Origin: Halobaculum halobium | Lineage (GTDB): Archaea; Halobacteriota; Halobacteria; Halobacteriales; Haloferacaceae | Reading direction: 5' to 3' | DNA length: 64,000 nucleotides | Assembly: GCF_030127145.1 (NCBI RefSeq) | Contig: NZ_CP126158.1 | Span: 744,001 to 808,000 of the forward strand | In this document: positions 1 to 64,000 of the stretch, in pieces | Numbering within the stretch: the stretch's first letter is position 1 | Layout: the number at the start of each line of letters is the position of its first letter | Program-made: the position numbers and the translations under genes | Notes under the pieces: model-generated | Database searches by the model: none | What the model was told of the DNA's origin: nothing | Seen by the model: the letters and a program-made list of their open reading frames with translations, nothing else

Positions 1-703
1 CGCCGGTGCCGCAGTAGACGTGTGCGTCGACGACGCTGTGCGCGAACGTGCCGGGCTCGAAGCCGGTTCGCTGGGCGACCGCCGTCAGCAGGATGGAGTA
101 GGCGGCGATGTTGAACGGGACGCCGAGCGCGAGGTCGCCCGAGCGCTGGGTGAGATGGAGGTTCAGCCGGTCGCCCTGCACGTTGAACACGAAGGTGTAG
201 TGACACGGCGGAAGGGTGGAGACCGTCGCGTTCGCGGGGTGCCACGCGTTGACGACGATCCGGCGAGAGTTCGGATTCTCTCGGAGGGTGTCGAGCACGT
301 ACGCCAGTTGGTCGAACGTGCGCTCGTCGTCGTTCATCCAGCGGTGGGTCTCGTCCGGCCACGTCTCGCCCTCCAGTCCCTCCTCGGGAACGGGGTAGCG
401 CCGCCAGAAGCGCCCGTAGGCGGTGTCGAGGCGGCCCTCCTCGTCGGCCCACGCATCCCAGATGCCGGTCTTCTCGCGGAGGTCGCGGATGTGCTCCTCC
501 CCCGAGAGGTACCACAGGAGTTCGTGGATGAGCGACCGCCAGCGGAAGCCCGAGAGGTCCTTCGTCGTGAGTAGGGGGAAGCCGTCGGCGAGGTCGGCCT
601 CGTAGTGCGTCGAGAACGCAGAGAGCGTGTCGACCCCGGTCCGGTTCGGCTTGTAGGTGCCGTCCCGGAGCACGTCCTCGACGGTCGAGAGGTACTGCTG
701 CAT
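1..703 (-). CDS. thyA: Thymidylate synthase ThyA (3' end off the window)
   Basis: This is a class I thymidylate synthase, which converts dUMP to dTMP with methylene-tetrahydrofolate in the cytoplasm. The visible 234 codons start at an ATG and give a normal ThyA N-terminus and core. They include WRSLIHELLWYLSG, the catalytic Cys motif LPPCHY and the substrate-binding motif QRSGDLALGVPFNIA. The C-terminal part lies beyond base 1, so the gene is partial only because of the window edge. It is divergent from the MBL hydrolase next to it. Downstream dihydrofolate reductase is common in haloarchaea but cannot be seen here. The family call is certain. Confidence 0.95.
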   Translation of the reverse strand, partial: MQQYLSTVEDVLRDGTYKPNRTGVDTLSAFSTHYEADLADGFPLLTTKDLSGFRWRSLIHELLWYLSGEEHIRDLREKTGIWDAWADEEGRLDTAYGRFWRRYPVPEEGLEGETWPDETHRWMNDDERTFDQLAYVLDTLRENPNSRRIVVNAWHPANATVSTLPPCHYTFVFNVQGDRLNLHLTQRSGDLALGVPFNIAAYSILLTAVAQRTGFEPGTFAHSVVDAHVYCGTG

Positions 704-799
704 ACGCGAGAAGCGCGGGGCGTCCGTGATAGACCTACCGAACCCGGCCACCCGTCCGGAACGCCAACCCCCAAGACCCGCCGTCGCCTATCGCCGCCC

Positions 800-1426
800 G
801 TGATCCACAACCTCGCCGCCGGCATTCAGGCGTTCACGAGCAACGCGTTTCTCGTCTCCGGTCCCGCCAGCGCCGACGCGCCCGCGACGACCGACGACGG
901 CGACGCGGGCCGGCGCGTCCTCGTCGACACCGGATCGAACTTCGATATCCTCCCCGCGATCCGCGAGCGCGTCGACGACCTCGACGCGGTGGTCCTCACG
1001 CACACCCACCACGACCACGTCGGCAACGTCGAGGCGGTGTGCGACGCCTTCGGCGTCGAGACGTGGGGCTTCGACACGGGCCAGCCGAGCGTCGACAACG
1101 AGCTTCCCGACGGCGGACGCGTCGACCTGGGCCTCGGACGCTACGAGGCGCTGCACACGCCCGGGCACAAGAACGACCACCTCTGTCTGTACGACGAGGA
1201 CGCGGGCGTGCTGTTCGCGGGCGACCTGATCTTCCAGAACGGCGGCTTCGGACGGACCGACTTGGAGGAGGGCGACCGCGACGCGCTGATCCGGAGCATC
1301 GACCGCGTGCGAGAGCGCCTCGACGGCGACGGCCTCCGTGAGCTCCACGTCGGCCACGGCCCGAGCGTGCTGGACTCGCCGTACGACCACGTGGAACTCG
1401 CCGGTCGAGCGGCGCGGTCTCGGTAA
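800..1426 (+). CDS. MBL-fold metallo-hydrolase
   Basis: This is a 208-residue metallo-beta-lactamase-fold hydrolase, probably cytoplasmic and binding two metal ions. The metal motif THTHHDHVGN is near residue 70. A later HTPGHKNDH and the Asp of FAGDLIF supply further ligands, and a HVGHGPS motif closes the domain. The GTG at the start of VIHNLAAGIQAF is chosen because the fold begins there; the frame stays open upstream but overlaps the divergent thyA. The substrate is unknown; the arrangement resembles glyoxalase II-like and general MBL hydrolases. Its stop codon lies inside the first copy of a 62-bp tandem repeat. Confidence 0.85.
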   Translation: MIHNLAAGIQAFTSNAFLVSGPASADAPATTDDGDAGRRVLVDTGSNFDILPAIRERVDDLDAVVLTHTHHDHVGNVEAVCDAFGVETWGFDTGQPSVDNELPDGGRVDLGLGRYEALHTPGHKNDHLCLYDEDAGVLFAGDLIFQNGGFGRTDLEEGDRDALIRSIDRVRERLDGDGLRELHVGHGPSVLDSPYDHVELAGRAARSR

Positions 1427-1531
1427 CGGGGCGACCGACGGGGAGTAGCCGCCCCGGCTGAACTGCGTCAGCGGCGCGGTCGCGGTAACGGGGCGACCGA
1501 CGGGGAGTAGCCGCCCCGTCTGAACTGCGTC
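1408..1531. repeat. Two tandem copies of a 62-bp unit
   Basis: The copies at 1408-1469 and 1470-1531 differ at only a couple of bases, and a short third start (GACGCGGC) follows. Copy one contains the last codons and TAA stop of the MBL gene. Each copy can form a GGGGCG/CGCCCC stem around a 16-base loop. The unit lies between convergent genes, so a duplicated 3'-end stem is plausible. There is no T tract typical of a terminator. Confidence 0.9.
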
Positions 1532-1555
1532 AGCGACGCGGCGCCACCGGGCTCG

Positions 1556-2395
1556 CTACCGATCGCGTGCTGTCGCCAGTAACGCGCCGTACGCCTCCCG
1601 GTACGCCGACGCGACGGCGTCGGGGTCGCTCCGTTCCTCGCCGGTCAGCGGCCGGAGATCGTGTGTCGAGCGGGGATCGAGCATCTCGGTGACGCGGTCG
1701 ACGTGGATCTCCAAGGTTCCATCGTCGCGGTCGCCGGTCGCGGTCTCGCGCGCGAGCGCCCAGCGGTCGCCGCCGTAGATGCGACACCGGCCGGGGTCGA
1801 CGACGGCGACGGCGTCGAACTCGACCCCGCGAAGCGGCATCGCAACGTCGCCGTACGACTCCACGAGCGCGATGCCGTCTCTGCCCGCCGTCTGAACATC
1901 GTCCGCGAGCCGGTCGAGCGCGGGGAGGTGTCGCTCGCGCATCGCGTCGTTGAACGCTCGAACCGAGTCGACGCGGCGGGCGTCTGCGAGCGGGAGATCA
2001 GCTCGGAGCGGATCGGGGAGGTCGGTCGCTCCGTTCACGACCCACTCGTCGCCGTCGGCGGTCCGAACGCGGTCGACGAGGAACGTTCGGCCGGACTCGC
2101 CGAGCAGTCCCGTTTCGCCCGGCGTCGGTCGCCAGAGGCGGTGGATCGGATTCCGACGCTCGTGGGACGCGTCGCTGTCGGCCGCCCGGAGGAGTCGATC
2201 GATGTCTTTCCCGTAGAGGCGTCCGTCGCCCGCGGCGCGGCGCACGTCGTCGTGGTCGAACCAGCGGTCGTTGCCGGCGCGGGGCTTGAACACGCGCGGC
2301 TGCGAACCGTCGGCGCGGAGTCTCGCGGCCAGGCCGACCGCGAACGTGGTCTTGCCCGCGTCCACCGGGTCCGCGCCGGCGACGAGGAGCCTCAC
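1556..2395 (-). CDS. P-loop ATPase/GTPase of unknown role
   Basis: This 279-residue protein starts with a Walker A loop (GADPVDAGKTTFAVG) at residues 6-20 and resembles dethiobiotin synthetase/MinD-like P-loop folds in its opening. It then has a conserved-looking segment FKPRAGNDRWFDHDDV and a later FDAVAVVDPGRCRIYGGDRW. The GTG start overlaps the TGA of the upstream gene by four bases, so the two are translationally coupled. I do not recognise a pathway. Haloarchaeal genomes carry such a protein annotated only as ATPase. The start is fixed by the overlap and the immediate P-loop. Confidence 0.75.
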   Translation of the reverse strand: MRLLVAGADPVDAGKTTFAVGLAARLRADGSQPRVFKPRAGNDRWFDHDDVRRAAGDGRLYGKDIDRLLRAADSDASHERRNPIHRLWRPTPGETGLLGESGRTFLVDRVRTADGDEWVVNGATDLPDPLRADLPLADARRVDSVRAFNDAMRERHLPALDRLADDVQTAGRDGIALVESYGDVAMPLRGVEFDAVAVVDPGRCRIYGGDRWALARETATGDRDDGTLEIHVDRVTEMLDPRSTHDLRPLTGEERSDPDAVASAYREAYGALLATARDR

Positions 2396-2766
2396 TGCTC
2401 GTCCGCGGACGCGTCCTCGGCTGCGTCGGCAGTCCCGTCCGCGCCCTCGGGCGTGCCATTGTCGTCGTCGCCGTCGCCGCCGTCGTCGGCGAGATCCTCG
2501 GGGCGTCGCAGCCCGTAGTACCCCGGCTCGTCGTCGGTACGCGGCTCCGCGACGACGAGGTCCTCGGCGTTCGTCATGACCCACGGGATCGCCCAGTCGA
2601 GCAGCACCTCCTCGGTCTCTTCGTCGATCGCTGCGTCCGGCTCCAGCCCCTGGAGGAGCCGGGCGATCTCCGTGACGGTGTACATCCGGTCCGGTTCGAA
2701 CAGCTCCGCGGGCGTGTAGAAGTCACACGGGTACAGTCCGGTGAACTCCGATTTCTCGATCGGCAT
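2392..2766 (-). CDS. Conserved haloarchaeal protein, possibly DUF5827
   Basis: This is a 124-residue acidic protein. The first 90 residues are conserved in style (PCDFYTPAELFEPDRMYTV, then EIARLLQGL and VLLDWAIPWVM). The last 35 are low-complexity Asp/Gly/Ala. The N-terminal part looks like the haloarchaeal DUF5827 family from memory; this could not be checked. It is the first gene of a two-gene unit with the P-loop ATPase, overlapping it by four bases, so the proteins probably act together. No catalytic residues are evident. Confidence 0.7.
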   Translation of the reverse strand: MPIEKSEFTGLYPCDFYTPAELFEPDRMYTVTEIARLLQGLEPDAAIDEETEEVLLDWAIPWVMTNAEDLVVAEPRTDDEPGYYGLRRPEDLADDGGDGDDDNGTPEGADGTADAAEDASADEQ

Positions 2767-2850
2767 ACGGGGCCGTAGCTCGCGGCGGCGCTAAAACGCG
2801 ACGGGTCGGGAGCGACCGCGATCGCCGGCGATCCGCGTCGAGCGGTCGGC

Positions 2851-3312
2851 CTACGTCGGGAGGTCCGCTTCGGTCCCGCACTCGGGACAGACGAACTCCA
2901 TGCCGTCGTCGCCGGGGACCGCTGCGAGCGCTTCGTGCCCGCATTCGCGACACGTGGCCGGGACGCGAACCTCCGTCGAGTCGGCCGGCGCGCCGAGCGC
3001 GAGCGCCTCGACGGGCTCGTCGCCCTCGTTGCTCCCGGTCTGGTACTCCCCGGGTGCGAACCGGATCGCCTCGCCCTCGCCGACCTCGACGGCACCGTCC
3101 TCCGTCTCGAACGTCGCCGTGCCCGAGAGGACCACGAACACCTCCTCCTGGTCGAGGTGGGTGTGCATCCCGCCGGAGAACCCCTCGTCCGGGTCGAGGC
3201 GGTAGTGGTTGATCGCCATGTCCTCGGCGCCGAGTGCGTCGGTGAGTCGGCGCATCTCCACGTCCCTGCCGAATCCGCCCGTGTCGGCTTCGTCGATGTC
3301 GATGTGTTCCAT
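2851..3312 (-). CDS. Cupin fused to a C-terminal zinc ribbon
   Basis: Residues 1-105 form a single cupin barrel. Metal-binding motif 1 includes HTHLDQEEVFVVLSG and motif 2 a GEGEAIRFAPGEYQ stretch. Residues 118-150 hold two CxxC pairs (CRECGH and CPECGT), a rubredoxin-like zinc ribbon. Cupins with one His-rich strand bind small ligands or act as dioxygenases or isomerases; which applies here cannot be said. The zinc ribbon could mediate protein or nucleic-acid contact. It is transcribed alone on the minus strand, with no obvious partner. Confidence 0.85.
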   Translation of the reverse strand: MEHIDIDEADTGGFGRDVEMRRLTDALGAEDMAINHYRLDPDEGFSGGMHTHLDQEEVFVVLSGTATFETEDGAVEVGEGEAIRFAPGEYQTGSNEGDEPVEALALGAPADSTEVRVPATCRECGHEALAAVPGDDGMEFVCPECGTEADLPT

Positions 3313-3400
3313 CGGTCGGGGTCTCGGTCGGCGGCGACATGAATCGTCCGGCGGCGGAACCCCGCGTCGCCGGCTCCGCCTCAGTCTCCGCTTCCGATTC

Positions 3401-4102
3401 TCACCCCAGGTGTTCGGCCGCCAGCGACTCGTGTACCGCCTCGATCTCGGGGATTCCGGCGTCGACGGTGCCGCCGTGATAGCAGTGGGTCGTCTCCAGG
3501 TCCCTCCCTAACTCGGCGAGCCGACCCACCGATCGCGTCGCCTCGGCCATGTCCGGCGTGAAGTGCTCCGCCGGGCTGATCAAATCGCCGTCGTCGCCCC
3601 GGAGCGCGTCGGCCGCGAGCAGCACGCCGGACTCGGGGAGGTGAAACGCGAGGTGTCCGGGCGCGTGGCCGGGCGTGAACACCGCCCGCATCGGCCCCGC
3701 ATCGGTCCTGAACGTCACGCCGTCCTGGATCTCCACGTCGACCGGAACGGGGTCGTACCGTTCACCGTCGGGGTCGCTCTTGATCGGGAACTCCCGACCG
3801 TCGACGTACGGCGTCGCGGCCTCGTGGGCGTACACGGCGGGGTCGGCGGCGCGCTCGCGAACCGCCGCCAGTCCGCCCGCGTGGTCGCCGTCGTGGTGCG
3901 TGAGCACCACGGCCCAGACGTCCGCGAGATCGAGGCCGTGGGCCGCCAGCGCGTCGGCCACCTGGTCGGCCTGTCCCGGGAGCCCCGTGTCGACCAGTAG
4001 GGGGCCACGCGGGGTCTCGACGGCCACCGGATGGAACGACGCCGTGCCGTTCTCACGCTCCATCGTCAACTCTAGGGTGTACACGCCGTCCGCGAGTTTC
4101 AT
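3401..4102 (-). CDS. MBL-fold metallo-hydrolase
   Basis: This 233-residue metallo-beta-lactamase-fold enzyme carries the metal motif LTHHDGDHAGG near residue 70. It also has FTPGHAPGHLAFHLPE around residue 150 and a closing CYHGGTVDAG. The ATG at MKLADGVYTLEL is preferred because the first beta strand starts there and the longer frame gives only a low-complexity extension. The motif order matches the broad glyoxalase-II/lactonase group. The substrate is unknown. It sits between the cupin and superoxide dismutase genes, all on the minus strand but with gaps of 88 and 165 bases. Confidence 0.85.
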   Translation of the reverse strand: MKLADGVYTLELTMERENGTASFHPVAVETPRGPLLVDTGLPGQADQVADALAAHGLDLADVWAVVLTHHDGDHAGGLAAVRERAADPAVYAHEAATPYVDGREFPIKSDPDGERYDPVPVDVEIQDGVTFRTDAGPMRAVFTPGHAPGHLAFHLPESGVLLAADALRGDDGDLISPAEHFTPDMAEATRSVGRLAELGRDLETTHCYHGGTVDAGIPEIEAVHESLAAEHLG

Positions 4103-4267
4103 GCGCGGTCGTTCGGGTCCCGACGGGGTAACTGTGGGTGTCGCAGACGCGGGAGCCGGGCGACGCGGCTGCACCGCAGCAAGCATGGCGCTGTCGCTGG
4201 CAGATCGGGGGCGAAAGAAGTCGAGTGCTCTGCTTGGATCCCTCCGGACCCGTTCGTCGTCGCCAGC

Positions 4268-4867
4268 TTACTCGAAGAGTTCGCGGGCCTGTTCGTAGCG
4301 GGCGCTGGGTTCGGTCCAGTCGACGACTTCGAAGAACGCGGAGACGAAGTCGCCGCGGGCGGGGCCGTAGTCGTAGTAGTAGGAGTGCTCCCACACGTCC
4401 AGCGCGAGGATCGGGTGGCCGCCCCAGATTGCGCCCTGGTCGTGCTTGTCGACGACGACGTTGCGCAGTTGGTTCGAGAACGTGTCGTAGACGAGCAGCG
4501 CCCAGCCCGACGCGTTGCCGGCGGCGGCCTCGAACTCGCCCTTCCACGCCTCGTAGCTCCCGAAGTCCTCGGCGATCCGGTCAGCGAGCGCGCCCGACGG
4601 CTCGTCGCCGCCCTCCGGGCTCATGTTCTGCCAGAACAGGTCGTGCAGGATGTGCCCCGAAGAGTTGTGCGTCACGTTCCGGATCGCGCCCGCCGAGGAA
4701 CCGAACTCGCCGGCCTCGCGGTTCTGTTCGAGCGTCTCCTCAGCCGAGTTCCAGCCGTTGACGTAGCCCTGGTGATGGGTGTCGTGATGCCACGTCAACA
4801 CCTGCTCACTAATGTGCGGCTCCAGCGCGTCGTAGTCGTACGGCAACGGATCGAGTTCGTAGCTCAT
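4268..4867 (-). CDS. sod: Superoxide dismutase, Mn/Fe type
   Basis: This 199-residue enzyme dismutates superoxide in the cytoplasm. All four metal ligands are visible: His in the LTWHHDTHHQGY helix, His in HNSSGHILHDLFW, and Asp and His in LALDVWEHSYYYDYG. It is the usual length for the family and aligns end to end. Haloarchaeal enzymes of this type are usually manganese-dependent; metal choice cannot be read from the sequence. It is a single gene with its own start at MSYELDPLPY and about 85 bases before the pirin gene. Confidence 0.97.
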   Translation of the reverse strand: MSYELDPLPYDYDALEPHISEQVLTWHHDTHHQGYVNGWNSAEETLEQNREAGEFGSSAGAIRNVTHNSSGHILHDLFWQNMSPEGGDEPSGALADRIAEDFGSYEAWKGEFEAAAGNASGWALLVYDTFSNQLRNVVVDKHDQGAIWGGHPILALDVWEHSYYYDYGPARGDFVSAFFEVVDWTEPSARYEQARELFE

Positions 4868-4952
4868 GTGCGTCCCACCGTAGGACCCTCTGGCAAAAGA
4901 GCGTTCCCTGAATCGGTTTTACGTAGCGATTCCGACAGGACGTACGAACCGT

Positions 4953-5729
4953 TCACAACACGTACGGACCGCGCTGGCGGATCGGTTCCTCGTGCGGTTC
5001 CCCGGCGACGCAGACGACGCGCAATCCCGCGTCGTCACCGTCGGAGTCGGCCCCCGAATCATCGGGAGCGAACTCGGCCGTTCGTCCGTCCTCGATCGGA
5101 ACCACGTCGCCGGTCTCGAACCGGTCGCCATCGACCGTGCCCGCGCCGGCGACGCCGAAGGCGAAGCCGGTCCAGCCGTCGGGAACCGTCCAGGTCCACG
5201 CGTCGTCTACGCGGGCGTCGAGGTACTCCATCGGCGTGTGGAGTTCGAGCGGAGAGCCGTCACCGACGACCGTCGTCACGGTCGCGCCGTCCTCGGTCGC
5301 GGTCGGGAGATCAGCGGCCGCGGCGTCCGCGTAGTCGGCCTCGACCTCCTTGTGTTCGCGCGGGAGATTCACCCACAGCTGGAGGCCGTTGCAGGCGGCG
5401 CCGTCAGCCGGGAACTCGGAGTGCCGGATGCCGCCGCCGGTCGTGATCCGCATCGCGTCGCCCTCGCGAGCGGTGTGTGACACGCCCAGCGAGTCCTCGT
5501 GTTCCATCCCACCGTCGAGCATGTACGAGACGATCTCGAACCCGCGGTGCGGATGCATCGGGAACCCCGCGTCGGGGTCGATGTAGAACCGCTCGAACAG
5601 GACGAACGGGTCGCGGTGCGACGGGTGTGCCTCCGTGGGGAACGCGCGCGTCGAGTTCACGCCCGTGCCGTGGCGGACGCGTCCACCGGGAATCGGCCCG
5701 GCGTGGTCGAGTCGCTCGGGATCGGTCAT
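4953..5729 (-). CDS. Pirin family protein
   Basis: This 258-residue bicupin is a pirin. The N-terminal barrel has the metal motif FPMHPHRGFEIVSYMLDGG followed by MEHEDSLG and GGGIRHSEFP, which supply the usual three His and one Glu. The C-terminal barrel is diverged. Some pirins act as quercetin dioxygenases and others as transcription cofactors; the role here is unknown. The ATG at MTDPERLDHAG is chosen over an upstream one because the longer version adds only basic out-of-style residues. A TATA-like GTTATCC lies about 45 bases upstream, next to two tandem GGAAGGTCGC repeats. Confidence 0.9.
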   Translation of the reverse strand: MTDPERLDHAGPIPGGRVRHGTGVNSTRAFPTEAHPSHRDPFVLFERFYIDPDAGFPMHPHRGFEIVSYMLDGGMEHEDSLGVSHTAREGDAMRITTGGGIRHSEFPADGAACNGLQLWVNLPREHKEVEADYADAAAADLPTATEDGATVTTVVGDGSPLELHTPMEYLDARVDDAWTWTVPDGWTGFAFGVAGAGTVDGDRFETGDVVPIEDGRTAEFAPDDSGADSDGDDAGLRVVCVAGEPHEEPIRQRGPYVL

Positions 5730-5788
5730 CGACTGATCGCCTCCATGCCGACACCGAGTCGACCGTCGGGGATAACGCCCGCGTCGCC

Positions 5789-5810
5789 GGAAGGTCGCTG
5801 GAAGGTCGCC
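5789..5810. repeat. Two tandem 11-bp repeats upstream of the pirin gene
   Basis: GGAAGGTCGCT is followed directly by GGAAGGTCGCC. The pair lies 60-81 bases before the pirin ATG, just outside its TATA-like sequence (near 5770). One turn of helix separates equivalent bases. It may be a protein-binding site, or chance in GC-rich DNA. Confidence 0.5.
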
Positions 5811-5856
5811 GGGAGCAGGCAACGAGCGTCGTGAAAAACCGAGCGCGCGCCGATCG

Positions 5857-7005
5857 TCAGATCCGCGGCTCGGCGTCGTTGGCGTCCTCCAGCGAGCGGT
5901 TGTGTAGCGCGTCGCCGCTCGTGGCGTCGAACAGGTGGACCGCGTCCGACGGGAACCGCGCGACGACGGACTCGCCGGCGTCGATGCGGCGCATGCCGCC
6001 GACGGTCGCGACGAACGTGTCCGTCGCGTCCCCGTCGAACCCGAGGTACACGGCGTTCTCGTTCCCCATCGGCTCGACGACGTCGACCACGGTGGCGAAC
6101 TCGTCGTCGCCGGCCGCCTGGTCGTCGGCCGTGACCTCGATGTCCTCCGGACGGACGCCGAGAGTCACGCCCGCGGCACCTTCGACGGCCTCGCGCATCT
6201 CGGCCGTCAGCGGGTAGTCGAAGCGGTCCGTGACCAACCGGTCGCCCTCGACGGTCGCCTCGAAGAAGTTCATCGACGGCTCGCCGATGAACCCCGCGAC
6301 GAAACGGTTCGCCGGGCGGTGGTAGCACTCCAGCGGCGTCCCCGCCTGTTGGAGTTCGCCGCCGTCGAGAATCGCGATCCGGTCGCCCATCGTCATCGCC
6401 TCCGTCTGGTCGTGGGTGACGTAGACCGTCGTCGTGTCGAGGTCCTCCTGGATTCGCTGGAGCTCCGTGCGCATCTGTGAGCGGAGCTTCGCGTCGAGAT
6501 TCGACAGCGGCTCGTCCATCAGGAACACCTCGGGCTCGCGGACGATCGCCCGCCCGAGCGCCACGCGCTGCTGTTGGCCGCCGGACAGCTCCGACGGCTT
6601 TCGGTCGAGCAGCTCCGGGATGTCGAGCAGGTCGGCGGCGTTCTCGACGCGCTCGTCGATCTCCGCGTCGGCCATGTCGGTGGACTCCTCCAGTCCGAAT
6701 GACATGTTCTCCCGGGTGGTCATGTGCGGGTACAGCGCGTACGACTGGAACACCATCGCGATGTCCCGGTCCTGCGGCTTCTGGCCCACGATGGACCGCC
6801 CGCCGAGGCGGATATCGCCGCTGGTGACCGTCTCCAGCCCGGCGACCATCCGCAGCGTCGTCGACTTCCCGCAGCCCGACGGCCCGACGAGGACGAGGAA
6901 CTCGCCGTCCTCGATGTCGACCGTCACGTCGTCGACGGCGACGATTTCGGAGCCGTCGTCGTCTGTGAACACCTTCCGTACGTCGTCGAGTTCGAGTTCA
7001 GCCAT
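5857..7005 (-). CDS. Sugar ABC transporter ATP-binding protein, CUT1/UgpC type
   Basis: This 382-residue ATPase energises the sugar importer encoded upstream. Walker A GPSGCGKST is near residue 39. The signature LSGGQQQRVALGRA, Walker B with the catalytic Glu (VFLMDEPLSNLDAKLR) and the switch His in THDQTEAM follow in order. After residue 240 comes a TOBE/OB extension typical of MalK/UgpC. The start at MAELELDDVRKVF is well defined. It is the last gene of a four-gene minus-strand operon; a 172-base gap with a stem-loop separates it from the second permease, so its expression may be tuned separately. Confidence 0.95.
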   Translation of the reverse strand: MAELELDDVRKVFTDDDGSEIVAVDDVTVDIEDGEFLVLVGPSGCGKSTTLRMVAGLETVTSGDIRLGGRSIVGQKPQDRDIAMVFQSYALYPHMTTRENMSFGLEESTDMADAEIDERVENAADLLDIPELLDRKPSELSGGQQQRVALGRAIVREPEVFLMDEPLSNLDAKLRSQMRTELQRIQEDLDTTTVYVTHDQTEAMTMGDRIAILDGGELQQAGTPLECYHRPANRFVAGFIGEPSMNFFEATVEGDRLVTDRFDYPLTAEMREAVEGAAGVTLGVRPEDIEVTADDQAAGDDEFATVVDVVEPMGNENAVYLGFDGDATDTFVATVGGMRRIDAGESVVARFPSDAVHLFDATSGDALHNRSLEDANDAEPRI

Positions 7006-7093
7006 TATCAGAGTCCCCCGTGTGGCCCGCGAGCGCGGGTCAGTCGGTCGTGATCGGTCGCTCCGACGGCGCGTACCGTCGGTGTTGCGGTCC

Positions 7094-7123
7094 GGCGGCG
7101 TGCGGTCACCCGCACACACCGCC
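7094..7123. promoter_or_regulatory. Stem-loop between permease and ATPase genes
   Basis: The inner stem GTGCGG/CCGCAC has a TCAC loop. An outer GGCGG/CCGCC pair is separated by a small internal loop. It lies in the only sizeable gap of the sugar ABC operon. A processing, stability or partial-termination element is plausible; no T run follows on the minus strand. Confidence 0.45.
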
Positions 7124-7177
7124 GCGGCATCTCCGTCGACGGCGTCGTCGCCGTCGCTGTCGCGCTCGGAGCCGCCG

Positions 7178-8137
7178 TCACGTGGCCACCCCTTCGGCGA
7201 ACTCCTCGCCGAACATGATGTACACGATGAGCGTCGGGAGCGCGGCGACGAACGCCCCGGCCATCCGGAGCGCGAAGTCCTGTCCCTCCATCGACTCCCC
7301 GAGTCCCGCGAGGATGAGCACGACCGGGGCGGCCGGGCTCGACTCGGTGGACACGAGGATGAGCGCGAACAGCAGGTCGTTCCAGATCTGCGTGAACTGG
7401 TAGATGAGCACGACCGCGAACATCGGCGTCGAGATCGGGAAGACGATGCGGCGGTACACCCGACGGAACGTCGCCCCGTCGAGGCGCGCCGCCTCGATCA
7501 TCTCCTCGCTCACGTTCCGGTAGTACGACCGGAACAGCACCATGCAGATCGGGATGCCGTACGCGACGTGGGTGATCGTCAGTTCGACCAGCCCGACGTA
7601 CGACTGCGGGACTCCGAGCACCCACAGCGGAGTCAACAGCTCCGCCAGCGGCACGGCGCCCCAGAACTGCGAGAGGGGGACGAGCACCGCCTGGTACGGG
7701 ATGAAGATCCCGGCGACGAGCATCGCCAGCACCGGCGCCTTGTAGCGGGCCCGCCAGTCGGCCTGCGTCAGGCCGTAGGCGGCGAAGCTCCCGAACAGGG
7801 CGGAAATGATCGTCGCGGGCACGGCGTACAGCGCGCTGTTGACCATGCCGCGACCCAGCGCCGCGATCGCCGTCTGCCACTTCTCCAGCGTGAAAAAGCG
7901 CGGCGGCGGCGGCGCGAACGGCAGCGTCGAGCTGATCCCGCCGGGGTTCGTCTTGAACGCGGTGACGAGCCCGGATTCGATCGGTGTCAGGAAGAACACC
8001 GTCATCCCGATGATCGCGGCGTACAGCGCCACGCGGTAGCCGTCGAGCGCCGCGAGGTCGTCGCGGACGCGGGCCGCGACGCCGGTCGAGTCGGTCGGAT
8101 CTGTCGGGTCGGAGTCCTCGTGTGATGCGTCGCTCAT
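7178..8137 (-). CDS. Sugar ABC transporter permease, MalG type
   Basis: This 319-residue inner-membrane permease has about six transmembrane segments after an acidic cytoplasmic N-terminus. The EAA loop that docks to the ATPase reads EAARLDGATFRRVYRRIVFPIS near residue 215, matching CUT1 permeases. Its ATG overlaps the stop of the first permease by four bases, so the two are co-translated. Together they form the heterodimeric channel of a binding-protein-dependent sugar importer. The transported sugar cannot be assigned from sequence. Confidence 0.94.
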   Translation of the reverse strand: MSDASHEDSDPTDPTDSTGVAARVRDDLAALDGYRVALYAAIIGMTVFFLTPIESGLVTAFKTNPGGISSTLPFAPPPPRFFTLEKWQTAIAALGRGMVNSALYAVPATIISALFGSFAAYGLTQADWRARYKAPVLAMLVAGIFIPYQAVLVPLSQFWGAVPLAELLTPLWVLGVPQSYVGLVELTITHVAYGIPICMVLFRSYYRNVSEEMIEAARLDGATFRRVYRRIVFPISTPMFAVVLIYQFTQIWNDLLFALILVSTESSPAAPVVLILAGLGESMEGQDFALRMAGAFVAALPTLIVYIMFGEEFAEGVAT

Positions 8138-9213
8138 AGGTTCCCCTGATTGTACTCGTAGTAGAGGTACGGGCCGATGATCGACAGCGCCATCAAGAAC
8201 AGGATGATCGCGATCGCCGACGCGTACGCCCAGTTGTTCGTGCTGTACGCCTCACGCACCATCTTGGTCGCGAGGATGTCCGCCCCGTTGGGCGGCCGGT
8301 AGCCGCTGACGAGCGAGTACAGGAAGTCGAATGCCTTCAGCGCGAACACCATCAGGACGATGGCGGCGCTGATCGTCGACCCCTTCAGCTGCGGGATGAT
8401 CACCCGCCAGTACATCTTCAGCGTCGACGCGCCGTCGACGCGGGCGGCCTCGTAGTGCTCGGTCGGGATCGCGCGCAGCCCCGCGAGGTACACGACCATC
8501 GTGTACCCCGAGAACTGCCACACGAGCGCGAACACCACCGCCCATAAGACGAGCGAGGAGTTCCCGATCCAGTCGACCGGGCCGATCCCCACGGTGCCGA
8601 GGGCGATGTTGACGACGCCGTTGTTGAAGTTGTACATCCACAGCCAGAACTGCGCCGTCACGACAAACGAGAGACTCATCGGCAGCAGGTAGATGGTGCG
8701 GAACGTGTTCTCGAACCGGATGTTCCGGTCGATGAGGATCGCAAGCACCAGCCCGACGGCGAGCGCGACCGTGGTGAACCCGACGACCAACAGGAACGTG
8801 TTGACCGTCGCGTCGATGACGCCCGAGTCGTTGACCGCTCGGACGTACATCTCGAAGTCGAGGTCGGAGTAGTCCGGGCCGACGAACCCCTTGTAGTCGG
8901 TCAGCGAGATGACGAAGTTCCACGCGATCGCGCCGTAGACGAACAGCCCGACCAGCAGGAACGGCGGCAGCCAGAAGGGGGCGGACTCGGTGAAGTCCTC
9001 TCCGAACCGCTCGTTGAGTCGGTCTCGGAAGCCGTCGCCGCCGGCGGCGGTGCCGCCGTCGGTCACGACTGCCCCCGCTTCGGTCGCGGCCGCGTCGCCG
9101 GTCGAAACCGGGTCGTCGTCGCGCTCGGAACCAGCGCCGACGTCGTCACTGTCGGCGTCACCGTCCGCGGCGCGCCGGAGCCTGGTTCGAGCCGTCGAAA
9201 GAAAATCGCGCAT
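8134..9213 (-). CDS. Sugar ABC transporter permease, MalF type
   Basis: This 359-residue permease begins with a long acidic, low-complexity cytoplasmic region of about 85 residues. About six membrane helices follow, starting near FWLPPFLLVGLFVYGAIAW. The EAA loop is YEAARVDGASTLKMYWRVIIP near residue 260. It pairs with the MalG-type permease that overlaps its stop codon. The unusual length comes from the acidic N-terminal extension, as is frequent in haloarchaea. The gene starts ten bases after the binding-protein stop. Confidence 0.94.
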   Translation of the reverse strand: MRDFLSTARTRLRRAADGDADSDDVGAGSERDDDPVSTGDAAATEAGAVVTDGGTAAGGDGFRDRLNERFGEDFTESAPFWLPPFLLVGLFVYGAIAWNFVISLTDYKGFVGPDYSDLDFEMYVRAVNDSGVIDATVNTFLLVVGFTTVALAVGLVLAILIDRNIRFENTFRTIYLLPMSLSFVVTAQFWLWMYNFNNGVVNIALGTVGIGPVDWIGNSSLVLWAVVFALVWQFSGYTMVVYLAGLRAIPTEHYEAARVDGASTLKMYWRVIIPQLKGSTISAAIVLMVFALKAFDFLYSLVSGYRPPNGADILATKMVREAYSTNNWAYASAIAIILFLMALSIIGPYLYYEYNQGNL

Positions 9214-9223
9214 GGGAACGCGC

Positions 9224-10513
9224 TCAGTTACTGACGGCGTCGATGAAGCCGTCGGTCGCGGCCTCGACGTTGTAGGGGCCGGTGAACTCGCTGGAGATCA
9301 CGTCGTTCAGCGAGGACCGCTGGTCGGCCGTGATACCAAGCCCGTGCTGGATGTTCGGCGGACGCTGGTCGGCGTCGGCGAAGTCCTCGGCCGTCTGCTG
9401 GAGGTACGGCCCGAACTCGCTCATGTCGACGTCCGTCCGGGTCGGGATCGAGCCCTTGTACTGGTTGAACGCGACCTGTGCGGCCTCGCCGCCGACGAAC
9501 TCCAGCCACGTCCGCGTGTTCTCGGGGCTCGGGTTGTTCGACGGGTAGAGGAACGAGTCGAAGTGGAGGGTGTACATGCCCTCGGTGCCGGGGAACGTCG
9601 TGAAGCCCCAGTCGCTCTCGTACTCGAAGTCGTCGGCGTTGCGGTAGGCGCCGGCCGCCCAGTTACCCTGGTGGATGAACGCCGCCTCGCCGTCGATGAT
9701 GTTCTGGTTCGACTCCGTCAGCCCGATCGAGGCGGAGTCGTCGTTGATGTAGTTCTCGAAGATCGTCGCCAGCGACTCGAAGGCGCCCTGGATGGCGTCG
9801 CGCGACGGGTCGCCCTCGACGAAGTTCATGTACTCGTCGTAGCCGGCCTGCCCGAGGAGCGTGACGCCGAACAGCTGCGTCTTCGTCCAGGTGCCGCTGC
9901 CGCCGTGCGTCATCGGGGTCGCGTCCGTCTCGCTGGCGACCGTCTCCAGCGCGTCGACGAGCGCGGAGACGCTGTTCAGCGAGGACGGGTCGACGCCCGC
10001 ATCCTCGACGACCGAGGTGTTGTAGAACAGGCAGTTCAGCCGGTGGGAACCCAGCGGGACGGCGCGGAACGCGCCGTTGTACTGGTGGAGATCGACCGCC
10101 TCCTGCACGTGACTGTCGGTGAAGCCCGCCTCATCCCAGAGGTCGGAAACGTCACCCAGCACGCCCTCGTAGCGCGCGAGGTTGGGGCCCGGCCAGTTCG
10201 CGAACGAACTCGGCGGGTTGTCGTTCTGCAGCCGGTTAGCCACGACCGCGTCGAGGTTCTGGTTGCCGCCCCCGCCGATGGGGTTCATGTCCAGTTCCGT
10301 GTCCGGATACTCCTCGTTGAACGCCTCCTCAAGCGCCTCGGCGGCCGTCGCGCCGTCGCCGCCGGTCCAGCCGTGAAGCACCTCGACCGGCGCGTCGCCG
10401 CCGCCACCGCCGCCCATGCCCGAACAGCCCGCCAGTCCGACCATGCCGGCAGCCCCGAGGGCGCCCGCGCCTTTCAGTACGTCTCGTCGGTTGAGTTCCG
10501 TGTCCTTCATCAT
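9224..10513 (-). CDS. Sugar ABC transporter substrate-binding lipoprotein
   Basis: This 429-residue binding protein delivers sugar to the permeases. Residues 8-13 (LNRRDVLKG) form a twin-arginine motif, followed by a hydrophobic stretch and the lipobox LAGCSG near residue 29. It is therefore a Tat-exported lipoprotein anchored outside the membrane. A Gly-rich linker precedes a family 1 extracellular binding fold containing EVLHGWTGGDGATAAEALEEA. It is the first gene of the operon and has the best promoter. Two adjacent ATGs are possible starts; the difference is one residue. Confidence 0.94.
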   Translation of the reverse strand: MMKDTELNRRDVLKGAGALGAAGMVGLAGCSGMGGGGGGDAPVEVLHGWTGGDGATAAEALEEAFNEEYPDTELDMNPIGGGGNQNLDAVVANRLQNDNPPSSFANWPGPNLARYEGVLGDVSDLWDEAGFTDSHVQEAVDLHQYNGAFRAVPLGSHRLNCLFYNTSVVEDAGVDPSSLNSVSALVDALETVASETDATPMTHGGSGTWTKTQLFGVTLLGQAGYDEYMNFVEGDPSRDAIQGAFESLATIFENYINDDSASIGLTESNQNIIDGEAAFIHQGNWAAGAYRNADDFEYESDWGFTTFPGTEGMYTLHFDSFLYPSNNPSPENTRTWLEFVGGEAAQVAFNQYKGSIPTRTDVDMSEFGPYLQQTAEDFADADQRPPNIQHGLGITADQRSSLNDVISSEFTGPYNVEAATDGFIDAVSN

Positions 10514-10554
10514 CGTTCCTCCGTGCGTGGAGTCAGCTCACGATTTCGGTAGCG

Positions 10555-10568
10555 AGTACTTAAGACTT
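10555..10568 (-). promoter_or_regulatory. TATA-like promoter of the sugar ABC operon
   Basis: Read on the minus strand this is AAGTCTTAAGTACT, an AT-rich island in GC-rich DNA about 45-55 bases before the binding-protein ATG. Transcription would start about 25 bases downstream, giving a leader of roughly 20 bases. Confidence 0.6.
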
Positions 10569-10600
10569 GTCGATATTTACTCCACTGCGAATGAAATTTT

Positions 10601-10620
10601 GGTACAACAGTCGTTGTACC
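10601..10620. promoter_or_regulatory. Perfect palindrome, candidate operator of the sugar ABC operon
   Basis: GGTACAAC and GTTGTACC are exact inverted 8-bp arms with a 4-bp spacer (AGTC). The element lies just upstream of the TATA-like box, where haloarchaeal activators usually bind, and after the stop of the helicase gene. A TrmB-type sugar regulator is a reasonable guess at the ligand-sensing partner, but none is encoded next to it. Confidence 0.65.
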
Positions 10621-10669
10621 TCTCGAATTCACGGGTCCAACGCTGCGGGAACGGTGACGGGACTCGGCG

Positions 10670-13126
10670 TCAGCGTGCGCCGGCCGCGCCGTCGCTTGAC
10701 GGCGTTCCGGGGATCGACTCGTCGGTTCCGGCGAGGGCGTTCAGCAGGGTGACCGCCTCCGGCTTCGAGAGCGGTTCGTTCGCGTTGCCGCAGTGGGGCG
10801 ACTGGACGCAGGCGGGACAGCCGCCGGCGCAGTCGCAGGCGGCGATCAGGCGCGCCGTCCGCGCGAGCAGACGGTCGGCGTCGCGGTACGACTCCCGCGT
10901 CAGCCCCACGCCGCCGGGGTAGCCGTCGTAGATGAACACGGTCGACTGTCCCGTGTGTGGGTGAAACGGCGTCGACACGCCGCCGATGTCCGCACGGTCA
11001 CACAGCAGGTCCAGCGGCATCAGCGAGATGGAGCCGTGTTCAGCGGCATGGATGCCGCCGTTGAAGCCCGCGTCGCTCCGCCCGGCTTCGGCGGACTCGC
11101 GGGTCGCGTCGCCCCCCGCTCGGTTCGAGACCTCGCTTCGCTCGGCCTCGCTCGCCAGTTCGCGCATCTCTCGCTCCACGTCCGAGGGGACGGTGTAGTA
11201 CAGCGCCCGCGTCCGTAACGTCGTCTCCGGGAGGTCGAGCGCCTGCGACCCGATCGTCTCGCCGGTGGAGCCGTCCTTGCGCTCGAACCCCGTGATCTGC
11301 TCGGTCACGGTCACGTCGGCGAACCGCACCTCGGTGTCCTCGCGGGCGTCGAGCGGGCGGCTCCGCAGGTCCTCGTTCACGACCACGTCCTTGTCCGTCA
11401 GCACCCGGGTGTAGTAGTCGGCCCAGGTCGGCCGCAATCGGGCCACGTCGCGATCGAGGTCCAGCTCGTCGACCTCGTAGGTTTCGCCCTGGTGGTGGTA
11501 GACCGCGCCCGGGTGGGCGTCGCGCAGGGCGTCGCCGAACGAGAGCGACGCGATCACGTCGCTACTCCGGGCGTCCATCAGGTCGATTTCGCGGTCGTCG
11601 ATCGTCCGGAGGCTCATCGAGTGCTGTGCGCTCCCGGGGCCGTCGTACGTCCAGCGAACCCCGCGGGAGGTGTCCATCCGTTCGAGGGTGCCGTCGGCCT
11701 CCAGCGACTCGACGATCGACTCGAAGGAGTCGCCGAAGTGCGACTCGTCCTCGGGGCGCAGCCAGTTCTCGTCGGCCGCGCTGGCGACGTGGCTCGGCAG
11801 CAACTCCCCGTTCTCGGGGTCGACCATCGCGCGCTCGGGGTCGCCCTCGAACAGGTCGTCGGGGTTATTGACGAGGTACTGGTCCAGTTGGTCCTCGCCG
11901 GCGACCATGACCACGAGCGCGTCGTCGGCGCCGCGGCCGGCGCGGCCGGACTGCTGGAACGCCGACATCCGGGTTCCGGGGTAGCCGTCGAGGATCACGG
12001 CGTCGAGGCCGCCCACGTCGACGCCGAGCTCCAGCGCGTTCGTCGACCACGCGCCGGCCACGTCGCCGGAGTGCAGCCCCGATTCGATCTCCCGGCGACG
12101 CTCGTCCGTCAGGCTCGCCTGATACGCCTCGATCTGTCCCGCGAGGTCGTGTTCGCCGCGCTGGCGCAGCTCCTTCGCGGAGTCGCTCGCGTAGCGCTCG
12201 GCGGTCTGGCGCGCGCGGGTGAACACGAGCGTCTGGTACCCCTCCTGTACCAGATCACAGAACAGTCGCTTCGTCTCGGTGTGGCTCGACCGCCGTCGAC
12301 CGGATTGCTGGTCCGCCTGCCGACCTTCGTACTCCGCCGGGTTCCACAGCAGCCAGTGGCGCGGCCCGCGCGCGGAGGCGTCCTCGTCGACGAGCGTGAA
12401 ATTCGACTCGGGGCGAGCGGTCACTCGCGCGGCGTGTTCGACGGGGTTTCCGATGGTCGCCGAACAGCACACGAACTGCGGGTCGGCGCCGTAGCGCTCG
12501 CAGATGCGGTTCAGTCGGCGCACCACGAGCGCGACGTGGCTGCCGAACACGCCCCGGTAGCCGTGCACCTCGTCGATGACGACCGTCTCCAGGGACCCGA
12601 AGAACCACTCCCAGTGCTTGTACGCCCACGGGAGCAGCCCGTAGTGGAGCATGTCCGGGTTCGAGAGGAGGACGGTCGGCTGGCGGTCGCGCACGTCGCG
12701 CTTCTTCGCCTTCGACAGCCGCCCGGTGTACTGCTCGACGGAGACGCGAGACCCGAACCCGAGTCCGTGCGCCAGGTCCGAGAGCGACTCCTCCTGATCG
12801 GCAATGAGCGCGTTCTGCGGGGCGAGATAGAGGGTGCGACCGCCGTGGTCCATCGCCCGCTCGAACGCCGGGACGGTGTACGCGAGCGACTTCCCGCTGG
12901 CGGTGCGCGTCGCGAGCACCACGTCGTCGCCGTCGCGGATCGCCTCGACGGCGCGCGACTGGTGGTCGTACAGCGACTCGATCCCTTCGTCTGCGAGCGC
13001 GCTCGCGAGTCGGGGCTCCAGTTCCACGTCGGCGACGGACGCCTCGCGACCGGGAAGGGTCCGCCGGTCGGCGATCTGGTCCTCGTAGTAGGGTCGCGAG
13101 CGGAGCCACTCGACGGTGTCGTCCAC
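10670..13126 (-). CDS. DEAD/DEAH-box helicase with DUF1998 domain (Hrq1/YprA-like)
   Basis: This 818-residue superfamily 2 helicase has Walker A ATRTASGKS near residue 75 and the DEVH box VIDEVHGYRG near residue 185. Motif III is CCSATIGNP, and motif VI is SGRAGRGADDALVV in the C-terminal RecA domain. A C-terminal DUF1998 region holds a Cys cluster (CDCAGGCPACVQSPHCG) that probably binds zinc or Fe-S. Members of this group (Hrq1/YprA/MrfA) are 3'-5' DNA helicases in repair. It is transcribed alone, with the sugar operon promoter beginning just after its stop. Confidence 0.92.
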   Translation of the reverse strand: MDDTVEWLRSRPYYEDQIADRRTLPGREASVADVELEPRLASALADEGIESLYDHQSRAVEAIRDGDDVVLATRTASGKSLAYTVPAFERAMDHGGRTLYLAPQNALIADQEESLSDLAHGLGFGSRVSVEQYTGRLSKAKKRDVRDRQPTVLLSNPDMLHYGLLPWAYKHWEWFFGSLETVVIDEVHGYRGVFGSHVALVVRRLNRICERYGADPQFVCCSATIGNPVEHAARVTARPESNFTLVDEDASARGPRHWLLWNPAEYEGRQADQQSGRRRSSHTETKRLFCDLVQEGYQTLVFTRARQTAERYASDSAKELRQRGEHDLAGQIEAYQASLTDERRREIESGLHSGDVAGAWSTNALELGVDVGGLDAVILDGYPGTRMSAFQQSGRAGRGADDALVVMVAGEDQLDQYLVNNPDDLFEGDPERAMVDPENGELLPSHVASAADENWLRPEDESHFGDSFESIVESLEADGTLERMDTSRGVRWTYDGPGSAQHSMSLRTIDDREIDLMDARSSDVIASLSFGDALRDAHPGAVYHHQGETYEVDELDLDRDVARLRPTWADYYTRVLTDKDVVVNEDLRSRPLDAREDTEVRFADVTVTEQITGFERKDGSTGETIGSQALDLPETTLRTRALYYTVPSDVEREMRELASEAERSEVSNRAGGDATRESAEAGRSDAGFNGGIHAAEHGSISLMPLDLLCDRADIGGVSTPFHPHTGQSTVFIYDGYPGGVGLTRESYRDADRLLARTARLIAACDCAGGCPACVQSPHCGNANEPLSKPEAVTLLNALAGTDESIPGTPSSDGAAGAR

Positions 13127-13230
13127 GGTGATCGTGGATGGGGGCTGGCGCGCTTACCGGTTGCGGTCGGTCCGGGTCCGACCCCTGACGGCTCAGGGGC
13201 GTCCCGCCCGCGAGTCGGAGACGCCCCGAC

Positions 13231-13683
13231 TCACTCGCGGTCGTCGCCGCCGTCGGCCGCCGGGAGCGCGACGCCGGCGTCGCGGGCCAGCGCGACGAGG
13301 CCGACGCCGTCGTACACGTCGACGGGCGCGGCGCGGGCGCGGCGGGTCGCGTCCGCGTCGACCTCGTCGACGGTCGCGAGCACGGCGAAGGAGAGCCCCC
13401 GCTCGGCCGCGAACGCCGCGAACTCGTTCACGTCGTCCAGGGTCACGGGCGTGCGTCGGAAGCTGACGACCGCCCGCTCGTCCGGGGCGTCCGCCCCCTC
13501 GCGCACGAGCGACAGCTCGACGGTCCCGTCGGGGGTCGCTGGCGCGACCGTCGCCTCGTACTCGGGCCAGATACCGCCCAGCCGCTCGGCGAAGGCGGCG
13601 AACTCTTCGTCGGGGAGCGCGGCGAGTCGGTCGGCCGGGTGGCGCACGTGTCCGTTTTGTGGCGCGGTGGCGAAAAACCGCAT
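13231..13683 (-). CDS. Mrr-like protein with degenerate nuclease residues
   Basis: This 150-residue protein matches the layout of an Mrr-type restriction-endonuclease domain in its second half. That layout is a strand pair (VELSLVREG), a strand ending VVSFRR, PVTLDDVNEFAAFAAERG, then VDVYDGVGLVALARDAG at the place of the usual ELIDGEEL motif. Active Mrr domains have D...QxK; here the Q-x-K strand reads SFRR, so the catalytic Lys is missing. It is therefore probably inactive or a binding domain. It is divergent from ogt and downstream of nothing obvious. Family assignment is by pattern recognition only. Confidence 0.6.
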   Translation of the reverse strand: MRFFATAPQNGHVRHPADRLAALPDEEFAAFAERLGGIWPEYEATVAPATPDGTVELSLVREGADAPDERAVVSFRRTPVTLDDVNEFAAFAAERGLSFAVLATVDEVDADATRRARAAPVDVYDGVGLVALARDAGVALPAADGGDDRE

Positions 13684-13747
13684 CGGTTCGGCCCGCCGGT
13701 CCCCCGATCGCCGCTGGGTTGATTACGGCCCCGCCGTCACCACCGGT

Positions 13748-14272
13748 ATGGACCCGACGGCGAAGCGAGCGGCGTACGACGACCCGGTGACGCTCGCGGT
13801 CCCCGGCGGGCGGCTTACGATCGACGCGTCGTACGTCGGCGCCGAGACCGAGGAGATCAGGCGGCAGGCGCGCGAGTACCGCGAGGGGAACCGGACCGCG
13901 TTCGACCTCCCGGTCCGGTACCCCGACGGCTTCACCGGGCGGGTGATGGGCGCGATGGCGACCATCCCCTACGGGGAGACGCGGACCTACGGCGACATCG
14001 CCGCCGACCTCGACAACGCGCCCCAGTCGGTCGGCGCGGCCTGCGGACGCAATCCCGTCCCGCTGATCGTTCCGTGTCACCGCGTCGTCGCCGTCGAGGG
14101 GCTCGGCGGCTTCTCCGCCGAGGGCGGCCCCGAGCTCAAGCGACACCTGCTCGACCACGAGCGGAGCGACTCCGTGCAGGCCACGCTCGACGGCGGCGGT
14201 CGCGCGGCCGATCGGGGCTCGGGGGCCGACTCGAGTGGCGGAGCCGACGAAGACGCCGGACCCGACCGATGA
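13748..14272 (+). CDS. ogt: Methylated-DNA--protein-cysteine methyltransferase
   Basis: This 174-residue suicide repair protein removes O6-alkyl groups from guanine. The acceptor Cys is in the canonical IVPCHRVV motif near residue 120. The helix-turn-helix YGETRTYGDIA and the NPVPLIVPCH context are intact. The last 30 residues are a low-complexity acidic tail. The ATG at MDPTAKRAAY is chosen because the fold follows directly; a long open frame upstream is antisense to the helicase. It overlaps the next gene in an ATGA, forming a two-gene repair unit. Confidence 0.95.
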   Translation: MDPTAKRAAYDDPVTLAVPGGRLTIDASYVGAETEEIRRQAREYREGNRTAFDLPVRYPDGFTGRVMGAMATIPYGETRTYGDIAADLDNAPQSVGAACGRNPVPLIVPCHRVVAVEGLGGFSAEGGPELKRHLLDHERSDSVQATLDGGGRAADRGSGADSSGGADEDAGPDR

Positions 14273-14721
14273 GCGAGGCCGGCACCTACACGCTGGTGTT
14301 CGCTGTCCCCGACCCGATATCCGTCGAAGTCGGCGCGCTCGGCGTTCGGGAACTGTCCGCGGGGGCGTACGCCTACACGGGGAGCGCGCTGGGCGCCGGC
14401 GGCTTCTCGCGGATCGACCGCCACCGTCGGGTCGCCGCCGGCGAGCACGACGTGCGACACTGGCACGTCGACTACCTCGGCGGCCACGAAGCGGTGTCGC
14501 TCCCGGCCGTCGAACGCCTCAGCGGCGGCCGTGACGAGGAGTGTCGCCTCGCGTGCACGGTCGCGGACGCGGCCGCCGAGCGCGACCCGGTCGCCGGGTT
14601 CGGAGCCTCCGACTGCGACTGCGCGTCCCACCTCGCGCGGTTCGAGGGCGTCGCCGCCGCCGAATCATCCGTGACGGCGGCGTACGACGGGCTCCGGGAG
14701 CACGACGCGATCCGCGAGTGA
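14269..14721 (+). CDS. GIY-YIG nuclease-like protein, DUF123 family
   Basis: This is a 150-residue protein of the DUF123 group, a variant of the GIY-YIG nuclease fold often fused to or beside endonuclease III. Its core includes YTLVFAVPDP, GAYAYTGSALG and HWHVDYLGG. Later Cys residues (DEECRLAC, ASDCDCASH) may bind metal, as in relatives. It starts inside the stop codon of ogt, so the two are translated together. This suggests a role in repair of damaged bases. Biochemical activity of DUF123 proteins is not established to my knowledge. Confidence 0.9.
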   Translation: MSEAGTYTLVFAVPDPISVEVGALGVRELSAGAYAYTGSALGAGGFSRIDRHRRVAAGEHDVRHWHVDYLGGHEAVSLPAVERLSGGRDEECRLACTVADAAAERDPVAGFGASDCDCASHLARFEGVAAAESSVTAAYDGLREHDAIRE

Positions 14722-14781
14722 ACCGCTGGCTCGTCCGGCCGCTGACGGAGCGCTTTTGCGGGCGGCCGCGTACCCGACGGT

Positions 14782-15941
14782 ATGTTCCCGCCGCTCGCGT
14801 ACCTGCAGTGGATCGAGGGGCGCCCCGAAGCCGCCGAGCACGACCTCGGCACCAGTGATCTCAGACGCCTGCCGGACGGCGACCCGGACGATCCCGTGCC
14901 GCCCCGGCTCCGCGGGCTCTCGGAGCCGGAGACCGATCGATCGCTGCGCGAGCGGGTTGCCGCCGAGTACGGCCTCGACGAGGCGAATGTGCTGCTCACG
15001 GCGGGCGCCACCCACGGGGGTTTCTCGCGGCCGCGACCGCCGCCGCGCTCGCCAGCGAGCGCGACGATGGCGACGCGACCGACGGCGGCCGAACCGAGGA
15101 GGACGGTCCCCGTCCGTGCGCGCTCGTCGAGAAACCGGGCTACGAGCCGCTGGTCGAGACGCCGCGCGGGATCGGCAGTGGCGTCGCGCGCTTCCGTCGA
15201 CCCGGCCCGGAATACGGGCTCGAGCCGGACCGCGTCGCGGCCGCCGCCCCCGACCTGTCGGGGCCGCTCGCGCACGTCACGGTGACCAACCGGCACAACC
15301 CGACCGGCACGCTGACCGATCGCGCGACGCTGGCTGCGACCGCCGAGGTCGTGGCCGACCACGACGGGTACCTGCTCGTCGACGAGGTGTACGCCCCCTA
15401 CACTGTCGGTAGTAGCGACGACGAACCCCCCGGCGGCGCCTTCGGCGGACCGACAGGCGCCGGACTGCCGGCGACGGTCACCGTCGGGTCGCTCACGAAG
15501 TTCCACGGCCTAGCCGGCCTCCGTGTCGGCTGGATCACCGGACCCGAGGAGTTCGTTGAGCGCGCGCGAGAGGTGGAACAGCACGTCCCCGGGCTCGCCG
15601 CGCCCACCGTCGCGCTCGCCCGGCGGTTCTTCGCCCACCGCGACGACCTGGTCGCCGACGCCCGCGACCACTGTCGTCAGAACCACGACCTCCTTGCCGC
15701 GTTCGTCGCCGACCGCGACGATCTCGTGGGAACCGTCGAAGCGGGGTCGCCATTCGCGTACCTCGAACACGAGCGCGCCGACGGCGACGCGGTGAGCGAG
15801 GCCGCCTGGGAGGCGGGGGTCCTCGTCGTCCCTGGCCGGTTCTTCGAGTTGGACGCCGGCGTGCGCGTCTCGCTGGGGCGCGCTCCCGACGACTGCGCGG
15901 CCGCGCTCGACGCGTTCGGACGGGTGTTAGACGAGTTGTAG
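14782..15941 (+). pseudogene. Class I/II PLP aminotransferase with a one-base frameshift
   Basis: Two frames join into one fold-type I aminotransferase of about 386 residues. The first frame runs from MFPPLAYLQWIEG to AGATHGG. After a run of five G at 15016-15020 the protein continues one frame over as FLAATAAALASERDDG, then VEKPGYEPLVETPRG. This second part has the NPTG motif, the cofactor Asp and Tyr (LVDEVYAPY) and the PLP Lys in SLTKFHGLAGLRVGW. One extra G would restore the gene. It is either a true recent mutation, a phase-variable tract or a sequencing error. Substrate unknown; it follows the repair pair after 60 bases. Confidence 0.88.
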
Positions 15942-16030
15942 GCGGGATCTGCTACCCGACGGATGTGGCCACGACCTGCTGTTCGACACACCGTGAACGA
16001 TTCCGCCGCGTCATGCGTGCGTCTGACGGA

Positions 16031-16040
16031 TGTTTTTACC
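16031..16040 (+). promoter_or_regulatory. TATA-like sequence upstream of the HalOD1 gene
   Basis: TGTTTTTACC stands out from the surrounding GC-rich DNA. It would place transcription start near 16062 and leave a leader of about 95 bases before the ATG, long for a haloarchaeon. Nothing else is seen in the 215-base gap. Confidence 0.35.
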
Positions 16041-16156
16041 CTCACAGGTCAACCGATTGTCTCATCAGGGTCGCCGAAGGCCGGGATCGCGGTACGGGGT
16101 CGTCACCTGTGTCGCGGTCGCCGCGCCTCGCAGGCGGTCCGACCCACGAACCAACG

Positions 16157-16456
16157 ATGACACAGCCATCAGTGCTCGAAGACACCGAAAGCGGCATCCA
16201 CGACACGATCGACGCCCCCCGAGACGGGGGAGCCGTCTCGGGGGTCGTTCGCGCCGTCGCGGCGGTCGACGGCGTCGACCCCGTGGATCTGGACGCGACC
16301 ATCGAGGAAGCGATCGACGCCGACGCGCTCGAATCGCTCGCGCGTCACGACGCCACCGACTGGCGCCTCGAGTTCCCGCTCGGCGACCACGCGATCGTCG
16401 TCGAGGGCGACGGAACCGTCCTCGTCGACGCCAGCGTCTTCCCGAACCGCTTCTGA
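16157..16456 (+). CDS. Stand-alone HalOD1 output-domain protein
   Basis: This 99-residue protein consists of one HalOD1 domain, a haloarchaeal module normally found at the C-terminus of two-component response proteins. The pattern SGVVRAVAAVDGVDPVDLD, then a run IDADALESL and a final beta hairpin (HAIVVEGDGTVLVDAS) is typical. With no receiver or PAS domain attached, its input is unknown. The ATG at MTQPSVLEDTES is chosen because upstream residues in frame are not HalOD1-like. The domain is presumed to bind a partner or ligand; no function is established. Confidence 0.85.
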   Translation: MTQPSVLEDTESGIHDTIDAPRDGGAVSGVVRAVAAVDGVDPVDLDATIEEAIDADALESLARHDATDWRLEFPLGDHAIVVEGDGTVLVDASVFPNRF

Positions 16457-16488
16457 GCGCCAGTAGGTCGCGGTGCGGCCGACTGCGC

Positions 16489-16692
16489 TCAGTCAGCTCT
16501 CTCTTCCTCGTCGTTCGCGCGGTACCCCTGCCCGAACGAGTACCCCGCGATCAGCGCGACCACGGCGAACAGCCCCAAGACGAGTCCCGCAGCGCGGTCG
16601 GCGAACGGGACGCCGTCGAGCGATCCCGTGAGATACAACGCGGTGAGGACGGTGAGAAAGCCGAACAGCGGGAGGGCGATGAGTCGGTTCAT
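16489..16692 (-). CDS. Small two-helix membrane protein
   Basis: This 67-residue protein has two hydrophobic segments, LIALPLFGFLTVLTALYLTG near the N-terminus and LVLGLFAVVALIAGYSFGQG after residue 36. They are joined by a short acidic loop and followed by a charged tail (RANDEEERAD). It looks like a haloarchaeal small membrane protein of unknown function. It stands between the HalOD1 gene and the 2-hydroxyacid dehydrogenase, convergent with the former, with no detectable motif. Confidence 0.65.
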   Translation of the reverse strand: MNRLIALPLFGFLTVLTALYLTGSLDGVPFADRAAGLVLGLFAVVALIAGYSFGQGYRANDEEERAD

Positions 16693-16764
16693 ACCGACGG
16701 CTGGGTACGACTCCTGTTAACAGTATCGCGGCGAGGAGCGGACCGAGTGGACGGTGACGACGAG

Positions 16765-19700
16765 CTACCGAAGCGCCGCAGCCACCTTCTCGACCGGGTG
16801 GGGCGGGTCCCCGTCGGCGCCGTCGCGCTCGGCGAGTTGTGACCGACAGGAGGCGCCGGGGGCGGTGACCTCCTCGCCGGGGCTGTCGTCGACCTGGTCG
16901 AAGAGGATGGAGGCGATGGCGGTACTCATCGAGTAGTGCTCCGCCTCGTAGCCGAAACTCCCGGCCATCCCGCAGCAGGTGGAGTCCAGCGGGTCGACCT
17001 CGTAGCCCGCTCGTCGGAGCACCCCGACCGCGTGGTGGTCTTTCTTCGTCGCCTTCTGATGGCAGTGGCCGTGGTAGGCGAGCGCGCCCTCGCCCCCCAG
17101 GTCCATCGACTCGTCGAGTCGGAAGGCGTCGACGTACTCCAGCACGCCGTAGCTGTTGGCGGCGACCCGGGCGGCCGCCTCGGAGTCGTGCAGATCCAGC
17201 AGATCCGACTGGAGCATCACGGCCTCGCTGGGTTCGACCACGACCACGTCGCGGCCGCGTTCGATCCGGGGAGAGAGATCCGAAACCGCCTCGGCGGTCC
17301 GTTCGCGCGCGGTGTCGAGGAATCCCATACTGTGGGCGGGACGGCCGGTGTCCTCCACGTCCGCAAGTTCGACTCGCACGCCAGCCGCTTCGAGCACGCG
17401 GACCGCGGCCTTGCCGGCGTCGGGGTGGTTGTAGTTGGTGTACGTGTCCGGGACGAGAACGGCGACGCGCTCGGCGTCGGCCTCAGTGATCTGGGAGCCG
17501 CCGCGGGCGTCGTACCAGTCGCGGAGGGTGGTTCGGTGGAACGCCGGCAGGTCGCGCTCGGCGGCGACACCGAGCAGCTTCTCCCCGACGAGACCGGCGC
17601 CCGGGAGGCTCGTCGCGAGGTTCGACACGGGTGCGAGCGCGCTCCCGACGCGAGAGACGAGGTTGATATTCGCGAACAGGCGGTCGCGGAGGCTCGGCCC
17701 CTCGCGCTCGTGGCGCTCGTGGGCGACTTCGGCCTTCAGCTTCGCCATGTCGACGCCGCTGGGACAGTTTCGCTTGCAGCCTTTGCAGCCCACGCACAGG
17801 TCCATGACCTCGCTCGCGAACTCCTCGGAGAAGGGGTCCGCCGGCAGGTCGCCCGACATCGCTCCTCGAAGGAGGTTCGCCCGGCCGCGCGTGCTCTGAA
17901 TCTCCTCGTCTGCCGCGCGGAAGGTGGGACACATCACGCCGCCGGTCGTCGACTGGCCGCCGCGGCAGCCGCCGCAGCCGTGACACAGCTCGGCCATGCC
18001 CTGGAAGCCGTTCTCGTTGTCCCAGTGCAGTTCCGGTTCGAAGCCGGCGTCGAAGGCGTACTCCGGGTCGAACCGGAGGTGCTCGGTGAGGCTGTGGTCG
18101 CCGCAGACGTTCCCGGGGTTGAGCAGCCAGTCCGGGTCGAACGCCGTCTTCAGGTCTCGGAACGTGGCCCACAGGTCGTCGCCGTACAGCTTGCGGTTCC
18201 ACTGGGTGCGCGCGCGGCCGTCGCCGTGCTCGCCGGAGACGCTGCCGCCGTACTTCACGACGAGGTCGCTCGCGCCGTCGGCGATGCGCTCGAACTGCTC
18301 CAGCCCGTCGACGGTCTTGGTGTCCACCAGCGGCCGGATGTGGAGGACGCCCGGGCCGGCGTGGGCGTAGAAGGACGCGAACGTGCCGACCTCGTCCAGC
18401 AACGCCTGGAAGTCGCGGGCGTAGTCCGCGAGGTGCTCGGGAGGCACCGCGCAGTCCTCGATGAAGGAGATGTGCTTCGCGTCGGAGGTGCGGCTGAGCA
18501 GGATCGGCATCCCCGCCTTGCGCATCTTCCAGAACGTCGCGCGCCGCTCGGGGTCGTGCGCCTCCAGCGCGTGCGTCGCGACCGTCTCGCCGCCGGCGTC
18601 GACGCCGGCGTCCGTGGGCTCGACCGTCGTCTCCGTCCCCGGACAGCGGTCGGCGACGAGGTCCGCCACCGTCCGCCGCCCGTCGGCGTCGTCCTCGGCG
18701 TAGAACTCCACGAGGAGCACCGAGTCGGTGCCGTCGGGCAACAGCCCGACCACGTCGCCGAACTCGGCGGTCTCTCTGGCCAGATCGAGGAAGGTGTCGT
18801 CCATCACCTCGACGGCCGCGGGGTCGTGTTCGAGGATGCGCGGCACGTCGTCCATGGCGTCGATGAGCGAGTCGTACGTGAGCAGCGCGACCGCCTTCGT
18901 CTCGGGGATCGGCACGAGCGAGACGGTCGCCTCCGTGACGATTCCGAGCGTCCCCTCGCTCCCGCACATGAGCCGTGCGAGGTTGACCGTCGCGGGCTCG
19001 TCGGGTTCGTCGGCGCCGACGCCCTGTCCCGTCCCGCTCGCTTCCTCGGAGGCGGGTCCCGCGTCCCACTCCCCGCGCGCCTCCTCGACGAGCACGTCGA
19101 GGTTGTATCCGGAGACGTTGCGCTTCATGTCCGGATAGCGGGCGGTCACCTCGTCGGCCTCCTCGTCGAGGATCCGGACGACCTCGGCGTAGATCCGTTC
19201 GAGGAGGTCGCCCTCGGGATCCGCCTCCTCTCGCACCGTCGCGACCTCGATCGCGCCGAAGGTCTCGACGGAGCCGTCCGCGAGCACGACCTCACACGAC
19301 TCGACGTACGCGTCGGTCTTGCCGTACTTCAGCGAGTGCGATCCCGTCGAGTTGTTGCCGATCGCGCCGCCGATCGCGGATTTGTCGCGCCAGGCAGGGT
19401 CCGGGGCGAACTTCAGCCCGTGCGGTTCGGCCGCCTCGTTGAGCTCGTCGACGATGCAGCCGGCGTCGACGGTCGCCTCCCGGGCGTCGGGATCGAACGC
19501 ACGGATCTCGTTCATGTGGCGCGTGAAGTCCAGGACAACGGCCTCATTCACCGACTGGCCCGCCAGCGACGTACCGCCGCCGCGCGGGAGCACCGGGATC
19601 TCTCGCTCCGCGCAGTAGGACATCACCGCCGCCACGTCGTCGGTGTGGCGGGGGAGCACGACGCCGATGGGCGTCTGCTGGTACGCGGAGGCGTCTGTCG

Positions 19701-19863
19701 CGTACAGCTGTCGAGAGTACGTGTCGAAGCGCACGTCGCCGTCGACGAGCTCCTCCAGGTCCGCGACGAGCCCCGGCTCCGACACGTCTTCGGAGCTGTA
19801 GTCGTAGTCGGCGCTCGTGAGGTCCGGTCCGCCGTCCGGCGGCGACGGGGCGTCGGAAGACAT
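16765..19863 (-). CDS. FAD-binding and Fe-S oxidoreductase, D-lactate/glycolate dehydrogenase type
   Basis: This 1032-residue fusion carries out oxidation of a 2-hydroxyacid and passes electrons to the membrane. An FAD_binding_4 domain (VLPRGGGTSLAGQSV, residues 85-250) and a flavin oxidase C-terminal domain occupy the first 600 residues. Then come ferredoxin-like Cys motifs (CHGCGGCRGG and CVGCKGCKRNCPSG) and a CCG domain (HGHCHQKATKK, then STCCGMAGSFGY). This GlcD-GlpC type fusion is typical of D-lactate dehydrogenases. It is divergent from the LutC/LutB genes, so the locus serves lactate use. The MSSDAPSP start fits leader length; upstream codons are antisense noise. Confidence 0.92.
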   Translation of the reverse strand: MSSDAPSPPDGGPDLTSADYDYSSEDVSEPGLVADLEELVDGDVRFDTYSRQLYATDASAYQQTPIGVVLPRHTDDVAAVMSYCAEREIPVLPRGGGTSLAGQSVNEAVVLDFTRHMNEIRAFDPDAREATVDAGCIVDELNEAAEPHGLKFAPDPAWRDKSAIGGAIGNNSTGSHSLKYGKTDAYVESCEVVLADGSVETFGAIEVATVREEADPEGDLLERIYAEVVRILDEEADEVTARYPDMKRNVSGYNLDVLVEEARGEWDAGPASEEASGTGQGVGADEPDEPATVNLARLMCGSEGTLGIVTEATVSLVPIPETKAVALLTYDSLIDAMDDVPRILEHDPAAVEVMDDTFLDLARETAEFGDVVGLLPDGTDSVLLVEFYAEDDADGRRTVADLVADRCPGTETTVEPTDAGVDAGGETVATHALEAHDPERRATFWKMRKAGMPILLSRTSDAKHISFIEDCAVPPEHLADYARDFQALLDEVGTFASFYAHAGPGVLHIRPLVDTKTVDGLEQFERIADGASDLVVKYGGSVSGEHGDGRARTQWNRKLYGDDLWATFRDLKTAFDPDWLLNPGNVCGDHSLTEHLRFDPEYAFDAGFEPELHWDNENGFQGMAELCHGCGGCRGGQSTTGGVMCPTFRAADEEIQSTRGRANLLRGAMSGDLPADPFSEEFASEVMDLCVGCKGCKRNCPSGVDMAKLKAEVAHERHEREGPSLRDRLFANINLVSRVGSALAPVSNLATSLPGAGLVGEKLLGVAAERDLPAFHRTTLRDWYDARGGSQITEADAERVAVLVPDTYTNYNHPDAGKAAVRVLEAAGVRVELADVEDTGRPAHSMGFLDTARERTAEAVSDLSPRIERGRDVVVVEPSEAVMLQSDLLDLHDSEAAARVAANSYGVLEYVDAFRLDESMDLGGEGALAYHGHCHQKATKKDHHAVGVLRRAGYEVDPLDSTCCGMAGSFGYEAEHYSMSTAIASILFDQVDDSPGEEVTAPGASCRSQLAERDGADGDPPHPVEKVAAALR

Positions 19864-20056
19864 CTGGTTGTCGGTGGGTCGCGTGGGAGTCACATAAGCC
19901 CGCGGAACAGAGCAATCGGGCGTCCGCCGTCCCGCGCTCGGCTGTCGTCTCTCCGCACCGGTGCCCGCCCCCAGCAGTAGCGACGCTGCGGGCGACACGA
20001 GCGCGGCTCGTGTGTGGTAACACAACACACAAGCCGGGGCGTTCACAACGACACCA

Positions 20057-20072
20057 CATGTCCGCGGACATG
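20057..20072. promoter_or_regulatory. Perfect 16-bp palindrome over the lutC start
   Basis: CATGTCCGCGGACATG is self-complementary over all 16 bases. It contains both possible in-frame ATG starts of lutC, one on each arm. It may be a translational hairpin, an operator overlapping a leaderless start, or coincidence of GC-rich codons. Confidence 0.5.
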
Positions 20073-20612
20073 CTCTCGGCGTTCGTCGACAGCGCCGAGC
20101 GCCACCACGCGACCGTCCACCGTGTCGCCCCCGAGGAGGTGACGGCGACGATCGCGCGTCTCGTCGAGGCGCCCGCCGTCGGCGTCGCGCTGCCGTGGGG
20201 GCTCGACCTCCCCGAGGCCGTCGCGACCGACCCGACGCCCGCCGATCTGGACGCCGCGGAGACGGGCGTCACCGCCGCGCGCCTCGCGATCGCCGACTAC
20301 GGGAGCGTCGTGCTCGAATCGGACGCCGCCGGCAGCGAGGCGGTGTCGCTGTTCCCCGAGCGCCACGTCGCCGTGGTCCGCGCCGGCGACGTGGTGCCCG
20401 GAATGCGCGAGGCGATCGAACGGCTCGGCGACCGCCTCCGCGACGGCGCCAGCGCGGTGCTTGCGACCGGCCCCTCTGCGACCGCCGACATGGGCGACTT
20501 GGTCATCGGCGCGCACGGTCCGCGTGCGGTGGAGATCGTCCTCGTAGAGGAAGCGGAGGAGATGGACGGGCACGATAGCGGCCCCGACAGCGAGGAGGAC
20601 AGCCGTGAGTAA
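20058..20612 (+). CDS. lutC: LUD domain protein LutC/LldG
   Basis: This 184-residue protein has the LUD fold of LutC, a partner in the L-lactate oxidation complex with the iron-sulfur subunits. Typical pieces are VGVALPWGLDLPEA, VTAARLAIADYGSVVLES and TGPSATADMGDLVIGAHGPRAVEIVLVEE, the last strongly LutC-like. Its end overlaps the GTG start of the LutB-LutA fusion by eight bases, so they form one operon. The first of two close ATGs is used; the second, four codons later, is possible. Acts in the cytoplasm next to the membrane. Confidence 0.9.
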   Translation: MSADMLSAFVDSAERHHATVHRVAPEEVTATIARLVEAPAVGVALPWGLDLPEAVATDPTPADLDAAETGVTAARLAIADYGSVVLESDAAGSEAVSLFPERHVAVVRAGDVVPGMREAIERLGDRLRDGASAVLATGPSATADMGDLVIGAHGPRAVEIVLVEEAEEMDGHDSGPDSEEDSRE

Positions 20613-22875
20613 GTCCAAGTCCCGGGCCGAGACAGCCGCTCGAATTCGCCACCTGCTCGACACCGAGGGCGACGCCGTCGCCGAGAACACCCGCGGCTTC
20701 AACCGCGGTCGCTACGAGTCGGTTCGGGAATTGGATGACTACGAGTCGCTGAAATCGGCGGCGCGGGCGATCAAAGAAGACGCGATCGAGCGCATCCCCG
20801 AACTGATCGACGAGCTCCGCGAGTCGGTCGAGGCGAACGGCGGGCACCTGTACGTCGCCGCCGACCCGGCGGAGGCGAACGCCTACGTCCGCGAGGTCGT
20901 CGACGGCGGGAACGTCGTCAAGAGCAAGTCGATGACCACCGAGGAACTGGACCTGAACGACGCCCTCGAAGCCGACGGCGCCGCAGTCACCGAGACAGAT
21001 CTCGGCGAGTGGGTGCTTCAACTCGCCGACGAGACGCCGAGCCACATCGTCGGCCCCGCGGTCCACAAGTCGCGAGAGGGGATCGCCGACCTGTTCGCCG
21101 AGACGTTCGGCCTCGACGACGACGACCGCCCCGAGACCGCCGAGGAACTGACGCGGTTCGCCCGCGAGAAGCTCCTTGCGGACATCCGGGAGGCCGAGGT
21201 CGGCGTGACCGGAGCGAACTTCCTCGCGGCCGACTCGGGGACGCTGGCGCTGGTCACCAGCGAGGGCAACGCCCGAAAGACCGCCGTCGTCCCCGACACG
21301 CACGTCGCGGTCGCGGGCGTCGAGAAGGTGATCCCGACCGTCGAAGATCTCGCGCCGTTCGTCGAGCTCATCGGGCGCTCCGGGACGGGACAGGACATCA
21401 CCTCGTACGTGTCGCTGTTGACGCCGCCGGTCTCGTCGCCGCCCGTCGACTTCGGCGAAGCGGACTCGCCCGTGGCCGAGCGCGGGGCCGCCGGCGGCGA
21501 CGGCGCCACGGACCCGCATCCGGACCGCGAGTTCCACCTCGTGCTCGTGGACAACGGTCGCCTCGACTTGCGCGAGGACGACGACCTGAGAGAGACGCTG
21601 TACTGCATCCGCTGTGGCGCCTGCTCGAACTCGTGCGGCAACTTCCAGTCGGTCGGTGGCCACGCGTTCGGCGGCGAGACGTACTCGGGCGGCATCGCCA
21701 CCGGCTGGGAGGCGGGCGTCGAGGGACTCGACACGGCCGCCGAGTTCAACGACCTCTGTACGGGGTGCTCGCGCTGTGTCCCCGCGTGCCCGGTGGAGAT
21801 CGACATCCCCTGGATCAACACCGTCGTTCGCGACCGGATCAACCGCGGCGACGCCGCCGACGGTGAGGGGTCCGGGAGCGTCGGCTTTCTCGTCGACGGC
21901 CTCACACCCGACGAGGAACCGGCCGGCCTCGACCCCGCGAAACGGCTGTTCGGCAACTTCGAGACACTGGCGAAGCTGGGGAGCGCGACCGCGCCCCTGT
22001 CGAACCTCGTCGCGAACGCGAGGCCGGTTCGCGGGGCGATGGACCGCTGGCTCGGGATCACCCGCGAGCGCGATCTCCCCGCGTTCGAACGTGAGACGCT
22101 GGTCGACTGGTTCGACGCGCGCGGCGGCCCGCGGGTGAGCGAGGGGCTGGCGCGCCGAGAGGCCGTCGTCTATCCCGACGTGTACACGAACCACGTCGCC
22201 GTCGACCGCGGGAGGGCCGCAGTCCGGACCCTCGAGGCGCTCGGCGTCCGAGTGACGGTTCCCGAGTCGACCGCGGTCGGCAGCGGCCGCGCGCCACTGT
22301 CGCAGGGGATGGTCGAGACGGCGCGCCGGAAGGCCGAGCGCTGTCGCGACGCCCTCCTCCCGGAGGTCGACGCCGGTCGCGACGTGGTCGTGATCGAGCC
22401 GAGCGACCTCGCGGCGTTCGAGCGCGAGTACGAGCGGCTGCTCCCCGCAGACGACGCCGAGCGCGTCGCCGACGGCTGCTTCGAGGTGCTGGAGTACGTG
22501 TACGGCCTGCTGGAGAACGGTGCGGATCCGGGCGGGCTGACGACCGCCGAAGACGCCGGCGGACGGGCGCGCGTCGCGTACCACCCCCACTGCCAGGGGA
22601 AGACCCTCGATCTGGAGCCGTACACCGTCGCCGTGTTGGAGCGGCTCGGCTACGAGGTCGACACCTCGGAGACGGAGTGTTGTGGGATGGCCGGGAGCTT
22701 CGGCTACAAGTCCGAGTACTACGAGCTGTCGATGGACGTGGGCGAGCCGCTGTCCGAGCAGTTCGGCGACGCCGAGCGCGTGCTCGCGTCGGGGACCTCC
22801 TGTCGCGAACAGCTGGACGCGCTCCTCGGGTCGCCCGCCGAGCACCCGATCGAGGCGATCGCGCCGGGCGAGTAG
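20605..22875 (+). CDS. Fused lactate-utilisation Fe-S protein (LutB-LutA type)
   Basis: This 756-residue protein joins two subunits that are separate in bacteria. Residues 1-320 are a LUD domain (VVKSKSMTTEELDLNDAL). Two 4Fe-4S motifs follow at about 335-400 (CIRCGACSNSC and CTGCSRCVPACPVEIDIPW). Residues 440-750 are a CCG domain with HPHCQGKTLDLE and TECCGMAGSFGY. Together with LutC it should oxidise L-lactate to pyruvate. The GTG start overlaps lutC. It also resembles the CCG part of the divergent FAD protein, so the two may share electron routes. Confidence 0.9.
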   Translation: MSKSKSRAETAARIRHLLDTEGDAVAENTRGFNRGRYESVRELDDYESLKSAARAIKEDAIERIPELIDELRESVEANGGHLYVAADPAEANAYVREVVDGGNVVKSKSMTTEELDLNDALEADGAAVTETDLGEWVLQLADETPSHIVGPAVHKSREGIADLFAETFGLDDDDRPETAEELTRFAREKLLADIREAEVGVTGANFLAADSGTLALVTSEGNARKTAVVPDTHVAVAGVEKVIPTVEDLAPFVELIGRSGTGQDITSYVSLLTPPVSSPPVDFGEADSPVAERGAAGGDGATDPHPDREFHLVLVDNGRLDLREDDDLRETLYCIRCGACSNSCGNFQSVGGHAFGGETYSGGIATGWEAGVEGLDTAAEFNDLCTGCSRCVPACPVEIDIPWINTVVRDRINRGDAADGEGSGSVGFLVDGLTPDEEPAGLDPAKRLFGNFETLAKLGSATAPLSNLVANARPVRGAMDRWLGITRERDLPAFERETLVDWFDARGGPRVSEGLARREAVVYPDVYTNHVAVDRGRAAVRTLEALGVRVTVPESTAVGSGRAPLSQGMVETARRKAERCRDALLPEVDAGRDVVVIEPSDLAAFEREYERLLPADDAERVADGCFEVLEYVYGLLENGADPGGLTTAEDAGGRARVAYHPHCQGKTLDLEPYTVAVLERLGYEVDTSETECCGMAGSFGYKSEYYELSMDVGEPLSEQFGDAERVLASGTSCREQLDALLGSPAEHPIEAIAPGE

Positions 22876-22963
22876 CGCTCGGTGCGTTCGGACGCGACGC
22901 CCGGACCGAGGCACCGACCGGTCGTCCGCCCCGCGTCAGACGCGCGTGTCCCCCGGAGGAACG

Positions 22964-22971
22964 ATTTTAAG
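22964..22971 (+). promoter_or_regulatory. TATA box of the PRC-barrel gene
   Basis: ATTTTAAG lies 25-32 bases before the ATG in otherwise GC-rich sequence, so the transcript is probably leaderless. Confidence 0.7.
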
Positions 22972-22995
22972 ACCCGCCCCGCCGATCCACGAGAC

Positions 22996-23289
22996 ATGAA
23001 CGCAGACGCTGCGCCGCAGGAGATCACGACTCTCGTGGGGAGGGAGGTGTACTCCAACAACGGCGTGTTCGTGGGGGAAGTCGAGGACGTCCGCCTCGAC
23101 CTCGATTCGCAGGTGGTTACGGGGCTGGCGTTGTCCCAACTCAGCGACGAACTGTTCACGAGTCGGATCGAACCCGGAAAGGGCGTGATGATCCCGTACC
23201 GATGGGTGCGCGCCGTCGGCGACGTGATCCTCATCAACGACACCATCGAGCGCCTCAAAGACGAGAACAGCGAAGAAGCGGCCGCGTAG
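22996..23289 (+). CDS. PRC-barrel domain protein
   Basis: This 97-residue protein is a single PRC-barrel, seen from TTLVGREVYSNNGVFVGEVEDVRLDL through a hairpin of VMIPYRWVRAVGDVILI. PRC-barrels bind RNA-processing factors or photosynthetic subunits; small archaeal ones have been linked to RNA metabolism and to cell-division proteins (CdpA/CdpB). Which applies cannot be decided here. It is monocistronic with a clear TATA box and a short, charged C-terminus. A 14-bp palindrome lies 28 bases after its stop. Confidence 0.88.
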   Translation: MNADAAPQEITTLVGREVYSNNGVFVGEVEDVRLDLDSQVVTGLALSQLSDELFTSRIEPGKGVMIPYRWVRAVGDVILINDTIERLKDENSEEAAA

Positions 23290-23316
23290 TCGGCGGTTCC
23301 GACGGCGGGGGCGGTA

Positions 23317-23330
23317 GAGAGCGCGCTCTC
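23317..23330. terminator. Palindrome between convergent genes, possible terminator
   Basis: GAGAGCGCGCTCTC is a perfect 14-bp palindrome, followed eight bases later by a second small hairpin (GCAAC/GTTGC). It lies between the converging PRC-barrel and DHH genes and could stop or protect both transcripts. No T tract follows, so this is a weak call. Confidence 0.35.
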
Positions 23331-23412
23331 AGAAGCAACGCAGTTGCACCGAGAGAGCGGCGATGATCGCTGACGCGATAGACGACTCCCGACGCGACGA
23401 GGACCGCCGACG

Positions 23413-24885
23413 CTACGACCCGTTGGACGACTCGGCGGAGCCGGTGCCGGCCGTGCTCTCGACGCCCATCGCGTCGAACAGCTTCTTTCGTACGGCCTCC
23501 TCGGAGAGCGCGAGCAGCGTGTCGCGGTTCGACTCGGTCGTCTCGATCCCGGTGAACAGGCCGAGGGGGATCTCCGCGGTGCCTTGCTTCGCGTGGCCGA
23601 CCGCCTCGCCAACGCCCGAGAAGCCGTCGCGGAGGACGTTGCCGATGTTGATCCGGATGTCCTTCGAGCGCGCGGCGAGTGTGATCGTGTCGTCGACGAT
23701 GCCGAAGACTGCGGAGGTCGTGATCCCCTCGAGGTTGAGCAGCTGTTGGGCCGCCTGGGCGAGGGCCTCGCGGTCGCGGACGAACCCGGCGTTGGAGATG
23801 AGGTGGCTGCCGTGGACCTCGCGGTTTTGAATCGCCTCCGCGAGCACGTCAAGCGTCTCCGGACTCATGCTCGGCGACTCCACGTCCTCCAGCGTGTCGT
23901 GGTTCGCGAACGGGTGGAGGTACGCGGCCGCCGTCAGGTCCGCCGGCGTGGTGTCGCGCTTGAAGTCGACCGTCTCCGCGCGGATGCCGTACAACAGCGC
24001 GGTGGCGACCGTCTCGTCGGGCGAGAGATCGAACTCCTGGAGGTACTTCGTGAGGATGGTCGACGTCGAGGAGACGTTCTTGCGGATGTCGGTGAACGTC
24101 GCGTCGATCACCGTCTCGGGCTCGTCGTGGTCGATGTACACGTCGACGTCGGCGTCGATCTCCTTGCCGCCGGCCTCCGCATAGTCGACGAGCGCGAGTG
24201 CGCCGTACTCCGAGAGCGGCCGCGCGTCGTCGCGGGGGTGGAGATCGATCCCGAGGGTGTTGACGAACGCGCGGTTTTCCTGGTGGCCGATCTCCCCGTC
24301 GTAGAGGATGTCAGCCTCGACGCCGTACTCGGTGGCGATCGCCGCGAGCGCGACCGCCGCGGCGATGGAGTCGGGATCGGGGTTGTCGTGCGCCAGCACC
24401 GCGAGCGTCCCCTTCGTCTCGCGGAAGATGTCCGCGAGCTGGCGGGCCTTGTACTCTAACTCGCCGGACTCCAGCGAGCGGAGCGCGGAGTCGGCGATGA
24501 CGGTGGAGGGGTTGATCACCACGTCGGCGCCGAGATCTGCGAGCTCGTCCTCGCTGACCGGGTCGGACGCGCGGACGACGACGTACTGGTCGCCGTCGCG
24601 CTCGCGGATGGCGCGAACGGCCGCCTTGTTGGCGTCGACGTCCGAGGAGAGGATGAGGATCACGTTGCGGTCGGCGACCGCGTCGACGACGCCTTCGTCG
24701 GCGATGTCCTGCTGTTGGGCGTTCAGGTCCTGATCGCGCAGGGCCTCCACCCGGGACTCGTCTTTGTCGAGAATCAGCACGTCCTTCTCCTCTGCGGTCA
24801 GCGCGTCGGCGACTGCGTGTCCGACGCTCCCGCAGCCGAGAATGGCGTACGTCGACATCGACGAGACGGTAACCCCGGTGCTCAT
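23413..24885 (-). CDS. TrkA-N/DHH phosphoesterase
   Basis: This 490-residue protein starts with a Rossmann TrkA-N domain (YAILGCGSVGHAVADAL, residues 12-125) that would bind NAD or a nucleotide. A DHH phosphoesterase domain follows with AHDNPDPDSIA, LVDYAEAG and YIDHDEPETV; the end (GVGEAVGHAKQG) is DHHA1-like. DHH enzymes hydrolyse short oligonucleotides or cyclic dinucleotides. Given dacZ 9 kb away, degradation of c-di-AMP or pApA is possible but unproven. The MSTGVTV start lies 26 bases after the TATA box CTTAAGT, favouring it over two other ATGs nearby. Confidence 0.9.
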   Translation of the reverse strand: MSTGVTVSSMSTYAILGCGSVGHAVADALTAEEKDVLILDKDESRVEALRDQDLNAQQQDIADEGVVDAVADRNVILILSSDVDANKAAVRAIRERDGDQYVVVRASDPVSEDELADLGADVVINPSTVIADSALRSLESGELEYKARQLADIFRETKGTLAVLAHDNPDPDSIAAAVALAAIATEYGVEADILYDGEIGHQENRAFVNTLGIDLHPRDDARPLSEYGALALVDYAEAGGKEIDADVDVYIDHDEPETVIDATFTDIRKNVSSTSTILTKYLQEFDLSPDETVATALLYGIRAETVDFKRDTTPADLTAAAYLHPFANHDTLEDVESPSMSPETLDVLAEAIQNREVHGSHLISNAGFVRDREALAQAAQQLLNLEGITTSAVFGIVDDTITLAARSKDIRINIGNVLRDGFSGVGEAVGHAKQGTAEIPLGLFTGIETTESNRDTLLALSEEAVRKKLFDAMGVESTAGTGSAESSNGS

Positions 24886-24910
24886 GTGGAGCGAAATCCG
24901 GACGGACGGC

Positions 24911-24917
24911 ACTTAAG
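24911..24917 (-). promoter_or_regulatory. TATA box of the TrkA-N/DHH gene
   Basis: CTTAAGT on the minus strand lies 26 bases before the chosen ATG. This supports a leaderless transcript and decides between three close in-frame ATGs. Confidence 0.6.
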
Positions 24918-24957
24918 CGGTGATGTTCGTCGCCGCGTCGCTCTCGGCGAAACGGAA

Positions 24958-24966
24958 GGCATTTTA
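24958..24966 (+). promoter_or_regulatory. TATA-like box of tRNA-Lys
   Basis: GCATTTTAC lies about 30 bases before the mature tRNA 5' end, as in stable RNA promoters of haloarchaea. Confidence 0.6.
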
Positions 24967-24993
24967 CCGTACCCTCGCATCCTTGGAACGCAA

Positions 24994-25067
24994 GGGCTTG
25001 TAGCTCAGTCAGGGAGAGCGACGGACTCTTAATCCGTCGGTCGGGGGTTCAACTCCCTCCAAGCCCG
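24994..25067 (+). tRNA. tRNA-Lys (anticodon CTT)
   Basis: All arms of the cloverleaf are visible. The acceptor stem is GGGCTTG/CAAGCCC, the D arm GCTC...GAGC, the anticodon stem ACGGA/TCCGT with loop CTCTTAA, and the T arm GGGGG TTCAACT CCCTC. The discriminator is G and CCA is not encoded. The anticodon CTT reads AAG, the favoured Lys codon in GC-rich genomes. No intron is present. Confidence 0.97.
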
Positions 25068-25153
25068 TTCTACGAGGCACAGCGTGACGAGCGGCTGCTG
25101 CGGCGAGACTGAGCGCTCTCTCGGCCTTGTCGAGGAACGGGTGACGACGGTCA

Positions 25154-25181
25154 GCTAACACCCGTTCGCTAACGACCGTTC
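25154..25181. repeat. Tandem 14-bp repeat upstream of the MFS promoter
   Basis: GCTAACACCCGTTC and GCTAACGACCGTTC are adjacent and match at 12 of 14 positions. A weaker third unit ending GACGTTC runs up to the TATA box. The position just upstream of the TATA box suggests regulator binding. Confidence 0.5.
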
Positions 25182-25193
25182 GCGTTCGACGTT

Positions 25194-25202
25194 CATTTTA
25201 AC
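25194..25202 (+). promoter_or_regulatory. TATA box of the MFS transporter gene
   Basis: CATTTTAAC ends 20 bases before the ATG and is the only AT-rich run there, implying a leaderless or nearly leaderless transcript. Confidence 0.65.
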
Positions 25203-25222
25203 GCCCACGCGAAGCCGAGGAC

Positions 25223-26497
25223 ATGAGCTCCTCCGCCGACTCCGCCGACGGCTCCGTCTCTCGGCTCCAGTTCTGGACGTTGTATCTCTCGCGGTTCGCC
25301 GGCGGCTTCGGGAGCATCGCGCTCATCATCGTGCTCCCCAAAATCGCGACCGATCTCGGTATCGACGGGGTCGCGTTCGGTCTGCTGTACACCGCCTACA
25401 CGCTCGCGCAAACCGTCGCCGTCGTCCCGCTCGCGTGGGCCGGCGATCGCTACGACAAGCGGATCGTGCTCCTCGGAACGCTCGTGATCGGAATCGCGAC
25501 GTACGCGGCGTTCAGCGTCGTCACTGACGGCTCCGGGCTGCTCGCCGTGCGGGCGATGCAGGGCGTCGTCTTCACCGGGATGGGGCTGATGACGCTCGGA
25601 CTCGTGGGCGAACTCGCGACAACGGGTACCCGCGCGAGTCGGATCGGCCGGGCGAACGCCGCCTCGTTCGCGGCGTCGATCGTCGGCGGGCTCTCGGCCG
25701 GCGCGCTCTACGACTACTTCGGCGGGTCGCGCGAGCTGTTCCTTCTGATCACCGGGCTGTACGTGCTCACGTTCCTCGCGACAGCGCTGCTCCTGTCTGC
25801 TGACGAGACCCGGGTCGAGGGGTTTCCGTTCGCCGACCTCGCGCTCAACCGCCGGATCCTCACGCTCACCTCCTTTCGGGCGCAGTACTCCGTCGCGGTG
25901 ACGCTCGTTCGCAACTGGATCCCCGTGTTCGCCGGTTACGCCGCCGCCAGCGGCGGACTGGCGATGCCCGCATTCGCCGTCTCGGTGATCACGGTTTCCG
26001 AGAAGTTCACGAACATGTTGCTCCAACCGTACACCGGACGGCTCTCCGACGCGAGCGGGCGTGCGCTGTTCGTCTTCGCCGGCGGGGGCGCCTACGGCGT
26101 CGTCGCGGTGTTGGTGCCGTTCACGCCTGCCCTCGGCGACATGCTCGGACTTCCGTCGACGCTGCCGGTGCTCGGAGCCGTCTCGGCCGCGTTTCTCCCG
26201 CTGTTGCTGTTGAACGCAGGACTCGGGATCGCCGACAGCTTCCGCGAGCCCGCGAGCATGGCGCTGTTCGCCGACGAGGGGAGCGACGGCGACGGCGTCG
26301 CGTCGAGCTTCGGGATCCGAGAGCTCGTCTGGCGCCCCGGGTCGGTCGTCGGCCCCGTCGCTGCCGGGTGGCTGATGGGGAGTGTCGGGATGGAGTCGGT
26401 GTTCTTTGTCGGGGGCGGGTTCGCCGTGCTCGGGGCGCTCACGTTCCTCGGCGTGCTCCGGCGGTACCACGGGGCGAGCGCGCTCAGGGAGTGGTAG
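25223..26497 (+). CDS. MFS transporter
   Basis: This 424-residue protein has about twelve hydrophobic helices and the MFS loop signature near residues 70-80 (AWAGDRYDKRIVLLG). The first helix begins at FWTLYLSRFAGGFGSIALI. Sequence alone does not identify the cargo; the fold suits drug, sugar or organic-acid transport. The short acidic N-terminus and the TATA box fix the start. It is a single gene between tRNA-Lys and a convergent stress protein gene. A tandem repeat upstream suggests that expression is controlled. Confidence 0.93.
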   Translation: MSSSADSADGSVSRLQFWTLYLSRFAGGFGSIALIIVLPKIATDLGIDGVAFGLLYTAYTLAQTVAVVPLAWAGDRYDKRIVLLGTLVIGIATYAAFSVVTDGSGLLAVRAMQGVVFTGMGLMTLGLVGELATTGTRASRIGRANAASFAASIVGGLSAGALYDYFGGSRELFLLITGLYVLTFLATALLLSADETRVEGFPFADLALNRRILTLTSFRAQYSVAVTLVRNWIPVFAGYAAASGGLAMPAFAVSVITVSEKFTNMLLQPYTGRLSDASGRALFVFAGGGAYGVVAVLVPFTPALGDMLGLPSTLPVLGAVSAAFLPLLLLNAGLGIADSFREPASMALFADEGSDGDGVASSFGIRELVWRPGSVVGPVAAGWLMGSVGMESVFFVGGGFAVLGALTFLGVLRRYHGASALREW

Positions 26498-26533
26498 GCC
26501 CCGTCGGGATCGAACTCGCAGACGGCGACCAGC

Positions 26534-27040
26534 TCACGCGATCGGCTCGCCCTTTTCGTCGACCGGCGTCTTCACCACGAGAACCGGGCGGTCGCTGGCG
26601 CGCACGACGCGCTCTGTGACGCTCCCGACGAGCATGCGGTACTCGTCGGGCCGGCGTTGGCTCCCCGCCACGATGAGGTCTGCGTCGACCTCGTCGGCGA
26701 CAGCGAGGATCGTCTCGTCCGGCGTGCCGTGTCGGAGGTGAGTTTCGACGGTGACGCCCGAGCTGGTCCCCCGCTCGCGCACGTCATCGAGCGTCTCCTC
26801 GCCGAGTTCTTCGAAGCCGTACTCCGGCCCCTCGTGGCCGTCGACGTACTCGTCGCCGGAGTACGTCGTGATCGCCGCCTCGTCGACGACGAACAGCGCG
26901 TGCAACGTCGCCTCCCGGTCGACGGCGATGTCCAGGTCGTCGAGCAGTCGGGCGCGATCCGCGGCGAGGTCCAGTGCGTGCTCGGTGGCGTTGATCGAGG
27001 CGACGCCGCCGTTCGTCGCCAGCAGGATATCCTCGTACAT
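26534..27040 (-). CDS. Universal stress protein
   Basis: This 168-residue UspA-family protein begins YEDILLATNGGVASINATEHALDLA and ends with the ATP-binding loop VAGSQRRPDEYRMLVGSVTERVVRASDRPVLVV. The G-x2-G-x9-G(S/T) pattern is only roughly kept (GSQRRPDEYRMLVGSVTE), so nucleotide binding is likely but not certain. The ATG at MYEDILLA is preferred to one ten codons earlier because the first strand follows at once. Role: general stress response, partner unknown. Confidence 0.9.
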   Translation of the reverse strand: MYEDILLATNGGVASINATEHALDLAADRARLLDDLDIAVDREATLHALFVVDEAAITTYSGDEYVDGHEGPEYGFEELGEETLDDVRERGTSSGVTVETHLRHGTPDETILAVADEVDADLIVAGSQRRPDEYRMLVGSVTERVVRASDRPVLVVKTPVDEKGEPIA

Positions 27041-27118
27041 GTCAGCTGCCTGTTGGCGCGCCACTGGCAAAAAGCGCCCGGCGGGTCTCCGTTGGCGGGA
27101 CCGATCGAACGTCGCTCC

Positions 27119-27346
27119 CTACCCGAACAGCTCTAGCAGTTCCAACAGCACGCCGGGAATCACCGCGAGAAGGACGCCGACCGCGATCAGGATCGCGGGG
27201 AGCCACAGCAGTCCGGACTGCGTGAACAGCCACAGCCCAACGCCGGCGAGCGCGAGCAGGATACCTATCACGCGGAACAGCCAGACGACTACCCCCTCCA
27301 GTTCCGAGTCCGCCACCAGTTCTGCGGCCTCGAGTACCTCGTCCAT
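27119..27346 (-). CDS. Small membrane protein
   Basis: This 75-residue protein has an acidic N-terminus of about 18 residues. Two or three hydrophobic segments follow (VVVWLFRVIGILLALAGVGL and LLWLPAILIAVGVLLAVIPG), ending in LLELLELFG. It is probably a two-helix hairpin with a third short membrane stretch. It lies between the universal stress protein and the class V aminotransferase, all on the minus strand. I know no function; similar tiny proteins are common in haloarchaea. Confidence 0.7.
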   Translation of the reverse strand: MDEVLEAAELVADSELEGVVVWLFRVIGILLALAGVGLWLFTQSGLLWLPAILIAVGVLLAVIPGVLLELLELFG

Positions 27347-27418
27347 ACAGGCGACCGGTGGCCGTCCCGGCCACTTGAACTCGGTGGCCGAGTCGGCGAC
27401 GGCGCCCCTGGCTCGTCG

Positions 27419-28621
27419 TTACAGCCGCTCGGCGGTCGCCTCGACGCCAGCGCCGACGTCGACGTCGGCGCCGTGTTCGGCGAGCGTCTGCCCGAGTGCG
27501 GACACGAGCAGCGAGACGTTCGCCGGGCGCGCGGAGTGACCCATGCAGCCGATGCGGAAGATTTCCCCCGCAAGGTCGCCGAGTCCGGAGGCGATCTCCA
27601 GGTCGTAGCCGTCCAGCAGATCCGAGATGACCGCGCCGTCGTCGACCCCCGCGGGGACGCGAACCGCGTTGAGGCTCGGCAACCAGTACTCGTCGGCCGC
27701 GTTCAGTCGGAGACCCATCGCCTCGACCCCCGCCTTCAGGGCGCCGGCGGTCGATCGGTGGCGCGCCCAGCGCGACTCGATCCCCTCCTCGGCGACGAGA
27801 CGCAGGGCCTCCCGCAGCGCGTAGACGTTCGTGATCGGCGCGGTGTGGTGGTACGCGCGCGCTTCGCCCCAGTATCCTTCCAGCAACGAGAGGTCGAGAT
27901 ACCACGAGCGCGCGGGTTCCTCGCGCGAGAGCACCTTGTCCATCGCGCGGTCGTTGAGCGTCAGCGGCGACGCCCCCGGCGGGCACGACAGACACTTCTG
28001 AGGGCCGGAGTACGCCGCGTCGATGTCCCAGTCGTCGACTTTCAGCGGAACGCCGCCCAGCGAGGTCACGCAGTCGGCGATCACGTACGCGTCGTGGTCG
28101 TGGGCGATGCTCGTCAGTTCCGGCACGGCAGGCTGGCGGACGCCCGTCGAGGTCTCCGCGTGGACGAACCCGAACACGTCGGGCTGGTGCTCGTCGAACG
28201 CGGTCTGCACGTCGACGGGGGCGAGCGGCTCGCCCCACGGCGCGTCGACCTCGACCACGTCGCCGCCGGCGCGCCGGGCCATCTCTGCCATCCGACCGCC
28301 GAAGTACCCGTTCGTCGGGACCAGCATCGTGTCGCCGGGCTCGATGAGATTTCCGATGGCGGCCTCCATCGACGCCGAGCCCGTACCGGAGACGGGTATC
28401 GTCCACTGGTTGTCCGTTCGGAACGCGTACCGGAGCAGCGCTTGCGTCTCATCCATGATCTCGATGAACGACGGATCGAGGTGCCCCACGAGCGGCGTGC
28501 TCATCGCGCGCAGGACGCGCGGGTGAACGTCGCTCGGGCCCGGCCCCATGAGGGTTCGCGACGGGGGCGTGAGTTCGCCGACCTCGGGCGCGTTCATCTC
28601 GTCGAGTTCCGGCTGGTGCAT
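27419..28621 (-). CDS. Class V PLP aminotransferase (alanine-glyoxylate/serine type)
   Basis: This 400-residue enzyme transfers an amino group, probably between serine or alanine and glyoxylate or pyruvate. Markers are LMGPGPSDVHPRVLRAMSTPLVGHLDP at the N-terminus, SGTGSASMEAAI, and the PLP Lys in AAYSGPQKCLSCPPG. The core continues to a regular C-terminal domain. Possible starts are MHQPELDEM (chosen) and MNAPEVGELTPP eight codons later, which relatives favour; a third ATG upstream adds 15 residues. It is divergent from the Nop5-fibrillarin pair. Confidence 0.92.
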   Translation of the reverse strand: MHQPELDEMNAPEVGELTPPSRTLMGPGPSDVHPRVLRAMSTPLVGHLDPSFIEIMDETQALLRYAFRTDNQWTIPVSGTGSASMEAAIGNLIEPGDTMLVPTNGYFGGRMAEMARRAGGDVVEVDAPWGEPLAPVDVQTAFDEHQPDVFGFVHAETSTGVRQPAVPELTSIAHDHDAYVIADCVTSLGGVPLKVDDWDIDAAYSGPQKCLSCPPGASPLTLNDRAMDKVLSREEPARSWYLDLSLLEGYWGEARAYHHTAPITNVYALREALRLVAEEGIESRWARHRSTAGALKAGVEAMGLRLNAADEYWLPSLNAVRVPAGVDDGAVISDLLDGYDLEIASGLGDLAGEIFRIGCMGHSARPANVSLLVSALGQTLAEHGADVDVGAGVEATAERL

Positions 28622-28716
28622 GCCCGTGAAGTCCACCGGCGCAGTCAAAGGCCGCTCGGTTCGCATTGCGAGCCGCGGAGACAACGCTCATGAACCGGCG
28701 CGGGGAACGAGCGTGC

Positions 28717-29607
28717 ATGACTACCGACGAGAGTGTTCCGGAGACCGCATCCCGGGCGTGGTTCGCCGGCGGCGACGAGAACCCGCCGGCCGACCGCGTC
28801 CGCGACGGCGACGCCGACACGCCGGCCGACTGGCCCGCGCTCGCGGTCGCTTCCGGCTTCGCAACCGACGACGAGAACTACTACGCGAAGCTCCGCGACA
28901 CCACCGTCGAGGCTGCGCGTGCAGCAGTGGACGAGCGCGAGCGCGCCGACGACAGGCAACTGCTCCATGCGGTGCGCGCGATGGACGACGCCGAACGCGT
29001 CGCCAACGAACTCGCCGAACGCGTCGCCGAGTGGGCGGGGACGTTGTTCCCCGACGCCGGTACCGGCGTCGACGGCTGTCACGACCTCGCCGCGCGCGAC
29101 TCGGAGGGGCCAGCCGAGGAGCGCGTCATCGCGCTCGCGAGTCGCGTCGTCGATCTCGACAGCGAAGCCGACGAACTCGAGACGTTCATCGAGTCGCGCG
29201 CCCCCGTCGCCGCGCCGAACCTCGCCGCGCTCGCGGGCCCCGTGCTCGCCGCGCGCCTCATCTCGCTGGCCGGCGGGCTGGAGACGCTCGCGAAGAAACC
29301 CTCGGGGACGGTGCAGGTGCTCGGCGCCGAGGACGCGCTGTTCGCGCATCTACGCGGACACGGATCGTCGCCGAAACACGGTGTCATCTACACTCACGAG
29401 TATGTCCGGGGTACTCGACCCGAGGACCGCGGCTCCGCTTCCCGCGCACTCGCCGGGAAGCTGAGCATCGCCGCCCGCATCGACCACTACTCCGGCGACT
29501 ACCGCCCCGAGTTGGAGGCGGAGTTGGACGACCGGATGCGGACGATCCGCGCCCGTGCCGGCGATGGTGGCGCTGCCAGCGATGACGGGGGGGCCACAGA
29601 TGAGTGA
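28717..29607 (+). CDS. nop5: Nop5/Nop56-58 protein of box C/D RNPs
   Basis: This 296-residue protein is the archaeal Nop5 scaffold of box C/D small RNPs, which direct 2'-O-methylation of rRNA and tRNA. The Nop domain is clear: ESRAPVAAPNLAALAGPVLAARLISLAGGL, then KKPSGTVQVLGAEDALFAHL and HGVIYTHEYV. The N-terminal part that contacts fibrillarin is shorter and acidic, as in other haloarchaea. The ATG at MTTDESVPETAS is used. It overlaps the fibrillarin gene by eight bases, so the two subunits are made together. Confidence 0.95.
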   Translation: MTTDESVPETASRAWFAGGDENPPADRVRDGDADTPADWPALAVASGFATDDENYYAKLRDTTVEAARAAVDERERADDRQLLHAVRAMDDAERVANELAERVAEWAGTLFPDAGTGVDGCHDLAARDSEGPAEERVIALASRVVDLDSEADELETFIESRAPVAAPNLAALAGPVLAARLISLAGGLETLAKKPSGTVQVLGAEDALFAHLRGHGSSPKHGVIYTHEYVRGTRPEDRGSASRALAGKLSIAARIDHYSGDYRPELEAELDDRMRTIRARAGDGGAASDDGGATDE

Positions 29608-30280
29608 CGACGCGGGCGCTGGTGGCCGAAACGGCGCTCCCGACGGTGGTGAGTCGCTTCCCGCGGGTGTCGAACGCCGGGAGTTCGACGGTCGGGCGCG
29701 CCTGTCGACCCGCGGCGAGCCGGTGTACGGCGAGCCGACCGACGGCGAGTGGCGCGCGTGGGACGCCGCCCGCTCGAAGCTCGGTGGGATGCTCGAACTC
29801 GGGATGAACACTGGCCTCGTGGGCGGCGAGACGGTGCTGTACCTCGGTGCCGCGAACGGCACCACCGTCAGTCACGTGGCGGATTTCGCCGGGCCGACGT
29901 ACGCCGTGGAGTTCTCGCCGCGGCCGGTTCGCGACCTGCTCGACGTCTGCGAGTCGCGTCCGACGCTCTTTCCGCTGCTCAAGGACGCCCGCCGGCCAGA
30001 GACGTACGCGCACGTCGTCGAAGCCGACTGCGATGTGCTCGTGCAGGACGTGGCCACGCGCGGGCAAGCGGCCGTCGCCGTTCGAAATCGACGGTTCCTC
30101 GCCGACGACGGTCGACTCATCCTGGCGGTGAAGGCGCGCTCGGAGGACGTGGCCGCGGCTCCAGACGACGTGTTCGACGAGGTGCTCGCGGAACTCACGG
30201 ACGCGTACGAGATCGTCGAGACGCGTCGGCTCGACCGCTTCCACGAGGACCACCTCGGCGTCGTCGCGACGCCGCGGTAA
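29600..30280 (+). CDS. flpA: Fibrillarin, rRNA/tRNA 2'-O-methyltransferase
   Basis: This 226-residue enzyme uses S-adenosylmethionine to 2'-O-methylate RNA under guidance of box C/D RNAs, working with Nop5. The SAM site is VLYLGAANGTTVSHVADFAG, followed by YAVEFSPRPVRDLLDV and LVQDVATRGQAA. The catalytic Lys is in LILAVKARSED. The ATG lies inside the Nop5 reading frame (four-gene-like overlap, eight bases). The N-terminal 20 residues are Gly/Asp-rich. The partners are adjacent, as in almost all archaea. Confidence 0.97.
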   Translation: MSDDAGAGGRNGAPDGGESLPAGVERREFDGRARLSTRGEPVYGEPTDGEWRAWDAARSKLGGMLELGMNTGLVGGETVLYLGAANGTTVSHVADFAGPTYAVEFSPRPVRDLLDVCESRPTLFPLLKDARRPETYAHVVEADCDVLVQDVATRGQAAVAVRNRRFLADDGRLILAVKARSEDVAAAPDDVFDEVLAELTDAYEIVETRRLDRFHEDHLGVVATPR

Positions 30281-30550
30281 CCCGGTCGCTCTCGACGCGT
30301 ACATCGCGATCGGTGCTCGGCCGTGCCGACGCACGGCGACGCGGACTGCGCGTCCGGCCCCTCGCTTTGCGCCTGCGCGCTTCCTTGAACCTGTGCGTGG
30401 ACGGGCGCGACCGAACGCAGATGCGTCCGGTGAACGGTGGTCGCGGGATCCGATTTGAACGTTCGGCCCCTCGACCCCGTCACGACAGCGACCCGTCATT
30501 CGCCCCCGGTTTCCAGACATATTTATCACGGCACGCCGAAGCCGTCTGCG
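30281..30550. other. Intergenic region between fibrillarin and gshA
   Basis: 270 bases with no credible reading frame. A GACGCG/CGCGTC hairpin with a five-base loop lies near 30337-30355, and the gshA TATA box near the end. A GATTTGAACG stretch near 30451 recalls a tRNA T-arm read on the other strand, but no cloverleaf forms around it. Confidence 0.5.
30518..30527 (+). promoter_or_regulatory. TATA box of gshA
   Basis: CATATTTATC ends 23 bases before the ATG, one of the best TATA boxes of the window; the transcript is probably leaderless. Confidence 0.75.
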
Positions 30551-31672
30551 ATGGACACGGGTTCGGCGTCGCCGTTCGAGCGGATGGGCACGCTTGGGGT
30601 CGAAGAGGAGTTCTACGTCGTCGACGGCGAGGGGCGGCCGACCTCCGGGAGCGACCAGCTCGTGTACGGGGATCGCGAGCCACCCGAGCCGCTCGCGGGC
30701 CGCATCGATCACGAGCTGTTTAAATTCGTCATCGAGACCCAGACGCCGTTGATCGAAGACTCCGGAGCGGTCCGCGACCACGTCGTCGACGTTCGAGAGG
30801 CGCTCGTCGACCACGCCGACTCGTACGGCCTGCAGGTTGCCGGCGCCGGACTCCACCCGGCGGCGGTCTGGCGCGAACTCGACCACGCCGAAAAGCCCCG
30901 GTACCGATCGCAGCTGGACCGGATCCAGTACCCGCAACACCGCAACACGACCGCCGGCCTCCACGTCCACGTCGGCGTCGACGACGCGGACAAAGCGACG
31001 TGGATCGCCAATCAGGTGCGCTGGTCGCTTCCCCCGCTGTTGGCGCTATCGGCGAACTCGCCGTTCTGGAACGGCTTCGACACGGGTCTCGCGTCCGCAC
31101 GGGCGAAGGTATTCGAGGCCCTCCCGAACACCGGGATGCCCGGCTACTTCGCGGACTTCGAGGCGTACGACCGCTTCGAGCGACAGATGGTCGAGCACGG
31201 CTCGATCGAGGACCGTGGCGAAGTCTGGTTCGACGTGCGTCCGCACACGGGACACGGCACCGTCGAGGTGCGCACGCCCGACGGGCAGTCCGACCCGGAC
31301 ATCGTCTGCGCGTTCGTGGAGTACGTCCACGCGCTCGTCGTCGATCTGGCCGAGCGCTACGAGGACGAATCCGATCCGACGGCCGGCGACGCCACCGCCG
31401 ACGGAGAGCGAGGACTTCGCCGGGAGCTACTCGACGAGAACAAGTGGCGGGCCGTGCGGCACGGACGCGAGGCCGACTTCGTCGACCGCGACGGCGACTC
31501 TGTCGTCGACCTGGCGACGGTCGTCGACCGCGAGTGTGACCGCCTCGACATCGAGGGATTGCGGTTCCTGTTCGAACGCGAGTCGGGCGCCGCACGCCAG
31601 CGTCGGATCCGTGAGGACGCGGGCATCGACGCCCTGTGTCGCGATCTCCTGATCGACGAGCACGACGCGTAG
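30551..31672 (+). CDS. gshA: Glutamate--cysteine ligase
   Basis: This 373-residue enzyme makes gamma-glutamylcysteine, the main low-molecular-weight thiol of haloarchaea, which lack glutathione (established knowledge). The GCS2-type opening [16 protein letters not shown] gives the metal-binding Glu residues. Later motifs are [10 protein letters not shown]-like, [16 protein letters not shown] and [13 protein letters not shown]. The strong TATA box and the ATG at [12 protein letters not shown] agree. It forms a unit of its own, upstream of the wHTH regulator gene. Confidence 0.93.
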
Positions 31673-31789
31673 GCGGCGGAGTCGGAGCCGAGTAGACTCG
31701 GACGGATCGACTCACAGCGGATCGGGCGCCGCCGCGGGGATCGGCGACGGGGTTTTCCCTGCGGAGTTCTGACCGGCGAAATAGGACAC

Positions 31790-32317
31790 ATGGCTACCGA
31801 CGAGGCCCCCGAAGACGGCGGCGAGTCTGACGGTGACGACGAAAACGCCCCCAGAGAGGAGCTTCGCGAGGCGGCTCAGCGGCTCGAGTCCGGTGCGAGC
31901 GACGTCGCTGACGGCTTCGACGAGCGCATCGTCGATCTGCTGGCGTGGCTGCTGGACACCGAGACGCGGGCGCGGATCTACGTGTACCTCCGCGAGCACC
32001 CCGGATCTACGAGCGAGGAAGTCGCCGACGGAACCGGGCTCTACCCCAGCACCGTGCGCGAGGCGCTCGCGGAGCTTCACGACGAGGAGACGGTCACTCG
32101 GACGAAGCGCGAGTCCTCCGGCGCAGGGAATAATCCCTACGAGTACGAGGCGATCGAGCCCGCCGCGCTCGTCGAGGGCGCGGTCGGGCAGGTACAAGAC
32201 CAGCTGAACGCCGTGTTCACGCTCGACTCCCGGCTGACAGGCGACGGGGCGTCCGCGACGGAGACGGCCGAGCCGGTCAGCATCTCCGTCGAGACGGATC
32301 GGGAGGAGGACGGGTAA
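31790..32317 (+). CDS. Winged-helix transcriptional regulator
   Basis: This 175-residue protein has a 45-residue acidic N-terminus. A winged helix follows at residues 55-105 (DTETRARIYVYLREHPGSTSEEVADGTGLYPSTVREALAELHDEETV) and then the wing TRTKRESSGAGNNPYEYEAI. The 1-2-3 helix pattern is like ArsR/MarR/TrmB regulators of haloarchaea. The C-terminal part is charged with no known ligand domain. Its neighbours (gshA upstream, coaD downstream) do not identify its targets. Confidence 0.85.
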   Translation: MATDEAPEDGGESDGDDENAPREELREAAQRLESGASDVADGFDERIVDLLAWLLDTETRARIYVYLREHPGSTSEEVADGTGLYPSTVREALAELHDEETVTRTKRESSGAGNNPYEYEAIEPAALVEGAVGQVQDQLNAVFTLDSRLTGDGASATETAEPVSISVETDREEDG

Positions 32318-32320
32318 CGT

Positions 32321-32330
32321 CGCATTTAGG
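32321..32330 (+). promoter_or_regulatory. TATA-like box of coaD
   Basis: CGCATTTAGG lies 24-33 bases before the coaD ATG and directly after the stop of the regulator gene, so coaD may be transcribed alone. Confidence 0.5.
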
Positions 32331-32353
32331 TGTCGGGGCATCCACGCCCGGGT

Positions 32354-32854
32354 ATGAACGTCGCGCTGGGCGGGACATTCGACCCGGTCCACGACGGCCA
32401 CCGCGCGCTGTTCGAGCGCGCGTTCGAGCTCGGGGACCTCACCGTCGGCCTCACCGCCGACGAACTCGCCCCGAAGACCCGCCACACGGATCGGTACGTC
32501 CGTGCGTTCGCGGACCGCAAGCGCGACCTCGACGACGAACTCGCACCGCTCGCGGCCGAACACGGACAGCGATACGAGATCCGCGAACTGACGAAGCCGA
32601 CCGGAATCGCCGTCGAGCCGGGGTTCGACGCGCTGATCGTCTCCCCGGAGACGCAGTCGGGAGCCGAGCGAGTCAACGAGATCCGCGAGCAGAAGGGGCT
32701 GCCAAGCCTCCGGATCGAAGTCGTCGACCACGTGCCCGCCGAGGACGGCGACCGGATCTCGTCGACGCGGATCGTCCGCGGCGAGATCGACCGGCACGGG
32801 ACTCTCACGCCCGACCGCGAGGGACGCGGGACGGAGCCGCCGGACGCGGAGTGA
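32354..32854 (+). CDS. coaD: Phosphopantetheine adenylyltransferase, archaeal type
   Basis: This 166-residue nucleotidyltransferase joins ATP to 4'-phosphopantetheine, the penultimate step of coenzyme A synthesis. The HxGH motif is in ALGGTFDPVHDGHRALFE. The second nucleotidyl signature is RISSTRIVRGE near residue 145. The middle carries VGLTADELAPKTRHTDRYV and ALIVSPETQSGAERVNEIR. It is the usual archaeal length except for a short acidic tail. The ATG is the second of two close ones; the first gives eight more residues. Confidence 0.95.
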   Translation: MNVALGGTFDPVHDGHRALFERAFELGDLTVGLTADELAPKTRHTDRYVRAFADRKRDLDDELAPLAAEHGQRYEIRELTKPTGIAVEPGFDALIVSPETQSGAERVNEIREQKGLPSLRIEVVDHVPAEDGDRISSTRIVRGEIDRHGTLTPDREGRGTEPPDAE

Positions 32855-32861
32855 CGGAGTA

Positions 32862-33089
32862 ATGGCCGGTGCCGACGCCGCGGCCGGCTGGCTGGCGCGG
32901 CGATCGCGAGCGACGCAGTTGATCCTCGTCGGTGTCGTCGCGCTCCTGCTCGGCTATCAAGCGATCCGCCTGGCGGGCCGAGACCCGGGGAGCGAACTCG
33001 CCTACGTCGGCGGGGCCCTGTTCCTACTCGGCCAACTGATCGGCTTCACGGGACTGGCGCTGCTCGCCTACCGGCTGCTCACAGAGTAG
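32862..33089 (+). CDS. Small two-helix membrane protein
   Basis: This 75-residue protein starts seven bases after coaD and probably shares its transcript. Two hydrophobic segments (LILVGVVALLLGYQAIRLAG and YVGGALFLLGQLIGFTGLALLAY) flank a short charged loop. No motif identifies a role. Coupling to coaD by distance does not imply a role in coenzyme A metabolism. The ATG follows a GTAATG context. Confidence 0.7.
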   Translation: MAGADAAAGWLARRSRATQLILVGVVALLLGYQAIRLAGRDPGSELAYVGGALFLLGQLIGFTGLALLAYRLLTE

Positions 33090-33161
33090 CCTGCGATCCC
33101 GTTGACCGGACCGAACCGCGGCCGGCCCGCCCCTCCGCTGCGGTCGTCTCCGCTCGGCACG

Positions 33162-33470
33162 TCACCACGACGGCGGTCGAAAGCCGGCGTCCTCGAGCAC
33201 GCCCTTCCAGTGTTGCTGGACCGAGAGCCTGGTGACGTCCATCGCATCGGCCACCGCGGTCTGCGGGCGCTCGTCGCCGGCGATGAGCGCCCCGGCGTAC
33301 AGCGCAGCCGCGGCCATCGCAGGTTTCGACCGATCCTCCTCGGGAACGGCGGATAGGAACATATCGGTCGCGTTTGAGCGGGCCTCGGGCGAGAGCTCCA
33401 GCGACTCGGCGGCGCGTCGGAGTCTGGCGAGCCACTCCTCGTGTTCCACCTCGTCGCTGGCGCGGTACAT
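33162..33470 (-). CDS. TFIIB-like single cyclin-box protein
   Basis: This 102-residue protein corresponds to one cyclin-like repeat of transcription factor B. Helices run LELSPEARSNATDMFLSAVPEEDRSKPAMAAAALYAGALIAG and QTAVADAMDVTRLSVQQHWKGVLEDAGF. It lacks the N-terminal zinc ribbon and second repeat of true TFB, so it cannot be a complete initiation factor. Haloarchaeal genomes annotate such genes as TFIIB family proteins. It may modulate transcription or bind RNA polymerase; function unknown. It is transcribed away from tRNA-Leu, which lies 85 bases upstream. Confidence 0.8.
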   Translation of the reverse strand: MYRASDEVEHEEWLARLRRAAESLELSPEARSNATDMFLSAVPEEDRSKPAMAAAALYAGALIAGDERPQTAVADAMDVTRLSVQQHWKGVLEDAGFRPPSW

Positions 33471-33554
33471 CGGTGCCGAATTCGGGGCGGGAGCTGATAA
33501 ATCGTCGCCCCGGTCCGACAGCTACTTACCGTGATTCTGGATACTGTGTGGCGA

Positions 33555-33639
33555 GCGCGGGTAGCCAAGCCAGGCCAACGGCGCAGCGCTTAGGACGCTG
33601 TCCTGTAGAGGTCCGCCGGTTCGAATCCGGTCCCGCGCA
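33555..33639 (+). tRNA. tRNA-Leu (anticodon TAG)
   Basis: The cloverleaf includes acceptor GCGCGGG/CCCGCGC, anticodon loop CTTAGGA with anticodon TAG, a long variable arm typical of Leu, and T arm CCGG TTCGAAT CCGG. The discriminator is A and CCA is not encoded. It reads CUA-type Leu codons. The 3' end is repeated 99 bp downstream. Confidence 0.96.
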
Positions 33640-33642
33640 GTG
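33618..33642 (+). repeat. 25-bp direct repeat, copy 1 (tRNA-Leu 3' end)
   Basis: This is the T arm and acceptor 3' half of tRNA-Leu plus three bases, identical to copy 2. The pair resembles attL/attR left by an integrase that used the tRNA gene; no integrase gene is present. Confidence 0.85.
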
Positions 33643-33716
33643 AGGAGCGCAGCGACGAACGAGCAGGACGGATTCGAAGCAGGGAGTGAGGCGAAGGAGG
33701 TGAGCGGAACGACCGT

Positions 33717-33741
33717 GGTTCGAATCCGGTCCCGCGCAGTG
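33717..33741 (+). repeat. 25-bp direct repeat, copy 2
   Basis: Exact copy of the tRNA-Leu 3' end, 99 bp from copy 1. The DNA between (33643-33716) has no gene and includes a further GATTCGAA fragment. Either a remnant of an excised element or a partial tRNA duplication. Confidence 0.85.
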
Positions 33742-33850
33742 CGTCGCGACGATCGTTGCATTCGCACCTTGATAGGGCGGCGAACAGAACGGGGACGAAG
33801 GGGACGGGTCGCGACGGCCGAATGCAAGACGGCCGCACGACGGTGCCGAA

Positions 33851-33862
33851 ACCGATATCAAC
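33851..33862 (+). promoter_or_regulatory. TATA-like box of dacZ
   Basis: ACCGATATCAAC lies 22-33 bases before the dacZ ATG; the transcript should be leaderless and include mscS. Confidence 0.5.
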
Positions 33863-33883
33863 AGGCCCCGAAATGTTCACATT

Positions 33884-34696
33884 ATGACTACCTCGGCCGA
33901 TCTCCTCGTCGACCTCGTCGCGGACGTCGACGGGGTGTTCCTCTTTTCACCGAACGGATCGACGTACGAGGACTTCCGCGAGCTCGACGGCGAGCAGGCC
34001 GTCGTCGTCGCGCCCGAGAACGACCACGACGCGGACCGCTACGTGGAACTTCCGCTGGAATTCGACAACGTCCGCGACCGGATCCGCTTCGGCGTCGAGG
34101 GGGCGATGGACCACGGCTACTGCGTTGAAGGCGACGTGGTCGCGTGCGCGGTCGGCGTGTTCGACGACCCGATCGACGGCGTGATCCGCACGCCCGTCAC
34201 CGAGTCGATGCACTCGGGTATCTACGACCTGTTCGCCAACTCTCGCGCGGACCCGAACGTCGTGCGCGACGTGTTCGACGTGGCGATCGAACTGGGCAAG
34301 AAAGGCCAGAAGGGCAAGCCCGTCGGCGCGCTGTTCGTCGTCGGCGACGCCGGCAAAGTGATGAACAAGTCCCGGCCGCTGAGCTACAACCCCTTCGAGA
34401 AGAGCCACGTCCACGTCGGCGACCCCATCGTGAACGTGATGCTCAAGGAGTTCTCCCGGCTCGACGGCGCGTTCGTCATCAGCGACTCGGGGAAGATCGT
34501 CTCCGCCTACCGCTACCTGGAGCCGGGAGCTGAAGGCGTCGACATCCCGAAAGGGCTGGGCGCGCGACACATGGCCGGCGGCGCGATCACCCGCGACACG
34601 AACGCGATCGCGATCGTGCTCTCGGAATCGGACGGGCTCGTCCGTGCGTTCAAGGGCGGTCGCCTCGTGCTTGAACTCGACCCGGAGGAGTACTGA
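33884..34696 (+). CDS. dacZ: Diadenylate cyclase DacZ
   Basis: This 270-residue enzyme condenses two ATP into the second messenger c-di-AMP. The N-terminal 120 residues form the accessory domain of archaeal DacZ. The C-terminal DAC domain has the catalytic DGA motif in LDGAFVISDSGKI and the second motif in GARHMAGGAIT. Bacterial enzymes have Arg-His-Arg there; this reads Arg-His-Met. Haloferax volcanii DacZ is the known homolog. The stop lies four bases before the mechanosensitive channel gene, linking c-di-AMP to osmotic control in the same operon. Confidence 0.93.
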   Translation: MTTSADLLVDLVADVDGVFLFSPNGSTYEDFRELDGEQAVVVAPENDHDADRYVELPLEFDNVRDRIRFGVEGAMDHGYCVEGDVVACAVGVFDDPIDGVIRTPVTESMHSGIYDLFANSRADPNVVRDVFDVAIELGKKGQKGKPVGALFVVGDAGKVMNKSRPLSYNPFEKSHVHVGDPIVNVMLKEFSRLDGAFVISDSGKIVSAYRYLEPGAEGVDIPKGLGARHMAGGAITRDTNAIAIVLSESDGLVRAFKGGRLVLELDPEEY

Positions 34697-34699
34697 CGC

Positions 34700-35569
34700 A
34701 TGACCGATGCGAGTCTCACACTGGCCGCTGAGCGTGCGCCGTGGACCGCGTTGAGCGCCGTCACGACCGCTGCACCGCCGCTTCAATCGCCGGGCGACGC
34801 GGTCCGGTCGGCCCTGACGAGCCTTCCTGCGCGCCTGTGGCTGGCGCTCGGCGTGATCGTGCTCGCCGCGTTCCTCGGCTACCTCGTCGTTCGCGTGAAC
34901 CGTCGGATCCTCGTCGGCGCCGGCGTTCCGGAGACAATCGAGGGGACGGCGTTCGAACGGACCGCTCGTGAGTTCGGCACCTCAACCGTCTCGCTCGTTG
35001 CGAACCTCTCGGGGTATTTCATCTTCATCCTCGGGCTCATCGTCGCGCTCACCATCGCCCGGGTGCGCTACATTTCGACGTTCTGGAACCAAGCCGCCGA
35101 GTTTCTCCCCTCGCTGTTTCTCGCCGTTCTCGTGCTCATCGTCGGTCTCGTCGTCGGCGATAAGGTCGAACTGTTGATCAACGACCGCCTGCGCGGCGTG
35201 AAGCTCCCGCAGGCCGGAATCGTCCCGTCGATCGCCAAGTGGTCGGTGGTGTTTATCGCGGTGCTCGTCGCGCTCGGGCAGATCGGCGTCGACACCGCGG
35301 CGCTGGTCGTCCTGCTGGGTACCTACGGCTTCGCGCTGGTGTTGTTCGGCGGGCTCGCCTTCCGCGACCTGCTCGCGTGCGGTGCCGCCGGCTTCTACCT
35401 CCTGCTCCAGCAGCCGTACAGCATCGGCGACCGCGTCCGAATCGGCGACACGGACGGCGTCGTTCAAGAGGTGAGCGTGTTCGTCACTCACGTGGAAAGC
35501 GAGGGTGCGGAGTACGTGGTTCCCAACCGTCGGGCGTTCACCGAGGGCGTTGTCCGGCTCCGCGAATAG
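34700..35569 (+). CDS. MscS-type mechanosensitive channel
   Basis: This 289-residue membrane protein has about five hydrophobic segments, the last being the pore-lining helix, then the MscS beta domain (SIGDRVRIGDTDGVVQEVSVFVTHV) and ending VVPNRRAFTEGVV. These channels release solutes during hypo-osmotic shock. Four bases separate it from dacZ. The pairing suggests that c-di-AMP and this channel act together in osmotic balance; in bacteria c-di-AMP regulates K+ and osmolyte transporters. The ATG follows the dacZ stop directly. Confidence 0.93.
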   Translation: MTDASLTLAAERAPWTALSAVTTAAPPLQSPGDAVRSALTSLPARLWLALGVIVLAAFLGYLVVRVNRRILVGAGVPETIEGTAFERTAREFGTSTVSLVANLSGYFIFILGLIVALTIARVRYISTFWNQAAEFLPSLFLAVLVLIVGLVVGDKVELLINDRLRGVKLPQAGIVPSIAKWSVVFIAVLVALGQIGVDTAALVVLLGTYGFALVLFGGLAFRDLLACGAAGFYLLLQQPYSIGDRVRIGDTDGVVQEVSVFVTHVESEGAEYVVPNRRAFTEGVVRLRE

Positions 35570-35614
35570 TCGGGGCGTGCAGCCCGGAGCAGCGAGCGGC
35601 AGGTTCAGTTCAGT

Positions 35615-36256
35615 TCAGTTCTCGCGCGACTCGTCGCCGTCGGCGCTGCGCTCCCCTCGCTCGACCGGTTCGGCCGGGACGCCGGCGACCGTCGCGCCCG
35701 GTGGGACGTCGGCGGCGACGAGGGAGTTCGCCGCGACCTGGGCGTCCTCGCCGATGTGGACGCCGGGTAACACTGTCACCTTCGCGCCGAGCATGGCGCG
35801 GTCGCCGACGACCACGTCGCCGAGGCGGTACTCGTCCTGGAGGAACTCGTGACACAGCAACACCGAGTCGTAACCGACGATCACGTCGTCACCGAGCGCG
35901 ACGCGCTCGGGCCAGAACACGTCCGGGGTCGCCTCTAGCCCCCAGGAGACCCCCTCTCCGACAGTCGCGCCCAGTTGGCGGAGGAGCCAGGACTTGAGCC
36001 GGAGGCTCGGCGAGATCCGGATCAGCCAGACGACGAGATAGTTGACGGCGACCCTGATCGGCGACTTGGCGTCGGTCCAGTGGCGCAGGGAGTTGCGCCC
36101 GTCCGGCGTCGGATGTCGCTCCAGCCGGTCGTAGCGCGCAGGCGCCCCCTCTCCGTCGGCGTCGTCGTCGCTCACACCAGACGCGTCGGCGCCGGCGGTA
36201 ATGAATCTCGCGCGTTTCGCGGCGGACCGCACGGGCGAGAGTTCTTCACCGATCAC
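35615..36256 (-). CDS. Acyltransferase with left-handed beta-helix
   Basis: This 213-residue protein ends with hexapeptide repeats of a left-handed beta-helix (VALGDDVIVGYDSVLLCHEF, VVVGDRAMLGAKVTVLPGVHIGEDAQVAANSLV). These trimeric enzymes transfer acetyl or acyl groups from CoA. The first 65 residues are polar with a low-complexity acidic run, then a hydrophobic stretch at LNYLVVWLIRISPSLRL-like residues. The acceptor is unknown; sugars or nucleotide-sugars are usual. It is convergent with mscS. Confidence 0.88.
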   Translation of the reverse strand: MIGEELSPVRSAAKRARFITAGADASGVSDDDADGEGAPARYDRLERHPTPDGRNSLRHWTDAKSPIRVAVNYLVVWLIRISPSLRLKSWLLRQLGATVGEGVSWGLEATPDVFWPERVALGDDVIVGYDSVLLCHEFLQDEYRLGDVVVGDRAMLGAKVTVLPGVHIGEDAQVAANSLVAADVPPGATVAGVPAEPVERGERSADGDESREN

Positions 36257-36451
36257 GGGGCCAGCGCACTCGTGCGGTGAACACCGCCCCGGACCGCGCC
36301 GCGAAACTCGTGACGCGAGCGATCCGGACCCCCGCCGTGATGCGTCACGTGTTCGCCAGCAGCCGAGCGGGAGCGATGCGTCTGGACAGCTTGAACCGTT
36401 CAGAGGCCCGACCCGAGGACGCCGAACAGCTCTCGGGGCGCAACCCGCCGA

Positions 36452-37738
36452 CTATTCCCCGCGGATTTCCGCCATGTGGTCGATCCGCGACTGCACCAGC
36501 TCGGCGGTTCCAATGTCGTGTCGGACGTGGAATCCCTCGTCGATCATCGACAGCGCGGCCTCCGCGTCCGCCTCCGCCGCCGCGATGGAACCGCCGAGGC
36601 CGACGACAGCGAACGACCGCGAGGTGGTCGTGAACAGCCCGTCCTCGCGCTGGTCGACGCTCGCGTAAAACAGCAGCGCGTCGCCGACGCTGGAGTCGTC
36701 GACCTCGATTCGAGCGCCTGCGTCGGGCTCGACCGGATAGCCGGCCGGGACCGCGTACTTGCAAACCGTCGCCTCCCCGGAGAACGCCAGGTCGGGCAGC
36801 GATTCGCCGTCACGGGCCGCCGTGAGCACGTCGAGGAACGGCGTCGAGAGCACCGGTAGCGTGTTCATCGCCTCGGGGTCGCCGAATCGGGCGTTGAACT
36901 CCACCACCTTCGGCCCGTCCGCGCCGAGCATGAACTGCCCGTAGAGGACGCCCTTGTACTCGGGGAGCGCGTCGACGACAGCGTCGATGATCTCGACGGC
37001 GGCGTCGTAGTCCGCGTCGGTCATGAACGGCAGCGTCAGATCCGTGTCCGAGTAGCTGCCCATCCCGCCGGTGTTGGGCCCCTCGTCGCCCTCATATGCG
37101 CGCTTGTGGTCCTGCACCGCGGGCGTCGTGCGCACCTCACCGTTCGCGACGAACGCTTGCACGGTGAACTCCTCGCCGACGAGGCGCTCCTCGATCACCC
37201 ACTCGTCCCACTCGGCGTCGCGGATGTACTCGATGGCCGCCTCGGTCGTGAGCTGGTCTCCCGTTACGCGGACGCCCTTCCCGCCGGTGAGCCCGACGGG
37301 CTTGACCGCCACGTCGCCGTCGTACTCCGCGACGTACTCGGCGGCCGCATCCGCCGAGTCGAACGTCTCGAAGTCCGGGTTCCCCGGGATATCGTGCTCC
37401 GACATGAACCGCCGCTGGAACGCCTTGTCCGTCTCGATGCGCGCCTCGTCGGCGCGCGGACCGAAGGTGTACACGCCCGCGGCGTCGAGCGCGTCGGCGA
37501 CTCCGGCCTCCAAGGCGGACTCGGGGCCGATCACCGCGAGGTCCGCGTCGACGTCCGCCGCGTAGTCGACGATCGAGTCGGCGTCTCGCTCGTCTATCTG
37601 CTCGAACCCGGACGCGAGCGAGGCGATCCCGGGGTTTCGGTTGCCGGCACAGGCGTACAGCGTCGCGTCGTCCGCAACCGCGCGGGCGATGGCGTGTTCG
37701 CGGCCGCCGCCGCCGACGAGGAGCACTGTCTCGGACAT
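36452..37738 (-). CDS. purD: Phosphoribosylamine--glycine ligase
   Basis: This 428-residue ATP-grasp enzyme catalyses the second step of purine synthesis, joining glycine to phosphoribosylamine. The start is the canonical SETVLLVGGGGREHAIARA. ATP-grasp regions include PVGLTGGKGVRVTGD, EFTVQAFV and NTGGMGSYSD; the metal site is VEFNARFGDPE. Full length for the family. It is divergent from the DUF255 gene, and the shared 156-base region is full of palindromes. The frame is open far upstream, but only this ATG has the conserved N-terminus. Confidence 0.97.
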   Translation of the reverse strand: MSETVLLVGGGGREHAIARAVADDATLYACAGNRNPGIASLASGFEQIDERDADSIVDYAADVDADLAVIGPESALEAGVADALDAAGVYTFGPRADEARIETDKAFQRRFMSEHDIPGNPDFETFDSADAAAEYVAEYDGDVAVKPVGLTGGKGVRVTGDQLTTEAAIEYIRDAEWDEWVIEERLVGEEFTVQAFVANGEVRTTPAVQDHKRAYEGDEGPNTGGMGSYSDTDLTLPFMTDADYDAAVEIIDAVVDALPEYKGVLYGQFMLGADGPKVVEFNARFGDPEAMNTLPVLSTPFLDVLTAARDGESLPDLAFSGEATVCKYAVPAGYPVEPDAGARIEVDDSSVGDALLFYASVDQREDGLFTTTSRSFAVVGLGGSIAAAEADAEAALSMIDEGFHVRHDIGTAELVQSRIDHMAEIRGE

Positions 37739-37745
37739 GGTCGAC

Positions 37746-37829
37746 TGGATAATACATCGGAGTGTAAACCTTACTCTCTCAGCGCCTCGTATTATCCACA
37801 CACGTGGATAGCTATCTCGTGTCGACACG
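37746..37829. promoter_or_regulatory. Cluster of inverted repeats between purD and the DUF255 gene
   Basis: TGGATAATAC (37746-37755) is perfectly inverted as GTATTATCCA at 37789-37798. TATCCAC/GTGGATA (37793-37810) is a second inverted repeat with a 4-base spacer. GATAGCTATC (37807-37816) and CGTGTCGACACG (37818-37829) are perfect palindromes. The GGATA core recurs. Located upstream of both divergent genes, it looks like a multi-site operator. Confidence 0.6.
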
Positions 37830-37863
37830 CCGTCTCGCGTGTGTGTCGACCCGCGGCCGTCCC

Positions 37864-37871
37864 GCTTATCC
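37864..37871 (+). promoter_or_regulatory. TATA-like box of the DUF255 gene
   Basis: GCTTATCC sits 24-31 bases before the ATG, next to the palindrome cluster. Confidence 0.5.
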
Positions 37872-37894
37872 CTCCCGACGCCGACCGCCTGATA

Positions 37895-40117
37895 ATGACC
37901 GATCCGACGGCGCGAAACCGGCTGGAGGAGGAGGCCAGCCCGTATCTGCGCCAACACGCGGACAATCCAGTCCACTGGCAGCCGTGGGACGACGCCGCGC
38001 TCGCGGCGGCCCGCGAGCGCGACGTGCCGATCTTCCTGTCGGTGGGCTACGCCGCGTGTCACTGGTGTCACGTCATGGAGGAAGAATCGTTCGAGGACGA
38101 GGCCGTCGCGGACGTGCTCAACGACGAGTTCGTCCCGGTGAAGGTCGACCGCGAGGAGCGACCGGATCTCGACCGGATCTACCAGACGGTGAACCAACTC
38201 GTCAATGGCCGGGGCGGCTGGCCGTTGTCCGTGTGGCTCACGCCCGAGGGGAAGCCGTTCTACGTCGGGACGTACTTCCCGCGCGACGGCCGTCAGGGAA
38301 TGCCGGGGTTCCTCGAAGTGTGCCGCAACATCGCGAACTCGTGGAACGACCCCGACCAGCGCGCCGACATGGAGGCGCGCGCCGACCAGTGGACGGCCGC
38401 CGCCCGCGACGAACTGGAGTCGACCGGTGGTGACGGCGACACGCCCGAGGCGGCTGACGGCGTCGGAGCGGCCGCTGAATCGGCCGACAGAGCCGAGGTC
38501 GACGGCGAACGGAGCGGCCTCCCGGACGCCGACGTCCTCTCTGACGCCGTCACGGCGGCGCTGCGAAGCGCCGACCGCGAACACGGTGGCTTCGGCCGCC
38601 AGGGGCCGAAGTTCCCGCAGACCGGGCGGATCGACCTCCTCATGCAGGCGTCCGCGCGAAGTGGCCGCGAAGAGCCGTTGAACGTCGCCGTCGAGACGCT
38701 CGACGCGATGGCCGACGGCGGGCTCTACGACCAGGTCGGCGGCGGCTTCCACCGCTACTGCACCGACCGCGAGTGGGTCGTCCCCCACTTCGAGAAGATG
38801 CTGTACGACAACGCCGAGTTGGCGCGCGTCTTCCTTGACGCCCACCGCCTGCTCGGTCGGCCGAAATACGCGACCGTCGCCCGCGAGACGCTCGCGTTCC
38901 TCGATCGGGAGCTGTCCCACCCCGACGGCGGCTTCTACGGAACGCTCGACGCCGACTCCGGCGAGGGAGAGGGGGAGTTCTACGTCTGGACGCCGGAGTC
39001 CGTCGCGGAGGCGCTCGCAGCCGCCGATCGGGAGTTCGAGTCAGACGACGTCGAACTGGTGTGCGACCGATTCGGCGTCGAAGACGGCGGCAACTTCGAG
39101 CGCGGAACGACCGTGCTCACCCGCGCGGCCCCGGTCGAGGAGCTCGCCGACGCGTACGACCTGCCCGTCGAGACCGTGCGCGAACGGCTGATGAGGGCGC
39201 GGACGGCGTTGTTCGACCATCGCGAAGCGACACGCGAGCGGCCGCCCCGGGACGAAAAGGTGCTCGCGGGGTGGAACGGTCTCGCGGTCTCGGCGTTCGC
39301 CGCTGCCGGTCGAACCCTCGATCCGGACCTCGCCGAGCGCGGCGCCGACGCGCTCGGGTTCGTACGAGAGCACCTGTGGGACGGCGAGCGGCTCAGCCGC
39401 CGATACATCGAGCGCGATGGCGACGCCGTCGGCGAGGGCGAAGTGAAGGGCGTCGGCTACCTCGAGGACTACGCCTACCTGGGACGGGCGGCGCTCGATC
39501 TGTACGGGGTTACCGGCGACGTGGGTCACCTCGGCTTCGCGCTCGATCTCGGTCGAACCGTGGTCGAGGCGTTCTACGATGCCGACGACGCGACGATCTA
39601 CTCCACGCCGGCCGACGGTGAGGAGCTCGTCGTGCGGCCGCAGGAGCCGACGGACGCCTCCACTCCGTCCAGCCTCGGCGTCGCGACACGGCTATTGCTC
39701 GATCTCGACCTGTTCGCACCCGACGAGGCGTTCGCCGAAGTCGCGCGCGACGCGCTTGCGACCCACGCGGACGACGTGACCGCGTCGCCGCTGGAACACG
39801 TCACGCTGGCACTCGCGGCCGCCCGCGCCGAGAGCGGCCCCTTCGAACTCACGCTCGCGTCCGACGGGGTGCCCGAGGAGTGGCGAGACACGCTCGCAAG
39901 TCGGTACCTCCCCGGCGTCGTCGTGGCACCGCGGCCACCGACCGCCGACGGCGTCGCGGCGTGGGTCGACGACCTCGGGCTGGCCGATGTGCCGCCGATC
40001 TGGCACGGGCGCGACGCCCGCGACGGCGCGCCGACGGCGTACGCCTGCCGCGACTTCACCTGTTCGCCGCCGAACCACGATCTGCGGGCGGCGCTGGAGT
40101 GGGCCGCCGGCGACTAG
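37895..40117 (+). CDS. Thioredoxin-fold DUF255 protein (YyaL/SSP411 family)
   Basis: This 740-residue protein is in the DUF255 family (SSP411/SPATA20/YyaL). Residues 1-165 form a thioredoxin-like domain with the CxxC site AACHWCHVM near residue 52 and KVDREERPDLD. The rest is a six-hairpin (N-acylglucosamine-2-epimerase-like) domain with LDADSGEGEGEFYVWTPES and EVKGVGYLEDYAYLGRAAL. An acidic insert lies near residue 180. Function is unknown; a redox or sugar role is inferred only. Monocistronic. Confidence 0.9.
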   Translation: MTDPTARNRLEEEASPYLRQHADNPVHWQPWDDAALAAARERDVPIFLSVGYAACHWCHVMEEESFEDEAVADVLNDEFVPVKVDREERPDLDRIYQTVNQLVNGRGGWPLSVWLTPEGKPFYVGTYFPRDGRQGMPGFLEVCRNIANSWNDPDQRADMEARADQWTAAARDELESTGGDGDTPEAADGVGAAAESADRAEVDGERSGLPDADVLSDAVTAALRSADREHGGFGRQGPKFPQTGRIDLLMQASARSGREEPLNVAVETLDAMADGGLYDQVGGGFHRYCTDREWVVPHFEKMLYDNAELARVFLDAHRLLGRPKYATVARETLAFLDRELSHPDGGFYGTLDADSGEGEGEFYVWTPESVAEALAAADREFESDDVELVCDRFGVEDGGNFERGTTVLTRAAPVEELADAYDLPVETVRERLMRARTALFDHREATRERPPRDEKVLAGWNGLAVSAFAAAGRTLDPDLAERGADALGFVREHLWDGERLSRRYIERDGDAVGEGEVKGVGYLEDYAYLGRAALDLYGVTGDVGHLGFALDLGRTVVEAFYDADDATIYSTPADGEELVVRPQEPTDASTPSSLGVATRLLLDLDLFAPDEAFAEVARDALATHADDVTASPLEHVTLALAAARAESGPFELTLASDGVPEEWRDTLASRYLPGVVVAPRPPTADGVAAWVDDLGLADVPPIWHGRDARDGAPTAYACRDFTCSPPNHDLRAALEWAAGD

Positions 40118-40219
40118 CGCCGCCGCGCGTCGGATCCGGATCCGGACCCGGACTCGGCGCTGACGCCGGTGGCGTACGCGGAGCGTAACCGCTTTGCCCG
40201 GCGGCGGCAACCCGGAGGT

Positions 40220-40675
40220 ATGACCACGGTCTGTCTCGTCGGCGACCTCGAGGCCGACCTCCGGTACGAGCTGCTCTCGCGGGAGACGGCGCGAGAGGCG
40301 CTCGCGACGTACGACCTCCGCTCCCCGTTCGAGAACGCCATCGCGCTCGACACCGTCAGCCTCGGCGCCGCGGTGTCGCTGTGTAACGACCTCAACTGGT
40401 ACCTCGTTCGCTTCGTCGACGAGGTGCTGATCAAGGAGCCGTCGATCACCGACGACGAGTGGCTCTCGCGGCCGTTGGCGACGGCCGTCCGCAACGACGC
40501 CGTTCGCCGCGAGGAGACCGACCGCTTCCTGAAGCTGTACGGCCTCGACGACGGTCGGCTCGTCGAGCCGATGTTCCTCGCGCGCAGCGACGACGCCGAG
40601 CTGCCGGAGTACGACCTCCGGGACGTGGAGGAGACGGTCGGCGTCCGAGTCACGCGGGGGGAGTTCGACGAGTGA
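40220..40675 (+). CDS. Conserved haloarchaeal protein, possibly DUF5804
   Basis: This 151-residue cytoplasmic protein opens TTVCLVGDLEADLRYELLSRETAREALATYDL, has a hydrophobic middle (VSLCNDLNWYLVRFVDEVL) and a charged C-terminus. The opening resembles haloarchaeal proteins classed as DUF5804 from memory; this was not checked. No catalytic motif is apparent. It precedes, and converges with, cysteine synthase. The ATG lies after a GGAGGT, a rare purine-rich Shine-Dalgarno-like match in this window. Confidence 0.7.
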   Translation: MTTVCLVGDLEADLRYELLSRETAREALATYDLRSPFENAIALDTVSLGAAVSLCNDLNWYLVRFVDEVLIKEPSITDDEWLSRPLATAVRNDAVRREETDRFLKLYGLDDGRLVEPMFLARSDDAELPEYDLRDVEETVGVRVTRGEFDE

Positions 40676-40702
40676 ACGAGCGGCGACCACCGCTCGCAGG
40701 CC

Positions 40703-41674
40703 TCAGTCGAACAGCCCAGTCGACATGTAGCGCTCCCCGGAGTCCCAGAACACCGTGAGTACCAGCGGATCGTCGCGGGCGACGCCGACGTGGCCGTCGT
40801 CGCGCGGTTGCCAGCCGTCGAGCGCCACGTCGTGGTAGTCCGGGTCGTCGCCGGCGGCGAAGGCGGCGGCCACGTCGCGGGCGCGGAGGTTCGAGCCGCC
40901 TGAGGACTGCCCGACGAGGATCCCCTCTTCTCGGGCGAGCCGCCGGCACTCGGCCTCCGCCTCGTCCAGGCCGACGGTGAGCACGCCGTCGAGCAGATCC
41001 GTGTCGAGGTTCGGACTGACGAATCCCGGACCCATCCCTTGAAACGAGTCCGACTCCGGCTTTCGCCCCGAGAGCACCGCGGAATCCTCGGGCTCGACGG
41101 CGACCACGTCCATCGCGGGGAAGTCCTCGCGGAGGCGTCGCCCGATCCCCGATATCGTCCCGCCGGTGCCGACGCCGGCGACGAGCGCGTCGGGTGTCCG
41201 TCCCCCGAGTTGGTCGAGGATCTCCGGGGCCGTGGTCTCGTAGTGAGCTCCGGGGTTGGCGCCGTTTTCGAACTGTCGGAGTTGCACCATCCCTTCGGCC
41301 TCAAGCTCGTCGGCGCGCTCTTTCGCGGCGTCGATGCCGCCGTCGACCAGCTCCAAGTCGGCGCCGTAAGCGACCATGATCCGGCGGCGCTCCTCGCTCT
41401 TCGAGGCGGGCATGACGACGGTCACGTCGTACCCCTTCGCGGCGCCGGCCATCGCGAGCCCGATACCGGTGTTCCCCGAGGTCGGTTCCACGAGCGTGTC
41501 GCCCGGCTCCAGTGTCCCGTCGGCCTCGGCGCGCTCGATCATCCGCACCGCGGGGCGGTCCTTCGCCGATCCCCCGGGGTTGCGCGACTCCAGCTTCGCC
41601 GCCACGGTCGCGCCTGGCGGCGAATCGACCCTGACCAGCGGCGAGCCGATGGTGTCGAGTACCGAATCGTCCAT
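40703..41674 (-). CDS. cysK: Cysteine synthase family PLP enzyme
   Basis: This 323-residue fold-type II enzyme makes cysteine from O-acetylserine or O-phosphoserine and sulfide. The PLP Lys is in NPGGSAKDRPA near residue 36; the phosphate-binding TSGNTGIG and GTGGTISG motifs and QSSGGSNLRA complete the site. The short-fold N-terminus is MDDSVLDTIGSPLVRV. The ATG gives a normal N-terminus, unlike a longer alternative that adds 16 residues. A few codons of C-terminal extension are unusual. CysK and CysM cannot be distinguished. Confidence 0.93.
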   Translation of the reverse strand: MDDSVLDTIGSPLVRVDSPPGATVAAKLESRNPGGSAKDRPAVRMIERAEADGTLEPGDTLVEPTSGNTGIGLAMAGAAKGYDVTVVMPASKSEERRRIMVAYGADLELVDGGIDAAKERADELEAEGMVQLRQFENGANPGAHYETTAPEILDQLGGRTPDALVAGVGTGGTISGIGRRLREDFPAMDVVAVEPEDSAVLSGRKPESDSFQGMGPGFVSPNLDTDLLDGVLTVGLDEAEAECRRLAREEGILVGQSSGGSNLRARDVAAAFAAGDDPDYHDVALDGWQPRDDGHVGVARDDPLVLTVFWDSGERYMSTGLFD

Positions 41675-41776
41675 ACCCCCCGCTACTCGCGTGAGGCGTA
41701 AATGCTCCCGAGTCAGCGGCAAGCCCTCGGGCGATCGCCGCGCACGAACGCGCTGTCGGAGCTGCCGCCGGCGTGG

Positions 41777-41786
41777 CGCTTAACTC
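41777..41786 (+). promoter_or_regulatory. TATA-like box of the thioredoxin-like gene
   Basis: CGCTTAACTC lies 23-32 bases before the ATG, consistent with a leaderless transcript. Confidence 0.5.
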
Positions 41787-41808
41787 GGCGTGCGACCCAC
41801 GAAGAGAC

Positions 41809-42180
41809 ATGAGCACGACGCTTTCGACGATGGATCCCGATGCGGGCGCCGAGATCGAGCCGGACACCGCTGCCGCCCTCGGCGCTGACGGGCTGACGTA
41901 CAAGGTGTGGGGCGGCGACTGGTGTCCCGACTGCACGCAGCAGCTCCCCCAGTTCGCGGCCGCACTCGGTGCCGCGGGCGTCCCGGCCGACCGCATCGAG
42001 CAGTTCCCCGTAGAGAAGGTCGACGGCGAGAAACAAGGGCCGGGAATGACCGAGTACGGTGTCGAGTACATCCCGACGGTGATCGTGTTCGACGCCGACG
42101 GCGACGAGGTCACTCGGTTCGTGGAGTCGGCCGATACGGACATCGCGACGTTTCTCGCACGCGAACTCGCGGACGGCTGA
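41809..42180 (+). CDS. Thioredoxin-like protein
   Basis: This 123-residue protein has a thioredoxin fold with the redox motif GGDWCPDCTQQLPQF near residue 42, cis-Pro region VEYIPTVIVFDADG and a final helix. CPDC instead of CGPC suggests a different redox potential. The N-terminal 30 residues are acidic extras. A nearby TATA box marks a single gene. Partner unknown; cysteine synthase is close on the other strand but not co-transcribed. Start at MSTTLSTMDPD. Confidence 0.9.
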   Translation: MSTTLSTMDPDAGAEIEPDTAAALGADGLTYKVWGGDWCPDCTQQLPQFAAALGAAGVPADRIEQFPVEKVDGEKQGPGMTEYGVEYIPTVIVFDADGDEVTRFVESADTDIATFLARELADG

Positions 42181-42375
42181 GGGCAGGGGGACAGTTGGAA
42201 ACGGCGACGATCGGACGGTGTCGCCGCGAGACTTCTTATCCGAAGACGGCACCAGCCACGGCGTGGTCTGACGACGACCGCGCGGCGAGCAGCGAAACTC
42301 CCGGTGACACCGCCGCGCGAGACAGCAGTCGCTGGGTGTCAGCCAACGCGAAAACGGGTCGAGTGACGACGCCTA

Positions 42376-43590
42376 TCAGAACGTCGAGAGCTCGCCCTCG
42401 ATGACGCGCCGGGTCACGTCGGTGACGTTCTCGAGGCGCTCGTCGATAATGGCGGTCGCCTCTTCCTCGATATCGGCGACGGCAACGCCCTCCTCGGTGA
42501 CGACCTGCGCGTCGGCGACGTGGGGCTCGTCGATAGGGCGGCCGATCTGCGAGAGCAGGCGGACCTGGAGGTCGCGGATGCCGTCGATCTCCGCGACGAC
42601 GGCCTCCGCGATGTCCGTCGAGAGGAGGTTGTAGATCTTCCCGATGTGATTGACGGGGTTCTTGCCGGAGGTAGCCTCCATACTCATCGGGCGGTTCGGG
42701 GTGATGAGACCGTTCGCGCGGTTGCCGCGGCCGACCGAGCCGTCGTCGCCCTGCTCGGCGGAGGTGCCGGTCGTCGTCAGGTAGATCGACCCCTCTTCGA
42801 GGTCGTCGGCGGTGTTGACGGCGACGCTCACGTCGCGGTCGGTGTACCCCTCGGCGAGCTCGGTGACGTAGGACTCGACGCGCTCGGTCGCCTCGCGGTA
42901 CTCGTCGATGTCGCTCACGTACGCATCGATCATCGCTGCGGCGACCGTGATGTCGATGTGGTCGCCCTCGCGCTTGCCCATGATCTTCACGTCGGGGCCG
43001 AGTTCAGGGTGCTCGGCAGCGTAGGAGCCGTTGAGGGCGCGTTCGGCCTCGCGGACGATCTGCTCGGTCTCCGTGAGCGGCGCGTGGCCGACGCCGAAGG
43101 AGGTGTCGTTCGCCATCGGCACCTGTGTGCCGTCCTCACCGAAGACGTCCTGCAGGTCGCCCGACCCCTCACCGATTTTCACGTCGACGACGATGTCGGT
43201 GCCGACCTCCAGTTCGGGGATCTGCTCGCGGAGGTAGTCGCGAGCCGACTCCAGTGCGACGCGGCCGACAGGCAGCGTCAGCTCTCGGCCGTCGTCCGTC
43301 TCGTATTCCTTCGTGGCGCGGCCGACGATGAGCACGTAGATCGGGTCGATCACCTCGCCGCCGGCGTAGGAGGGGGACGCGTTGCCGGCGACAAGCTGCG
43401 TCTCGTCGGTGTTGTAGTGGAGAACCTTTCCGACGCGGTCGAGGTACAGCTGTGAGAGGCCGCGCGAGACCGCCTCCGCGATCCCGTCGCAGATCGAGTC
43501 CGGATGGCCGATTCCCTTTCGCTCGACGATCTCTACGTCCTGGTCCTCGACCGCTTGTCGGTCGAGTTCGGAGACCTGGATATTCCTCAT
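42376..43590 (-). CDS. mat: S-adenosylmethionine synthetase, archaeal type
   Basis: This 404-residue enzyme makes S-adenosylmethionine from methionine and ATP; archaeal MATs form a family distinct from the bacterial one. Conserved pieces are [36 protein letters not shown], and [10 protein letters not shown], then [32 protein letters not shown] in the C-terminal half. Full length. The [12 protein letters not shown] start is matched by a TATA box 25-35 bases upstream. It feeds methylation by fibrillarin and Dph2 encoded elsewhere in the window. Confidence 0.97.
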
Positions 43591-43613
43591 TATCGGCTCG
43601 GAGGTATCGGGCC

Positions 43614-43625
43614 GCAGTATAACTT
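43614..43625 (-). promoter_or_regulatory. TATA-like box of mat
   Basis: AAGTTATACTGC on the minus strand lies 24-35 bases before the mat ATG. This indicates a leaderless transcript. Confidence 0.6.
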
Positions 43626-43650
43626 GCGGAAAGAGTTTCACACCGGCCGA

Positions 43651-44271
43651 TTACCCGGAAGTATTATTTGGCATATCTTGCGCCGCGAGGAGCAGTCCGA
43701 GGTACGAGGTTCGGATCTGGTCGTCCGGGTCGAGTCCCAGCGTCCGAAGGAGTGCGGCTGCCTCCTCTCGGACGGGTTCGATCTCGTCGGCCGCGACTTC
43801 GCGTTCGACCTCGACGAACTGTCCCAAGTCCGCGATCTCGTCGAGCGTGACGGTGTAGCCGTCGACCGCGAAGAACTCGCGGTCCTTCTCGACGGTCGCC
43901 GCGGGGGCGAACCCGAGACCGTCGAGGATCCCCGCCGCTGCGTCGCCGTCGGCGACGGCGGTCTCGAACTCCTCGCGGGTCTTCGACTCGGCCTCGACGA
44001 GCGGGCCCTTGTATGTTATCTTCGTCTCGATGTCGGCGGCGTCGGCGCCTTCGATAGCGCCGCCGGCGCCTCCGGCGTTCACGCCCTCGGCATCGACGCC
44101 CGTCTCGCGGCGGACGCGGAGCGCCTCGTCGGTCTCGGCGAAGTCGCGGTGCGGGGCGTCGTAGTAGGTGTCGACCTGCCGGACGCGTCGAACGCGCTCC
44201 GCGTCGATCTCGGCGAGGTGTGCGCGCAGATCGTCGTGGTCGGCGCGCACTTTCAGTTCCACTTCGTACAT
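43651..44271 (-). CDS. CYTH-domain protein (CyaB/ThTPase-like)
   Basis: This 206-residue protein has a CYTH tunnel fold. It begins with the ExExK motif MYEVELKVRAD and continues KITYKGPLVEAESKTREEFE and VDGYTVTLDEIADLGQFVEVER. Such proteins hydrolyse triphosphates (thiamine triphosphatase, inorganic triphosphatase) or act as class IV adenylate cyclase. The last ten codons are AT-rich and end NNTSG, unlike the rest. It lies upstream of mat on the same strand with 60 bases between. The ATG gives the conserved start. Confidence 0.85.
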   Translation of the reverse strand: MYEVELKVRADHDDLRAHLAEIDAERVRRVRQVDTYYDAPHRDFAETDEALRVRRETGVDAEGVNAGGAGGAIEGADAADIETKITYKGPLVEAESKTREEFETAVADGDAAAGILDGLGFAPAATVEKDREFFAVDGYTVTLDEIADLGQFVEVEREVAADEIEPVREEAAALLRTLGLDPDDQIRTSYLGLLLAAQDMPNNTSG

Positions 44272-44388
44272 ACGACGGCGATGAGCGGCGCGGCGCAAAA
44301 GGGTGCCGCGACGGCTGGCGACGCGTCCGGCGGATCACGCGTCGATTCTACTGCATTCGGGCAGTTCGCTCCTCCGACCGAAACGTGA

Positions 44389-44398
44389 CTGTTAAGAA
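44389..44398 (+). promoter_or_regulatory. TATA-like box of the FKBP gene
   Basis: CTGTTAAGAA lies 23-32 bases before the ATG; leaderless transcript expected. Confidence 0.6.
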
Positions 44399-44420
44399 GC
44401 GCACGAGCGACGGTGCGGAC

Positions 44421-45419
44421 ATGAGCGAAGAAGAGCAGGCTGAGGCGGCAGACGCCGCCGACGCCGGCGATGATGCGAGCGAGGACGCCGAGACCGAAAC
44501 CGACGGGGCCGCGGACGGGATCCAGAACGGGGACTTCCTCCGACTGGATTACACCGTCCGCACCGTCCCCGGCGAGGACGAGGAGGAGGGACGCGTCGTC
44601 GACACGACCCACAAGGAGGTCGCCGAGGAGGCGGGTATCGACGACGACGAGTACGACTTCTCCCCGCGAATCATCGTCGTCGGCGAGGGCCACGTGTTCG
44701 ATTCTGTCGACGAGGACCTGATCGGGAAGGAGGTCGGCGACACGAACGTCGTCACCGTCCCCGCCGACGAGGCGTTCGGCGAGTTCGACCCCGACGACGT
44801 GCGCACCGTCAGCGCCGAGAAGATCCCGGAGGACGACCGCTACCCCGGCGCCCAGGTCACGATCGACGGCGATCAGGGCTACGTCGAGACGGTCATCGGC
44901 GGGCGCTCGCGCGTCGACTTCAACCATCCGCTCGCGGGCGACGACCTCGAGTACGACTATGAGATCCTCGAGCACGTCGACGACGACGAGGAGAAGGCCG
45001 CCGGCCTCATCGGCATGTACCTCCAGGAGACCCCCGAGGTCCGCATCGAGGAGGAGACCGTCGAAGAGGAGGTCCCCGTCGAGGACGGCGAAGAGGGCGA
45101 GACGGAGACCGAGGAGGTTGACAAGCGCTCGCTGTACATCGAGGCGACACCGATGATGCAGATGAACCAGCAGTGGATGTTCTCGAAGCAGCAGATCGCA
45201 CAGGACATCATGGGCCGCCTCGACCTCGACCGCGTCGTCGTCGAGGAAGTCATCGACGGCTCCGGCGGCATGATGGGCGGCATGGGCGGCATGATGGGCG
45301 GCATGGGCGGCGGCATGGGCGGCGAAGACATCGAGGAGGCCCTCGACGACGTCGACATGGACGACGTGGACGTTGACGCCGACGAGCTCGTCGACGAGCT
45401 CGAAGACGCCGACGAATAA
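44421..45419 (+). CDS. Large FKBP-type peptidyl-prolyl isomerase with Gly-Gly-Met tail
   Basis: This 332-residue SlyD-like isomerase assists protein folding. After an acidic 35-residue leader, the FKBP domain starts at FLRLDYTVRTVP with an inserted IF flap (VPADEAFGEFDPDDV, then RVDFNHPLAGDDLEYDYEIL). Residues 195-280 are an archaeal C-terminal extension. Residues about 282-305 are a (Gly-Gly-Met)-rich run, GGMMGGMGGMM and GGMGGGMGG, encoded by a 21-bp tandem repeat, then an acidic end (EDIEEALDDVDMDDV). The tail resembles that of GroEL and the haloarchaeal thermosome. Confidence 0.93.
   Translation: MSEEEQAEAADAADAGDDASEDAETETDGAADGIQNGDFLRLDYTVRTVPGEDEEEGRVVDTTHKEVAEEAGIDDDEYDFSPRIIVVGEGHVFDSVDEDLIGKEVGDTNVVTVPADEAFGEFDPDDVRTVSAEKIPEDDRYPGAQVTIDGDQGYVETVIGGRSRVDFNHPLAGDDLEYDYEILEHVDDDEEKAAGLIGMYLQETPEVRIEEETVEEEVPVEDGEEGETETEEVDKRSLYIEATPMMQMNQQWMFSKQQIAQDIMGRLDLDRVVVEEVIDGSGGMMGGMGGMMGGMGGGMGGEDIEEALDDVDMDDVDVDADELVDELEDADE
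45264..45323 (+). repeat. 21-bp tandem repeat encoding the Gly-Gly-Met tail
   Basis: GGCGGCATGATGGGCGGCATG occurs twice in direct succession (45264-45284 and 45285-45305) with a shortened third. It lies inside the FKBP reading frame and codes for Gly-Gly-Met runs. The repeat is in frame, so copy-number changes would alter tail length without frameshifts. Confidence 0.9.
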
Positions 45420-45447
45420 CCGCCGATCCACCGTTCGGCGCCGCACC

Positions 45448-45486
45448 GGTGTCGAACCTGTACTGCAACGGTGTCGAACCGACACC
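45448..45486. promoter_or_regulatory. Direct and inverted repeats, candidate operator
   Basis: GGTGTCGAACC occurs at 45448-45458 and 45470-45480, exactly 22 bp apart (two helical turns). The second copy begins a perfect inverted repeat GGTGTCG/CGACACC at 45470-45486. The elements precede a weak TATA-like GATTACTT (45487) for the next gene. Confidence 0.6.
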
Positions 45487-45511
45487 GATTACTTGCGGTT
45501 TGCACATCTCC

Positions 45512-45778
45512 ATGCAGATGGATCTCTCCGACGCGCGCGAGGACCTCGCTGTCGCCGGCGCGGCCGCCGTGGGTGCGATCGCGTTAACGCTCGGACTCGA
45601 CCTCATCGCGGGGATACCGGTGTCGACGCCCGCCCGGATCGCCCCCGTTGTCGTCTACTTCGCGTACCTGTTCACCCGCAAGGGGGGCCCCTACGGTTCG
45701 TTCGACACGCCGCGCACCTGGACGATCCTGGTGGTCGCCGTCACCGTCGCCGCCGGCGGGTACGCGGTCGCGACGTGA
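45512..45778 (+). CDS. Small membrane protein
   Basis: This 88-residue protein begins MQMDLSDAREDLAVAG and has three hydrophobic stretches (AAAVGAIALTLGLDLIAGI, RIAPVVVYFAYLF and WTILVVAVTVAAGGYAV). The loop TRKGGPYGSFDTPRTW is polar. The frame is open another 21 codons upstream but these would lie in the operator-like repeats. Start ambiguity is two codons. No function is known. Its promoter region carries the strongest repeat structure of a small gene here. Confidence 0.7.
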   Translation: MQMDLSDAREDLAVAGAAAVGAIALTLGLDLIAGIPVSTPARIAPVVVYFAYLFTRKGGPYGSFDTPRTWTILVVAVTVAAGGYAVAT

Positions 45779-45876
45779 CGGCCGAGGTGACTCGCGACGC
45801 GGCTCGCGGCTCTCTCCCTCTCGACCGCAGTCGCGCGAGTGAGTGCGCAGTCCGTTGGCTGTTCCCCAGCCGCGAG

Positions 45877-45885
45877 GCTTAACAG
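45877..45885 (+). promoter_or_regulatory. TATA-like box of the YlbF gene
   Basis: GCTTAACAG lies 22-30 bases before the YlbF ATG. Confidence 0.5.
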
Positions 45886-45906
45886 CGACCGATTCCAATT
45901 CGGCAT

Positions 45907-46308
45907 ATGAGCATCGAGACCGACTCGTCGGAGCCGGCGACAACTGACGACGCCGTCGAGTCGCTGGCAGCGGATCTCGGCGCCGCAGTCGCCGACTCTC
46001 CCGCCTATCGGCGCTTCGAGGAGGCGAAGGCGGCCGTCCAGAACGACGACGAAGCGCAAGCGCGCATCGCCGAGTTCGAACAGCTCCGACAGGAGTTCGC
46101 GGTGGCCAAGCAGGCCGGGCAAGCCGACCAGGAGACGATGGAGAAGGTGCAGGCCGCCCAGCAGGAACTGCACTCGCTGCCGGTGATGCAGGACTACGTC
46201 GAAGCGCAAGACGACTTGCAGGACCGCTTGGAGACGTTGAACGAAGCTATCTCCGAGCCGCTCGCCGTCGACTTCGGCGGCGAGGCCGGCGGCTGCTGTC
46301 ACGACTGA
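45907..46308 (+). CDS. YlbF family protein
   Basis: This 133-residue protein is mostly alpha-helical and charged: ADSPAYRRFEEAKAAVQNDDEAQARIAEFEQLRQEF and then VQAAQQELHSLPVMQDYVEAQDDL. This is the YlbF/YmcA fold. In bacteria these proteins control RNA turnover and biofilm development. It ends FGGEAGGCCHD, where the paired Cys and a His may bind metal or Fe-S, as in bacterial YlbF-YmcA complexes. It is 86 bases before the MinD-like gene and likely co-transcribed with it. Confidence 0.87.
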   Translation: MSIETDSSEPATTDDAVESLAADLGAAVADSPAYRRFEEAKAAVQNDDEAQARIAEFEQLRQEFAVAKQAGQADQETMEKVQAAQQELHSLPVMQDYVEAQDDLQDRLETLNEAISEPLAVDFGGEAGGCCHD

Positions 46309-46394
46309 CGCGCGGGCTCGGCGCTTCGGTTTCGCTCCCCGTCACCGGGCGCGTGGCCGCGAGGGTTGAAATCCGATAGCGACGCAGCCGCCCC

Positions 46395-47129
46395 ATGCTC
46401 GCGGTCACCGGCGGCAAGGGCGGCACGGGAAAGACGACGACGGCGCTCGGGCTGGCGCGTGCGTTCGGCGCCCGCGACGGCGACGCTGATGAGGACCACC
46501 CGCGCGGAGCGGTCGCCGTCGTCGACGCCGACTGGGACCTGCCGGACCTCGGCGCGCTCGCGGGAGTGGACCGCAGGGTGAAGTACCCAGACGACGGCGG
46601 TGCCGATCGGTCACCGCTGACGGCCGCGGTCGCCGACGACGCCCGCGGAGCCGTGCAGGTGCTCCCGGCGCCGACCGACGCTCGCGACCGGGAGGTGCGC
46701 GCGTCGCTGCGGCGAACCCTCGCGACGGCGGCCGCAACGACGCGGGTGATCGTGGACTGCCCGGCCGGCGCCGCCCCCGATGCGGTCGCGCCGCTCCGGC
46801 TCGCCGACGCCGCGTTGCTCGTGACGGAGCCATGTGTGGCCGCCCTGCGCGACGCCGCGAAAACCGCCGCCGTCGCCCGGCGAGTGGGGACGCCGACCGT
46901 CGGCGCCGTCGTTTGCCGGGCGAGCGTCGTCCCGCCTGGCGTGTGCGACATCCTCGGCTGTCCGGTCCTCGCACGAGTGCCCCGCGCACGGGGGTCGGCG
47001 GATCCGACGAACCGGGATATCGAGGGCGACTCAGTGCTCGCGGACGAGCGAGTCGCCGCGGCCTACGACCGGGTCGCGGACGCGCTGGCGGGGACTCGTT
47101 CGGGCGAGCCCGCGTCGTCGCGGGCGTGA
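46395..47129 (+). CDS. MinD/ParA-like ATPase
   Basis: This 244-residue P-loop ATPase has the deviant Walker A KGGTGKTTTALGLA at residues 7-20 and a Walker B VVDADWDLPDL near residue 40. Later are DCPAGAAPDAVAPLR and LVTEPCVAALRDAAKT. Proteins of this family move or load partners on membranes, chromosomes or Fe-S clusters. Here the partner is unknown. It sits between the YlbF and RAD55-like genes, 86 and 37 bases from them. Poly-Ala-rich C-terminus without an amphipathic targeting helix. Confidence 0.88.
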   Translation: MLAVTGGKGGTGKTTTALGLARAFGARDGDADEDHPRGAVAVVDADWDLPDLGALAGVDRRVKYPDDGGADRSPLTAAVADDARGAVQVLPAPTDARDREVRASLRRTLATAAATTRVIVDCPAGAAPDAVAPLRLADAALLVTEPCVAALRDAAKTAAVARRVGTPTVGAVVCRASVVPPGVCDILGCPVLARVPRARGSADPTNRDIEGDSVLADERVAAAYDRVADALAGTRSGEPASSRA

Positions 47130-47166
47130 GTAACGGTTATATCGCGCCGGGCCGTCAATCGGTAGC

Positions 47167-47793
47167 ATGGCGGACCGCCTCCCGACCGGGATCGACGTGC
47201 TCGACCGCCGGTTCGACGGCGGGATTCCGGCCGGGAGCATCGTGCTGTTCTCGGCGGATCCGGCGAGCCAGTCGGAGCTGCTGCTGTACGAACTCACCGC
47301 CGCGCGCGGCACGCTGTATCTCACGACGCTGCGCTCGGACCAGGCCGTCGAGGACGCGATCGATCGGACGAAGTCGCGGGTGGGCACGCCGACGGTCCGC
47401 GACATCGGCGGCGACGCGCCGCTGGACGCGGCCAACAAGTTGGTGAGCGCGCTCCCCGAGAACGCGAACCTCCTGATCGACGTGGTCGACCCGCTGGAAC
47501 AGACCGACCGCTCCCGGTACCGACGCTTCCTCACCGAGCTCCAGACGGCGATGGTCAACACCGAGAGCGTCGCGTTCCTCCACGCGATGAAGCGCGACGA
47601 CGAGCCGAAGAACCGCGCGATGACCGAGCACGTCGCCGACGTGGTGTGGGATCTCGACACACAGGTTCGCGGGTCGGACGTGGTGAACAAGCTCGCCGTC
47701 CCGAAGTTCCGGGGCGGCCGCGCGCTCGATGAGACGGTGAAGCTGAAGCTCGAGGAGCACGTCGCCATCGACACCTCTCGCGACATCGCGTAG
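47167..47793 (+). CDS. RAD55/KaiC-like protein with a lost Walker A
   Basis: This 208-residue protein has the RecA/RAD55 start LPTGIDVLDRRFDGGIPAGSIVLF and Walker B NLLIDVVDPLEQ. In place of the P-loop it has SADPASQSELLLYE, without the conserved Gly-Lys-Ser/Thr, so ATP binding is unlikely. The rest (TTLRSDQAVEDAIDRT, LHAMKRDDEPKNRAMTEHVADVVWDL) keeps the fold. It probably acts as a sensor or partner, perhaps of the MinD-like ATPase 37 bases upstream. Haloarchaeal relatives are called HTR-like proteins. Confidence 0.8.
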   Translation: MADRLPTGIDVLDRRFDGGIPAGSIVLFSADPASQSELLLYELTAARGTLYLTTLRSDQAVEDAIDRTKSRVGTPTVRDIGGDAPLDAANKLVSALPENANLLIDVVDPLEQTDRSRYRRFLTELQTAMVNTESVAFLHAMKRDDEPKNRAMTEHVADVVWDLDTQVRGSDVVNKLAVPKFRGGRALDETVKLKLEEHVAIDTSRDIA

Positions 47794-47863
47794 CCGGCCG
47801 AGAGATCCGGAGCCCCCACGTTCGTCTTCCATCCGTTCTGTACCCGTCCGGTCAGAGTCGGAC

Positions 47864-47872
47864 GGTTTTAGG
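47864..47872 (+). promoter_or_regulatory. TATA-like box of the antiporter gene
   Basis: GGTTTTAGG lies 24-32 bases before the chosen ATG; leaderless transcript expected. Confidence 0.6.
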
Positions 47873-47895
47873 TGTCGCCGGACCCGCTCGCGGGT

Positions 47896-48915
47896 ATGGT
47901 CTCGCTGCTTCCCGCGCTCGGGCTCGTCGTCGTCGGCACCGTGATCGTCTGGGTCGCCGGCGGTCGGCTCGAATCCGCGAGCGAACGCCTCGGCGCCCAC
48001 TACGGGCTTCCCGCGGTCGTCCAGGGCGCGGTCATCGCGGCGGTCGGCTCGTCGTTTCCGGAGCTGACGAGCGTCGTGTTTTCCGTACTGCTGTACGATA
48101 ACTTCGATCTCGGGGTCGGCGCCATCATCGGTTCGGCGGTGTTCAACATCCTCGTGATCCCGGGGTGGAGCGCGCTCCGCGGGCGGGGGCTGCGTGCCGA
48201 CCGCGACGTGGTGTACAAGGAGACGCAGTTCTACATGCTCGCGGTCGCGGTGCTGTTGCTCACCTTCTCGCTGGGCGTGATCTACGTCCCCCAACCGGTC
48301 GGCGGCGGCCTCACGTCAACGCTGACACGGCCGCTGGCGATCATTCCGCTCGCGCTGTACGGCGTCTACCTGTTCATCCAGGCGCAGGACGTGTCCGATT
48401 ACGACGCTCCGGAGGTCGACGACGTGAACGCTCGCAGGCAGTGGTTGCTCCTGATCGGGTCGATCCTCGGCATTCTCGTCGGCGTCGAGGCGCTCGTGGA
48501 GGCGGCGGTGTCGCTGGAAGCCGCGCTCGGAGTCCCCTCGGCGATCTGGGGATTGACCGTCGTCGCCGCCGGGACGAGCCTTCCCGACACGGTCGTCTCG
48601 GTTCGGGCCGCGGAGGCGGGCCGCGGGCCGACCAGCCTCGCGAACGTCCTCGGGAGCAACACCTTCGACCTCCTCGTCGCCATCCCCGTCGGCGTCCTGT
48701 TGGTCCCCGGCGGTCGAATCGACCTCGACTTCGGCACCGCCGTTCCGATGATGGGGTTTCTCACGATCGCGACGCTGGGATTCCTCGTCGTCACCCGAAC
48801 CGACCTCGAACTCGACCGGTCGGAGGCCGTCGCCCTGCTCGCCATGTACGGCGTGTTCCTCCTCTGGATGGTGATGGAGACACTCGGCGTGACACGGTTG
48901 GTCCCGGGCGTCTGA
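47896..48915 (+). CDS. Calcium/sodium or cation antiporter, CaCA family
   Basis: This 339-residue membrane protein has two inverted halves of five helices. Each half carries the family motif: GAVIAAVGSSFPELTSVVFS and GLTVVAAGTSLPDTVVSVRAA. A partner GSAVFNILVIPG occurs in half one and GSNTFDLLVAIPVG in half two. Such proteins exchange Ca2+ or Na+ for H+ or Na+. The loop near residue 180 (DVSDYDAPEVDDVNARR) is acidic. The ATG at MVSLLPALGLV is preferred, eight codons after an alternative. Confidence 0.9.
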   Translation: MVSLLPALGLVVVGTVIVWVAGGRLESASERLGAHYGLPAVVQGAVIAAVGSSFPELTSVVFSVLLYDNFDLGVGAIIGSAVFNILVIPGWSALRGRGLRADRDVVYKETQFYMLAVAVLLLTFSLGVIYVPQPVGGGLTSTLTRPLAIIPLALYGVYLFIQAQDVSDYDAPEVDDVNARRQWLLLIGSILGILVGVEALVEAAVSLEAALGVPSAIWGLTVVAAGTSLPDTVVSVRAAEAGRGPTSLANVLGSNTFDLLVAIPVGVLLVPGGRIDLDFGTAVPMMGFLTIATLGFLVVTRTDLELDRSEAVALLAMYGVFLLWMVMETLGVTRLVPGV

Positions 48916-48952
48916 GGTCCCGGCGCAGGCCCCAACCGGGACTCGAGAGCTC

Positions 48953-49900
48953 CTATACCAGCCGGCCCTCAGCGACCGGCACGACCGCCCCGCCGACTTC
49001 GATCGCCAGCGTGCCGTCAGCGTCGCGCGCGGCCCGCAGCCGGAGCGTCGACGGACGACCTAGCTCGTACCCCTGTTCGACGGTCGCCGCGACCGGACCG
49101 TCGCCGAGGTAGTCGTGTTCGAGCAGCCAGCCCGCGAGACAGCCCGCCGCAGAACCAGTCGCGGGGTCCTCCGGGACTCCGGCGTAGTCGGCGAACACCC
49201 GGGCGTGGAGGTCGCCGCCGTCGACGCCGCCGCGGGCGACGACCAGCACGTTGTGCTCGCCGAACGCCTCGATGAACTCGCCGTACTGCGGCTCCGTCGT
49301 CGCGGCTCGTTCGACGGCCTCGACGGAGGTCAGCGGGACAACCAGCGTCGCGAGGCCGGTCGACACCGACTGCACCGGCGCGCCGGCGTCAACGTCCGCG
49401 GCGTCGAGACCGAGCACGGGCGCGATCGCGTCGGCGCCCACGCGCTCGCCGAACTCCGGCGGGATCTGGCGCATCCAGTACTCCTCGACGCCGTCGGCTC
49501 GATCGTCGTCAGCTCGTTCCTCGACCCACACGTCGATCGGGCCGACACCGAGATTCAGCAGCAGCCTGTCGCCCGGGTCATCGTCGGTGCGTTCCCGGAG
49601 GACGGCCGCCGTTCCGAGCGTGGGGTGGCCCGCGAACGGGATCTCCTCGGCGGGATCGAAGATGCGCACGTCGTAGCCGCCGTCGGTTCGGCCGTCGACG
49701 AAGGTGCACTCAGAGAAGGTGGTCTCGCGAGTGAGCGCGAGCGCCTCCGCCGTGTCGATGTCGCCGGCGTCGCGGAAGACGGCGAGTTGGTTGCCCGTGA
49801 ACCGCTCGCCGTCGCGGGCGAACACGTCGACTACGTGGAACACTGTTCCACGAGCAGACGGCGGACCGCCGTCGACGGCGTGGAATCGGGGACCCGTCAT
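48953..49900 (-). CDS. PhzF family isomerase
   Basis: This 315-residue protein has the PhzF fold, a dimer of two diaminopimelate-epimerase-like halves. Motifs are FTGNQLAVFRDAG near the N-terminus, EEIPFAGHPTLGTAAVL around residue 85 and EDPATGSAAGCLAGWL near the C-terminus. The catalytic Glu is within the TTFSECTFVD segment. Substrate is unknown; many members isomerise or epimerise small acids. The long N-terminal MTGPRFHAVDGGPPSARG may be extra; a GTG at VFHVVDVF could be the real start. Confidence 0.9.
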   Translation of the reverse strand: MTGPRFHAVDGGPPSARGTVFHVVDVFARDGERFTGNQLAVFRDAGDIDTAEALALTRETTFSECTFVDGRTDGGYDVRIFDPAEEIPFAGHPTLGTAAVLRERTDDDPGDRLLLNLGVGPIDVWVEERADDDRADGVEEYWMRQIPPEFGERVGADAIAPVLGLDAADVDAGAPVQSVSTGLATLVVPLTSVEAVERAATTEPQYGEFIEAFGEHNVLVVARGGVDGGDLHARVFADYAGVPEDPATGSAAGCLAGWLLEHDYLGDGPVAATVEQGYELGRPSTLRLRAARDADGTLAIEVGGAVVPVAEGRLV

Positions 49901-50010
49901 GCCCGATATCCGCGAGCGAGCGTGAAGGGCGTATCGGCGGCGTGACAGCCACTCTCGCGGGGCTTCCCGGAGCGCGTCGCTTAACCGCCTCCGGTAGTTA
50001 GCAGAGTCCA

Positions 50011-51048
50011 ATGAGCCAGCGGAGCGAGGGCGACCTCACCAACACGGGGATGTCGCTCAAACACGACCGCGAGTGGGACTACGAACTCGACCGCATCGTC
50101 GAGGCGGTCGAGGAGCGCGACGCCGACAAGGTCGGCCTCCAGTTCCCCGAGGGGCTGAAGCGCCGCGCGCCCGCGGTCGCCGACGACCTCCGAGAGCTGA
50201 CAGAGGACGTGACGTACCTCATCTCGGGGCAGCCGTGTTACGGGGCGTGCGACCTCGACACCTTCCTGATGCGCCGGTGTGACGTGTTCGTCCACTTCGG
50301 CCACTCGCCGATGAAGGAGTCGGACAAGATCATCTACGTCCCCCTGTTCTCGAACGTCGACCCGTTCCCGATCATGGAGGAATCGCTCGAGGAACTGGAG
50401 GACCCCGAGGACGACCCGAACGTCGGACTCGTCACGACCGCCCAGCACATGAACCTCTTCGGCGACATGGTCGAGTGGCTGGAGGAGCGCGGGTACGAGG
50501 TCCACACCCGCCGCGGCGACGACCGCCTCACCCACGAGGGGCAGGTGCTCGGCTGCAACTACGCCAGCGCCGACATCGACGCCGATCAGGTGCTGTACGT
50601 GGGCGGCGGGAAGTTCCACCCCCTCGGCCTCGCCATGGAGCACCCCGAGAAGACGGTCGTCATCGGCGACCCCGTCAACAACGTCGTCACGATCGCCGAC
50701 ACCGAGAAGTTCCTCAAGCAGCGCTACGGCGCGGTCCACCGGGCGATGGACGCAGACACCTTCGGCGTCATCTTCTGCACGAAGATCGGCCAGGGCCGCT
50801 GGGACCAAGCCGAGGAGATCGTCGAGAACAACGACAACGCCCACCTCATCACGATGGACGAGGTGACGCCGGACCGCCTCCGCAACTTCGACTTCGACGC
50901 GTTCGTCAACACGGGCTGCCCGCGGATCACCACCGACGACGGGCCGCGCTTCCACAAGCCGATGCTCACCCCCGGCGAGTACGAGATCGCGGTGGGGAAC
51001 AAGCCGCTCGAGGACCTTTCGTTCGACACGTTCCACGGGACCTGGTAG
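50011..51048 (+). CDS. dph2: Diphthamide biosynthesis enzyme Dph2
   Basis: This 345-residue radical-SAM-like enzyme transfers a 3-amino-3-carboxypropyl group to a His of elongation factor 2, the first step to diphthamide. It uses an unusual 4Fe-4S cluster held by three Cys, seen as GQPCYGACDLD, LGCNYASAD and NTGCPRITTDD. N-terminal QFPEGLKRRAPAVADDL and middle FVHFGHSPMKES match archaeal Dph2. The start MSQRSEGDLTNTGM precedes an acidic leader. Divergent from the PhzF gene with 110 bases between. Confidence 0.95.
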   Translation: MSQRSEGDLTNTGMSLKHDREWDYELDRIVEAVEERDADKVGLQFPEGLKRRAPAVADDLRELTEDVTYLISGQPCYGACDLDTFLMRRCDVFVHFGHSPMKESDKIIYVPLFSNVDPFPIMEESLEELEDPEDDPNVGLVTTAQHMNLFGDMVEWLEERGYEVHTRRGDDRLTHEGQVLGCNYASADIDADQVLYVGGGKFHPLGLAMEHPEKTVVIGDPVNNVVTIADTEKFLKQRYGAVHRAMDADTFGVIFCTKIGQGRWDQAEEIVENNDNAHLITMDEVTPDRLRNFDFDAFVNTGCPRITTDDGPRFHKPMLTPGEYEIAVGNKPLEDLSFDTFHGTW

Positions 51049-51127
51049 GCGACGTCGCGGTCCCCCGTCCGATCGGCGGACACCACGGACCACAAGCTAT
51101 TCACCGCGAGCGCGACCTTCGCCGACG

Positions 51128-51688
51128 ATGCCCTCCACACGCACGGCAGGTAGAGCCGTCGGCGCCGTGGCGGCGCTCGCGTTCGTCGGCGTCGCTGCCG
51201 CACAGTACAGCGATCCCCGCGCGTCGCTCGATCTGGCTACCCGGATCGGGATCCAGTTCGCCGCCGGGTTCGTGATCAACCTCCTCCTCGGCGGCGCGTT
51301 AGTCGCGTTGAGTCCGCGGTACGCGGACGACAAGATCGACCAGTTCTCCTCCGACCCGGGCGAGACGATCGGCTGGGGCCTCATCGTCGGCATCGGGGTC
51401 CCGATCGTGCTGGCGGTCCTCGCGTTCACGATCATCGGACTCGTGGTCACCATCCCCGGGGTACTCATCCTCGCGGGCGTCGGGATCGTGGGGTCGGCGG
51501 TGATGGTCGTGATCGTCGGCGACGCCGTCACCGACGGCGGAGCCGAGGGGACGACCGTCTTGGTGGGCGCGCTCGTCCTCGCGTTGCTCACCGCGATCCC
51601 GATCGTCGGCGGACTGATCAACTGGCTCGTCGGCCTGCCGGGTATCGGCATGGTCGGCCACGACCTCTATCGAAGCAGGAAGAACTGA
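51128..51688 (+). CDS. Membrane protein of unknown function
   Basis: This 186-residue protein has about five hydrophobic segments: RAVGAVAALAFVGVAAAQ near the start, FAAGFVINLLLGGALVALS, GLIVGIGVPIVLAVLAFTII, VVTIPGVLILAGVGIVGS and TVLVGALVLALLTAIP. It ends with a Gly-rich GLPGIGMVGHDLYRSRKN. The first segment plus AAQ looks like a signal peptide or first helix. I do not recognise the family. It is monocistronic, 80 bases after dph2, and could follow it on one transcript. Confidence 0.7.
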   Translation: MPSTRTAGRAVGAVAALAFVGVAAAQYSDPRASLDLATRIGIQFAAGFVINLLLGGALVALSPRYADDKIDQFSSDPGETIGWGLIVGIGVPIVLAVLAFTIIGLVVTIPGVLILAGVGIVGSAVMVVIVGDAVTDGGAEGTTVLVGALVLALLTAIPIVGGLINWLVGLPGIGMVGHDLYRSRKN

Positions 51689-51735
51689 GACCGCACCCGT
51701 CACGGCGGGGCGGTCGACGGGGACGGTCGACCGGG

Positions 51736-51870
51736 TCAGTTCGCCCGGATCCCGAACGTCTGTGCGTCGACGAGATCGACGCACTCCGCGATGTTGTCGC
51801 GCATCGCCGCGAACTCCAGCGTCCGATGAACGCTCGTTTCCATGTCCCCCACGTCTGTGTTCTTCGTCAT
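51736..51870 (-). CDS. Small acidic protein of 44 residues
   Basis: This predicted protein starts MTKNTDVGDMETSVHRTL, continues EFAAMRDNIAECVDLVDAQTF and ends GIRAN. A TATA-like GGTAACTATG lies 28-37 bases upstream on the minus strand, giving a leaderless start exactly at this ATG. The amino-acid composition is not like an antisense artefact. It may be a DNA- or protein-binding micro-protein; no family is known to me. Reasonable but unproven. Confidence 0.5.
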   Translation of the reverse strand: MTKNTDVGDMETSVHRTLEFAAMRDNIAECVDLVDAQTFGIRAN

Positions 51871-51897
51871 ATGCTTTCGGGGGATGCCACCACGAGT

Positions 51898-51907
51898 CAT
51901 AGTTACC
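51898..51907 (-). promoter_or_regulatory. TATA-like box of the 44-residue protein
   Basis: GGTAACTATG on the minus strand is an AT-rich island 28-37 bases before the proposed ATG. Confidence 0.45.
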
Positions 51908-52022
51908 CGGCCGCTTCCGCGGGTTATCCGGTCCCGATCTCGCGCCGGCGGGGGAGCGGCCGCCGCTCTTCGGGCCGTGCCGAGCCGACAAGCCTTACCG
52001 CTCATGCTCGGAAGCGAGGGCC

Positions 52023-52874
52023 ATGAGCGACGCGAGCGACCCACGGATCACGTCCGACTGGGGCGACTGGCTCCCGCGAACGATCGAGGCCGCCGAACCC
52101 GACGGCGTGGCCGTCTGGTACCTCGGCTGTAACGGCTTCGTGCTGAAGGGCGCAGACGAGACGAGCATCTGGATCGACCCGTACGTCGGTCTGGGCGACC
52201 CGCCGCGCACTGTCCGGATGATCCCGGTGCCGTTCGACCCCGCGGACGTGTACGACGCCGACGCGGTACTGGCTACCCACGAGCACACCGACCACACGCA
52301 CGGCCCCTCGCAGGCGCCGATCCTGGCGAACTCGGGGGCGCCGTTCTACGCCGCCGACGAGTCGCTGGCGGTCACCGACGAGGAGGGATGGACCGACGAC
52401 TGGGCGGTCGACGACGAGCAGCTCGTCGACGTGGAGGAGGGAGACTCCTTCTCCGTCGGCAGCTTCGAGATCGACGTCGTGGAGGTCAACGACGCTGACG
52501 CGACCCACCCGGTCGGGTACGTGATCCGATACGGAGACACGACAGTCTTCCACGGCGGAGACACCAAGCCGCACGACGGGTTCGCCGCCCTCGGCAGCGA
52601 GTACGACATCGACCTCGCGATCGTCGCGTTCGGCACCGTCGGCCGCGTTCCCGACAAGCAGACGCGTGAGCCCCACCGGACGCGGTGGTACTGCGACGAG
52701 AACCAAGCCGTCGAGGTCGCCGAGGCGCTTCGTGCCGACCGCATGCTCCCGAGCCACTGGGACATGTGGAAGGGGCTGACGGCCGATCCGACCGCGCTCC
52801 ACGAGCACGTCCGCAGCTTCGAGTACCCTGAGCGACTCGATATCGTCGAGATCGGCGACCGGATCGATCTCTGA
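52023..52874 (+). CDS. MBL-fold metallo-hydrolase, UlaG-like
   Basis: This 283-residue enzyme belongs to the L-ascorbate-6-phosphate lactonase-like (UlaG) branch of the MBL fold. The metal motif is ATHEHTDHTHG near residue 86; others are VFHGGDTKPHDGF and MLPSHWDMWKGL. The opening VAVWYLGCNGFVLKG and IDPYVGL is UlaG-like. Function in a haloarchaeon is unknown; lactone or phosphodiester hydrolysis is possible. Its ATG is preceded by a small-protein gene on the other strand. Monocistronic. Confidence 0.87.
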   Translation: MSDASDPRITSDWGDWLPRTIEAAEPDGVAVWYLGCNGFVLKGADETSIWIDPYVGLGDPPRTVRMIPVPFDPADVYDADAVLATHEHTDHTHGPSQAPILANSGAPFYAADESLAVTDEEGWTDDWAVDDEQLVDVEEGDSFSVGSFEIDVVEVNDADATHPVGYVIRYGDTTVFHGGDTKPHDGFAALGSEYDIDLAIVAFGTVGRVPDKQTREPHRTRWYCDENQAVEVAEALRADRMLPSHWDMWKGLTADPTALHEHVRSFEYPERLDIVEIGDRIDL

Positions 52875-52949
52875 GCGCGGCCCAGGTCGACGGAGCGGCG
52901 GCGCTCCACTGTCGGCCGTGTTGATCGGGAACCGTGCGGGAACCCTCAG

Positions 52950-52959
52950 GATTTTTCAC
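52950..52959 (+). promoter_or_regulatory. TATA-like box of the Usp gene
   Basis: GATTTTTCAC lies 23-32 bases before the Usp ATG. Confidence 0.5.
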
Positions 52960-52981
52960 GCTCTCCCGACAGTCGGGTGTC

Positions 52982-53428
52982 ATGGACCACGCCCTCGCCG
53001 TTGTCGGGCCGACCGAAACCGCGAAGACACTGACCCTGGAAGCCGGCGAACTCGCCGCCGGCGTGGACGCCGACCTCACGCTGCTGTACGTAGCCGACGA
53101 GGACGAATACGACGAGCAGCGCGAACAGCTCGCGCAAGTCACCCGCGGCGACTCCACCTACAGCGTCGGACAGGCCGTCGAGGGTGCGCGGGCGTACGCC
53201 GCCGACATCGGTCGGGAGGTGCTGGAGGATATCGATATCGAGTACGAAGCGGTTGGAACCGTCGGCGACCGCGCCGAGACCGTCCTCTCGGAGGCGCGTC
53301 GACGCGGCTGCGACCACGTTTTCGTCGCCGGCCGCAAGCGATCGCCGACCGGAAAGGCGCTGTTCGGCGACGACACCCAGCGCATCATCCTCGACGCGGA
53401 GATGCCCGTCACCGTGGTTACCGAGTAG
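52982..53428 (+). CDS. Universal stress protein family
   Basis: This 148-residue UspA-fold protein has DHALAVVGPTETAKTLTLEAGELAAGVDADLTLLYVA at the start and HVFVAGRKRSPTGKALFGDDTQRIILDAEMPVTVV at the end. The ATP-type loop is G-x-K-R-S-P-x-G, close to the nucleotide-binding pattern. A long acidic insertion (DEDEYDEQREQLAQ) follows strand two. It is a second stress protein in the window, 26 kb from the first, and not co-regulated by position. Confidence 0.88.
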   Translation: MDHALAVVGPTETAKTLTLEAGELAAGVDADLTLLYVADEDEYDEQREQLAQVTRGDSTYSVGQAVEGARAYAADIGREVLEDIDIEYEAVGTVGDRAETVLSEARRRGCDHVFVAGRKRSPTGKALFGDDTQRIILDAEMPVTVVTE

Positions 53429-53536
53429 CCCGAATTGGTGCGCAGTTCCCCCGACCCGGTCGCCGCCGTCATCCCGATCGGTTCCACCGCTGAGCGGCGG
53501 CCTCGCGGCCTGTCGAAGCGATAATCGGCCCGGTGA

Positions 53537-53547
53537 CTTTTTATACT
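53537..53547 (+). promoter_or_regulatory. Strong TATA box of the coiled-coil gene
   Basis: CTTTTTATACT lies 21-31 bases before the ATG and is the most AT-rich promoter of this part, suggesting strong expression from a leaderless transcript. Confidence 0.75.
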
Positions 53548-53567
53548 GTACTCGGCTCGGTGTATCC

Positions 53568-55313
53568 ATGAGCCAGGGGCCCGATGCAACCGGCGCCGTC
53601 ACCGTCGAGGGAGACGGCGTCACCGTCGAGAAACGCTTCACCGCCGACGAGTTCCCCGTCCCCGCGATCGAGTTCACCCTCCGCTCGGACCGCGAGGACC
53701 CGACGGAGTTCCGCCTCGTCGACGAGATCCCGGAGGACTTCCCGATGGACCGGATCGGATTCCACCCGGAGTTCGAGTCGGAACACTGGACCGCGTACCA
53801 AGATCACCGGGTCGAGTACCGACGTCGCCTCGACGCCGGCGAGGAAGTGACCACCGTGTACGGGATCCGCAGCGACGACCCCGAGGACGGCGCTCGCTTC
53901 CTCGGAGAGCCGACGGTCGACGAGGTGTCCGAGGACGACGACCCCGTCGGCGACGTGGCCGACGTGATCGGCGACGACTCCTCGCAGGCCGTTCGCGACG
54001 TGCTCGCCGGCGGCGACGCGGGCGAGCCGGCGGAGTCGAGCGCCGCCGACGACGAGAACGACGGTCTTGATCTCGCCGGGGCCGAGGCGGACCTGGGCGT
54101 CGACGACGAGACTGACCCGCTCGCGGAGGGGACGAGCGACGACGACCTGTCCCCGAAAGACGAGCGGATGGAATCGGAGGACGCAAGCGACGTTCTCGGA
54201 GACCTGCGCGTCGGCGAGGAAGGAGACGACGGACTGGACGTCGAGGAGGCAGGTGCCGAGGCCTCGGCTTCCGAAGGCGCGGAGGAAGACCTCGAACCCG
54301 AACCGGAATCCGAGCGCGAGGACGACGGCCCCGACGAGTTGCTCGAACTCGACGACGAGGCCGGCGGCGAAGAAGACGCCATCGACAGTGAGCAACCGGA
54401 GGCGGCGGTCGACGACGCAGAGGAGAGTGTTGTAGAGAACGACGACGCAGAGGACAGTGCTGCAGAAGACGACGCAGAGGACGACCGATCTGCAGCCGGC
54501 GCGGCGGCAAGCGGCGTCGCCGCCGGCGGCGTCGCGGCCGCGCTCGCTGAGGAGCTTCGCGCGGGCGACGTCTCCGACGAGGACCGCGAACTCCTGAAAG
54601 AGGAACTGGAACTCGACCACTCGACGAGCGTCGACGCTCGCATCTCCCGCCTCCAGTCGAAAGTCGAGGACATGGCCGCCTACTCCGCGGCGATGGAGGA
54701 GTTCATCGACGAGAACGGCCTCGCGAGCGAGTGGATGGACGGCCTGCAGGCCGACCTCGACGACTTGACGGCCGACATCGCCGAGACTCGCGAGGAGCTC
54801 GACGAGGCCGCCGACGACCGGGCGTCGATCCGCGACGAGGTCGAAGCGGTTGGCGAAGACGCGGCGTCCGCGAGCGAGGACGCGCGCGCGGCGACCGAGG
54901 AAGTCGAGGACCTCTGGGTCGACGTCGACGAACTGCGCGACGACGTGGGGGACCTGGACGAGGAGGTCGCCGACACCGCCGATTCGCTCGAGTCGTCGCT
55001 GGAGGAAGTCCGCGCGGACCTGGACGACCTCGCAGAGGAGGTCGCCGACGAGGACGAAGCCGTCGCGGAGGTGCGCGAGGAAGTCGCCTCGATCGGCGAG
55101 GAGGTCGAGTCGGTGTCGGCCCTCGTCGACGACGAGCTGTCGGAGATGCACACGGAACTGGAGGCGGTCCACGACGACCTCGCAGAGTTCGAGGAGTTCC
55201 GAACGCGCCTCTCATCCGTGTTCGGTCCGGGCGGCACCGCCGGCGGGGCCGCCGCCGGCAACGACGACGGTGCCAGTGACGGTGGCGACGGCGCTGACGC
55301 GAACGAGGAGTAA
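53568..55313 (+). CDS. Large acidic coiled-coil protein
   Basis: This 581-residue protein has three parts. Residues 1-130 form a beta-rich domain (VTVEKRFTADEFPVPAIEFTLRSDREDPTEFRLVDEI). Residues 130-330 are disordered Asp/Glu-rich linker. Residues 360-560 are a continuous coiled coil (VEDMAAYSAAMEEFIDE, ADLDDLTADIAETREELDEA, LEEVRADLDDLAEEV). It ends with a Gly/Ala-rich tail (GPGGTAGGAAAG). There is no transmembrane helix, so a cytoplasmic structural or scaffold role is likely. I cannot name the family. A strong TATA box and the next HisG-like gene are its context. Confidence 0.85.
   Translation: MSQGPDATGAVTVEGDGVTVEKRFTADEFPVPAIEFTLRSDREDPTEFRLVDEIPEDFPMDRIGFHPEFESEHWTAYQDHRVEYRRRLDAGEEVTTVYGIRSDDPEDGARFLGEPTVDEVSEDDDPVGDVADVIGDDSSQAVRDVLAGGDAGEPAESSAADDENDGLDLAGAEADLGVDDETDPLAEGTSDDDLSPKDERMESEDASDVLGDLRVGEEGDDGLDVEEAGAEASASEGAEEDLEPEPESEREDDGPDELLELDDEAGGEEDAIDSEQPEAAVDDAEESVVENDDAEDSAAEDDAEDDRSAAGAAASGVAAGGVAAALAEELRAGDVSDEDRELLKEELELDHSTSVDARISRLQSKVEDMAAYSAAMEEFIDENGLASEWMDGLQADLDDLTADIAETREELDEAADDRASIRDEVEAVGEDAASASEDARAATEEVEDLWVDVDELRDDVGDLDEEVADTADSLESSLEEVRADLDDLAEEVADEDEAVAEVREEVASIGEEVESVSALVDDELSEMHTELEAVHDDLAEFEEFRTRLSSVFGPGGTAGGAAAGNDDGASDGGDGADANEE
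54411..54490 (+). repeat. Low-GC tandem repeat inside the acidic linker
   Basis: GACGACGCAGAGGA recurs at 54411, 54441 and 54468 with spacers of 16 and 13 bases. The spacers use A/T-ending codons (GTT, GTA, AGT, GCT, GCA, GAA), unlike the GC-ending codons around them. It encodes DDAEES/DDAEDS/DDAEDD. Confidence 0.75.
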
Positions 55314-55390
55314 CACGCTCCGCCGTCACGCGGGGGTCGGTCGCCGCCGGAAACGCGCCGTTTTTGCACCGGGGTCTCCACGTTCCGCTA

Positions 55391-56290
55391 ATGAGCAGAC
55401 CCGTCTCCGTCGCCGTCCCGAGAAAGGGACGGCCGCTGGAGGCCGCCCTCGAACGCTTCGCGACTGTCGGCGGCGACGAGGCCGCGGCGTTGGCCGACGA
55501 CGTGTCCTCGACGTTGCGGTACGAGAAGGCGATCACGAAGGGACGCGATCGCGACGATCGCGGCGTGTACGAGCGGCTCTCGGCCTACAGCGACCCGGAA
55601 GGCCGCGGCCCCGAGTACACGCTGATGCGCGACGACCGCGAGGGGCACCCCCGGCGCGTCGTCTTCGACTCGGCGCTGATCGCGGTCGACGGCCGTGACG
55701 TACGACTCGTCGGTCGCGAGGAGCCGTTTCGCGCGCTCCGAACGCACGAGTTCGCGCTCGGGTTCGACTCGGCCGACCTCGTGTTGGAGGAGGTCGTCGG
55801 CCTCGAACCCGAGGGCGTCGCCGGCCTCTCGGACGTGAACGCCCGCATCGACCCCCGGGACACCGACGTGCGCGTCGCGACCGGCCTCGGCGACACCGTT
55901 CGGCACACGCTGATGGCGACGCCCGAGACGCTCCCGGCGGGCGTCGACCTCGATCGGTCGTTCGTCGCCGACTACGGCGGACCGCTGTGCATCTCGCCCC
56001 GCTACGAGCGCCTCGTCGAAGCGGTTCTCGGCACGGACGCGCTCGGCGGCGTGGAGTTCGTCTACCCCGATCCCGGCCAGGAAGAGGAGGCCGCTATCGC
56101 CGACACCGGCCTCGGTGTGTACCTCACGGTCACGGGCGGCACCGCCCGAGACCACGGACTCGTGCTCGGGGAGGCGCTCTTCCCCAGTGAGACCGTCTTG
56201 ATGGAGAACGAGGCGGAGGCGACGCGCGAGACCCGTTCGCTCGAGATATCGCTCGCGAGCGGGATCGACACCGCGCTGGCACCGGAGTGA
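55391..56290 (+). CDS. HisG-like (ATP phosphoribosyltransferase-fold) protein
   Basis: This 299-residue protein resembles the HisG catalytic fold. VAVPRKGRPLEAALERF matches the HisG N-terminus; FRALRTHEFALGFDSADLVLEEV recalls the strand-loop carrying a substrate site; and VYLTVTGGTARDHGLVLGEALFPSETVLMEN fits the region VDLVSTGTTLRANGL of HisG. Key PRPP residues are altered. It follows the coiled-coil gene after 77 bases with a GTTTTTGC TATA-like run. Whether it still transfers phosphoribosyl groups or binds a ligand as a periplasmic-protein-like fold is unknown. Confidence 0.65.
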   Translation: MSRPVSVAVPRKGRPLEAALERFATVGGDEAAALADDVSSTLRYEKAITKGRDRDDRGVYERLSAYSDPEGRGPEYTLMRDDREGHPRRVVFDSALIAVDGRDVRLVGREEPFRALRTHEFALGFDSADLVLEEVVGLEPEGVAGLSDVNARIDPRDTDVRVATGLGDTVRHTLMATPETLPAGVDLDRSFVADYGGPLCISPRYERLVEAVLGTDALGGVEFVYPDPGQEEEAAIADTGLGVYLTVTGGTARDHGLVLGEALFPSETVLMENEAEATRETRSLEISLASGIDTALAPE

Positions 56291-56453
56291 GGCGCTCGAG
56301 CGGTCGCTCGAACGCGACTGTCCGTCTGCCGGAGAGTTCGATTCGCCGATCTCACGGCCGTCTTGAGACTCGTATGCCGTCGTCCGCCGGAGACAGTTGA
56401 ACCGGTCCCCCTCGCGAAACAGGGGCGGTGACCGTCTGACTATGTGAAGAGTG

Positions 56454-56472
56454 CATAATGATCAACATTATG
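56454..56472. promoter_or_regulatory. Perfect inverted repeat in the histidine-kinase promoter
   Basis: CATAATG and CATTATG are inverted 7-bp arms around ATCAA. The right arm may double as the TATA box, 26-32 bases before the ATG. It lies in an AT-rich island (56445-56490) rare in this genome and could bind a regulator. Confidence 0.55.
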
Positions 56473-56497
56473 TAGAAAGGTTAATATCTACCATTTG

Positions 56498-58030
56498 ATG
56501 ACAGCTCATCCCCCGCACATCGTGTACGTCAGTTCAGGTGCGGGGAACCGCGACCGGGTCGCGGGGGAACTACACCGCGAGCTGACGGAAGCGACGGTGA
56601 CGACCGTCACGTCCGGAGACGCGGCGTTCGACGTTCTCACGGGCGCACGGCGAGTCGACTGCGTCGTCAGCGCGCTGGAACTTCCGAGCGGAAACGGGCT
56701 CGACCTCCTCGCGGCGGTGCGCGCGGAAACGCCGGGACTCCCGTTCGTCCTGTTCGCCGATGCGGAAGGCGAGCGGCCCGCGAGCGATGCGATCGAGGCC
56801 GGGGTCTCCGAGTACGTTCGGATGGATGGCCCAGCCGCCCATCGGACGCTGGCTCGTCGCGTCCGTGAGAGTCTCGGACGACACGCGGCCGACGACGCCG
56901 GCGTGACTCGCGAACGCTACGAGCTGCTCGTCGAGCGGGCCGACGACCCGATGGCGGTGCTCGAGGACGGTCGATACCGAGTGGTCAACGACGCGTGCGC
57001 CGAACTCGTCGGCCTCCCCCGCGAGCGGATACTCGGTTCAACCGACGCCGAGCTGTTCCCCGCTGAGGTAGCAGAAGCCCTCCGCGAGCACAGCGACCGT
57101 GCGCTCGCCGACGGCGAGCGCCGCGAACACCGCATCGAGACGGACGCGAGCGGCGAGACGCGCGTGCTCGACGTCGTCCACTTCACGGGGAGTGAGGTGG
57201 CCGACCGCTCGGTGGTCGGCCGAGTGGCGCGTGACGTGACCGAACACGTCGATCGGGAACGCCTCCTCCGCGAAGAGCGCAACCGACTCGAAGCCTTGGC
57301 GAGTTCGGTCGCTCACGACGCGCGAAACGCGATCCAGCTCATTCGCGGCCGAGCCTCGCTCGCAGAGGATTCACTGCCCGCAGGCGCTGACCAGTCCAAG
57401 GAACACCTGCACACGCTGGAGAGCGGAGTGGACCGATTGGAAGACCTCGTGGCGTCACTGGAGTCGTTGCGTGGCATGAACGACCCCGTGACCGACCCCG
57501 ACCCGGTGTCGATCGCCGATGCCGCGCGGGACGCCTGGGAGACCGTCACCGCCCCAGAGGCGGTGCTGCAGATCCATGCCGACCCGACGGTACTCGGGGA
57601 CCCGGCTCGCGTCCGAACGCTGCTTGAGAACCTCTTCAGAAACAGCGTCGAACACGCCCCATCGCCGGACGGACGCCGCGCCGAACCGCCGGCAGACCGC
57701 GCCGAATGCCGCGACGGTCCCGAAGCCGCTGCCGATCCCGGCGGGGGGTCGGCGATCGGCCGATCCAATCCGTCCGTGACCGTAACCGTCGACGCGCTCG
57801 ACGACGCCAGCGGGTTCGCCGTGAGCGACGACGGGAGCGGGATACCCGAGACCGAACGGGACCGCGTGTTGACGTTCGGCTACTCCCCGACAGGCGGGAC
57901 CGGACTCGGACTCGGGATCGTCTCGGGGATCGCGGACGCCCACGGCTGGGACATCGACGTCACTGACGCCGAGTCCGGGGGTGCGCGCTTCGAGATCCGC
58001 CGGGAAACGCTCGACTCGTTCGTCTCCTGA
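56498..58030 (+). CDS. Histidine kinase with pseudo-receiver and PAS domain
   Basis: This 510-residue cytoplasmic sensor kinase has no membrane segment. Residues 1-125 resemble a receiver domain, but the phospho-accepting Asp is replaced: CVVSALELPSGNG has Ala where DCVVSDxxMP is normal. Residues 135-255 are a PAS domain (YELLVERADDPMAVLEDGRYRVVNDACAEL). The H-box is SSVAHDARNAIQLI, N-box LLENLFRNSVEHA, and G-boxes DDGSGIPETERD and GTGLGLGIVSGIAD. It probably senses an intracellular signal and passes phosphate to an unlinked receiver. Confidence 0.92.
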   Translation: MTAHPPHIVYVSSGAGNRDRVAGELHRELTEATVTTVTSGDAAFDVLTGARRVDCVVSALELPSGNGLDLLAAVRAETPGLPFVLFADAEGERPASDAIEAGVSEYVRMDGPAAHRTLARRVRESLGRHAADDAGVTRERYELLVERADDPMAVLEDGRYRVVNDACAELVGLPRERILGSTDAELFPAEVAEALREHSDRALADGERREHRIETDASGETRVLDVVHFTGSEVADRSVVGRVARDVTEHVDRERLLREERNRLEALASSVAHDARNAIQLIRGRASLAEDSLPAGADQSKEHLHTLESGVDRLEDLVASLESLRGMNDPVTDPDPVSIADAARDAWETVTAPEAVLQIHADPTVLGDPARVRTLLENLFRNSVEHAPSPDGRRAEPPADRAECRDGPEAAADPGGGSAIGRSNPSVTVTVDALDDASGFAVSDDGSGIPETERDRVLTFGYSPTGGTGLGLGIVSGIADAHGWDIDVTDAESGGARFEIRRETLDSFVS

Positions 58031-58079
58031 GCCGGGTCTGTCACCTCATGGCCCGACGTGGTCGGCCGGGAGCCAAATT

Positions 58080-58094
58080 GGATATTTTATATTG
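58080..58094 (+). promoter_or_regulatory. Strong TATA box upstream of the btpA region
   Basis: GGATATTTTATATTG is highly AT-rich. Transcription would begin near 58108-58115, exactly at the small upstream reading frame and about 95 bases before the BtpA ATG. Confidence 0.7.
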
Positions 58095-58107
58095 CGAGGT
58101 ATAGTTT

Positions 58108-58149
58108 ATGTGGTGCCTATCGGGCAGCCAACGCTTGGAAATTTCCTAA
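58108..58149 (+). CDS. Possible 13-residue leader peptide
   Basis: ATG at the expected transcription start opens MWCLSGSQRLEIS followed by TAA. It contains Trp and Cys and ends in a perfect GGAAATTTCC palindrome (58137-58146) overlapping the last codons. It might regulate btpA by translation or attenuation, or be a chance ATG. Evidence is position only. Confidence 0.3.
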   Translation: MWCLSGSQRLEIS

Positions 58150-58204
58150 CACGGAAGCTGCTCCGATCGTCAGACTAACGCAGAGCCACCGGATAGCTGG
58201 CGCC

Positions 58205-59014
58205 ATGTTCGACTCGCTGTTCGCGGACGGCGGCCAGGCGGTTATCGGAATGGTGCACCTCACTGCGCTCCCCGGAGCGCCGAAGTACGACGGCGACCGC
58301 GAGGCGATCGTCGACGCCGCCGAGCGCGACGCGCGTCGGCTCGCAGCGGGCGGCGTCGACGCGATCATGGTCGAGAACTTCGGCGACGCGCCGTTCTACC
58401 CGGACGACCTGCCAAAGCACGTCGTCGCGGACATGACCCGAGCGACCCGAGCGGTCGTCGAGACGGTCGACGTGCCCGTGGGCGTCAACGTCCTCCGCAA
58501 CGACGGCGACGCCGCGGTGTCGGTGGCGGCCGCGGCGGGAGCCGACTTCGTCCGCATCAACATCCACACCGGCGCTCGCGTGACCGACCAAGGCGTAATC
58601 GACGGGAAGGCCCACGAGACGATGCGCCTGCGCGAGCGCCTCGACGCCGACGTCGCGGTGCTCGCCGACCACGACGTGAAACACTCCGCACCGATCGCCG
58701 CGCGGGGATTCAGCGCCGAGTCCGTCGCAGACGGCGTCGAACGGGGACTCGCAGACGCAGTCGTTGTCAGCGGCAGCGGGACCGGCCACGCCACCGAGCG
58801 CTCGGATCTGGAGCACGCGGTCGAGCGACGCGACGCGAACGACCTCGACACCCCGGTACTCGTCGGGAGCGGCGTCACTCCGGACTCCGTCGCGGATATC
58901 CTCGATCTCGCCGACGGCGTCATCGTCGGCACGGCACTCAAGGAGGACGGCGACGTCGGTAACCCGGTTTCCGAGACCCGCGTGCGGGAACTGGTCGAAG
59001 CCGCGGACGCATAG
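58205..59014 (+). CDS. BtpA/SgcQ family TIM-barrel protein
   Basis: This 269-residue protein is in the BtpA family (COG0434), a TIM barrel. It starts MVHLTALPGAPKY near residue 15, VDAIMVENFGDAPFYPD, VGVNVLRNDGDAAVSVAAAAGADFVRIN and VVVSGSGTGHA, with VLVGSGVTPDSV near the end. BtpA was linked to photosystem I stability in cyanobacteria; SgcQ to sugar metabolism. The nearby PfkB kinase suggests a sugar or nucleoside role here. The ATG at MFDSLFADGGQ gives the conserved N-terminus. Confidence 0.88.
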   Translation: MFDSLFADGGQAVIGMVHLTALPGAPKYDGDREAIVDAAERDARRLAAGGVDAIMVENFGDAPFYPDDLPKHVVADMTRATRAVVETVDVPVGVNVLRNDGDAAVSVAAAAGADFVRINIHTGARVTDQGVIDGKAHETMRLRERLDADVAVLADHDVKHSAPIAARGFSAESVADGVERGLADAVVVSGSGTGHATERSDLEHAVERRDANDLDTPVLVGSGVTPDSVADILDLADGVIVGTALKEDGDVGNPVSETRVRELVEAADA

Positions 59015-59078
59015 GCGCCGACCGACAGCACCCCGATCGGGGTCACTCACCGGGCGCTCGTTCCGGCCCCGAGACGGG

Positions 59079-60086
59079 CTATCGGCCGTCGAGGAACGAC
59101 TCGACCGAATCCCTGGTCGCCAGCCCGCCGCGTGCCCCCTCGCTCGTCACGTTTAGCGCAGCGGCGGCCGCGGCGAATCGGCCGGCCCGTCGGGCGTCGT
59201 CCCCGCCGAGCACCCATCGATCCATAAGCGCGGCGACGTACGCGTCGCCCGCGCCCGTCTCGTCGGCGACGGGAACGTCGAACGCCGGGAGTTCGTGGAT
59301 CCCCGCCTCGTCGACGAGAACGGCGCCCTCGCGGCCGCCGGTGACGGCGACCCGCTGAGCCCCCCGCGACCGGAGTTCCGTAGCGGCCTCTCGCCCGCGA
59401 CACCCGAGGTACGACTCGGCGGCGACCGCGCCGACGACGAACACGTCCGCCACCTCGACCCAGCGGTCGATCGTCTCCTCGCTCGCTCCCCGACCGGCCA
59501 ACTCGGCGAGCGGGCCCGACAGGTCGAAGATGAACGGCGGTGCCTCCGCAGCCTCCGCGAGGTCGATCGCATCGCGGTGGACGGGATCGGGGTTGTAGGC
59601 GGTGAGAAACGCCGCGCCGGCGTCCGCGAGGTACGCCCGATCGGCGGCGGAGAGTCGGAGGCGCTTCGCCGAATCCCCCGCCGTCACGATGCTCCGTTTG
59701 CCGTCGCCGTCACGGAGTATCACGCAGTGCGTGCTCGTTCCCGGCTTTCGCCGGACGTGGGCGTCGTCGATCTGGCTCGCGTCGAGATCTTCGGCGACTC
59801 GACCACCGACGTCGCCGTCGCCGAGTCGGGCGACCAGGCCCGTCGACCGGCCGAGGCGAGCGCTCGCGACTGCGACGTTCGCGCCGACGCCGCCGAACGC
59901 CTCGGCGACGCTCCCGGCGTAGGCGCCGCCGTCGGGTTCGGGGATGTTTGAGACGTGATACGTTCGGTCGACGGTCGCGGCGCCGATGGTGACCACCTCG
60001 GGCGCAGTCGCGTCCGACGTTCCGGTGGTCGGGTCGTCGGCGTCCGCGTCGCCGCCGGCGCCGTCGCCCGCGTCGCGACCGGTCAT
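59079..60086 (-). CDS. PfkB family carbohydrate/nucleoside kinase
   Basis: This 335-residue ribokinase-fold enzyme phosphorylates a sugar or nucleoside with ATP. The N-terminal 30 residues are acidic extra. Motif 1 is FGGVGANVAVASARLG near residue 62. Motif 2, holding the catalytic Asp, is ADETGAGDAYVAALMD near residue 275. The substrate is unknown. It starts two bases after the stop of the metallophosphoesterase gene and is co-transcribed with it; it converges with btpA, which it may serve. Confidence 0.92.
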   Translation of the reverse strand: MTGRDAGDGAGGDADADDPTTGTSDATAPEVVTIGAATVDRTYHVSNIPEPDGGAYAGSVAEAFGGVGANVAVASARLGRSTGLVARLGDGDVGGRVAEDLDASQIDDAHVRRKPGTSTHCVILRDGDGKRSIVTAGDSAKRLRLSAADRAYLADAGAAFLTAYNPDPVHRDAIDLAEAAEAPPFIFDLSGPLAELAGRGASEETIDRWVEVADVFVVGAVAAESYLGCRGREAATELRSRGAQRVAVTGGREGAVLVDEAGIHELPAFDVPVADETGAGDAYVAALMDRWVLGGDDARRAGRFAAAAAALNVTSEGARGGLATRDSVESFLDGR

Positions 60087-60087
60087 C

Positions 60088-61053
60088 TCACTCCTCGACG
60101 AGCGGGAACTGCGCGAGGCGTGCGGCCGCCATGCCCGTCAGTCCCCGCGCAGTCACCGAGTCGGTCGAGCGCTCGCGGTGACCGACGACCATCTCCTCGA
60201 AATCTGCGACGGGCACGAACCGGACGTCGGTCCCGTCGGGCCCCACGTCGAGGAGGCAGTACCCCTGCGGGAACGAGCACGTCGTCGGCATCATCAGTTC
60301 GCGGACGGACCCCTGGCGCGCGGCTGAAGGCATGTGTAGGTGGCCGGTGAGCAGCAGCGGCGCGCCGTGACGTTCGAGCGTCTCGACGAACGGCTCCGGG
60401 TCGTCCATCTCGGGGGGGACGAACATGTCCGGCTCGGCCAGTTCGCGGTGCTCGTGGACCTGCTCGGACATGGCGGGGAGGTTGTGGTGCGCGAGCACGA
60501 GCGGGGTGTCAGCGGCCGCGAGCATCGCGTCGAGCTCGTCGAGCTGGTCCTCGCGAACGGTCCCCGCGTGTGAGTCGTAGAGCCACTCTTCGGTCCCCGC
60601 GGTGTTGACGCCGATCACGTCCACCCCGCCGACGGGAACGTGAAACGGAAACGCCTGGCCGTCGGGCGTGTATCGCTCTGCGAACGCGTTCATCGAGAGG
60701 TTCTCGTGATCGTACCCCTCCTTCGGCACGTCGTGATTGCCGGGGACCGAGTAGAACGGCGCCTCGAGATCGGCCGCCAGCTCGTCGAACCGGTCGAAGT
60801 TCCACGGCTCCCCGTCTTTCGTGATGTCTCCCACGCACAGCGTCGCGTCTACGTCGCGGTCGACAATATCGGCCACGGCGTTCGCGACGTGCGCCTCCGT
60901 TCGGTTGAACAGCTTCGAGGTCCCCGCCTCCTCCGTCGAAAGGTGCGGATCGGCGATGACAGCGACGCGCGTCGGCTCGTCGGTGCGCGGTCGGTCGAGG
61001 CTTGCCATCAGCGATCCCTCTGGGGAACCGGACCTGTCGAGCGGTGTGACCAT
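60088..61053 (-). CDS. Calcineurin-like metallophosphoesterase
   Basis: This 321-residue enzyme has the full metallophosphoesterase signature: VAVIADPHLS (D-x-H), CVGDITKDG (G-D), YSVPGNHDVP (G-N-H-D), VLAHHNLP and LTGHLHMPS. It likely hydrolyses phosphodiesters or sugar phosphates with two metals. It is the first gene of a unit with PfkB, two bases apart, suggesting release or recycling of a phosphorylated sugar. The ATG at MVTPLDRSGSP is chosen; MASLDRPRT 15 codons later is also possible. Confidence 0.9.
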   Translation of the reverse strand: MVTPLDRSGSPEGSLMASLDRPRTDEPTRVAVIADPHLSTEEAGTSKLFNRTEAHVANAVADIVDRDVDATLCVGDITKDGEPWNFDRFDELAADLEAPFYSVPGNHDVPKEGYDHENLSMNAFAERYTPDGQAFPFHVPVGGVDVIGVNTAGTEEWLYDSHAGTVREDQLDELDAMLAAADTPLVLAHHNLPAMSEQVHEHRELAEPDMFVPPEMDDPEPFVETLERHGAPLLLTGHLHMPSAARQGSVRELMMPTTCSFPQGYCLLDVGPDGTDVRFVPVADFEEMVVGHRERSTDSVTARGLTGMAAARLAQFPLVEE

Positions 61054-61223
61054 ACGAGGTTCCTCGGACACCCGTGTCAAAACGGTCCCGGTCGATCTCG
61101 GCGCGGGTCGGCCACGTCGAACAGTTCTCCGACCGTCTCTCACGGTCGATACTGAGAAATGCAGATGTGTGGGATAGAGAGCGATCTGGTGAGGTATATA
61201 TGCACACGGGACTGCAGATGACA

Positions 61224-61231
61224 AGTTATTT
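61224..61231 (+). promoter_or_regulatory. TATA box of the dipeptide ABC operon
   Basis: AGTTATTT lies 27-34 bases before the ATG. A second TATA, GTATATAT at 61195-61202, lies a further 29 bases upstream, so two start sites are possible. Confidence 0.6.
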
Positions 61232-61257
61232 TGTGTCCGAACTGGCGATTATAGCCG

Positions 61258-63411
61258 ATGTCCGAGGACACCACTCGGCGGCGCTTTCTCACCGCGGCAG
61301 GCTCGGGCGTGGCGGCGGCGCTCGCGGGCTGCTCCGGGAACCAACCGGACGAACAGTCGACCGATACCGCGACCGAGACACCCAGTTCGACGGACACGGC
61401 GACGGCGACGCCGGAGTCCGAGCGGGAGTACACCGGCGGCACCCTTCAGTTGGCCTCCAACGGGCCGGTCCAAACGCTCGACCCGGTGAACGCAAAGGGG
61501 TCTGGTGCGGGGTACAACCAGTACAACGCGGCCCTGATGAACTTCGATGACGGCGATCTCCCGCCGACGGCCGATCTCGCGACCGATTACGAAGTCTCCG
61601 ACGACGGCCTCACGTACACCTTCCAGCTCCGGGAAGGGGTCACCTTCCACGACGGACAGGAGCTGACCGCACAGGACTTCGTGTACTCGTGGGAGCGGCT
61701 CGCGGGCTCCGAGGAGACCCGCAACGCCGACGACATCGTCGGCGACACGTTCGCCATCGAACACGAGAAGCAGTCCGACATCGACGGCGTCGCGGGGTAC
61801 ATCCCCGGGACGCTTGGCGTCGAGGCGGTCGACGACTACACCTTCCGGTTTACCATGGCGTCGCAGTTCACCGGCACCCTCTCGCAGATCGCCGGGGGCG
61901 CGTTCGCGCCGATCCCCGAGGGTTCGGTCGCGTACCCGAAGGACTACGAGGACCACGAGGGCGTCGACGGCCTGATGTGGGAGGGCGAGTACGAGTACAA
62001 CGAGTACTTCTCCACGGACGGCGACGGGCCGTTCTTCGCGGGCGTGGGCCCCTTCCAGGTCGACTCCTGGAGCAAAGGGGACCAGATCCGGCTGTCGGCG
62101 TTCGACGACTACTACGGCGAGGGCCCGTACATCGACGAGATCGTCTACACGGTCATCGGCAACCAGCAGACGCGCTTCTCGCGGTTCAAGAACGGCAACC
62201 TCGACGTGCTGCTCGAGGGAATGCCGACAGCGGCGTTCAACCCCGACCGGCGGTCGATCAGCCGCAACCGCGGCACCTACCGCACCGGCAGCTACGAGCT
62301 CGACACCGGCGGTACGGTCAACTACGGCGAGGCGCCGGCGCTCGACACCACCTATCTCGTGTTCAACGCCGCGCGGACGCCGAAGGCGGTCCGGCAGGCG
62401 ATCGCGTACCTGATCAACCAGGAACGGATCTCGCAGGACGTGTACAAGGGACTTCAGCCGCCCGCGTACCACCTGACGCCGCCGGGCGCGTTCATGGCCC
62501 GCGAGGGCGAGAACCCCGGCGAGAACTACAACAAACACTATCAGGACGGTCACCGCAACCAGCTCGACCAGTTCTCCGACGGCTACCCCTACGGGGTGGC
62601 CGAAGGCCGGATCGGCGAGGCGCAGCGCGTCATGGAGGAGGCCGGCTACGGCGAGGACAACCGCTACGAGCTCGAATTCACCATCTTCTCGGGCAACAGC
62701 GCGTGGCAGTCGATCGCCCAGACGCTGCGCGACAAGGCGACCGCCGCCTACATCGACATCAGCATCGTCGAGGCCGACTTCGGGACGATCATCGGGCAGG
62801 CGCTGGACGGGGCGATGGACATGTTCTCGCTCAGCGACGGCATGGAGTGGCCGGAGTCGGACAACTTCCTCCGGTTCATCCCGCCGTACGACAGTCCCAG
62901 CGGGATGTTCACCCGGTGGACCTACCAAGTGGTCTGCTCGGACGTCGACTTCGACGGCGACGGCACCGACACCGTCCGCTCGAACGTCTACGCGGAGCTT
63001 GACGGCGACTTCCCCGAGGACCACGTGAAGGTGAACACGGACGGAAATCAGGTCAGCGTCGCGATCGAGAACGTTACCCCGGACGAACTGGAGTCGGCGA
63101 TCAACGACGCCGGCTATAACTACGGCGAGGCCGAGTCGACGCAGGCGCCGTTCGACCCGCTCATGCCCCGCTCGGACCGCCAGTGGGACACGTACCTCGA
63201 CAACCGCGGGCCAAGCGAGGAGGCGACGCGCGCACGCGACGAGGTCTACTACTTCCAAGAGGAGGTCAACTGGGCGGCCGTTCAGGAGCTGCCGCTCGTC
63301 CACTCGGTCACCCAGCGGCTCTGGCAGGACCGTGTCAACGCCCGGATGGCCGGCACGATGGAAGACCAGACGTTCAACTCGCTCACGCTGGAGGACACCA
63401 GCGACAGCTGA
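61258..63411 (+). CDS. Dipeptide/oligopeptide ABC transporter substrate-binding lipoprotein
   Basis: This 717-residue family 5 binding protein captures peptides outside the cell. A twin-arginine motif (TTRRRFLTAAG) and lipobox LAGCSG near residue 25 make it a Tat lipoprotein. The Ser/Thr-rich linker (DTATETPSSTDTATATPES) precedes the fold with LTYTFQLREGVTFHDGQELTAQDFVYSWERL and later QAIAYLINQERI. At about 690 mature residues it is longer than bacterial DppA by an acidic insertion near residue 215. It heads an operon with the permease 88 bases downstream. Confidence 0.95.
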   Translation: MSEDTTRRRFLTAAGSGVAAALAGCSGNQPDEQSTDTATETPSSTDTATATPESEREYTGGTLQLASNGPVQTLDPVNAKGSGAGYNQYNAALMNFDDGDLPPTADLATDYEVSDDGLTYTFQLREGVTFHDGQELTAQDFVYSWERLAGSEETRNADDIVGDTFAIEHEKQSDIDGVAGYIPGTLGVEAVDDYTFRFTMASQFTGTLSQIAGGAFAPIPEGSVAYPKDYEDHEGVDGLMWEGEYEYNEYFSTDGDGPFFAGVGPFQVDSWSKGDQIRLSAFDDYYGEGPYIDEIVYTVIGNQQTRFSRFKNGNLDVLLEGMPTAAFNPDRRSISRNRGTYRTGSYELDTGGTVNYGEAPALDTTYLVFNAARTPKAVRQAIAYLINQERISQDVYKGLQPPAYHLTPPGAFMAREGENPGENYNKHYQDGHRNQLDQFSDGYPYGVAEGRIGEAQRVMEEAGYGEDNRYELEFTIFSGNSAWQSIAQTLRDKATAAYIDISIVEADFGTIIGQALDGAMDMFSLSDGMEWPESDNFLRFIPPYDSPSGMFTRWTYQVVCSDVDFDGDGTDTVRSNVYAELDGDFPEDHVKVNTDGNQVSVAIENVTPDELESAINDAGYNYGEAESTQAPFDPLMPRSDRQWDTYLDNRGPSEEATRARDEVYYFQEEVNWAAVQELPLVHSVTQRLWQDRVNARMAGTMEDQTFNSLTLEDTSDS

Positions 63412-63445
63412 CCCGGCCGGACGCGGCGCCCAGTCGATGCAACAG

Positions 63446-63459
63446 TGTTTTTGTAATCC
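63446..63459 (+). promoter_or_regulatory. AT-rich run between the binding protein and permease genes
   Basis: GTGTTTTTGTAATC begins 35 bases after the stop. It could be a terminator T tract reducing read-through (the binding protein is usually needed in excess) or a secondary TATA box about 25-30 bases before a small reading frame. Confidence 0.4.
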
Positions 63460-63478
63460 GATCGAACTCACCAACGAG

Positions 63479-63502
63479 ATGCGAACCCCTGGAAATCCAT
63501 GA
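63479..63502 (+). CDS. Possible 7-codon upstream frame
   Basis: ATG to TGA encodes MRTPGNP and its stop overlaps the permease ATG in an ATGA. Such an overlap suggests translational coupling, but a seven-codon frame can arise by chance. Confidence 0.25.
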   Translation: MRTPGNP

Positions 63503-64000
63503 ACCGGCTCAAATACCTCGCGAAGCGCTTCCTCATGTCCGTCCCGGTGTTGTGGCTCGGGACCAGCATGACGTGGTTCATCATCTATCAAGGACCCGTC
63601 GACCCCGCCGCGAACCTGCTGAGTGGCACCGAACGGCTGACCGAGACCAAGTACGAGGCCGCTCGCACTGAGCTCGGGCTCGATCAACCCCCGCTGCAAC
63701 ACTATCTCGACTGGATGTGGAGCCTGTTCACGCTGGACCTCGGCCAGACGTGGCTCATCTACACCGGATCGAACGTCGGTTCGCTCGTGTTGGACTTCCT
63801 GCCGCGGACCGTCTGGCTCGGCTTCTGGTCGGTGCTCGTCGCGATCTGTATCGGCGTCCCGTTGGGGTTCTATGCCGGGATCCGCTCGAACACCATCGCC
63901 GACTACATCGCCTCCGTCTCGGGGATCGTCTGGCGCGCGATGCCGAACTTCTGGCTTGCCGTGATCCTGCTCGCGGTCCTCGTCGGCTCGGAGTCGCTGC
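63499..64000 (+). CDS. Dipeptide/oligopeptide ABC transporter permease DppB (partial)
   Basis: This is the first permease of the peptide importer; 167 codons are seen before the window ends. It begins MNRLKYLAKRFLMSVPVLWLGTSMTWFII with the first helix. The extracellular loop holds TETKYEAARTELGLDQPPLQHYLDW. Then come helices TVWLGFWSVLVAICIGVPLGFYAGI and WRAMPNFWLAVILLAVLV. These match DppB/OppB. The EAA loop lies beyond the edge. Its start overlaps a tiny upstream frame. Confidence 0.93.
   Translation, partial: MNRLKYLAKRFLMSVPVLWLGTSMTWFIIYQGPVDPAANLLSGTERLTETKYEAARTELGLDQPPLQHYLDWMWSLFTLDLGQTWLIYTGSNVGSLVLDFLPRTVWLGFWSVLVAICIGVPLGFYAGIRSNTIADYIASVSGIVWRAMPNFWLAVILLAVLVGSESL

Follow-up and report, generated by a model that had tools for sequence, protein, structure and literature searches.

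A candidate purine-regulon operator upstream of haloarchaeal purD and a phosphoribosyltransferase-type protein as its likely repressor

Two described regulators with a phosphoribosyltransferase (PRTase) domain are the closest points of comparison for the locus reported here: PurR of Bacillus subtilis, whose N-terminal DNA-binding domain is a winged helix, and haloarchaeal GfcR, an HTH-PRTase protein. PurR (PDB 1O57, 1P4A and 7RMW) controls the de novo purine genes and purine transport through two boxes per promoter, a layout that resembles the paired dyads described below. According to the accessible text of PMC8789054, each of these boxes is centred on CGAA and is occupied by one dimer, with PRPP acting as inducer and (p)ppGpp as anti-inducer. 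GfcR, a regulator of the PRTase type like the candidate that we put forward here, is an activator of sugar catabolism and is encoded by a gene named pyrE1 (PMC11519228, accessible part). A third factor, TrmB of Halobacterium salinarum, influences purine gene levels and recognises a motif, TACT-N7-8-GAGTA, that differs from the one found here. In the accessible parts of two Halobacterium studies (PMC3794607, PMC4540570), the action of TrmB on purine genes is inferred to be indirect, and these genes are concluded to answer to the purine level through another, TrmB-independent factor. The former did not find a PurR homologue by sequence in H. salinarum and regards a second purine regulator as likely; the latter reports lower expression of purine genes at higher purine levels, and that a trmB mutant with an inferred shortage of PRPP has raised pur expression. 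In the openly accessible literature, outside which most subscription papers lie, we met no report naming a haloarchaeal purine regulator or the operator described below.

We analysed a 64-kb stretch of DNA from Halobaculum halobium (the window, by which we mean this whole stretch), where purD, whose closest named relative is that of Halobaculum litoreum (89% identity), and a DUF255 gene diverge from an intergenic region that holds 84 bp of inverted repeats. From comparison with other haloarchaea, we consider it likely that these 84 bp contain a purine-regulon operator and that P0003, a protein encoded elsewhere in the genome, is the repressor that binds it. The features of the locus are:

36452..37738, minus strand: purD, phosphoribosylglycinamide synthetase (GARS_A, GARS_N and GARS_C Pfam hits; translation)
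37746..37755, no strand assigned: left arm TGGATAATAC of a 10-bp inverted repeat, not conserved, overlapping part of the 3' flank of site 2
37751..37768, minus strand: putative second operator (site 2), reading TTTACAC-TCCG-ATGTATT and sharing bases with the TATA box, at -30 to -13 relative to the purD ATG
37763..37768, minus strand: TATA-like box TTTACA of purD, read from the sequence, -30 to -25 from the ATG
37769..37776, minus strand: probable BRE beside the purD TATA box, an AGAGYAA-type sequence conserved in aligned promoters
37789..37798, no strand assigned: GTATTATCCA, right-hand arm of that 10-bp repeat, likewise not conserved, overlapping site 1
37793..37810, no strand assigned: putative upstream operator, site 1, TATCCAC-ACAC-GTGGATA, a perfect dyad, -72 to -55 from the purD ATG
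37818..37829, no strand assigned: 12-bp palindrome CGTGTCGACACG, without conservation among Halobaculum relatives
37895..40117, plus strand: DUF255/Thioredox_DsbH gene (PF03190), divergent neighbour of purD

Every inverted repeat named in a preliminary description of this locus is present, the divergent arrangement of the two genes included in that account is likewise correct, and the repeats are denser than chance. The 10-bp arms TGGATAATAC and GTATTATCCA form a perfect inverted repeat, and the 7-bp arms TATCCAC and GTGGATA occupy 37793-37799 and 37804-37810. In dinucleotide shuffles of the 84 bp (n = 2000), 10-bp arms arose in 9, a 7-bp hairpin in 72, and a 12-bp palindrome in 56, while all three kinds together arose in none of the 2000 and were reached by 2 of the 761 non-overlapping 84-bp windows of the 64-kb sequence. 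Among the four inverted repeats, only the 18-bp dyad at 37793-37810 is conserved in relatives. Both TGGATAATAC and the 12-bp palindrome are absent upstream of purD at the 10 other Halobaculum loci compared (9 distinct ones, as L031 and L116 are identical in sequence), and the TGGATAATAC arms and the GTCGAC palindrome are thus strain-specific. A search of the whole genome for the 10-mer, which the preliminary description had proposed as a motif to be sought across pur genes, gave 3 exact and 29 one-mismatch places; two of the exact copies are the purD arms, and the third lies at a locus (L003) with no adjoining pur gene recognised. Of the 30 places inspected, the only ones recognised as sites in pur-gene promoters were the two at purD, and the 10-mer was rejected as a regulon motif. 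What other pur promoters do share is the 18-bp dyad, with which the proposal of a purine regulator survives: within this genome, dyad-like sites precede a purine permease gene as well as purF, purL, purB/purNH, purK, purA, purU, and guaA. As a side observation, an identical stretch containing GGATTATCCA occurs at four places in the genome (L004, L022, L023, and L024) and is probably a repeated mobile element.

The preliminary description had also suggested that a multi-subunit or multi-site regulator acts on both purine synthesis and the divergent gene of unknown role. On that view, the whole cluster, including its GGATA repeats, would be one composite array linking purD with DUF255. The cluster does exceed chance density, and many haloarchaea have DUF255 close to purD, but the GGATA arms and the GTCGAC palindrome are confined to this strain, and synteny does not track the operator. 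DUF255 was found within 4 kb upstream of purD at 34 of the 51 named operator-bearing loci and was not found within that distance at the other 17, whereas 13 of the 26 operator-lacking loci have it all the same. Hence the operator follows purD rather than DUF255, a role of the DUF255 gene as co-target of the purine regulon is not supported by synteny, and we consider a composite array highly improbable.

We compared purD upstream regions from 80 named and 30 unnamed loci and found that a bipartite element is common to these haloarchaeal regions. Spacing was measured between CAC triplets and anchored on a TTAC/TTAG core, which most of the aligned purD promoters have at a distance of 28 to 30 bp ahead of the ATG; this left 105 distinct promoters of the 110, since L031 and L116 lack the core (their promoter reads CTACAC) and L126, L132, and L138 are duplicates. 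Site 1, allowing up to 3 mismatches to TATSCACNNNNGTGSATA, occurred at exactly 42 bp in 51 of the 105, and 6 more had it at 43 bp; the 60 other spacings in the range from 14 to 75 bp gave no case. The CAC starts of sites 1 and 2 in the window are likewise exactly 42 bp apart, a distance equal to four turns of B-DNA. In site 2, the right half (RTG) falls outside the TATA hexamer and was kept in 67 of 72 operator-bearing promoters vs 8 of 28 operator-lacking ones, a class whose slight impurity works against our reading, as it wrongly includes L135 (a 42-bp site with 4 mismatches, tied with another position) as well as L058 and L124 (6-mismatch sites at 42 bp). Judged from these alignments, the operator would have a tandem form, TATSCAC-N4-GTGSATA, paired at 42 bp. 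The earlier idea of a multi-site purine regulator is strongly supported, although the motif differs from the one then proposed.

To score such sites, we built a symmetrised position-specific matrix from 71 purD site-1 sequences with the window's own excluded (consensus TATGCACGATCGTGCATA). Site 1 scored 23.3, the highest value in the whole 64-kb window, where the next was 12.0. Site 2 of the window, taken alone, is a weak match (1.7), and an unrelated position (3.8) beats it as partner of site 1. Outside the purD promoters of the 80 named loci, just 4 positions in 694,124 reached at least 15.

A search of the own genome (G000) with the pattern alone was weakly enriched over its reversed control (88 vs 68 places per strand at up to 3 mismatches). 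At up to 2 mismatches, it gave 14 distinct places, 6 of them before purine genes, namely purD, purA, purK, purU, guaA, and an AzgA-like permease, whose site is perfect; 2 others precede nrdJ and serA/serB, and in the remaining 6 no relation to pur genes was recognised. The 3-mismatch places include purF, the P0003 promoter, and the divergent purB/purNH promoter, where two sites are separated by 53 bp, while the purL site was reached through comparison with relatives (the names purF, purB, and purNH come from reading translations, not from family searches).

Scanning ~300 bp around orthologue starts in 30 named genomes, 18 with P0003 and 12 without it, we scored matching sites. Sites before purF were present in 18/18 P0003-bearing genomes (scores of at least 17.6) and 0/12 of those without P0003 (maximum 6.7; Mann-Whitney p 2.6e-6). 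For purL, the counts were 18/18 (at least 13.3, all at -64) and 0/10 (maximum 5.4; p 8.9e-6), with G171 (not searched) as well as G181 and G165 (match starting within the coding sequence) left out, and with the own genome, which replaces one of each, included in the 18. The purB sites were found in 17/18 (at least 11.0) vs 0/12 (maximum 8.9; p 8.7e-6), where for G178 and G175, whose matches begin at residue 111-112, the gene start was extrapolated, and the purA sites in 14/17 (at least 10) vs 0/12 (maximum 5.8; p 3.7e-5), without G180 (partial match). Those of guaA were variable and weak (5/18 at 10 or more vs 0/11; p 0.013), in a set without G158 (no match) and the second piece of G166.

Pairing extends to many of these promoters. 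A partner site at 42, 43, 52, or 53 bp accompanies 9 of 12 own-genome target promoters; in P0003-bearing genomes, the best purL partner is 43 bp away in 16/18 promoters and the purB partner 52 or 53 bp away in 16/18, while a partner at one of these four distances occurs in just 5/18 purF and 2/18 guaA promoters. Where the regulator is missing, such partners were seen in 1/12 purF, 3/12 purB, and 1/11 guaA promoters.

Two further own-genome loci deserve mention on their own. Before nrdJ (adenosylcobalamin-dependent ribonucleotide reductase; L147, G000:C1:1214401), two strong operator-like sites stand 16 bp apart, ~200 bp ahead of the reading frame, by which dNTP synthesis could possibly be tied to the purine regulon. 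Between the divergent serB and serA genes (L150, G000:C1:1818118), two sites are 43 bp apart, which suggests that serine/glycine supply may come under shared purine control. With sites known from the own genome, serA/serB, nrdJ, purK, and purU are candidate members of the regulon.

The candidate regulator is encoded at:

G000:C1:2439597-2440307: P0003, 237 residues, annotated as 'adenine phosphoribosyltransferase' (NF006328)

P0003 was present in 25/25 operator-bearing vs 11/24 operator-lacking genomes (Fisher p 9.5e-6, uncorrected for phylogeny, the 25 being our choice from 51 named operator-bearing ones). The 13 genomes without it bear the names Haloarcula, Halomicroarcula, Halovenus, Halorientalis, Halapricum, Natronomonas, or Halobacteriales MAG, with Haloplanus ruber in addition. 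In a phylum-wide sample, NF006328 matched in 31 of 196 genomes, 30 of them above the cut-off and all of these in the order of the window; among control genomes, 4 matched, including Haloferax volcanii and Bacillus subtilis, with 2 of the four over the cut-off. Within the family of the window, P0003 is found in 133 of 148 genomes. Of the 15 that lack it, 12 make up the entire sample from one genus (g24, to which the Haloplanus ruber genome belongs), 2 are members of another (g5) and are 68-72% complete, and a single further genome is 62% complete. Haloarcula-type genomes lack both the operators and P0003, and so, independently, does one Haloferacaceae genus: the g24 purD promoters had a site in 0/11 read, and P0003 was missing in 12/12 g24 genomes. 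Across the promoters read, to which the G119 stretch does not belong, a purD site scoring at least 10 was found in 0/13 P0003-lacking vs 17/26 P0003-bearing genomes (p 7.8e-5).

The g24 promoters also bear on the reading that the locus is a conserved core promoter (BRE, TATA box, and transcription start) beset by chance palindromes. That site 2 overlaps TTTACA at 37763-37768, which from the haloarchaeal consensus we take to be the purD TATA box, and that this box and the adjacent AGAGYAA-type sequence, presumably a BRE, are conserved in all promoter groups, would both fit such a reading. Yet the g24 promoters keep the BRE/TATA region (CAACGTTTAGG in most) and have lost both dyads, which the core promoter therefore does not need, and site 1, which is found again at other pur genes, is located upstream of the core promoter. 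A core promoter alone is refuted on these grounds, and we give it almost no credence.

The converse case, P0003 without a purD operator, is frequent: besides the 11 of 24 operator-lacking genomes that have the protein, the purD promoter scores below 10 in 9 of 26 P0003-bearing genomes, which indicates that purD often leaves the regulon. In those 11 genomes, the regulon seems to have shrunk rather than vanished. The Halonotius purD promoters (L032 and L044) are among the operator-lacking loci.

P0003 matches NF006328 at 349.5 bits (family cut-off 184), and the family name is no proof that the activity was assayed. Its gene is the upstream neighbour of the AzgA-like permease with the perfect operator. 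When a profile from P0003 and 18 of its 29 remaining relatives was compared with the PDB, Bacillus PurR came first (1p4a/1o57, E 7e-13), followed by the APRT 4m0k (2e-6). The PurR match spans the PRTase domain alone (profile positions 69-219), where the phosphate-binding loop of the alignment, LIRSGET, resembles FMKAGGT of PurR. Opposite ESYQLEYG of 4m0k, a stretch with the LEYG-type motif of APRT enzymes, the profile has EARQRLASG and P0003 itself ESRQRLASG. The N terminus, 60 residues of which are conserved with a nearly fully invariant GDLNRYVNGHVLP stretch, gave weak XRE-type hits (HTH_3 in 12/19 and HTH_31 in 10/19 profile members) that fall below the Pfam cut-off for P0003; together with the limited extent of the PurR match, this is why we do not file P0003 as a PurR member. 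Promoters of P0003 orthologues carry matching sites as well, most often near -75 and -33, with the best partner at 42 or 43 bp in 13/29; the site of the own genome is modest (11.3), with a partner 58 bp rather than 42 bp away. From both the promoter and the protein sets we left out L198, where a contig end shifts the start.

These data can also be read differently: the operators, which are real, would be bound by some other transcription factor that shares the phyletic pattern of P0003, and P0003 would be a salvage enzyme and one of the targets. The annotation as adenine phosphoribosyltransferase agrees with this, sites in the P0003 promoter are expected equally of a target gene, and the Haloarcula-type absence is largely that of one clade, so that any protein lost there co-occurs. 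We nevertheless regard it as unlikely, given the conserved N terminus with its HTH_3/HTH_31 signal, a PRTase domain nearer to PurR than to APRT, and the second, separate joint absence in g24. P0003 may still be an enzyme.

As for known haloarchaeal metabolic regulators, binding of the sites by GfcR, a PyrE-like PRTase regulator, or by TrmB, which affects Halobacterium purine genes (PMC3794607, accessible part), seems to us very unlikely. Haloarcula hispanica has GfcR (HAH_1560, according to the accessible text of PMC11519228), whereas the Haloarcula-type genomes examined are without these operators. The TrmB motif is not in the purD promoter; its sole place in the window is a palindromic match, TACTCGTCGCCGGAGTA, at 26847-26863 (2 strand matches vs a mean of 0.08 in shuffles), and PMC3794607, in its accessible part, itself infers a TrmB-independent purine regulator. 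Both were set aside as binders.

In our preferred reading, with P0003 as repressor, the operator, its fixed spacing, the sites common to pur genes, and their joint presence and absence with P0003 are read from the genomes, while binding by P0003, repression, and the identity of the effector are what we infer. Two dyads of the type TATGCAC-N4-GTGCATA, four helical turns apart, would flank and overlap the BRE/TATA region of purD, with a P0003 dimer on each and the pair of dimers in cooperative contact across the promoter over four or five turns. Occupancy of site 2 at purD would mask the TATA/start region and keep TBP/TFB or the polymerase off the promoter. A signal from the purine pathway, bound in the PRTase pocket, would release or tighten P0003; this could be PRPP, acting as inducer, or else a purine nucleotide that serves as corepressor. 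The trmB-mutant result in the accessible text of PMC4540570 argues against PRPP as a simple inducer, and since the low PRPP deduced there goes with high pur expression, a purine-nucleotide corepressor is at least as likely.

Such a system would be PurR-like and would nonetheless differ from that of Bacillus in operator, spacing, and probably DNA-binding domain. The half-sites differ; the dyads start 42 (or 52/53) bp apart, compared to B. subtilis boxes that are 14 bp long and separated by 16-17 bp; and the second purD dyad overlaps an archaeal TATA box. At the dyad centre, GAAC/GTTC is frequent in haloarchaea, to be set beside CGAA in the PurR boxes. The N-terminal signal of P0003 is of the weak XRE type, and its likeness to PurR is confined to the PRTase domain. 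Tentatively, and with slightly less than even confidence, we suggest that haloarchaea independently built a PurR-like repressor from a PurR-related PRTase sensor domain and an XRE-type HTH in place of the winged helix, with bridged dimers four or five turns apart over or around the BRE/TATA region and an effector logic other than that of Bacillus, in which case the haloarchaeal proteins of the whole NF006328 family, now named for adenine phosphoribosyltransferase, would be this repressor.

For the TrmB-independent purine factor that the two Halobacterium studies (PMC3794607, PMC4540570; accessible parts) invoked, a candidate gene, an operator, and a predicted regulon can now be named, and the predictions are testable in genetically tractable haloarchaea. 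The locus offers a case of a putative regulator and its operators missing together in two lineages, and it suggests that an enzyme annotation in current use may hide a transcription factor.
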